The notes under the pieces are model-generated. The model made no database searches. It saw nothing but the letters and a program-made list of their open reading frames with translations, and had not been told where the DNA came from. This document shows positions 1-26,741 of a DNA stretch of 26,741 nt, piece by piece. Numbering within the stretch: the first letter of the stretch is position 1; each line of letters opens with the position of its first letter. Origin of the DNA: a virus; the IMG/VR virus record IMGVR_UViG_3300025687_000270, positions 1 to 26,741 of that record. One strand, written 5' to 3'. Position numbers and translations under genes: made by a program.

Positions 1-118
1 CCAATTAGAAAGAAATTCATTCACAAACACTGCTTTTGAATTAACACTTCTTATGGCTTCGGATAGCGCTGGTGCCGATGTTTATACTTCATTAGATTTT
101 GAAGAAGTCTCTAGATAA
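1..118 (+). CDS. C-terminal end of an unidentified phage protein (partial)
   Basis: The window opens inside an open frame that begins at base 2 and stops with TAA at 116-118, leaving 38 residues that end in LDFEEVSR. In T4 the gene just before the prohead core genes is the portal gene 20, so position suggests a head or neck structural protein. The visible tail does not look convincingly like a portal C-terminus, so I leave it unassigned. Tandem late promoter motifs begin 14 bases after its stop, so it ends a transcription unit or is read through. Confidence 0.6.
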   Translation, partial: QLERNSFTNTAFELTLLMASDSAGADVYTSLDFEEVSR

Positions 119-131
119 TTTTTCTTAAAAA

Positions 132-145
132 TATAAATATAAATA
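132..145 (+). promoter_or_regulatory. Two overlapping T4-type late promoter motifs
   Basis: TATAAATA occurs at 132-139 and again at 138-145, sharing two bases. This is the exact -10 element read by the T4 late sigma factor gp55, and a gp55 homologue is encoded at 8283-8789. The motifs sit about 20 bases before the prohead core gene at 165, with an AAGGAG ribosome site between. Confidence 0.8.
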
Positions 146-164
146 AAGTACAAAGGAGTTTAAT

Positions 165-335
165 ATGGATATGGAACAAAAAATCAAAGATGTTATTGCT
201 TTTAGTCAGGATGGAAGATCAACCAAAGTAAAAGCTGCGGTTTTTGAAATTCTAAATCAAAAAATAAATAACAGACTAGATCAAGAAAAAATTGTTGTAG
301 CGAGCAACATGTTTAAGGACGATATCTATGCGTAA
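165..335 (+). CDS. 67: Prohead core protein, gp67-like (56 aa)
   Basis: This 56-residue frame starts at ATG 165 after an AAGGAG site and stops at 333-335, overlapping the next gene by eight bases. The pattern KAAVFEILNQKIN followed by QEKIVVASNMFKDD resembles the conserved half of T4 gp67, where a helix is followed by an EEKIAIARNFL-type segment. T4 gp67 is a small acidic internal protein of the prohead core, degraded by the gp21 protease during maturation. This copy lacks the long acidic tail of T4 gp67 (80 residues). Its place two genes ahead of the spike insertion and just before a gp68-like gene matches T4 order 20-67-68-21. The family call rests on remembered similarity and synteny. Confidence 0.65.
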   Translation: MDMEQKIKDVIAFSQDGRSTKVKAAVFEILNQKINNRLDQEKIVVASNMFKDDIYA

Positions 336-870
336 TATCAAAGAAATTAGAAAACTGGCCGAAAGGAATGATCCCAAAGATTATGTCAAGGAGCCAGATT
401 CCGACGATGAAGTCAAAGACATTGAACCACGTGTCAAGTCTCAAAAGAAATTTGTCGATATGCACAAAAAAGCTTCAGACGATGAAATGGCGGACCATCC
501 AGTAGACACTGAAAATCAATACAAGTCAAGTCTAAAACAAACCTCACCTGACGGTAATAACGCGGGCGGTGAAAAGAATCCACCGAAGCAAGGTGGTTCA
601 AAGAACTATATGGATGTTCGTAAGAAAATGAAAGAAAATGTTGAAGTGGAGAAAGAGGAAGAAATTGAAACAATCGATGAAATGATTTCTTCTGGTAATA
701 TGAAACTTAACGATGGTTCTATGGTATCTCTTTCTTCAGCCCAAGCTAAAAAGGTCAATGATGTTATTGCAAGTTTGAACCCCGAAAACAGAAAAAAGAT
801 GGAAAGCGAGATGAAAAAAGATAAGAAGTCTTTCACGAAAATGCTTTCATTTGTAAAAAGTCAGGATTAA
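328..870 (+). CDS. 68: Prohead core protein, gp68-like (180 aa)
   Basis: This is a very hydrophilic, charged protein, as expected for a prohead core component that fills the immature head. The C-terminal 50 residues (VSLSSAQAKKVNDVIASLN, then NRKKM and KSFTKML) have the pattern I associate with T4 gp68-type proteins: a glycine-rich turn, a helix, and an NRKKM segment. T4 gp68 is 141 residues, so this one has an extra middle part. Residues 73-92 hold a segment with GGEKNPPKQGGS that recurs twice in the scaffold protein encoded at 2632-3753 (see findings). The start overlaps the gp67-like gene by eight bases, which suggests coupled translation. Function is inferred from position and composition more than from strong motifs. 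Confidence 0.65.
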   Translation: MRNIKEIRKLAERNDPKDYVKEPDSDDEVKDIEPRVKSQKKFVDMHKKASDDEMADHPVDTENQYKSSLKQTSPDGNNAGGEKNPPKQGGSKNYMDVRKKMKENVEVEKEEEIETIDEMISSGNMKLNDGSMVSLSSAQAKKVNDVIASLNPENRKKMESEMKKDKKSFTKMLSFVKSQD

Positions 871-873
871 GAA

Positions 874-1143
874 ATGGCAGACAGATTCGATAAATTTTTT
901 GTAAACGCTAACGATCCAGCAGATCATGCATACGCGATTACTCCAGATGCAACTACCGACTTGGCAAATTTTACAAGAGCTATTTATGTTGGTAGTGGTG
1001 GCGATCTTACAGTAACTATGGTCACAGAAACTTCTAATACCTTTGTAACATTTGTCGGCGTTCCTACAGGATCAGTATTGCCTATTAGAGTAAAAAGAGT
1101 TTCTACCGCTTCCACCGCAAATAGTATTGTAGGCATCTACTAA
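874..1143 (+). CDS. Spike base protein, RCAP_rcc01079-like (89 aa)
   Basis: The sequence has the hallmarks I associate with the small spike base family named after Rhodobacter capsulatus gene transfer agent protein rcc01079: an N-terminal DPADHAYAITPD segment, then TRAIYVGSGGDLTVTM, VGVPTGSVLPIRVKRV and a closing SIVGIY. In the gene transfer agent this protein forms the base of head spikes that help the particle bind the recipient capsule. Length fits the family. The start has an AGGA seven bases upstream. The gene lies between prohead core and prohead protease genes, consistent with a capsid-decorating role. The next two genes are beta-rich and may form the rest of the spike. T4 has nothing equivalent here, so this looks like an insertion into the head cluster. 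Confidence 0.8.
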   Translation: MADRFDKFFVNANDPADHAYAITPDATTDLANFTRAIYVGSGGDLTVTMVTETSNTFVTFVGVPTGSVLPIRVKRVSTASTANSIVGIY

Positions 1144-1144
1144 T

Positions 1145-1735
1145 ATGTCCTATATTGGCGTCTCACTGGCTGTAAGTAACTCTAGACCGATTGGAAGTCC
1201 TTCTCTTGGTGGTGCTGGCTCTTTGCAAGGCATTACTTGGGACAGTGCAACAGCATACGCGGGCTATAGTTTTGCCAACAACGACCAAGACGCAAGCAAA
1301 ACTTCGGGCGATGAGACTTGGGGGCACAGTGTATCAGTAACCGCAGTTACGCTAACGGCGGTGGATAAGTACGAAATTGATATTGAGGTTGTGGCTAAGG
1401 AATTCAATGAACGTGATAACTTTGGAATTTTGAAAACGGCAGATGTCGGGACGGTTAGCAGCCCTAGCTACCTTTCCAGTAATGTCACGGGAAGGCACTA
1501 CGGGAAGCAACCGGAGGGCAGCTTGTTTAACGGTGATATTATCACAATACGATTTGACGGCCCTAACTCTGAATTGAAAGTGTTTATAAACAATGTTCAA
1601 TTTTCCTCAACTATATCAATTGATAATACACAGTCTTATTACTTCACATTAAACAATTATAGAATTGGTGGCACGGCACGTATTAGAGAAGAGATCTATG
1701 CGCCCGCCGACGGGTTTACAAAAGTAACCGCGTAA
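1145..1735 (+). CDS. Putative head spike or receptor-binding protein, SPRY/lectin-like (196 aa)
   Basis: I do not recognise a specific family. The protein is rich in Ser, Thr, Asn, Gly and alternating beta-type segments. Residues from about 55 (SGDETWGHSVSV) through YEIDIEVV, NFGILK and GDIITIRFD followed by ELKVFINNVQF resemble the order of strands in SPRY or concanavalin-like lectin domains, where a GD-h-h-h-x-h-D strand is followed by a strand ending in h-x-h-N-G. It starts one base after the stop of the spike base gene without its own clear ribosome site, so the two are probably translated together. I infer that it is the exposed part of a head spike that binds a surface glycan. It could equally be an unrelated capsid decoration protein. 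Its third-position GC looks higher than that of neighbours, a sign of separate origin. Confidence 0.55.
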   Translation: MSYIGVSLAVSNSRPIGSPSLGGAGSLQGITWDSATAYAGYSFANNDQDASKTSGDETWGHSVSVTAVTLTAVDKYEIDIEVVAKEFNERDNFGILKTADVGTVSSPSYLSSNVTGRHYGKQPEGSLFNGDIITIRFDGPNSELKVFINNVQFSSTISIDNTQSYYFTLNNYRIGGTARIREEIYAPADGFTKVTA

Positions 1736-1753
1736 TAAGTAAAGGATATGGTC

Positions 1754-1900
1754 ATGCTTTATGCAAATACTACAGACTATTCTGGTACAGTATCTATATC
1801 TTTTACTTTATCGCCTCCTAGTGCAGTAACAGGGCAAGTTAGTGGCTCTGCGGGTTCTATCAAGATAACAGATGGTTCTGGGACTCATACAGTATCATAA
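1754..1900 (+). CDS. Small beta-rich protein, possible third spike gene (48 aa)
   Basis: A short open frame runs from ATG 1754 to TAA 1898-1900. An in-frame ATG at 1748 is one base from the AAGGA at 1742-1746, too close; ATG 1754 has seven bases of spacing and is preferred. The product begins MLYANTTDYSGTVSISFTL and is dominated by Ser, Thr, Gly and Val, a composition shared with the two genes before it. It ends just before a late promoter motif, so it closes the spike-like unit. No family recognised; a companion of the spike proteins is the simplest guess. Confidence 0.5.
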   Translation: MLYANTTDYSGTVSISFTLSPPSAVTGQVSGSAGSIKITDGSGTHTVS

Positions 1901-1902
1901 AA

Positions 1903-1910
1903 CATAAATA
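1903..1910 (+). promoter_or_regulatory. Late promoter motif before gene 21
   Basis: CATAAATA at 1903-1910 differs from the T4 late consensus TATAAATA only at the first base. It lies 23 bases before the prohead protease start, the same arrangement as the motifs ahead of genes 22 and 23. Confidence 0.55.
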
Positions 1911-1932
1911 AATTAAAAGAAAGAAAGCTACC

Positions 1933-2589
1933 ATGAAACTTATTACAGAAGTCGTTGAAGACATTCAATACCTTACAGAACAAAACGATGAAGGCGAAAA
2001 AAGCTATTATATCGAAGGTATCTTCATGCAAGCGGAGAAGCCTAATCGTAATGGTAGAATATATCCCAAATCAGTTTTAGAAAAAGAAGTAAATCGTTAT
2101 AATAAAGAATATGTTATGAAAAATCGTGCATATGGCGAATTAGGGCATCCACAGGGACCTACCATCAATCTAGAAAGAATGTCACATCTTATCAAAGAAA
2201 TCAAAGTCGATGGAAACAACTTTGTTGGTAAAGCAAAGATTATGGATAGCCCTTATGGAAATATTGTAAAAAATCTAATCAAAGAAGGTGCTTCACTCGG
2301 TGTTTCTTCAAGAGGTATGGGTTCTTTGAAGAGAAAGAATGGTATCAATGAAGTACAAAGAGATTTTTATCTTGCAACTGCGGCTGATATTGTTGCTGAT
2401 CCTTCAGCGCCAGACGCTTTTGTAAATGGTATTATGGAGAACGTGGAGTGGATTTATGAAAATGGTGTATGGTCTCAAAAAGACCTAGAAAGCGCTAAAA
2501 AAGAAATTCATGAAACCTCAAAAGCAAACCTTGAAGATAAAAAAATACAAATCTTCGAGAATTTTATCAATAATCTAAAAATTCTATAA
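1933..2589 (+). CDS. 21: Prohead core protease gp21 (218 aa)
   Basis: This is the T4 gp21-type serine protease that degrades the prohead core and trims capsid proteins during head maturation. Residues 27-50 (YIEGIFMQAEKPNRNGRIYP) carry the family signature. His72 in the YGELGHP loop and the serine in GVSSRGMGS (about 123-131) are the expected catalytic residues. The length is close to T4 gp21 (212). It sits directly before the scaffold and capsid genes, as in T4. The first 20 residues are acidic and Glu-rich; several L/I-x-E type sites in the neighbouring proteins are its expected targets. The stop is followed by a late promoter motif. Confidence 0.93.
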   Translation: MKLITEVVEDIQYLTEQNDEGEKSYYIEGIFMQAEKPNRNGRIYPKSVLEKEVNRYNKEYVMKNRAYGELGHPQGPTINLERMSHLIKEIKVDGNNFVGKAKIMDSPYGNIVKNLIKEGASLGVSSRGMGSLKRKNGINEVQRDFYLATAADIVADPSAPDAFVNGIMENVEWIYENGVWSQKDLESAKKEIHETSKANLEDKKIQIFENFINNLKIL

Positions 2590-2591
2590 TT

Positions 2592-2599
2592 TATAAATA
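2592..2599 (+). promoter_or_regulatory. Late promoter motif before gene 22
   Basis: Exact TATAAATA at 2592-2599, right after the gene 21 stop and 33 bases before the scaffold start. An AAGGAG ribosome site follows. Confidence 0.8.
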
Positions 2600-2631
2600 A
2601 GAGTAAAGATATCTATAAGGAGTCTAAAATA

Positions 2632-3753
2632 ATGCATGAAGAAAATTTAGAAGAACAGGAAACTGATCTAGAAGAAGCTAAAACAGCTTCTATGGGTGAC
2701 GAATCAGAAGTTCCTGATCCTGCAACCACAGGTTCTTCAAAACGCTCTGCTGATAAAGATGGAGGCGAAAAGACTCCTATGAAGCAGGGTAATTCACCAA
2801 AGACAAAGGTTGGTATGATCACTGCTATGGTTGGCAAGATGCATAATATGAAGTCTTCAGAAATCAAGGCTGCATATGATGCAGTTGTTGGTACTTCAGA
2901 AACTTCTCGTCCGGCCGACCAGAGTGGCGGTGAAATGAATATTGTTATGCAAGGAAATTCAAAAATCAAAGAAGCACTCAATCCACTAGAAGCTGGTGAC
3001 ATTGATATTGAAGACGATATCAAGGCACTATTTTCATCGGATGAAAGTCTCTCTGAAGAATTCAAAAAGAAGGCTGCTACAATTTTTGAAGCTGCAATCA
3101 TTACTACAGTGAATGAAGTTCTAGCAAGTATTTCCGAAACTGTCGAAACTACTCTTGAAGAAGAAAGTGTATCTCTCCGTGAAGGTATGGAAGAAAAGCT
3201 TGATAATTATCTTGACTATGTAGTTGAAGAGTGGATGAACGAAAATAGAGTTGCAATCGAAGGCGGCCTCCGTACCGAAATTGCAGAAGAATTCATGGGC
3301 ACCATCAAAAAGGCTCTTGAAGAACATTATATTGAAGTTCCTGAAGATCGTGTAGATGTTCTAGAAGAACTTTCACAAAAAGTCGAAACTCTAGAAGAAA
3401 CCGTCGATAAAGAAATTGAAAAGAATATCAAACTTCAAGAAGAAATTGAATCATATCAAAAAGAGTCTATTTTCACTGAAGTTTCTGAAGACCTTTCTCT
3501 AGCCGATAAAGAAAAGCTTCGCAATCTATCTACAAAGCTAAACTTTATCAATGAAGAAGATTATCAAGAAAAACTAGAAACTCTTAAGGAAAGTTATTTT
3601 TCAGATGATGATGATCTAGATTCTATCATCGATGAAGAAGAACCACTACAAGAAGAACTTCAAGTATCACGTATCGATCCAGCAATGGAAGCATACACTC
3701 GCAATATTTCTCGTTTTGCGGGAAATAGCAAAAAAACAAACGCAAAAGAGTAA
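2632..3753 (+). CDS. 22: Prohead core scaffold protein gp22 (373 aa)
   Basis: The position between the prohead protease and major capsid genes, the high Glu and Lys content and long predicted helices identify the major scaffold protein of the prohead core. Residues from about 125 to 320 look helical and coiled-coil forming (LEELSQKVETLEETVDKEIE, then NIKLQEEIESYQKE). Many L/I-x-E triplets are available for gp21 cleavage. It is about 100 residues longer than T4 gp22 (269). The extra N-terminal part holds two copies, at about 39-55 and 94-110, of a GGE-x(5)-QGNS motif also present once in the gp68-like core protein. The C-terminus ends in VSRIDPAMEAYTRNISRF plus a basic tail, probably the part that contacts capsid subunits. 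Confidence 0.88.
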   Translation: MHEENLEEQETDLEEAKTASMGDESEVPDPATTGSSKRSADKDGGEKTPMKQGNSPKTKVGMITAMVGKMHNMKSSEIKAAYDAVVGTSETSRPADQSGGEMNIVMQGNSKIKEALNPLEAGDIDIEDDIKALFSSDESLSEEFKKKAATIFEAAIITTVNEVLASISETVETTLEEESVSLREGMEEKLDNYLDYVVEEWMNENRVAIEGGLRTEIAEEFMGTIKKALEEHYIEVPEDRVDVLEELSQKVETLEETVDKEIEKNIKLQEEIESYQKESIFTEVSEDLSLADKEKLRNLSTKLNFINEEDYQEKLETLKESYFSDDDDLDSIIDEEEPLQEELQVSRIDPAMEAYTRNISRFAGNSKKTNAKE

Positions 3754-3757
3754 TTTT

Positions 3758-3765
3758 TATAAATA
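3758..3765 (+). promoter_or_regulatory. Late promoter motif before gene 23
   Basis: Exact TATAAATA at 3758-3765, five bases after the scaffold gene stop and 32 bases before the major capsid start, with a TAAGGAG ribosome site in between. Confidence 0.82.
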
Positions 3766-3797
3766 AAAGTAATACTGCAATAAGGAGTAAATAAACA

Positions 3798-5144
3798 ATG
3801 TTAGTCGAAGAGCTAATCAAAAAGTGGCAGCCAGTCCTAGAACATCCTGATCTAGATGAAATCAAGGACTCACGCCGTCGCGCAATTACCGCACAACTTC
3901 TTGAAAACCAGGAAGTAGCTGCACGCACAGGTGGTCTAGGCGATAGAGTTAGCCTAACCTCTCTTCTAGAAGCTGCACCAGTCAACGCAATGGGTGCTTC
4001 TAGCTCAACCGCTGGCGATGGCGCGGTAGATATTTACGATCCAGTTCTTATCTCTCTCGTTCGTCGCTCTATGCCAAATCTAATGACTTATGACGTTATG
4101 GGCGTACAGCCAATGACCGGTCCTGTCGGGCTTGTCTTCGCTATGCGTTCACGTTATACTTCACAGTCTGGCAAAGAAGCCCTATTCAATGAAGCAAACA
4201 CTAACTTCTCTGCAACCGCTGCTGGTAACACCGCTCACCAGTCTGCAAACTCACAGTATAGTGTTTATACTTCAAGTGATCCAACTGCTGCTGGCTACGG
4301 CTTCCAGGAAGGTTTCTCAACCGCTTTCGGTGAAGCTCTTGGAGATGGCTCTGGTAACGCATTCCAGGAAATGGGTCTATCAGTCGAAAAGGTCAGTGTA
4401 ACCGCTCGCGAGCGCGCACTAAAGGCAGAATACACTGTTGAACTTGCACAGGATCTAAAGGCAATTCACGGGCTAGACGCTGAAACCGAACTTGCTAACA
4501 TGCTTTCGGCTGAACTTCTAGCAGAAATGAACCGCCATGCAATCCGTGCAATCAACGCAACCGCTTCTGCTGGTGCCCAAGATAACGTTACAACTGCTGG
4601 TACTTTCGACCTTGACGTTGATGCAAACGGTCGCTGGTCAGTAGAGCGCTTCAAAGGTCTTCTATTCCAGATTGATCGTGAAGCTAATGCTATCGCAAAA
4701 GCAACCCGGCGCGGAAAGGGTAACATCATGATTTGTTCTTCTGATGTTGCTTCCGCTCTAAGTGCTGCTGGCGAACTCGATTACACTCCAGCACTTTCAA
4801 ACACTCTAAATGTAGACGATACCGGTAACACCTTCGCTGGTGTAACTCGCGGTAACATTCGCGTCTATATTGATCCATACTTCTCTAGTGCCGCTGGTAA
4901 GCAGTATCTAACAGTCGGATATAAAGGCTCTAACGCCTTCGATGCTGGCTTGTTCTACTGCCCATATGTACCACTACAGATGTTCCGCGCAATCGGCGAA
5001 AATAGCTTCCAGCCAAAGATCGCCTTCAAGACTCGTTACGGTATGGTCGCAAACCCATTTGCAACTACCGCCGCTGACGGTGCAGTCTCTAGCGCTAAGA
5101 AGAATATCTATTATCGCCTTGTAGGTGTTGCAAATCTAATGTAA
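3798..5144 (+). CDS. 23: Major capsid protein gp23 (448 aa)
   Basis: This is the T4 gp23-type major head protein with an HK97 fold. Recognisable segments are YDPVLISLVRRSMPNLMTYD, the VGVQPMTGP-type stretch (here MGVQPMTGPVGLVFAMRSRY), KAEYTVELAQDLKAIHGLDA and the C-terminal FKTRYGMVANPFA. The N-terminal 58 residues end in SLLE before AAPVNAMG, which fits an L/I-x-E cleavage site for gp21; in T4, 65 residues are removed. The mature subunit would then be about 390 residues. The gene is richer in G+C and in preferred codons than its neighbours, as usual for the most highly expressed phage gene. A late promoter lies upstream and a strong terminator downstream. No gp24 vertex paralogue is visible in the window. 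Confidence 0.96.
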   Translation: MLVEELIKKWQPVLEHPDLDEIKDSRRRAITAQLLENQEVAARTGGLGDRVSLTSLLEAAPVNAMGASSSTAGDGAVDIYDPVLISLVRRSMPNLMTYDVMGVQPMTGPVGLVFAMRSRYTSQSGKEALFNEANTNFSATAAGNTAHQSANSQYSVYTSSDPTAAGYGFQEGFSTAFGEALGDGSGNAFQEMGLSVEKVSVTARERALKAEYTVELAQDLKAIHGLDAETELANMLSAELLAEMNRHAIRAINATASAGAQDNVTTAGTFDLDVDANGRWSVERFKGLLFQIDREANAIAKATRRGKGNIMICSSDVASALSAAGELDYTPALSNTLNVDDTGNTFAGVTRGNIRVYIDPYFSSAAGKQYLTVGYKGSNAFDAGLFYCPYVPLQMFRAIGENSFQPKIAFKTRYGMVANPFATTAADGAVSSAKKNIYYRLVGVANLM

Positions 5145-5175
5145 GATGAACAATTAAGTTTTATCCTGCATAAAT

Positions 5176-5213
5176 AAATACTCCCAGAAGAAAACTTTTG
5201 GGAGTATTTTTTT
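5176..5213 (+). terminator. Rho-independent terminator after gene 23
   Basis: Arms 5176-5190 and 5195-5209 pair over 15 positions with a single mismatch around an AAAA loop; the core is ATACTCCCA with TGGGAGTAT. A run of seven T follows at 5207-5213. It begins about 30 bases after the capsid stop. A CATAAATA late-promoter-like string at 5169-5176 abuts its left arm. Confidence 0.88.
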
Positions 5214-5248
5214 ACAATCAAAAGAGTGATGATAAATCACCGAAAACT

Positions 5249-5277
5249 AAAAAGAGTCTTTACGGGCTCTTTTTTTT
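5249..5277. terminator. Bidirectional terminator between converging genes
   Basis: AAAAAGAGTC (5249-5258) pairs with GGCTCTTTTT (5265-5274), including one G-T pair, around a six-base loop. T runs are present on both strands, eight on + and five on -. The stop codon of the minus-strand gene (complement of 5260-5262) lies in the loop, so the hairpin probably ends transcription from both sides. Confidence 0.75.
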
Positions 5278-5463
5278 ATACATATTTTTCATTTCAAGAT
5301 ATTCGCTCGGAAATCCCGCACTTTTATCCAAATAAGTGCAGGCTGTCTCTAAAGCCCATTCAGGATTTCTAGCCATATAAGATTTCACACTAGAAGGATT
5401 TTTTTTCATATCTTTCGCATAATCTACAATAGCATACCGATATACGGAAGATTTAAAATACAT
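5260..5463 (-). CDS. Small unknown protein, only minus-strand gene (67 aa)
   Basis: The frame reads leftward from 5463 and encodes MYFKSSVYRYAIVDYAKDMK and onward to a lysine-rich end. On the minus strand an AGGAGAT sits just before the ATG with good spacing, and the stop falls in a bidirectional terminator, so the frame has its own start and end signals. The product is charged, probably helical, with a central RNPEWALETACTYLD segment and a single cysteine. No family recognised. Its orientation against all neighbours, placement between capsid and tail genes, and self-contained signals make it look like a moron-type cassette. No clear minus-strand promoter is visible upstream. Confidence 0.75.
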   Translation of the reverse strand: MYFKSSVYRYAIVDYAKDMKKNPSSVKSYMARNPEWALETACTYLDKSAGFPSEYLEMKNMYKKKSP

Positions 5464-5476
5464 GTTATCTCCTAGA

Positions 5477-5484
5477 TATAAATA
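5477..5484 (+). promoter_or_regulatory. Late promoter motif before gene 3
   Basis: Exact TATAAATA at 5477-5484, 32 bases before the gp3 start, the same spacing as for gene 23. It lies just behind the start of the divergent minus-strand gene, so both transcripts begin in the same short intergenic space. Confidence 0.78.
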
Positions 5485-5515
5485 GTGACACTAGATATAT
5501 TTAGAAAGCATAAAA

Positions 5516-6022
5516 ATGGCAACTTCACCAACAAATAAAAATATGTTAGGTCAGACTGGTTTTAGATTAGTCTTTGATCGACTTCCAAACGTTACTTATT
5601 TCTCTCAATCTGCGGAATTGCCTGGAGCATCTTTAGGAACAATTCTAAAAAATACTCCACTTATCGACTATCCAATTCCAGGAGAAAAGTTGACATTTGA
5701 TCCATTCAATGTTACATTTAGAGTAGACGAAGATATGTCTAACTATGTCGAACTTTTCGATTGGATGGTAGGCATTACTGGCGTTTCCTCTACAGAAGAA
5801 AGACGATTATATGAAGCTTCTTCTAGAAACCAATCGATATACTCAGATGCAACCTTGATGATTCTCACAAGCAAATATAATCCAAATCTTAGAATCAAAT
5901 TCAAGAATATGTTCCCTGAATCTATCACACCTCTAAGATTCGATACAACCGCATCCGATATAGAATACCTAGAATGTACCGCAAATTTCAGATATATAAA
6001 CTATACTATTGAGAGGGTATAA
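5516..6022 (+). CDS. 3: Tail terminator / sheath stabiliser gp3 (168 aa)
   Basis: gp3 caps the tail tube in T4 and stabilises the sheath. Supporting features are the order NVTYFSQSAELPGASLG near the N-terminus, LTFDPFNVTFRVDEDM at about 60-75, ELFDWMVGITG, and a C-terminal beta hairpin ending FRYINYTIERV. These match the layout of T4 gp3 (176 residues): a YDPLVVRFIVDEEL segment, a WM-containing helix and a final TATIPYTYFQIEK-like strand. Tail tube gp19 shares the fold, so a gp19-like protein is the main alternative, but location beside uvsY fits gp3 as in T4-like cyanophages. Only a weak ribosome site (AGAAAG) precedes the start. Confidence 0.82.
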   Translation: MATSPTNKNMLGQTGFRLVFDRLPNVTYFSQSAELPGASLGTILKNTPLIDYPIPGEKLTFDPFNVTFRVDEDMSNYVELFDWMVGITGVSSTEERRLYEASSRNQSIYSDATLMILTSKYNPNLRIKFKNMFPESITPLRFDTTASDIEYLECTANFRYINYTIERV

Positions 6023-6025
6023 TAT

Positions 6026-6460
6026 ATGAAAATTGAAGATATTATGGAAGAGTGGAAAAAAGATGCTAAAATTGACGAAATCAACCTAGACACCTCCAGC
6101 ATAGATATTCCAAATCTTCACGCTAAATGGCTTGAAATTAGAACAAAAGCAAAATCAAAACTAATAAAACTCCAATACACTAAAAAGAAACTCACAAAAA
6201 CTCTATATGAATACTATAGAGGAAATCTAAATAATCCCGACGATCTAAAAGAAATCGGGCGAGAACCACTTCTCAATAAACCTCTAAATTCAGAAACTAC
6301 GATATATGTTGATGCAGACGATGAAATGATCAACATAAATCTCCGTATTGCAGCGCAAGAAGAAATCGTAGAGGTACTCACAGAAATTCTAAAAAGTATC
6401 AATAATCGCAATTGGGTAATCAAAGCGGCTGTAGACTATAGGAAACTAACTCATACATGA
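6026..6460 (+). CDS. uvsY: Recombination mediator UvsY (144 aa)
   Basis: UvsY loads the phage recombinase UvsX onto ssDNA coated by gp32 in recombination-dependent replication. The match rests on the opening MKIEDIMEEWKKDAKIDEI (T4 begins with a similar LEDLQEELKKD pattern), the HAKWLEIRTKAKSKL segment, LYEYYRGNLN and the C-terminal NRNWVIKAAVDYRKLTHT, where T4 has a GFAIKHIQDMRAF-type ending. T4 UvsY is 137 residues. The start follows the gp3 stop by three bases with a GAGGG site, and the stop overlaps uvsW. UvsX and gp32 are not in the window. Confidence 0.9.
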   Translation: MKIEDIMEEWKKDAKIDEINLDTSSIDIPNLHAKWLEIRTKAKSKLIKLQYTKKKLTKTLYEYYRGNLNNPDDLKEIGREPLLNKPLNSETTIYVDADDEMININLRIAAQEEIVEVLTEILKSINNRNWVIKAAVDYRKLTHT

Positions 6461-7896
6461 TTGAAATCGTTCCATATAACGAAACTTACATTCAAATCAA
6501 AACAGATAAAGGCGTGGCTATGGAACTTAAGGAAGAATTCTCTTTCTTTGTTCCTGGATACCGTCATATGCCTAAATACAAGTTTACACCTTGGGACGGC
6601 AAAATATACTTGTTCAATGCTCATAAAAGAACGATTTATAAAGGTCTTCTAAGTCATGTGATAGACTATTTCGAAACTAACGATTATCAATATACGATAG
6701 ATGAAAGTCTAATAGAAACAGAAGAAATCTCACTTTTCGAAGCAGGCAAATTCTGTCAGTCTTTAGACCTGCCTATGGACCCATACGATTATCAGGTAGA
6801 CGCTTTCTGCCATGCTGTAAGAAATAATCGTGCTCTTTTCCTTTCTCCAACAAGTTCTGGTAAATCTTACATCATATATCTTATAACACGTTTCTATGAA
6901 GGGCGCAAGCTTATTATTGTACCTACCAAAGGTCTTATAAAACAAATGCACACAGACTTTCAACAATACTCTAAAGGTACTTATGAAGGTTTAGACCATG
7001 AAAAAAAATGGAAAGATGGTGTCATATCAGATTCTATAGTGACTACATGGCAATCTATATATAAACTACCACAAGAATTCTTCGATCAATTTGATGTAAT
7101 TATTGGTGATGAAGCTCATCATTTCCAAGCAAATAGTCTTACAAGTATTCTTGAAAACTCTCCTAACTGTAAATATCGATTTGGCTTCACAGGAACTTTA
7201 GATGGAGCTAAAGCACATAAAATGGTTCTTGAAGGATTATTCGGAAAAGTCTATCAGACAACTACCACAAAAGAACTCATGGAAGATGGTAAAGTAGCAG
7301 AACTTTATATCAAAATGATCAATCTAAAATATCCTGATAAGATACGACAAGCTCTAGCTAAAGCGAAATATCAAGACGAAATCAATTACATTATTTCCAG
7401 TAAAAAACGAAATAACTTCATAAAAAACTTGACATTATCACTAAAAGGTAATACACTATTACTATTTCAACGTGTAGAAGATCATGGAGAAAAACTATAC
7501 GAAATTATAAAAGATGAAGCTACCAATCGTAAAGTCTTTTTTGTTTACGGCAAAACTAATGTAGACGCGAGAGAAGAAGTCAGAACAGTAGTAGAACAAG
7601 AAAAAGATGCTATCATCATTGCAAGTTATGGTGTGTTCTCTACTGGTATTTCCATCAAGTCTATCAATAATGTAATTTTTGCTAGTCCGTCAAAAAGTAG
7701 AATCAGAAATCTTCAATCTATTGGCAGAGGATTAAGAATTAGTGAGACTAAAACTAAATGTACTCTATACGATATTTCAGACGATTTCAAGTGGAAAACA
7801 TGGATCAATCACACATTAAAACATATGCAGGAAAGATTCAAAATTTATAGCTCAGAAAAATTCAAAATAAAACTTTACAATGTAAAACTGAAATAG
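6457..7896 (+). CDS. uvsW: Recombination DNA-RNA helicase UvsW (479 aa)
   Basis: This is a superfamily 2 helicase that in T4 unwinds R-loops and branched DNA and helps switch from origin- to recombination-dependent replication. The N-terminal ~90 residues (FVPGYRHMPKYKFTPWDGKI) form the UvsW-specific domain. Walker A is PTSSGKS at 131-137, the DEAH box is at 218-221, motif III is FTGT, and motif VI is QSIGRGLR near 420. Length is a little below T4 UvsW. The start overlaps the uvsY stop by four bases (ATGA), so the two are translationally coupled as in T4. Confidence 0.95.
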   Translation: MIEIVPYNETYIQIKTDKGVAMELKEEFSFFVPGYRHMPKYKFTPWDGKIYLFNAHKRTIYKGLLSHVIDYFETNDYQYTIDESLIETEEISLFEAGKFCQSLDLPMDPYDYQVDAFCHAVRNNRALFLSPTSSGKSYIIYLITRFYEGRKLIIVPTKGLIKQMHTDFQQYSKGTYEGLDHEKKWKDGVISDSIVTTWQSIYKLPQEFFDQFDVIIGDEAHHFQANSLTSILENSPNCKYRFGFTGTLDGAKAHKMVLEGLFGKVYQTTTTKELMEDGKVAELYIKMINLKYPDKIRQALAKAKYQDEINYIISSKKRNNFIKNLTLSLKGNTLLLFQRVEDHGEKLYEIIKDEATNRKVFFVYGKTNVDAREEVRTVVEQEKDAIIIASYGVFSTGISIKSINNVIFASPSKSRIRNLQSIGRGLRISETKTKCTLYDISDDFKWKTWINHTLKHMQERFKIYSSEKFKIKLYNVKLK

Positions 7897-7906
7897 GAGA
7901 ATAACT

Positions 7907-8230
7907 ATGATGAATATTCACAATGACTTTTATAAAATTATAAAAACAAGTAATGGTTTTGTTATTGGTAAAGTTATTGCTACAAGTACTTCTGGCGTTC
8001 TGATTCATAAACCACAATTTGTAAATTACAATGAAGAAGAAGAAATGGTTTATCTAACAGATGTATTTGAAGGTCTTTCTATAAGTACGGAATATTACTT
8101 GTCTTATTCACAAATTATCTTCAGTGGTTCACCTGATCCTCAATTGATTACAATGTATCAAACACACATAGGAGAAATCACTGAAGAAGAATATGAAGAG
8201 GAACAACAAGACAATAAAACATATCATTGA
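7907..8230 (+). CDS. Conserved T4-like protein of unknown function (107 aa)
   Basis: Preceded by AGGAGA with good spacing to ATG 7907 (ATG 7910 is equally possible). The sequence alternates short hydrophobic strands with turns: FYKIIKTSNGFVIGKVIA, GVLIHKPQFV, and a segment ending SYSQIIFSGSPDPQLI, then an acidic tail (TEEEYEEEQQ). The pattern suggests a small beta-barrel, possibly Sm-like, but I cannot confirm it. It lies between uvsW and the late sigma factor, a spot that often holds a short unknown gene in related phages. A role in late transcription or recombination is only suggested by place. Confidence 0.7.
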   Translation: MMNIHNDFYKIIKTSNGFVIGKVIATSTSGVLIHKPQFVNYNEEEEMVYLTDVFEGLSISTEYYLSYSQIIFSGSPDPQLITMYQTHIGEITEEEYEEEQQDNKTYH

Positions 8231-8282
8231 ACAACCCTACATATAGAATGTAGCACCCTGTCAAGAGAAAGTCAAGCAAAAA

Positions 8283-8789
8283 ATGAAAAAAAATCCAGAA
8301 AAAGTGAAAGAACATTATGTTGATAATAAAAAATTCTATGTAGAAATGATCCGATACCGAAACCAATATGATCATGCTATCGAAAATGGAACAGAAAAAC
8401 CTAAAATGTCTGATTATGCTGGTTTAGCGATTTACAAGATTGCCAATCGATTAGCGAATAGCCCAAATTTTCGAAATTACACTTATCGCGATGAAATGAT
8501 TGAAGATGGTATCGAAAACGCTATAGCTTACGCTCACAATTTTAATCCTGAAAAATATACGAATCCATTTGCTTATTTCACTCAAATAGTGTATTATGCT
8601 TTTTTAAGAAGAATAGCTAAGGAAGAAAAAAATCTTTACATAAAATATAAATCAATTGAAAAGTTCAACTTAGATAATGCTTTATCCGAAGAAGAGTTTG
8701 GAGAAACTATTACACAGAGTGAAAGTACTTTAGAGAAGATGAACTCCTTTATTGAAAGATATGAAGGAAAACATGGATTAAAAAAATAA
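8283..8789 (+). CDS. 55: Late sigma factor gp55 (168 aa)
   Basis: gp55 is the small divergent sigma factor that directs host RNA polymerase to TATAAATA late promoters, together with the clamp gp45. The central segment NFRNYTYRDEMIEDGIENAI, then NFNPEKYTNPFAYFTQIVYYAFLRRIAKEE, is the typical sigma region 2 pattern of gp55 proteins. The C-terminus (MNSFIERYEGKHGLKK) corresponds to the clamp-contacting tail of T4 gp55. Length is slightly under T4 (185). The ribosome site is weak (AAGAGA). Its recognition sequence is present at six or more places in the head gene region of this window, which supports the call. Confidence 0.92.
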   Translation: MKKNPEKVKEHYVDNKKFYVEMIRYRNQYDHAIENGTEKPKMSDYAGLAIYKIANRLANSPNFRNYTYRDEMIEDGIENAIAYAHNFNPEKYTNPFAYFTQIVYYAFLRRIAKEEKNLYIKYKSIEKFNLDNALSEEEFGETITQSESTLEKMNSFIERYEGKHGLKK

Positions 8790-8807
8790 TAAATTAGGAG
8801 ATATTTA

Positions 8808-9869
8808 TTGAAGATAGCACTTATAACCGATACCCACTTCGGTGTTCGAAATGACAATCAAATATTTGCCGAATATTTTAGAAATTTTTATGAAACACAA
8901 TTTTTTCCATATATCGACAAACACAATATCAAAACTATCATTCATCTTGGAGACCTAGTAGATCGACGCAAATATGTCAATTTTGTTACCTCCAATAATC
9001 TTTATGAAAACTTTATCAAACCTATTGAGGATAGACAGATTGACTTTCATTGTATTTTAGGTAATCATGATTTGTATTTCAAGAATACACTTTCTGTAAA
9101 TGCTCTTAAAGAATTATACAGAAATAACAATTCTGTCAAGACTATTGATACACCTACTGAATTAGAATTTGATTCATTGAAAGTTTTATTAGTTCCTTGG
9201 ATTTGTTCTGAGAACTATAATGAATGTTTAGAAAGTTTGAAGATCACACGTTCTGATATTGTTATGGGGCATTTTGAATTCAATGGATTTGAAATGCATA
9301 GAGGTTCTTTCTGTGAACATGGACTATCAATTGAACCGTTTGCAAAATTTGAGAAAGTATTTTCAGGTCATTTTCATCATAAATCCGAGAGAGGAAATAT
9401 TCACTATCTGGGCTCTCCGTATGAAATGACTTGGAGTGACTATGATGATCCTAAAGGTTTTCACGTTTTCGATACTGACACTAGAGAAATAGAGTTTATA
9501 CAGAATACTACAAGTATTTTTCATAAAATAGATTATGATGATTCAGAAATGAAGTTAGAAGATTTAGATGATATTGATTTTGAAATTTTCGAAAATTGTT
9601 ATATCAAATTAGTTGTAAAGAATAAAACTAATCCCTATCTTTTTGATATGTTTGTCGAAAAAGTTGAAAAGGCTGGTGTTGCAAATCTGCAAATCGTTGA
9701 AAATTTATTTTATGTTGACAATGATGGTGATTCTGCTATACTAGATGAAGCTAAATCCACTCTAGATATTCTAGATGATTATATTTCTACAATTGAAACT
9801 AAAACTCCTAAAAAGAAAATCAAAAATCTATTTCACAATTTATATCAGGAAGCACTGAATAGCGAATGA
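8808..9869 (+). CDS. 47: Recombination endonuclease subunit gp47, Mre11/SbcD-like (353 aa)
   Basis: This is the nuclease half of the gp46/gp47 complex that resects DNA ends for recombination and host DNA degradation. Metal-binding motifs of the calcineurin-like phosphoesterase fold are visible: DTHFG (Asp8, His10), HLGDLVDRR (Asp49), LGNHD (Asn86, His87), GHFEFNG near 155 and SGHFHH near 185. T4 gp47 is 339 residues. Translation starts at TTG 8808, seven bases after a strong TAGGAG; no ATG fits as well. The stop overlaps the gene 46 start by four bases. Confidence 0.95.
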   Translation: MKIALITDTHFGVRNDNQIFAEYFRNFYETQFFPYIDKHNIKTIIHLGDLVDRRKYVNFVTSNNLYENFIKPIEDRQIDFHCILGNHDLYFKNTLSVNALKELYRNNNSVKTIDTPTELEFDSLKVLLVPWICSENYNECLESLKITRSDIVMGHFEFNGFEMHRGSFCEHGLSIEPFAKFEKVFSGHFHHKSERGNIHYLGSPYEMTWSDYDDPKGFHVFDTDTREIEFIQNTTSIFHKIDYDDSEMKLEDLDDIDFEIFENCYIKLVVKNKTNPYLFDMFVEKVEKAGVANLQIVENLFYVDNDGDSAILDEAKSTLDILDDYISTIETKTPKKKIKNLFHNLYQEALNSE

Positions 9870-11560
9870 TTTTTTTCAAAACCATCCGATGGAAAAATTT
9901 ACTTAGTACAGGAAATTCTTGGACTGAATTAGATTTTTCTAAAAACAAAAATACTCTTATTATGGGAGAAAATGGTGCTGGTAAATCTACTTTACTAGAT
10001 GCACTTTCATACGTTCTGTATGGTAAAGCTTATCGAAATATTCGAAAGCCTCAGTTGATCAATAGTGTCAATCAAAAAGGTCTACTAGTAGAAATTGAAT
10101 TCGAAACGGCTGGTAAAGAATATCTCGTCCGCCGAGGTATGAAACCTAACGTATTCGAAATTTATCAAAATGGAAATCTAATAGACCAAACAGCACGGTT
10201 GAAAGACAATCAAGACTATTTCGAACGCGATGTATTGAAAATGAATCACAAATCATTTTCACAGATTGTCATTCTAGGTTCTTCAACATTTATTCCATTC
10301 ATGCAATTGACACCGGCCCAACGTCGAGAAGTCATTGAAGACCTTTTGGACCTTCAAATCTTTTCACGCATGAATGATGTTTTGAAAAAGAAAATTGCTC
10401 AAAATAAAGATGATATCAAAGAACTAGAATATCAAATAAGATTGAATGAAGAAAAAATTGAACTTCAGAAAAAACATCTTCAAGAATTCGTTGCTAATAA
10501 TAAAGCAATGATTGATCGAAAAAAAGAAAGAATTGAAGAGCTAAAAGGAAATATCAAGAATCTTTCTGAAAATGTCGAAAAGCTTTCTAATGAAATCGAA
10601 ATTTTATCTAAAAAGCTATTAGAAGTCGAAAAGCTGAATAAGAAGATGCAGAAATACGGTAGCGTCGAAAATCAACTTTTAGACAGTATGAGGAATGTAA
10701 AAAAGCGAGAGAAGTTTTTTCAGGAAAATTCTTCTTGCCCTACCTGTAAGCAAGATATTAGTGAGGAGTTGAAGACTGAAAAGCTTTCTCAGGCGGTATC
10801 TAAGCAGGAAGAAATTCGAAAGGGTCTTGAAATCCTTGAAAATCAGAAAGATAATTTGAGAGATAAAATTGAAAGGTTCAATGAAATTTCTTCACAGATT
10901 TCTTCAAAGAATATAGTATTGACTAAAATAAATCAAGAGATATATTCTAATAATCAGACCATTGAAAATCTTCGTGAAGAAATTGAAGAAGTCTCACAGG
11001 TTCATCCAGAAGACAATATCAGCGAATTGAAGAATGATAATGAAGTTCTTCAGAAACGAAAGACAGAACTAAATCAACTTCACAGCGTCTACAAATTAGG
11101 CAGTGAAATGTTGAAAGATAGTGGTATCAAATCTAGAATTATCAAACAATATGTTCCTATCATGAATAAGTTGATCAACCACTATCTAAGTCAGTTAGGT
11201 TTTTTCGTACAATTTGAATTAGATGAAAACTTCACTGAAACTATCAAATCCAGATATCTTGATGAATTCTCTTATGACTCATTCTCAGAAGGAGAAAAAA
11301 ATCGTATAGATGTTGCATTGTTAGCAACTTGGAGAAAAATAGCTAAAATGAGAAATAGTGTAAGTACAAATCTTCTCATTATGGATGAAATTTTTGATGG
11401 TTCGTTAGATGAAACCGGAATTGAATGTCTTTTAGGGCTCTTTGATGAATCTTTCGAAGATAGTAACATTTTTATCATTACTCACAAAAAAGAAAGTTAT
11501 GATAGATTTGAAAATAAAATAATATTCCAGAAAAAAGGTAATTTTTCGGTGATGATCTGA
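9866..11560 (+). CDS. 46: Recombination endonuclease subunit gp46, Rad50/SbcC-like (564 aa)
   Basis: This is the ATPase half of the gp46/gp47 complex. Walker A GENGAGKST lies at 34-42. A long coiled coil spans about 170-430 and is broken by a CPTC zinc hook at 291-294. The signature motif is FSEGEKNRIDVAL and Walker B is LLIMDEIFDG. The Q-loop region reads ILGSSTFIPFMQL, as in T4 gp46. Length matches T4 (560). It overlaps gene 47 by four bases (ATGA), keeping the partners coupled. Confidence 0.96.
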   Translation: MIFFKTIRWKNLLSTGNSWTELDFSKNKNTLIMGENGAGKSTLLDALSYVLYGKAYRNIRKPQLINSVNQKGLLVEIEFETAGKEYLVRRGMKPNVFEIYQNGNLIDQTARLKDNQDYFERDVLKMNHKSFSQIVILGSSTFIPFMQLTPAQRREVIEDLLDLQIFSRMNDVLKKKIAQNKDDIKELEYQIRLNEEKIELQKKHLQEFVANNKAMIDRKKERIEELKGNIKNLSENVEKLSNEIEILSKKLLEVEKLNKKMQKYGSVENQLLDSMRNVKKREKFFQENSSCPTCKQDISEELKTEKLSQAVSKQEEIRKGLEILENQKDNLRDKIERFNEISSQISSKNIVLTKINQEIYSNNQTIENLREEIEEVSQVHPEDNISELKNDNEVLQKRKTELNQLHSVYKLGSEMLKDSGIKSRIIKQYVPIMNKLINHYLSQLGFFVQFELDENFTETIKSRYLDEFSYDSFSEGEKNRIDVALLATWRKIAKMRNSVSTNLLIMDEIFDGSLDETGIECLLGLFDESFEDSNIFIITHKKESYDRFENKIIFQKKGNFSVMI

Positions 11561-11594
11561 GTCTATATAAAAGATGTCACAAAGGAGTAATAAG

Positions 11595-12068
11595 GTGATA
11601 AATGTACCATTCAATCGTTGGCTAGGATTCATGTTTTTGAACTTAGTAGGGCTAGGAATTCTTTATTCGCATGGAGTCTTTGGTCTTATCTTAGCCGCAG
11701 ATATTACCTTTCTTTCATGGATAATTATGTTAGTTTATCTACTCACTTCTTTAAGTATTGGAAGAAAGACTTATAATTATTCTTTTGGAAAATTGAAAGG
11801 TATTCCTATGAATACTAATGTTCAATGGTTTGTGAGGGATGAATTGGCTAATGTCGGTTTGATTGGAACTATCATAGGTCTTATGCTTATTTTAGGACCA
11901 GCTTTTGCAGCGATTGATCCTTCATTAGCTAGTAGTATCACGGAAGCTCTTTCATACATTTCTTTAGGTGTTGGTACTGCACTTTGGACTACTGTAACTG
12001 CACTTGTAAGTTCTGTCCTTCTCGGCTTTCAATTAGTCAATCTTGAAAGAGCACAAAAGAGTATGTAA
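11595..12068 (+). CDS. MotA/TolQ/ExbB-like proton channel subunit (157 aa)
   Basis: The sequence predicts four membrane segments, roughly 10-25, 29-53, 87-107 and 120-148. The third begins with NVGLIGTIIGLM, matching the GLxGTVxG signature of MotA/TolQ/ExbB channels, and the last carries GTALWTTVTALVSS, like the ALxTTxxG stretch that lines the ion path in MotA. A perfect AAAGGAG (11581-11587) lies downstream of the upstream ATG at 11574 and seven bases before GTG 11595, so GTG is the likely start. The cytoplasmic part is far smaller than in MotA. The stop overlaps the next gene (TAATG), which encodes a matching MotB/ExbD-type partner. Together they would form an ion-driven complex in the host inner membrane. 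Function in the phage is unknown. Confidence 0.78.
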   Translation: MINVPFNRWLGFMFLNLVGLGILYSHGVFGLILAADITFLSWIIMLVYLLTSLSIGRKTYNYSFGKLKGIPMNTNVQWFVRDELANVGLIGTIIGLMLILGPAFAAIDPSLASSITEALSYISLGVGTALWTTVTALVSSVLLGFQLVNLERAQKSM

Positions 12069-12664
12069 TGTCTTATCTAAATCGTAGAAGAAAGTCAAAT
12101 TCATTTACAGACTTTCTATTCAATATCCTTCTAGTCTTCTTGGTCATGTTAGCAATTCTTCTTATGCTACCTAAAAAACCACAAGAAGCGGAAGGTGATA
12201 TTCAAGTGAAAGCTGAATATCTAATTATTTTAACTTGGGATGAAGCTTCGACAGTCGATTTAGACCTTTGGATCAAATTACCATCAGATAGAATTATCTT
12301 TTTCAAACAAAAAAGTGGTCAAGGAATTCGATTAGAGCGTGATGATTTAGGCTCTATGAGTGACATGGTAGGATCAATAGTGGTTCCTATCAATGAAGAA
12401 ATAGCGACAATTCGTGGTACTAGACCTGGTGAATATATTATCAATGCACATGTTTATGGAAATTCAGGTAACCCTATGTCTGAGTTGAGAGCATCTTTGA
12501 GAATTGTACAGTTGAATCCGTATTTTGAAACTTTCAAAAGCTCTCATTTATTTACTGAAATTGGGGAAGAACATACTTTCGTTCGAATAATCATTGATGA
12601 TAAAGGAAAAGTGATCGAGACAGATACAGAATATTTTCAAAAACTAACAACAGGTGCTTTGTAA
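12068..12664 (+). CDS. MotB/TolR/ExbD-like protein with novel extracytoplasmic domain (198 aa)
   Basis: A short basic N-terminus (NRRRKS) is followed by one membrane helix at about 13-34 that begins FTDFLFNILLVFLVM. Asp15 sits where MotB, TolR and ExbD have their essential proton-carrying aspartate. The remaining ~150 residues should lie in the periplasm. They read LTWDEASTVDLDLWIKLP, then a RDDLG loop, a PGEYIINAHVYG strand and LTTGAL at the end, suggesting a beta-sandwich similar in pattern to DUF2135-like domains. No OmpA-type peptidoglycan-binding motif is seen. It is fused by one-base overlaps (TAATG) to genes on both sides. I infer a rotor/stator-like partner of the channel encoded just upstream. 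Confidence 0.75.
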   Translation: MSYLNRRRKSNSFTDFLFNILLVFLVMLAILLMLPKKPQEAEGDIQVKAEYLIILTWDEASTVDLDLWIKLPSDRIIFFKQKSGQGIRLERDDLGSMSDMVGSIVVPINEEIATIRGTRPGEYIINAHVYGNSGNPMSELRASLRIVQLNPYFETFKSSHLFTEIGEEHTFVRIIIDDKGKVIETDTEYFQKLTTGAL

Positions 12665-13098
12665 TGGAAATAATTATGATTATAGGAAGTGTTATATTCA
12701 TTACACTAATTTTAGCTTTATCACTCAAACTTCGACCAATTCTCTATACCTTTCTCGGAATTTATACAATAGGATTCTTTACTTTCTCATTAGTATTTTA
12801 TGAAAGTGTCAAAGGATATCCTACAGTTGATAGTATTCCTCTTGACAATGAACCAGTTGTAGTGTATGCTACTCATAATGATGATTATATCTTTTATTGG
12901 CTTTTAGAGAATAATCAATCAGAACCAAGAGCGTACAAAGTTCCTTTCACTGAAGAAGAAAAAAAGACCATGCACAAAGTCAATCAATCTATCAAAAAAG
13001 GTAAGAAGGTTGTTGTGACTAAAAGAAAAAATGGCGATGAAGATAGTGGAAGAATTTTCAAAGAAATTGATGTAAGTAAAATGTATAAAAAGGAGTGA
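12664..13098 (+). CDS. Two-helix membrane protein, third gene of channel operon (144 aa)
   Basis: Two hydrophobic segments, about 2-21 and 26-47, are followed by a soluble domain of about 95 residues. The domain has a PVVVYATHNDDYIFYWLLE strand pair, a conserved-looking EPRAYKVPFTEEEKK segment and a lysine-rich C-terminus. It begins at the TAATG overlap with the ExbD-like gene, so it belongs to the same operon and probably the same complex. No family recognised. The charge pattern would allow the soluble domain on either side of the membrane. Confidence 0.7.
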   Translation: MEIIMIIGSVIFITLILALSLKLRPILYTFLGIYTIGFFTFSLVFYESVKGYPTVDSIPLDNEPVVVYATHNDDYIFYWLLENNQSEPRAYKVPFTEEEKKTMHKVNQSIKKGKKVVVTKRKNGDEDSGRIFKEIDVSKMYKKE

Positions 13099-13101
13099 GT
13101 G

Positions 13102-13278
13102 ATGGTTAGCAGTGTTGATTTTATTCTTCTTAGGTCCCTTTACGAAGAATTGACACATGTAAGAATCAAAATTGATGCACAGGAAGATTTGTTTGGTCCC
13201 GCTATTCCTGAGTTACAAACTCTATATATTATCGAGGCGTACTTGTCTGGGCGTATTAAAGAATTGAAAGGTAATTAA
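13102..13278 (+). CDS. Small unknown protein (58 aa)
   Basis: A short frame starting MVSSVDFILLRSLYEELTHV has a strong AAGGAG seven bases before ATG 13102 and a TAATG overlap with the next gene, so it is very likely translated. The product appears mostly helical, with an acidic centre (DAQEDLFGPAIPELQ) and no membrane segment. No family recognised. It links the membrane operon to the SLOG gene within one transcript. Confidence 0.65.
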   Translation: MVSSVDFILLRSLYEELTHVRIKIDAQEDLFGPAIPELQTLYIIEAYLSGRIKELKGN

Positions 13279-13640
13279 TGATTTTGATTTGTACCGGTGG
13301 ACGCGACTACGATGAACATAAGATGGTCGATAGAGTTCTTACCAATGCTTTAAAGATTTATGGAGACTGGTTTGAAGTCTTCGTAGGAGATGCTAAAGGT
13401 GCCGATGAACTTGTCCGAAAATGGTGTAAAGATTATAATGTCAAATGCACCGTTTTCAAAGCACAATGGGACAAACATGGCAATCCCGCAGGACCTATCC
13501 GAAATCAAATAATGGTTGATGCAGCACTTCATATCGCTGATAAAGTTGCTGGAGTTGCCTTTCCCGGTAGTAAAGGCACTGCTCATTGTCGAGATTATAT
13601 GAAATCACAAAACATAAAGGTGCATGTTGTAAATGAATGA
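13278..13640 (+). CDS. SLOG-fold protein, DUF2493/YspA-like (120 aa)
   Basis: The family signature is clear: an N-terminal CTGGRDYDE loop, VGDAKGADELVRKWC, and AQWDKHGNPAGPIRNQIMVD, followed by AFPGSKGTAHC. DUF2493 proteins have a Rossmann-like SLOG fold that binds nucleotides or nucleotide-derived ligands such as ADP-ribose or NAD derivatives. Members are common in phages with no settled function. Here it precedes an unknown gene and a MazG-like pyrophosphohydrolase, so a role in nucleotide signalling or in countering nucleotide-based defence is possible but unproven. Start and stop overlap the neighbours. Confidence 0.87.
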   Translation: MILICTGGRDYDEHKMVDRVLTNALKIYGDWFEVFVGDAKGADELVRKWCKDYNVKCTVFKAQWDKHGNPAGPIRNQIMVDAALHIADKVAGVAFPGSKGTAHCRDYMKSQNIKVHVVNE

Positions 13641-14031
13641 TTTAAAAGAAATTTTGATTGAACGTATGAAGACTACCAAGACTTTTGGAGCATATGATAA
13701 AGAGACGAATTCGTTTGTTATCGGGCATCCAGACGATCCAGACAATGCATTATTCATTCAAGGCGCTAAGATTGTAGGATTTGGCGATCCCATTCTTTTA
13801 GAAGAAGTTGATTGTGATACTCGATTTACAGTCAAAGTAAAACGCCCTAAATGGATTCGTGCGCGTGTGCGTAATGCAGATGGAGAAGTCAACACAGTAA
13901 GATATGATGGTTTTACAGCAAGATTCTTCCAGCAAATGGTAGATAAACTTGCCGGTATTGATTCGCGAAGAAAAGCTAATAGATTTCATGTTGAACAAGC
14001 TGAAAGGAAAATGAAAAAGAATGCTAGATGA
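13633..14031 (+). CDS. Unknown protein (132 aa)
   Basis: It starts at ATG 13633, inside the SLOG gene end, and overlaps the MazG gene by eleven bases. The sequence has KTTKTFGAYDKETNSFVIG and a DPDNALFIQGAKIVGFGDP stretch, then a basic C-terminal half (VKVKRPKWIRARVR, and ERKMKKNAR at the end). The basic tail might contact nucleic acid. I recognise no family. The tight overlaps suggest coordinated translation with the nucleotide-related neighbours. Confidence 0.65.
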   Translation: MNDLKEILIERMKTTKTFGAYDKETNSFVIGHPDDPDNALFIQGAKIVGFGDPILLEEVDCDTRFTVKVKRPKWIRARVRNADGEVNTVRYDGFTARFFQQMVDKLAGIDSRRKANRFHVEQAERKMKKNAR

Positions 14032-14437
14032 TATTGATTATAAAGACTTTGTATACAACATTTCAAGCTCTGTAACAAAAGACTCTATTGTAAATTTGAA
14101 GGAACGGTTGAGTAATTTAGAAGAACAATGTAGAGGTTTGAACAAATTTCCTAGAGAAACAAATTTTGTTCCACATCTTTTGACAGCCGCTTTAGGGCTT
14201 TCGGGTGAGACTGGTGAATTCAACGATCATGTAAAGAAGTTGATTTTTCATAATAAAGAGTTGACAGAAGAGCGCCGTGATGCTATGATTAAGGAATTAG
14301 GTGATGTGATGTGGTACGTTATGCAGGCTTGTATTGCTCTTGATGTTGATCTATATAAAGTTGTGGAGTTGAATGAAGCGAAACTCCGTGCTAGACATAA
14401 TGGCGAAGAATTTACGGAGAATTACAAATCTTCATGA
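14021..14437 (+). CDS. MazG-like nucleotide pyrophosphohydrolase (138 aa)
   Basis: The all-alpha NTP pyrophosphatase signature is present: GLSGETGEFNDHVKK supplies Glu63 and Glu66, and KELGDVMWYVMQ supplies Glu92 and Asp95, giving the ExxE...ExxD metal site. Such enzymes cleave NTPs or dNTPs to the monophosphate; phage versions are thought to shape nucleotide pools, with dGTP and dCTP favoured in a studied cyanophage enzyme. It is a single-domain form, with ~45 extra N-terminal residues. The stop overlaps the start of the LpxH-like gene (ATGA). A promoter-like sequence lies inside this gene. Confidence 0.87.
   Translation: MLDDIDYKDFVYNISSSVTKDSIVNLKERLSNLEEQCRGLNKFPRETNFVPHLLTAALGLSGETGEFNDHVKKLIFHNKELTEERRDAMIKELGDVMWYVMQACIALDVDLYKVVELNEAKLRARHNGEEFTENYKSS
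14261..14289 (+). promoter_or_regulatory. Possible sigma-70 promoter inside the MazG gene
   Basis: TTGACA at 14261-14266 is followed after 17 bases by TATGAT at 14284-14289, with a TGC extended -10 directly before it. This scores well against the host consensus and would drive the envelope-modification genes that begin at 14434. It lies in coding sequence that also encodes the conserved MazG motif, so chance is possible. Confidence 0.4.
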
Positions 14438-15213
14438 CGCATTATAGAACTATAGCAATTAGTGATATACATTTAGGCACACGAGGATGTAAAGCGGATG
14501 CACTTTGCTCTTTTTTGAAAAACCATACTTGTGATAATCTTTTCTTGGTAGGAGATATTATCGATGGCTGGAGATTAAAAAAAAGATGGTATTTTCCTCA
14601 AAGTCATATGAATGTGATTAGAAGAGTACTAACTGCTGCTAAAAGAGATACTAAAGTATATTATATTTTAGGCAATCATGATGAAGTTTTTAGAAAGTTT
14701 TTGAATTATGATCTTACTATTGGTAGAATAAAGATATTAAATCATTATGATTATTTGGCAAAAAATGGTAAAAAATATCTTGTAGTTCATGGAGATATGT
14801 TTGATAGTCTTATGATGCCCAATAAAAAGTGGTTAATGTATACTGGTGATATTTTATATAATTTTCTTATTTTCTTGAACACGCACTTTAATAAAATTAG
14901 AGGAATTTTAGGATTACAATACTGGAGTGTCTCTAAATTTCTGAAGAGTAAAACAAAATCTGCTTTAAACTATATAAATTCTTTTGAGAAAAAAGTTTCT
15001 ATTTATTGTCATAGAAAAGGATATGATGGGGTTATATGTGGTCATATTCATACGGCGGTGATAAAAGAGCTTGATGGTATAGAATATATGAATGATGGAG
15101 ATTGGGTAGAATCTTGTTCTGCTTTAGTTGAACATGTAGACGGCAGATGGGAAATATTATTTTATGAAGGAATAGAAAATGAAGAAACTAATAACGATTG
15201 TAATTCCCAGTAA
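14434..15213 (+). CDS. LpxH-like metallophosphoesterase (259 aa)
   Basis: The protein belongs to the calcineurin-like phosphoesterases related to UDP-2,3-diacylglucosamine diphosphatase (LpxH), a lipid A synthesis enzyme. Metal ligands are visible: SDIHLG (Asp11, His13), GDIIDGW (Asp41), LGNHDE (Asn81, His82), HGD (119-121) and CGHIH (His204, His206). RWYFPQSHMNVIRRVL resembles the substrate-binding stretch in this subgroup. It overlaps a family 2 glycosyltransferase by 35 bases. Distant relatives act on other substrates, so lipid A itself is an inference. Its sequence is more AT-rich, with frequent ATA codons, than most neighbours, suggesting recent acquisition. Phage versions could alter host lipopolysaccharide. 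Confidence 0.8.
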   Translation: MTHYRTIAISDIHLGTRGCKADALCSFLKNHTCDNLFLVGDIIDGWRLKKRWYFPQSHMNVIRRVLTAAKRDTKVYYILGNHDEVFRKFLNYDLTIGRIKILNHYDYLAKNGKKYLVVHGDMFDSLMMPNKKWLMYTGDILYNFLIFLNTHFNKIRGILGLQYWSVSKFLKSKTKSALNYINSFEKKVSIYCHRKGYDGVICGHIHTAVIKELDGIEYMNDGDWVESCSALVEHVDGRWEILFYEGIENEETNNDCNSQ

Positions 15214-15886
15214 AAACGAAGAAAAATATATTGGTTATCTTCTCGATGATTTATCTAAACAAGTTGAAGATACTAGAATAATTATTGCGGATTCTAGTTC
15301 GGACAAAACAAGGTCTATAATAGAACAGAAACGACTTCAACACAATCTAAACATTGAAGTTATATCCGGTGGTCCTGTAAGCCAAGCTAAAAATAATGGA
15401 GCTAAATTAGTTACCACCCCATATATTTTATTCATTGATGCTGATGTGAGATTTTTCAATAATAAAGAAATTATTGAATCGATAAAATATTTTGAGAACC
15501 ATAATTTAGACTTGCTAGGACTATACATAAAATGTTATGATAATGATATTCGTACAAAGATAGGATTTACGATTTTCAATTTTTGTAATTGGATCATGCA
15601 ACATTTTGTGCCATTCGCAGTTGGTGCATTTATGTTAGTTCGAAAAGACAAATTTGATAAACTCGGTGGTTTCCCGTGTAAATATCAAACAAGTGAAGAT
15701 TTTTTTCTTTCAAAACAGTTTGATCCTAAAAAATTCAAACTCTTGAAATATCATTTCGGTCAAGATAGCCGTCGATTTCGAAAAATGGGTTATTTTGGCA
15801 TGGCAAAATATCTTATAAAAAATTTCTTAAATAGAAATAATGAAAAGTATTGGGATAAAATAGACTATTCTAACTATTGGGATTAA
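15179..15886 (+). CDS. Family 2 glycosyltransferase (235 aa)
   Basis: A GT-A fold enzyme that transfers a sugar from a nucleotide sugar. The N-terminus ITIVIPSKNEEKYIGYLLDD is the classic family 2 start, IIIADSSSDKT follows, and FIDADV (85-90) is the DxD metal site. TSEDFFLSKQF near the C-terminal third supplies the ED motif for the catalytic base. A hydrophobic stretch (WIMQHFVPFAVGAFMLV) may touch the membrane. An AAGGA site precedes ATG 15179 by seven bases; the long overlap with the LpxH-like gene ties the two together. The target is probably a host envelope glycan or lipid, but DNA modification cannot be excluded. Confidence 0.85.
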   Translation: MKKLITIVIPSKNEEKYIGYLLDDLSKQVEDTRIIIADSSSDKTRSIIEQKRLQHNLNIEVISGGPVSQAKNNGAKLVTTPYILFIDADVRFFNNKEIIESIKYFENHNLDLLGLYIKCYDNDIRTKIGFTIFNFCNWIMQHFVPFAVGAFMLVRKDKFDKLGGFPCKYQTSEDFFLSKQFDPKKFKLLKYHFGQDSRRFRKMGYFGMAKYLIKNFLNRNNEKYWDKIDYSNYWD

Positions 15887-15892
15887 TATAAT

Positions 15893-17299
15893 ATGCTACC
15901 AGGCTTAGAACATTCTAAAGAAGATCAAGCAAAAATCGTTAGGGCACAGAAACACGAACAAGACCTAAAGAAAAAGGTCTCGCAAGATATCTATGTTTCC
16001 TTCAGAAATGAAAGTGATATCAATGATTTTGCTAAAATTATTGGTGTTTCAATCACTCCGAAGACTAAGATTATTGACTTTCCTGTCAAAAATCTAGTTT
16101 CTGGTGAAGCATCTTCAACTATCTTTTCGAAGACTGAAAAGAAACCTCGGAAGAAAAAGTGGCAAAAATTTTGGCAAGGTATGCCAGAATTCGTTCAAGA
16201 GAATAATTCACCTTTCTTTCAATTGAAAATTCGTTTGCGAGATTCTAAAGACTTAGCGCTATTTCGTGATACTGTTGGTCAGAAACATATCAATGAGAAG
16301 ACTAAATCGATTTGGCATCCTAAACTAGATGTTGACGCGAACTATAAGAAGCGATGGGTTATTACAGATTTCGAGAATGAGAAGATGCCAAAATATCCTC
16401 TTTACATCGTGTCTAAAGGTCGATATGAAAGAAATATTCGAGCAACGGCAAATTCTCTAGAAAGAATGCGAGTCCCTTTCTTCATGGTGGTTGAAGAACA
16501 TGAAGTTGAAAAATATAAAGAAACCGCAGATCCTCGATATTGTACTGTAATTACTCTTGACAATCGGTATAAAGAAGAGTATGATACATGTGATAATGAA
16601 GGCTATACTAATCCAAGAGTAGGACCTGGTGCTGCTAGAAACTTCGCATGGGATCATGCCAAAAATAACGGTCATACCAGATACTGGGTTTTTGATGATA
16701 ACATTCATGATTTCTATCGTCTCCATGAAAATCAAAGAATTCGTGTAGAGACTGGGAGTTTCTTTCGCGCCTGCGAAGATTTTATAGATAGATATAAAAA
16801 CATTCCTGTCTCTGGATTACAATACCGATTTTTCATTGCTCCAAACAGTGAGTATCCTCCATATGTAATGAATACTCGTATCTATTCGGCACTTCTAATC
16901 GATACTAGTATGGAACAATATAAGTGGCGAGGAAGATACAATGAAGATACTGATCTTTCCTTGAGAGTCCTCAAAGATGGATTATGCACCTGCCAATTCA
17001 ACTTTTTTCTACAGGGAAAAGCTGCTACTCAAACCACAAAGGGTGGCAATACCGACGAATTCTATGCAGTCGAAGATCAAGAAGATGAAGTCCTTCATGG
17101 CACCAGTAACAAGTCCGATATGCTAATAACTATGGGACATGAAGATGTTTCTAGAAATGTCTGGAAATATGGCAGATGGCACCATTATGTTGATTATTTA
17201 CCATTCAAAGACAATCAACCAATCTTGAAAGACAATATTGACATTCCAGAAGGGATAGATAACTATGGTGTAAGTTTTATTGGTAATTATGGAGATTGA
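15893..17299 (+). CDS. TET-associated glycosyltransferase-like protein with tandem N-terminal domains (468 aa)
   Basis: Residues about 165-400 match the pattern of the TAGT (TET-associated glycosyltransferase) family described for phage DNA base hypermodification: YPLYIVSKGRYERNIRATA, VGPGAARNFAWDHA, YWVFDDNI (DDN at 268-270), YNEDTDLSLRVLKDG and the closing KGGNTDEFY. The first 150 residues hold two copies of a small domain, at about 33-64 and 108-143, each with a beta strand, an acidic D-x-x-x-F helix and a KTK-x-I-x-x-P ending (KTKIIDFP and KTKSIWHP). A similar KTKSIW-P segment occurs in other phage DNA-linked proteins. I infer it glycosylates a modified base in phage DNA. No TET/JBP or hydroxymethylase gene is visible in this window to supply the acceptor. 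Confidence 0.72.
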   Translation: MLPGLEHSKEDQAKIVRAQKHEQDLKKKVSQDIYVSFRNESDINDFAKIIGVSITPKTKIIDFPVKNLVSGEASSTIFSKTEKKPRKKKWQKFWQGMPEFVQENNSPFFQLKIRLRDSKDLALFRDTVGQKHINEKTKSIWHPKLDVDANYKKRWVITDFENEKMPKYPLYIVSKGRYERNIRATANSLERMRVPFFMVVEEHEVEKYKETADPRYCTVITLDNRYKEEYDTCDNEGYTNPRVGPGAARNFAWDHAKNNGHTRYWVFDDNIHDFYRLHENQRIRVETGSFFRACEDFIDRYKNIPVSGLQYRFFIAPNSEYPPYVMNTRIYSALLIDTSMEQYKWRGRYNEDTDLSLRVLKDGLCTCQFNFFLQGKAATQTTKGGNTDEFYAVEDQEDEVLHGTSNKSDMLITMGHEDVSRNVWKYGRWHHYVDYLPFKDNQPILKDNIDIPEGIDNYGVSFIGNYGD

Positions 17300-17300
17300 T

Positions 17301-17792
17301 ATGAATATTTTACCATTCGAGGAAGATTATATTATAAGTGACAAAATGATCCCTTTTCGCCAGAAAAGTATCGTTGAAGTAGCCGACGAGATTGAAGAAC
17401 AATGGGAAAATAATGGCAATTTTTACATTGATGTGAATTGGAATACGAAAGGTGGATTCAAGACTATTTCTGAAAGAACGGGAAAGACAGTATCTTTTCA
17501 TGGTGTTCCTGGAATTTATGCTTTCTACAAAGAAGGTAGAATTGTGTATATTGGATGTACTACACGATCTATCGGCACTAGAATTTCAAGATATATAAAA
17601 GAAGTAAGGTTTCTCAGTGGTAAGCGAGAAAGTCATCCTGGAGGCCATAAACATAGATTACACTATAAAAAAGACAACCTTTCCAACATGCATATGATTT
17701 TTACGGAAGATCATTCAAGTCTTTTGAATTTAGAAAAATATGAGAAAGAGTTGATTAGGAGACGCAGACCTTTATTTAATGAGGAGAAATAA
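17301..17792 (+). CDS. GIY-YIG nuclease domain protein (163 aa)
   Basis: The C-terminal half has the GIY-YIG fold: PGIYAFYKEGRIVYIG gives Gly71-Ile72-Tyr73 and Tyr84-Ile85-Gly86, followed by TTRSIGTRI with the catalytic Arg candidate and KELIRRRRPLFN with the usual Glu and Asn. The first 70 residues (VADEIEEQWENNGNFYIDVN) are unassigned. An in-frame TTG at 17280 is possible, but a GGAG at 17291-17294 points to ATG 17301. Such proteins act as homing-type or repair endonucleases. Sitting directly behind the TAGT-like gene, it could also cut unmodified DNA, which is speculation. The stop overlaps the next gene (TAATG). Confidence 0.83.
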   Translation: MNILPFEEDYIISDKMIPFRQKSIVEVADEIEEQWENNGNFYIDVNWNTKGGFKTISERTGKTVSFHGVPGIYAFYKEGRIVYIGCTTRSIGTRISRYIKEVRFLSGKRESHPGGHKHRLHYKKDNLSNMHMIFTEDHSSLLNLEKYEKELIRRRRPLFNEEK

Positions 17793-18646
17793 TGGATACA
17801 GAAATTACTGTTGAAGAACTAAGAAAAAGAAAAATCTTTGTCGCTACTCCAATGTATGGCGCGATGTGTACGGGGCAATATGCAAAGTCTAGTATCGATC
17901 TAGGTATGCTTGCAAGCAAATATGGAGTGGAAGTTAGCTTCTACTATCTTTTCAATGAATCGTTGATTACTCGTGCAAGAAACTATCTAGCCGACGAATT
18001 TCTTAGGTCTGGATGTACACACTTAATGTTTATTGATGCCGATATTGGATTTGATCCAAATGATGTATTGGCACTAGCAGCTCTTGCCGATCCAAACTCA
18101 GATAAAGATATTCTTTGTGGACCATATCCTAAAAAGACTATCGCATGGGAAAAGGTCAAAGATGCTGTAGATAAAGGGTTTGCCGACCAGGATCCTAATG
18201 TGCTTGAAAACTTTGTGGGTGACTTCGTTTTCAACTTCGCTCCAGAAACTTCAAATAGTTCAGAAGGAGTCAGGATCGACAAACCAGCAGAAATTCTTGA
18301 AGGCGGCACGGGTTTCATGATGATCCAACGCCGTGTTTTAGAAAAGTTCATTAAAGAATATCCAGAACTGCAATTTAGACCTGATCATGTGAGAAGTAAA
18401 AATTTTGATGGTTCAAGAGAAATTACAGCATTCTTCGATACCGTAATTGATCCTGGGACTCGCCGATACCTTTCAGAAGACTATATGTTTTCTCAATATG
18501 CGAGAAAAATTGGCTTCAAGATTTGGCTATGCCCATGGATGCGAATGAGTCATCTCGGCGCATACAATTTCTCTGGTTCACTTGCACATCTTGCACAAGT
18601 AGGAGCTAATCCAACCGCAGACCCATCAAAAATCAAAGTAAGATAA
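17792..18646 (+). CDS. GT-A glycosyltransferase-like protein (284 aa)
   Basis: The sequence opens with KIFVATPMYGAMCTGQYAKS, then FNESLITRARNYLADEF and THLMFIDADIGF, where Asp82-x-Asp84 is the metal-binding DxD. Proteins with this order are frequent in cyanophages and other T4-like phages, annotated as glycosyltransferases of unknown target. EGGTGFMMIQRRVLEKF and LSEDYMFSQYARKIGFKIWL fit the acceptor and catalytic-base regions of GT-A enzymes. It is the last gene before the sigma-70 promoter of the replication operon, and its stop codon lies inside the left arm of the palindrome there. Target could be DNA, capsid or host glycan. Confidence 0.8.
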   Translation: MDTEITVEELRKRKIFVATPMYGAMCTGQYAKSSIDLGMLASKYGVEVSFYYLFNESLITRARNYLADEFLRSGCTHLMFIDADIGFDPNDVLALAALADPNSDKDILCGPYPKKTIAWEKVKDAVDKGFADQDPNVLENFVGDFVFNFAPETSNSSEGVRIDKPAEILEGGTGFMMIQRRVLEKFIKEYPELQFRPDHVRSKNFDGSREITAFFDTVIDPGTRRYLSEDYMFSQYARKIGFKIWLCPWMRMSHLGAYNFSGSLAHLAQVGANPTADPSKIKVR

Positions 18647-18678
18647 CAGTTGACAAAGCTGTTATCTCATTATATAAT
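18641..18678 (+). promoter_or_regulatory. Sigma-70 promoter with palindromic operator before gene 45
   Basis: TTGACA (18650-18655) and TATAAT (18673-18678) are both perfect, separated by the ideal 17 bases. The -35 box starts the 9-base spacer of a perfect inverted repeat, AGATAACAG (18641-18649) and CTGTTATCT (18659-18667). A dimeric repressor bound there would cover the -35 and spacer. The arrangement implies early expression of the clamp operon by unmodified host polymerase. The repeat could alternatively form an RNA hairpin at the end of the upstream gene, but no T run follows. Confidence 0.88.
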
Positions 18679-18716
18679 CTAACATTATTATAAACCTTTG
18701 AGGAGATTGAAATACT

Positions 18717-19373
18717 ATGAAACTAAGTAACCGTACGGTCGAAATTCTAAAGAACTATTCCGATATCAATATGTCTCTTTACATTGAGCACGGAAATATT
18801 CTTAGAACCGTCAGCCCGTCTAAGACCATTCTAGCTTCAGCTACAGTCGAAGAAGAATTTGATAATGGTTTTGGAATTTATGACCTAAAAGAATTCCTAG
18901 GCGCGCTATCTCTTATTGAAAATCCCGAGGTAAGTCTAGGAGATTGTTCACTGACTATCTCCAGTGCTTCTTCAAGTCTTCAGTATCAATATGCCGCTAA
19001 GGAGTTGATTGTTACACCTCCGGCGAAGGACCTTCCTATTCCTGATAGTAATGTAAGTTTTCCTCTTCGAAGGGAGGCATTGAAGAAGGTAATGAATGCT
19101 GCAAGGACACTTTCTCTACCTAATGTGGTGGTCAAGGCTGGTGATGGTAAGATTTCATTACAAGCTTCGGATGTGAAGAATACACTTGGCAATGTCTATA
19201 ATGAGATTGTAAGTGAAGAGTATGACGGACCAGAAATTGAAAGCGTCTTTAGTGTTGACAATATGCGTTTGATGATGTTAAACTTTGAGGTCACAATCGG
19301 TGATCGCTATGGTTCTTTTGTATCCGAAGAGAGTAGTGTAAATTACTTTATTGCAACCGAAGCTAGTAAGTGA
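18717..19373 (+). CDS. 45: Sliding clamp gp45 (218 aa)
   Basis: gp45 is the trimeric processivity clamp for the phage DNA polymerase and in T4 also the activator of late transcription with gp55 and gp33. The start MKLSNRTVEILKNYSDIN mirrors T4 gp45, GIYDLKEFLGALSL is the conserved clamp segment, and VNYFIATEASK ends the protein as in T4. Length is close to T4 (228). A GAGGAG ribosome site lies upstream of ATG 18717. It is followed four bases later by gene 44. The sequence around the start codon may be a RegA target, as in T4, but I cannot test that. Confidence 0.95.
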   Translation: MKLSNRTVEILKNYSDINMSLYIEHGNILRTVSPSKTILASATVEEEFDNGFGIYDLKEFLGALSLIENPEVSLGDCSLTISSASSSLQYQYAAKELIVTPPAKDLPIPDSNVSFPLRREALKKVMNAARTLSLPNVVVKAGDGKISLQASDVKNTLGNVYNEIVSEEYDGPEIESVFSVDNMRLMMLNFEVTIGDRYGSFVSEESSVNYFIATEASK

Positions 19374-19377
19374 GAAA

Positions 19378-20325
19378 ATGATTACAGTAGATAATGAAAA
19401 GTTGTGGTGTGAAAAATATCGCCCACAAAGAATCAGTGATTGTATTCTTCCTCAAAGACTAAAGGATTCCTTTCAGGGTTATGTAGATTCGGGGCACATC
19501 CCCAATCTACTCCTGACAGGAGGTCCTGGTATGGGAAAGACCACTGTAGCACGCGCAATGCTTGAAGAGTTAGACGTTGATTATCTTATGATCAATGCAT
19601 CCATGTATGGTAATATTGATACTCTCCGTACAGAAATTCAAAGATTTGCCAGTGCAATGTCTATGACAGGAGGTCAAAAGTATGTTCTTCTTGATGAAGC
19701 TGATTATCTAAATCCTAACTCCACCCAGCCAGCCCTTAGAAATTTCATGGAAGAATATTCATCCACTTGTGGATTTATTCTTACAGGAAACCTGAAGAAT
19801 CGAATTATTCCGGCACTTCAATCGAGAACTGCTAATATCGATTTTCGAATTAGCAAGAAAGAACTTCCTACGATTGCTAAAGAATTCTTCAAGCGATCCA
19901 CAGAAATTCTAAAGAATGAGGGTATTCAGTATGATAAGCAAGTTCTTCTAGAACTTATCAAAAAGTATCATCCTGATTGGAGAAAGACTATCAATGAACT
20001 TCAACGATATAGTGTATCTGGCACTATTGATGTTGGAATCCTTTCTGACCTTACTGACGATTCCTTCAAGTCTTTGGTAAAATATCTTTCTGAAAAGAAT
20101 TTCACTGAAGTTAGAAAGTGGGTCGCTGAGAATAGTGATATTGACACGGAAACTCTATATCGTAAACTATATGATCATTCGGTAGCAAAGTTGAGCCCAA
20201 GTGATGTTGCACAGGTCGTTGTCGTTCTTGGCGAATATCAGTATAAAGCTGCTTTTGTCGCTAATTCTGAAATCAACAATGTGGCTTGTCTTGTCGAAAT
20301 CATGGGAAGTGTAAGTTTCAAATGA
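19378..20325 (+). CDS. 44: Clamp loader large subunit gp44 (315 aa)
   Basis: This AAA+ ATPase opens and loads the gp45 clamp together with gp62. Walker A GGPGMGKTT is at 48-56, Walker B DEAD at 106-109, sensor 1 is FILTGN and the arginine-finger region is ALQSRTA (SRT in place of the common SRC). The ATG at 19378 gives MITVDNEKLW, the same MITV opening as T4 gp44 (319 residues), so the upstream in-frame TTG at 19351, which lies inside gene 45, is rejected. The stop overlaps gene 62 by four bases. Confidence 0.95.
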   Translation: MITVDNEKLWCEKYRPQRISDCILPQRLKDSFQGYVDSGHIPNLLLTGGPGMGKTTVARAMLEELDVDYLMINASMYGNIDTLRTEIQRFASAMSMTGGQKYVLLDEADYLNPNSTQPALRNFMEEYSSTCGFILTGNLKNRIIPALQSRTANIDFRISKKELPTIAKEFFKRSTEILKNEGIQYDKQVLLELIKKYHPDWRKTINELQRYSVSGTIDVGILSDLTDDSFKSLVKYLSEKNFTEVRKWVAENSDIDTETLYRKLYDHSVAKLSPSDVAQVVVVLGEYQYKAAFVANSEINNVACLVEIMGSVSFK

Positions 20326-20735
20326 CACCATTCGATTATCTAAAAGAGATAAATGAGGATAAGAAAGACCTTATTCGAGATTCTGATAATCCTGAATTAG
20401 CAGAAAAAGAATATAATGCTTATATTATCAATAAAGGACTTTCTTTATTCGCAGATACCATCATGTTTGCTAATGAAATGAATAGACTTCATTGGCTTCC
20501 AGCAATTATGCAAAATGATTTTTATCTAAATATTATCAGGAAAAGAAAGAGGTTTTCCAAATGGCATAAGCCAAAGGAAGATTATAAACTTCAACTTATC
20601 TCCGAATATTATGACTATACTATGGAGAAAGCTAGAGAAGTGGTCGATCTTTTTTCAGATGAAGATATTGTAGAAATCGAGACTCGAATGGTCAAAGGCG
20701 GTCTCAATAAAAAGAAAAAGGATATTCAAAAATGA
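20322..20735 (+). CDS. 62: Clamp loader small subunit gp62 (137 aa)
   Basis: gp62 is the non-ATPase subunit of the 4:1 gp44/gp62 clamp loader. The call rests on the position between 44 and regA with ATGA overlaps on both sides, on the opening MTPFDYLKEINEDKKDLI, and on segments LSLFADTIMFANEMNRLHWL and YYDYTMEKAREVVDLFSDED. It is shorter than T4 gp62 (187), as in many environmental T4-like phages. ATG 20322, overlapping the gene 44 stop, is chosen; longer readings from 20286 lie within gene 44. Confidence 0.88.
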   Translation: MTPFDYLKEINEDKKDLIRDSDNPELAEKEYNAYIINKGLSLFADTIMFANEMNRLHWLPAIMQNDFYLNIIRKRKRFSKWHKPKEDYKLQLISEYYDYTMEKAREVVDLFSDEDIVEIETRMVKGGLNKKKKDIQK

Positions 20736-21151
20736 TTGATGAAAATGAAATTATGAAAAAAATGGTTTGGGTACATCTAAAGAATCCAGACGATTTTCTG
20801 AAGATTCGTGAAACACTAACCCGAATTGGTGTAGCTTCAAAGAAAGATAAGAAACTTTATCAGTCTTGTCATATTCTTCATAAGAAGGGGCAATATGCAA
20901 TTGTTCACTTCAAAGAACTTTTTGCTCTCGATGGTAAACCTTCAGATTTTTATGAGAATGAACAAGATATCGCCAGACGCAATACAATCGCAAATCTATT
21001 AGAACAGTGGGACCTCCTAACGATTGTAGATAGCTCTCAGACAGAAACTCCTATATCAAATATGAATCAAATCAAAATTATTCCATTCAAGGAAAAGAAT
21101 GAATGGGAGCTGGTCCCAAAATACAATATAGGTTCTGCAAAAATCGCTTGA
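20732..21151 (+). CDS. regA: Translational repressor RegA (139 aa)
   Basis: RegA binds the start regions of early phage mRNAs, including 44 and 45 in T4, and blocks ribosomes. The core is highly conserved: DDFLKIRETLTRIGVASKKD, LYQSCHILHKKGQYAIVHFK and the end EWELVPKYNIGS. An N-terminal extension of about 10 residues (MIDENEIMKK) and a C-terminal AKIA tail distinguish it from T4 RegA (122). The AKIA codons belong to a 23-bp direct repeat that recurs at the end of the next gene. In T4 the DNA polymerase gene 43 follows; here unrelated genes do. Confidence 0.95.
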   Translation: MIDENEIMKKMVWVHLKNPDDFLKIRETLTRIGVASKKDKKLYQSCHILHKKGQYAIVHFKELFALDGKPSDFYENEQDIARRNTIANLLEQWDLLTIVDSSQTETPISNMNQIKIIPFKEKNEWELVPKYNIGSAKIA

Positions 21152-21158
21152 CAAAAAA
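21136..21158 (+). repeat. 23-bp direct repeat, copy 1
   Basis: The 23 bases starting TGCAAAAATCGCTTGACA are identical at 21510-21532. This copy spans the last codons of regA and a -35 box. The two copies are 374 bases apart and flank the unknown gene at 21214. Confidence 0.92.
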
Positions 21159-21175
21159 CTCCTATATGCTAATGT
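21148..21175 (+). promoter_or_regulatory. Likely sigma-70 promoter after regA
   Basis: TTGACA at 21148-21153 is followed after 16 bases by TAATGT (21170-21175), preceded by TGC as an extended -10. The -35 lies in the direct repeat and overlaps the regA stop. It would drive the gene at 21214 and those behind it. Confidence 0.6.
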
Positions 21176-21213
21176 GTCTATAGTGAGTTGTGAAAAGGCG
21201 AAAGGGAATTATC

Positions 21214-21525
21214 ATGACAAAATCCGTCGAAGAAGCCACTAAGATTGCTGCTCGTTGTAAGGAACTAGGTTGGACTTTTGCCGTCCGTGGCTCTATTCTC
21301 ACCATTTACAAGACCATTCGACGTGACAACAAAGACGATCTTGTTCGTGCGGACATGGAATACTATAGCATTCTTAGCCTGCTAAAACGCTCTCGTCCTG
21401 GTAGTGATTGGGGAACCGATTGTGGTGGCGTAGGTGCGCTGTCTGCACTCTCTTCGGGCCTTTTCACCATGAATCGTAGCGGTGGAAATAAAAATACTTT
21501 GAAGGCTCTTGCAAAAATCGCTTGA
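21214..21525 (+). CDS. Unknown protein flanked by direct repeats (103 aa)
   Basis: An in-frame GTG at 21190 exists, but AAAGGG at 21201-21206 points to ATG 21214, giving MTKSVEEATKIAARCKELGW. The sequence predicts an alpha/beta start followed by a helix and a Gly-rich stretch (GTDCGGVGALSALSSG). No family recognised. The gene has a higher G+C content and different codon choice (for example GCC, GTC, ACC) from nearby genes, and it is bounded by 23-bp repeats, so it looks like a later insertion. It has its own promoter. The last four residues AKIA are the same as in RegA because the repeat encodes both. Confidence 0.68.
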   Translation: MTKSVEEATKIAARCKELGWTFAVRGSILTIYKTIRRDNKDDLVRADMEYYSILSLLKRSRPGSDWGTDCGGVGALSALSSGLFTMNRSGGNKNTLKALAKIA

Positions 21526-21532
21526 CAAAAAA
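21510..21532 (+). repeat. 23-bp direct repeat, copy 2
   Basis: Identical to 21136-21158. It ends the gene at 21214 with the same AKIA codons and carries the same TTGACA, but no good -10 lies at the right distance. Both copies are followed by a similar GAAA(A)GGCGAAAG ribosome-site block before the next ATG, at 21214 and 21556. Confidence 0.92.
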
Positions 21533-21555
21533 GTTTTCTATGAAAGGCGAAAGAC

Positions 21556-22647
21556 ATGGCACGAAAAAAGAATCGCACGGCTGTAAAATATGATATGGGT
21601 CCGGAACCGTCAAAGATTGAAACGGTTTCGGACCTTCTTCGCGCATATCAGTGGTATAACTACGAATACACTGTAAAGCAAGGGCGAAAGTTCGTTACAG
21701 ATTATGTAAAAACTTCTGGAACTCCTGGTGCGAAATACGAAGCTTCTAGACTCAATTCACTAAAAGATTCGGATTTCACAACCACCATTTGCTGGCAAGC
21801 GCGAATGGCGAAGAACGGCATTTTGCCAGAATCTTCTCTAGAGAACTTCAAGAATTCTCTCGTTGATCTACTAAATCGCTCTAGGCTTTCAAAGGTCCAG
21901 CCGAGGAAGGTTGTGAGTGTCAATAAGCCTACCGTTCAGGATAGGATTCGGGAACAGGTATCTTCTTGGATTGCGGATATCGAAGATGAGATTGATGCTC
22001 TAGGCACAACTGTAAAGACTACTTTCAATCCTTATAAATTTCTTCAAACGGTGGATGCGAAGCCTGTCCATGTAAACTATATGCTAGAATATTATCGCCC
22101 ACAACGCGATGAAGTTGTAGAAGCACTTGCAGGTAAAGATGCACAATTGAATGAAGCTTACCGTTATCTTTCTAAGGCTGCATTGAAACGGCTTGTTGAT
22201 TTCTTTGAAACTTTGATTGCAGACATGGAACGAGTTATAAATAACAAGAAAGTAACTCGCAAGCCTCGAAAAGCTAAGGTAAAAACAAGTGATCAGCTAA
22301 CAAAGTCGGTCAAATATTTGCCCGAGTCTAATGAATATAAAATTGTTTCTGTAAATCCTGAGAAGTTGATTGGAGCAAACCAGGTTTGGCTTTTCAATAC
22401 CAAATATCGAGCCTTGTCTGTTTATAATGCACTTGATGGTGGTCTTACAGTGAAGGGAACGACACTACAGAATTTCAATATTCAGACTAGTGTGGTCAAG
22501 CGTGTAAGAAAGCCAGAAGAGGCACTACAAGAGATTCAGAAGTCTGGAAAGGTAGCTTTGAGGAAGTTGATGGATACGTTCAAAACTAAAGCGTCCGAAG
22601 GTACAGGGCGAATCAATAAAGATACAATCATTGTAAGGGTCGTATGA
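21556..22647 (+). CDS. Conserved unknown protein (363 aa)
   Basis: ATG 21556 follows an AAAGGCGAAAG block. The protein has an N-terminal SDLLRAYQWYNYEYTVKQG segment, a charged helical middle, a highly basic linker (NKKVTRKPRKAKVKTSDQ at about 230-250) and a C-terminal part with IGANQVWLFNTKYRALSVYN and VVKRVRKPEEALQEI. The basic linker suggests nucleic acid binding. I know similar long unknown proteins near regA in environmental T4-like phages, but no function. It overlaps the next gene by four bases (ATGA). Confidence 0.72.
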   Translation: MARKKNRTAVKYDMGPEPSKIETVSDLLRAYQWYNYEYTVKQGRKFVTDYVKTSGTPGAKYEASRLNSLKDSDFTTTICWQARMAKNGILPESSLENFKNSLVDLLNRSRLSKVQPRKVVSVNKPTVQDRIREQVSSWIADIEDEIDALGTTVKTTFNPYKFLQTVDAKPVHVNYMLEYYRPQRDEVVEALAGKDAQLNEAYRYLSKAALKRLVDFFETLIADMERVINNKKVTRKPRKAKVKTSDQLTKSVKYLPESNEYKIVSVNPEKLIGANQVWLFNTKYRALSVYNALDGGLTVKGTTLQNFNIQTSVVKRVRKPEEALQEIQKSGKVALRKLMDTFKTKASEGTGRINKDTIIVRVV

Positions 22648-23000
22648 CAGGAGAAATTATAAAATTCCCTAAAAAGAAAAAGCGTTCATTACCTCAAACC
22701 GAGGAAGAGGCTAGATCGGCTATAGCGGAATATCGTATAAAGCTAATCAATGATATGGTAAATTCTAGATTTTCTCAAACGATGCGAGATTATTCAGAAT
22801 TTGGTTTTCCGGTTGATTCGAAGGAGTTTATAAAAAATGTAGTGATTAGTAATGAAATTTTGAAGGCGGTACTTTATCGATCCGCTAACATCCATCATCC
22901 GATGTATGAGGATGTACAAGAATTTCGAAAAAAGTACGAAACGGGGTTGACAGCCTTGAGCGATATTGATAAACTATTTGAAGATGAAAACGAGGAGTAA
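22644..23000 (+). CDS. Conserved unknown protein (118 aa)
   Basis: It begins at the ATGA overlap with the 363-residue gene. The product opens with a short basic patch (IIKFPKKKKRSLPQ), followed by helices: EEEARSAIAEYRIKLINDM, then DYSEFGFPVDSKEF and an acidic C-terminus FEDENEE. It is probably all-helical. I recognise no family, though short proteins starting with an IIKFP or VIKFP pattern occur in many T4-like phages. A promoter-like sequence lies near its end. Confidence 0.68.
   Translation: MTGEIIKFPKKKKRSLPQTEEEARSAIAEYRIKLINDMVNSRFSQTMRDYSEFGFPVDSKEFIKNVVISNEILKAVLYRSANIHHPMYEDVQEFRKKYETGLTALSDIDKLFEDENEE
22947..22975 (+). promoter_or_regulatory. Possible sigma-70 promoter before the 74-aa gene
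   Basis: TTGACA at 22947-22952, then 17 bases, then TAAACT at 22970-22975 (four of six matches to the -10). It is inside the end of the preceding gene and 28 bases before ATG 23004. Confidence 0.35.
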
Positions 23001-23003
23001 ATT

Positions 23004-23228
23004 ATGTCTAATCTAAAAGGTCCTGCTGGATATATGCTTTCACAGGTTCTCAATAAGCGTACCAAAGCTGATAATCTTCAGATTGCGAAGCGCGAATATG
23101 ACGAAAAGTGGCTACTTTGGCAGTATAACTTTGAAGTCCATAAAGACGATTCTTTTAGCGAATTCTGGCAGATTGTTGGAGTTTACAATACTGAAGCGGG
23201 AGCACTTCTAGCTTATCAGGGAAAGTAA
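23004..23228 (+). CDS. Small unknown protein (74 aa)
   Basis: A strong AGGAG precedes ATG 23004. The protein reads MSNLKGPAGYMLSQVLNKRT at the start and ends in VYNTEAGALLAYQGK. A central EYDEKWLLWQYNFEVHKDD is rich in aromatic residues. No family recognised. One base separates its stop from the RNase H start, so the two are co-translated. Confidence 0.65.
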   Translation: MSNLKGPAGYMLSQVLNKRTKADNLQIAKREYDEKWLLWQYNFEVHKDDSFSEFWQIVGVYNTEAGALLAYQGK

Positions 23229-23229
23229 T

Positions 23230-24075
23230 ATGATCATTGTTGATTTTAGCCAGATTGCTCTCGCGAGTATTTTGGTAAATCCTAAATATCATTATGACAT
23301 TGATAATGTGCGATATATTATTCTCAATAGTATTCGCAATATCAATTCAAAGTTTCGTAATGATTATGGTGAAATGGTTCTTGCCATCGATAGTGGTAAT
23401 TCATGGCGAAAAGAAGTATATCCATACTATAAAGCAAATCGAAAGAAAAGTCGGGAAGTATCTTCACTAGATTGGAATGCAATGTTCAATATCTTGCATA
23501 CAATCCGAGAAGAGATTGCAGAAAACTTTCCATATAAAGTAATCACTTCTCCGCGTGCTGAAGCGGATGATATCATTGCCACTCTTGTAAAAACATTTTC
23601 GGGTGATGATAAAATTCTCATTGTATCTGGCGATAAAGATTTCCAGCAACTTCAAAAGTATCCTAATGTAGAACAGTGGGATCATCAAAATAAGAAAATG
23701 ACCAAGTGCGATATGCCAGGCGCATTTCTTATCGAACACATTATTCGTGGCGACACCTCTGATGGTGTTCCTAATATTCTTTCAAATGATGATGTTTTTG
23801 TTGTTCCTGGTTCTAGACAATCTCGAATGACTTCTGGCAAATTTCAGAAGTTCTTTGAGGATGCTATGCGTGGAAAAATGCCAGAAGATGAAACGATCCA
23901 TCGAAACTATATAAGAAACAATATGACTATCAATCTGGATAATGTTCCAGAACATATGACAGCCGATATTTTGGAAACTTTCAATAATTATGTAGTTCCA
24001 GAAAAATCTAAAATGCTGCCATATTTCATCAAAAATAAATTGTCAAAACTTATGACAAATCTAAACGATTTCTAA
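23230..24075 (+). CDS. rnh: RNase H, T4-type 5'-nuclease (281 aa)
   Basis: T4 RNase H is a FEN1-family 5'-3' exonuclease that removes RNA primers from lagging-strand fragments. Acidic metal ligands are seen in order: Asp5 (IIVDFS), Asp54 (LAIDSGNSWRK), EADD at 111-114, SGDKD at 133-137, and a later RGDTSDGVPN loop of the helix-hairpin-helix region. YPYYKANRK, the conserved arch stretch, is also there. Length is near T4 (305). It is in the same strand order with unknown genes rather than next to dda-type genes as in T4. Confidence 0.93.
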   Translation: MIIVDFSQIALASILVNPKYHYDIDNVRYIILNSIRNINSKFRNDYGEMVLAIDSGNSWRKEVYPYYKANRKKSREVSSLDWNAMFNILHTIREEIAENFPYKVITSPRAEADDIIATLVKTFSGDDKILIVSGDKDFQQLQKYPNVEQWDHQNKKMTKCDMPGAFLIEHIIRGDTSDGVPNILSNDDVFVVPGSRQSRMTSGKFQKFFEDAMRGKMPEDETIHRNYIRNNMTINLDNVPEHMTADILETFNNYVVPEKSKMLPYFIKNKLSKLMTNLNDF

Positions 24076-24085
24076 GGAGTAAAAA

Positions 24086-24535
24086 ATGAATGAAGGTTTA
24101 GGAGACATTCTTATTGCATGTTCAAAAAAGAATGCACAGAAAGATAAGATTGCATATCTTCAAGAAAAGCAAAAGAAGTATCCACACATTCTCGCATTTC
24201 TAAAGTATATGTTTAAAGATAGCATTCAATTTGATCTGCCCGCAGGCCCTGTAGAAGATACAAACGGTAAGCTTCTTTATACTCCTGCAAAAAAGGAAAT
24301 GGATTTACAAAACGTTCTTTATAGTAGTCTCCGTCGAATGAAGATTTTCATGCGTGGAGAATATCCTACTATGAGTAAGCGAAAGCGAGAAGAGCAATTT
24401 ATTGAGCTTCTTGAATCGGTTGATCCAGATGATGCAGTCTTTCTTATTCATATGAAAGACAAGAAGAGCCCTTACAAGAGTGTCACCAAAAATCTAATCA
24501 TGAAAGCATTCCCAAAGGAAACGGAGAACTGGTAA
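24086..24535 (+). CDS. DUF6433-like conserved T4-phage protein (149 aa)
   Basis: This protein resembles a family widespread in T4-like phages: an N-terminal helical segment with repeated lysines, FKDSIQFDLPAGPV in the middle, and a well conserved end KREEQFIELLESVDPDDAVF then MKDKKSPYKSVTKNLIMKAFP. The DUF6433 name is from memory. Function is unknown. A strong AAGGAG precedes ATG 24086. Its steady presence close to replication genes in such phages suggests a housekeeping role. Confidence 0.75.
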   Translation: MNEGLGDILIACSKKNAQKDKIAYLQEKQKKYPHILAFLKYMFKDSIQFDLPAGPVEDTNGKLLYTPAKKEMDLQNVLYSSLRRMKIFMRGEYPTMSKRKREEQFIELLESVDPDDAVFLIHMKDKKSPYKSVTKNLIMKAFPKETENW

Positions 24536-24536
24536 A

Positions 24537-24704
24537 ATGGGTAAGACTTTTCGCCGACACGATGAAGATGATTATGATTATCAGCACGGTTCTAAAAAGC
24601 AACGAAAAATTGCAAGAATTCAAGAAAATCGAAGAATGATAGAAAAATTTTATCGTGATCCTCTAACCGATTTAGAGGATATTGAAAAGAAAAGGGCATC
24701 ATGA
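24537..24704 (+). CDS. Small charged protein (55 aa)
   Basis: A short frame from ATG 24537 to TGA 24702-24704 encodes MGKTFRRHDEDDYDYQHGSK followed by an Arg- and Lys-rich helix and an acidic stretch (DPLTDLEDIE). It starts one base after the previous stop and overlaps the next gene by four bases (ATGA), both typical of real genes here. A GGAG lies ten bases upstream. No family recognised; a nucleic-acid-binding or adaptor peptide is possible. Confidence 0.62.
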   Translation: MGKTFRRHDEDDYDYQHGSKKQRKIARIQENRRMIEKFYRDPLTDLEDIEKKRAS

Positions 24705-25324
24705 ATTTTTTAGATAAAGATAAACCTACAGCATTTATCATAGGCAACGGAAAAAGTCGCAAAGACTTTGATTTGAATATCCTAAGACCATATGGCAAAA
24801 TATATGGTTGTAATGCTCTTTATAGAGAATTTGATCCAGACTATCTAATTGCCATCGATGAAGGTATGATTGATGAAATTCGTTCTCAACTGTCGTTTCC
24901 TTTAGAACGGTTTATTGAGCCTGATTTTTATGAAAAGTTTGAACCAGTAGCTTTACATCCAAAAGGAAATGTGCCTAGATCAAATGCTGGCATGAATGCG
25001 ATGCTTGAAGCTATTCGACATGGTAATACTCAGTTGATTATGATTGGTTTCGATTTCATCGTCGCCTCTGAAGAAGTAGGAACTTCAAATATTTTTGAAG
25101 GTACTAAAAACTATGAAGGAAACACTAAAGCAACTTTTGCCGATAATGCAAATCGTATGAGATTTCTGAATTGGTTTATTGATCAGAACAAAGAAATAGA
25201 TTTCATCTTTACAATTCCCAATATTGAGGGTAATATAACAATGTGGGAGTTTGCCACTGAAAAAGATGTAATCGCAATTGAAATTGACAAATTACACGAG
25301 GCACTTCATGCTACTTTTGGATAA
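24701..25324 (+). CDS. Putative sugar-transferase-like protein (207 aa)
   Basis: The N-terminus AFIIGNGKSRKDFDLNILRP followed by YGCNALYREFDPDYLIAID is a pattern found in phage and bacterial proteins related to sialyltransferase-like or DUF115-type enzymes that bind a nucleotide sugar. LIMIGFDFIVASEEVG and a conserved Asn-containing NANRMRFLNWF stretch follow. The exact family is uncertain. It overlaps the small charged gene before it and the membrane gene after it. Similar proteins are common in cyanophages without known roles. The target could be host surface sugars. Confidence 0.58.
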   Translation: MNFLDKDKPTAFIIGNGKSRKDFDLNILRPYGKIYGCNALYREFDPDYLIAIDEGMIDEIRSQLSFPLERFIEPDFYEKFEPVALHPKGNVPRSNAGMNAMLEAIRHGNTQLIMIGFDFIVASEEVGTSNIFEGTKNYEGNTKATFADNANRMRFLNWFIDQNKEIDFIFTIPNIEGNITMWEFATEKDVIAIEIDKLHEALHATFG

Positions 25325-25511
25325 TATTTTATTTTGGTATATTGTAATTGGAACTAGTTGTGGTATTCTTTGTGCCGTCTCTCTAGTCTTTTATAAAGAA
25401 AAGTATAACTTTTTAGAAGGGGTTGTTGGAATTTTAGTTTCTTCTGTATTCTGGCCAGTGTTTTTTTATAACCTTTGTATAGCGACCGCAAAAAAACTAA
25501 AATCTAAATAA
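25308..25511 (+). CDS. Small two-helix membrane protein (67 aa)
   Basis: A longer reading from 25278 exists, but a GAGG at 25298-25301 points to ATG 25308. Two hydrophobic segments, about 6-24 and 33-55, are separated by a short charged loop (YKEKYN), and a lysine-rich tail ends the protein (KKLKSK), suggesting both ends in the cytoplasm. No family recognised. Small phage membrane proteins of this shape include superinfection-exclusion and lysis-control factors, but nothing here proves either. Confidence 0.62.
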   Translation: MLLLDNILFWYIVIGTSCGILCAVSLVFYKEKYNFLEGVVGILVSSVFWPVFFYNLCIATAKKLKSK

Positions 25512-25528
25512 GACTAAGAGGAGAAAGA

Positions 25529-25840
25529 ATGCCTAACTACACTTTTATGGATAAAGAGACAGGCGAAGAGTTTTCAGACTGGATGTCTAACTCAGAGCGC
25601 GAGCAATTTCTTCTTGAAAATCCAAACATTCAACAAGTTCTATCGTCACTTAATATTGTAAGTGGCGTGGGTGGCGTCAAAACCGATGGAGGCTTTCAAG
25701 ATAATCTCCAACGGATTGCGGCTGCGCACCCAAATAGTCCTTTAGCTGCTTCTATGGGATCAAAACTAGGAGTAAAGGAGGCAAAAACCAGAAACGCTCT
25801 AGAAAAATGGAGAGCAAAACGTGATAAATCAAGTAGCTAG
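25529..25840 (+). CDS. FmdB-like conserved phage protein lacking zinc cysteines (103 aa)
   Basis: The opening MPNYTFMDKETGEEFSDWMS followed by EREQFLLENPNIQQVLS is a well known start of small T4-like phage proteins annotated as FmdB-like regulators or virion-associated proteins. This version has no cysteines, so it cannot form the zinc ribbon of bacterial FmdB. The second half (GGFQDNLQRIAAAHPNSPLA, then a basic KWRAKRDKSSS tail) also fits the phage group. A GAGGAGA precedes ATG 25529. Function unknown. Confidence 0.68.
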   Translation: MPNYTFMDKETGEEFSDWMSNSEREQFLLENPNIQQVLSSLNIVSGVGGVKTDGGFQDNLQRIAAAHPNSPLAASMGSKLGVKEAKTRNALEKWRAKRDKSSS

Positions 25841-25881
25841 GAGACTATTGTAGGGCATAAACTAAAGAGGAAAAATCTTTT

Positions 25882-26619
25882 ATGTCAGCAATGGAATCTT
25901 ACGATAACGTTACACCTTTCAATAAACTAAACAAAAAAGAAAGAAGAGAACTAAGACGCCAAGGTAATTTAGAACTTAAATATATTACACCTAAAACAGA
26001 AAATCAACGTAAAGCATTTAATTATTATGACGATGAATACAATCTTTCATTACTAGGATATCCTGGTACTGGAAAAAGTTTTATATCTCTTTATCTTGCT
26101 CTAAACGAAATTGAAAAAAATAATTTCAATTCTCCTAAAAGTGTCACTGTTGTAAGATCAATTGTTCCTAGCCGTGATGTAGGATTTCTACCCGGCTCAG
26201 CTAAAGAAAAAGCAAAAGTATACGAAGCGCCATATATCGATATCTGTAATCAACTCTATGGGCGCGGTGATGCATACGATATCCTTCAAAAGAAAGGCAC
26301 TATACACTTCGAAACTACCTCCTATCTCCGAAGTATCACCATGAATGATACTATCATTATTGTGGACGAGTGCCAAAATATGAATGATGGAGAACTTCAT
26401 ACAATCATGACCAGAGTCGGCGAAAATTCTAGAATCATTTTCGCAGGAGACTTCGGGCAAAACGATTTACAATTCAAACGAGGCGAATTCTCAGGGCTTG
26501 CTAAGTTTCAAGAAATTCTAGACAGAATGAACAGTTTCGCGCGAATCGACTTCAATGCCAATGATATTGTTCGCTCAGGGCTGGTAAAAGAATATATTTT
26601 AGCAAAAATGAAAGAATAA
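25882..26619 (+). CDS. phoH: PhoH-like ATPase (245 aa)
   Basis: PhoH-type P-loop ATPases are very common in marine and soil T4-like phages; their role is unclear, with proposed links to phosphate stress or RNA metabolism. Walker A GYPGTGKS is at 59-66 and Walker B VDECQN at 161-166. VVRSIVPSRDVGFLPGSAKE and FAGDFGQNDL are hallmark segments of the family. It is close to the usual phage length. An AGAGG ribosome site precedes ATG 25882. The stop overlaps the next gene (TAATG). Confidence 0.95.
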   Translation: MSAMESYDNVTPFNKLNKKERRELRRQGNLELKYITPKTENQRKAFNYYDDEYNLSLLGYPGTGKSFISLYLALNEIEKNNFNSPKSVTVVRSIVPSRDVGFLPGSAKEKAKVYEAPYIDICNQLYGRGDAYDILQKKGTIHFETTSYLRSITMNDTIIIVDECQNMNDGELHTIMTRVGENSRIIFAGDFGQNDLQFKRGEFSGLAKFQEILDRMNSFARIDFNANDIVRSGLVKEYILAKMKE

Positions 26620-26741
26620 TGTTCAAACACGATTTTGTAAAATTTGAAGAAATAAAAGACACTACAACCACCACCGGCAGGACTTATCACACTCCTGCCG
26701 GTGACTTTCCATCTATTACCACGGTCCTTGGAAGATTATCA
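26619..26741 (+). CDS. N-terminus of a probable PD-(D/E)XK nuclease (partial)
   Basis: Only 41 residues are in the window, from ATG 26619, which overlaps the PhoH stop. The segment TGRTYHTPAGDFPSITTVLG is the typical opening of phage RecB/Cas4-like PD-(D/E)XK nucleases that follow phoH in many T4-like phages: a G-R-x-Y-x-T-P strand and a PSITTVLG strand. Catalytic residues lie beyond the edge, so the call is tentative. A strong inverted repeat lies within codons 18 to 29. Confidence 0.62.
   Translation, partial: MFKHDFVKFEEIKDTTTTTGRTYHTPAGDFPSITTVLGRLS
26672..26703. repeat. Perfect 11-bp GC-rich inverted repeat within a coding region
   Basis: CACCGGCAGGA (26672-26682) and TCCTGCCGGTG (26693-26703) are exact reverse complements with a ten-base spacer. 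The hairpin would be among the most stable in this AT-rich window. No T run follows, so it is not a standard terminator. Confidence 0.9.

Follow-up and report, generated by a model that had tools for sequence, protein, structure and literature searches.

A conserved three-gene cassette of phages and Proteobacteria predicted to encode a proton-coupled inner-membrane complex

The viral DNA analysed here, a stretch of 26,741 nucleotides which is called the window below, carries three overlapping genes, A, B and C, whose products probably form a proton-coupled complex in the inner membrane, of the MotA/TolQ/ExbB type and with its output in the periplasm. The known 5:2 proton motors are few, comprising the flagellar stators, the Tol, Ton and gliding systems and Zorya. 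If our reading is correct, the trio represents an unnamed branch of these motors with two new periplasmic partners. Hundreds of contigs from phages carry it, as do about one eighth of the alpha- and gammaproteobacterial genomes sampled, and it would thus be an unrecognised envelope machine common to phages and bacteria. The trio makes it testable whether phages run proton-coupled machines of their own, and rhizobial phages including 16-3 offer laboratory systems for this purpose.

The gene trio and its distribution

The window comes from a T4-like phage. With the PHROGs profiles gp21, gp22 and gp23 (head protease, scaffold and major head protein), a UvsW-like helicase, gp47, gp46 and the clamp loader were recognised. 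The trio is situated directly after gp47-gp46, and its features are the following.

11574..12068, + strand: gene A, open reading frame of 164 aa, minimal four-helix pore protein of the MotA/TolQ/ExbB type
11868..11870, + strand: codon of Thr99 of A, aligned with T145 of TolQ and T148 of ExbB; T in 106 of 112 family members
11991..11993, + strand: codon of Thr140 of A, aligned with T178 of TolQ and T181 of ExbB; T in 102 and S in 9 of 112 family members
12068..12664, + strand: gene B, open reading frame of 198 aa, single-helix transmembrane protein with a predicted periplasmic TerD-like domain
12110..12112, + strand: codon GAC of Asp15 of B, in the sole transmembrane helix; candidate proton site
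12215..12625, + strand: residues 50-186 of B, predicted periplasmic beta sandwich, TerD-like
12664..13098, + strand: gene C, open reading frame of 144 aa, transmembrane hairpin and predicted periplasmic OB-like domain

The open reading frame calls confirm the TAATG overlaps at the A/B and B/C junctions that had been described in an earlier note on this DNA. An in-frame GTG at 11595, with AAAGGAG just 5' of it, may be the true start of A, giving a protein of 157 aa; the residue numbers of A used here are counted from 11574. From hydropathy one helix is predicted for B and two for C. Of the four helices the note had assigned to A, three are strong and the first is weaker.

To assess the linkage of the three genes two samples were used. 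A search of IMG/VR for B, starting from one motif, returned 112 relatives, and 99 of these loci were examined. All 99 contain A and 96 contain C, the other three ending at a contig edge. An independent sample seeded with A comprised 406 relatives, and among the 80 loci examined B was present in 78 and the complete trio in 71. Seven of the nine loci without C stop at a contig edge; only L331 and L340 truly lack the gene, and in both A and B are followed by a different gene and by gp25/gp6-like baseplate genes. The trio is almost inseparable and its co-inheritance near-obligate, in agreement with the earlier expectation that the three genes are kept together in relatives. That they are chance open reading frames is ruled out by this synteny and by the invariant residues described below.

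Among phage records 27 carry B, and all of these phages have Rhizobium or Sinorhizobium hosts. Their genomes are of several unrelated types: Pootjesviridae of about 155 kb, phages of 68 kb and 16-3-like temperate phages of 60 kb. The trio is found in lytic and temperate phages alike, and in the classical temperate phage 16-3 it corresponds to p038, p040 and p042. A tblastn search of the phage records with a single A sequence gave no match although A adjoins every B, because A diverges too fast for single-sequence searches. In the eight rhizobial phage records read all genes of the trio are annotated as hypothetical, and neither B nor C is annotated in Pfam, PHROGs or NCBIfam. The trio was not described in the open-access literature found for phage-encoded ExbB/TolQ, for TerD together with ExbD and for phage 16-3. 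A 2025 survey of MotAB relatives deals with generic ion transporters carrying assorted domains of unknown function, and its passages on these relatives describe neither the trio nor any phage copy (PMC12505986).

The earlier note spoke of a phage-encoded operon, but the trio is not restricted to phages; it is also chromosomal in Alpha- and Gammaproteobacteria. In bacterial genome collections B was found on 33 contigs, together with A on all of them and with C on all but one cut contig, and the synteny recurs in about 65 further bacterial loci. Among sampled genomes B was detected in 41 of 289 from Alphaproteobacteria (35 of them at E below 1e-30) and in 28 of 229 from Gammaproteobacteria, and A and C almost always accompany it. 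In the sampled genomes from the classes of one Bacteroidota and one Chloroflexota genome no trio was detected beyond the phage-like seed loci. A gammaproteobacterial clade carries the trio between the fumarase and aconitase genes on long chromosomal contigs, and it is also situated on a Filomicrobium chromosome. A fourth gene in some bacterial loci codes for a lipoprotein-like, DUF3108-like protein. In a quick unrooted tree of B the chromosomal copies with a long A group together in one branch that lies within the diversity of the phage sequences (SH-aLRT 98). The copies in bacteria suggest an older role outside phages, perhaps connected with calcium-type chemistry in the periplasm.

The pore protein and its two partners

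The family of A was determined by profile comparisons. PF01618 matches 55 of 60 diverse relatives of A with a best E of 2.1e-10, whereas the window copy searched alone gives E 0.0016 and 18.6 bits, below the curated cut-off of 22.9 bits. When the profile of the A family was run against all PDB sequences, the first 22 matches were all MotA, PomA, TolQ, ExbB or ZorA, the best-scoring solved structure being MotA (8gqy). With hhalign the family aligned with E. coli TolQ/ExbB over two pore helices (E 8.8e-6). The motifs GLIGTIIG and TALWTT, already noticed earlier, are both present in A. Thr99 and Thr140 align with the channel threonines T145 and T178 of TolQ and T148 and T181 of ExbB; at position 140 T or S is found in 111 of 112 members. 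Judged by these alignments, A belongs to the MotA/TolQ/ExbB family, and its earlier reading as MotA/TolQ-like is borne out. The cytoplasmic loop between the helix pairs comprises only about 30 aa in the window copy and in the phage copies, which are about 140-180 aa long. Bacterial A proteins mostly have 205-307 residues, with a cytoplasmic part that is roughly 60-100 aa longer. The short loop is a difference in size; the pore motif is retained.

For B an AlphaFold2 single-chain model was obtained from a 54-row alignment (mean pLDDT 85.9). It shows a helix at residues 10-33, a linker at residues 34-49 and a beta sandwich at residues 50-186. The aspartate at position 15, which had been placed in the only membrane helix, indeed lies there; 114 of 115 aligned relatives share it, and the remaining one has a gap. 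The beta-type domain predicted to follow the helix is likewise seen in the model. The positions W57, D64, D66, L89, D92, D93, G95 and E111 are identical in 115 of 115 sequences, and thus the head contains five invariant acidic residues: D64, D66, D92, D93 and E111.

A search of Pfam with B gave no match, including the ExbD/TolR fold and the OmpA-like peptidoglycan-binding domain. This agrees with the earlier remark that B lacks a peptidoglycan-binding motif; of the two proteins proposed for a profile check, A matches MotA/ExbB and B has no Pfam match. Sub-threshold Pfam matches to DUF2135, PPC and Y_Y_Y were scattered, and these were rejected as families of B. In a viral structure library the B model found no named close relative. 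Comparison of the model with solved structures by VIA-align yielded the TerD-family chains 3ibz (Z 11.9), 2qng (Z 10.3) and 2qz7 (Z 10.0); apart from these, two chains of larger assemblies scored near Z 10 and all others 6.5 or less. Foldseek also matched the model to 2qng (E 1.2e-4). The fold match spans residues ~41-198 of B and nearly the full length of TerD, and the motif order W...DxD...DD...E in B resembles W...DLD...GDN...DDE in TerD. On the level of sequence PF02342 (TerD) matched none of 61 B members, and hhalign of the B family against 11 TerD proteins gave no match. Because of this lack of sequence similarity the likeness is claimed for the fold only. The head of B is, by the model, predicted to have a TerD fold. 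The domain had been called novel, which in view of this predicted fold holds only in part. TerD proteins bind calcium. The conservation of D64, D66, D92, D93 and E111 suggests that these residues form a putative metal site in the head, and by analogy the order of acidic motifs shared by B and TerD is a suggestion of calcium-type chemistry.

A single-sequence scan with C returned only C itself. Hydropathy and model agree with the earlier description of C as two membrane helices and a soluble domain. The single-chain model (mean pLDDT 81) shows a helical hairpin and a beta-beta-beta-alpha-beta-beta domain, and its fold matches are mostly OB folds (eIF5A, HIN, SSB-like) with Z up to 6.3, too low to assign C to any OB family. 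The short loop between the helices carries a net positive charge in 32 of 40 relatives. From the positive-inside rule an N-out/C-out topology follows, so that the C-terminus of C is predicted to be in the periplasm. In at least eight distinct contigs of a marine clade C continues directly into a complete phage GH24 lysozyme (PF00959, E 8.5e-49), positioned at its C-terminal end and with the Glu-Asp-Thr catalytic triad intact. These fusions, which are 56-94% identical to each other, also place the end of C in the periplasm. B adjoins in these contigs, and so does A wherever the contig reaches. Most C proteins, including the window copy, are without lysozyme. At least in the marine clade the fusions support a link of the trio to the cell wall.

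Proposed mechanism and possible roles

In the proton-coupled complex that we propose, five A subunits would surround two B helices, and protonation of Asp15 of B against the threonines of A would drive either rotation or a cycle of conformational changes. The head of B, probably metal-binding, would be held near the membrane by its short linker and may work there with or on C. As this linker (residues 34-49) cannot span the distance to the outer membrane, the complex would act near the inner membrane or the wall, with its output at the interface of cell wall and inner membrane and not at the outer membrane. That this output is in the periplasm is inferred from the topology and from the C-lysozyme fusions. 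Since A is without a large cytoplasmic domain, it could also form a simple channel or sensor instead of a motor. A further reading, which we regard as doubtful, is that a proton-driven motor controls wall work (a hydrolase or wall integrity) via the metal-binding TerD-like head and C. If true, phages would possess a machine of a new class for controlling the envelope, one that bacterial chromosomes encode as well.

The time of expression bears on the role of the trio in the window phage. The T4-type late promoter sequence TATAAATA is found 33-40 bases before the open reading frames at 2632, 3798 and 5516, the first two of which are head genes, and is not found between 5485 and 22235 of the window. 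With 3.1 matches expected in the window, the six observed are not strong evidence alone. The lack of TATAAATA near the trio and the setting among replication genes make early or middle expression likelier, and on these sequence features the trio of the window phage is predicted to be expressed probably early or middle. In the Pootjesviridae the trio is situated near genes for gyrase, late sigma factor, gp46/47 and clamp.

Further genes lie 3' of the trio in the window. A YspA-like SLOG-family protein (PF10686) is encoded at 13278-13640, and a calcineurin-type phosphoesterase similar to LpxH/UDP-diacylglucosamine hydrolases, with a family-2 glycosyltransferase after it, at 14434-15886. The latter pair are possible envelope or LPS modification genes. 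A TET-associated glycosyltransferase (PF20691, E 1e-41) at 15893-17299 suggests that the window phage has hypermodified, glycosylated DNA.

Recurrent neighbours of the trio in phages are ClpP-like proteases (25 loci), ClpS, Hsp20, DegP-like trypsin peptidases and the SbmA/BacA transporters described below; near-identical contigs inflate all the locus counts given for these neighbours. Genes for ClpP-like proteases lie just upstream of A in L014 (569-1150), L016, L017, L019, L061 (3704-4390) and L077 (3048-4514); the proteins of L061 and L077 have apparent export signals, which is unusual for ClpP. A DegP-like trypsin peptidase gene is found immediately or nearly immediately upstream of A in the 16-3-type rhizobial phages (L005, L004, L006 and L007), the one at 3175-4074 of L005 being p036 of 16-3. 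Directly 3' of C an SbmA/BacA peptide transporter (PF05992, E 4e-140) is encoded in 13 loci, among them L022 (6270-7241), L039, L042, L045 and L080. Membrane or periplasmic proteins are thus frequent neighbours in phages (SbmA/BacA, DegP-like, exported ClpP-like). Neighbours such as ClpP, ClpS and the replication genes may represent ordinary gene order.

For the window phage we tentatively favour a use of the trio in stabilising or remodelling the infected cell's envelope, with resistance to a second phage as part of it; we consider this role possible. We weighed four alternatives. First, an early inner-membrane complex could serve superinfection exclusion by a Zorya-like logic, blocking DNA entry or de-energising the membrane when a second phage arrives. 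The early or middle position, the inner-membrane location, the presence in temperate 16-3-type as well as lytic phages and the appearance of ZorA among the nearest annotated relatives of A are in line with it. However, the trio has neither a ZorA-type tail nor the peptidoglycan-binding domain of ZorB, and the bacterial loci read adjoin fumarase/aconitase genes or PQQ dehydrogenases, not defence islands, so that we consider this role rather unlikely.

Second, the complex could control lysis by sensing or spending the proton motive force while holding a wall hydrolase inactive or presenting it to the wall. The hydrolase would be the lysozyme fused to C or a separate endolysin bound by C, and would be freed on de-energisation of the membrane, analogous to SAR endolysins. 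The fusions to complete lysozymes with an intact triad favour a role in wall lysis in one clade, and the predicted periplasmic C-terminus of C as well as a cell-wall hydrolase (PF07486) near the trio in some loci fit this possibility. Most C proteins lack a lysozyme, though, the copies of the window and of the Pootjesviridae are situated beside the genes named above and not, in the window, behind a T4-type late promoter, and the chromosomal copies are stable residents of bacteria. The early or middle setting without a canonical late promoter nearby suggests that the trio is not the lysis effector, and from the gene position protection or remodelling of the envelope is somewhat likelier than lysis control, which we judge unlikely.

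Third, the phage trio could be a copy of a proteobacterial envelope system whose native role is in periplasmic calcium- or lanthanide-dependent quinoprotein metabolism, and which phages would use to keep the host energised. Consistent with this, the chromosomal clade is a single branch of the B tree, the invariant acidic residues lie on a fold of the calcium-binding TerD type, and PQQ-dependent dehydrogenases are found beside 9 of 53 bacterial loci. In alphaproteobacterial genomes the trio and PQQ dehydrogenases co-occur (18 of 35 against 46 of 254 genomes, odds ratio 4.8, P 4e-5), a statistic that ignores kinship. However, about half of the trio-bearing genomes are without a strong PQQ dehydrogenase, the gammaproteobacterial branch occupies an unrelated place between fumarase and aconitase, and no PQQ dehydrogenase genes were found near the trio in phage loci. 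We therefore regard an auxiliary host function as distinctly unlikely. The chromosomal loci beside PQQ-dependent alcohol dehydrogenases are L132, L109, L111, L130, L150-L152, L155 and L177; among the PQQ-adjoining loci those of Granulosicoccaceae also have SRPBCC and beta-propeller genes near the trio.

Fourth, A and B could enter mixed complexes with the host subunits TolQ/ExbB or TolR/ExbD and so poison or redirect these, in line with the pore helices and threonines that A has in common with TolQ/ExbB. We consider this highly improbable: A and B always occur together and nearly always with C, which suggests a self-sufficient complex, the head of B is unrelated to ExbD/TolR, and the alignment of A with TolQ covers the two pore helices only. 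The earlier note also raised mimicry or poisoning of Tol, Ton or Zorya in the host, for which we found no evidence.

Comparison with known systems

The trio shares features with each of the known motors and differs from each of them. Like TolQ and ExbB, A has the pore helices with the GLxGTxxG and TALxTT motifs and both channel threonines, but TolQ and ExbB have three transmembrane helices, whereas A has four in about 150-165 aa. B resembles TolR and ExbD in its one N-terminal transmembrane helix with an aspartate about six residues into the helix; the ExbD/TolR fold is absent from its head, which is TerD-like instead. The third subunit, C, with its transmembrane hairpin and OB-like head, also differs from Tol and Ton, and no TolA/TonB-type spacer was recognised among the recurrent neighbours of the trio.

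With MotA and PomA the protein A has the four transmembrane helices in common, but their torque-generating cytoplasmic domain is missing, as is the OmpA-like peptidoglycan-binding domain of MotB and PomB in B. Several ZorA models gave low-scoring MotA-domain matches to A. However, the long cytoplasmic tail of ZorA is missing in A and the peptidoglycan-binding head of ZorB is missing in B, which rules out membership in Zorya; moreover, Zorya is an anti-phage defence, whereas the trio is carried by phages themselves. By the differences described above the trio would also lie outside the Tol and Ton systems.

Two further likenesses concern single domains. The phage GH24 lysozyme is fused to C only in the marine clade and is absent from C of the window. 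The head of B, although membrane-anchored, periplasmic and without detectable sequence homology to TerD, is like TerD in its predicted fold and in the order of its motifs.
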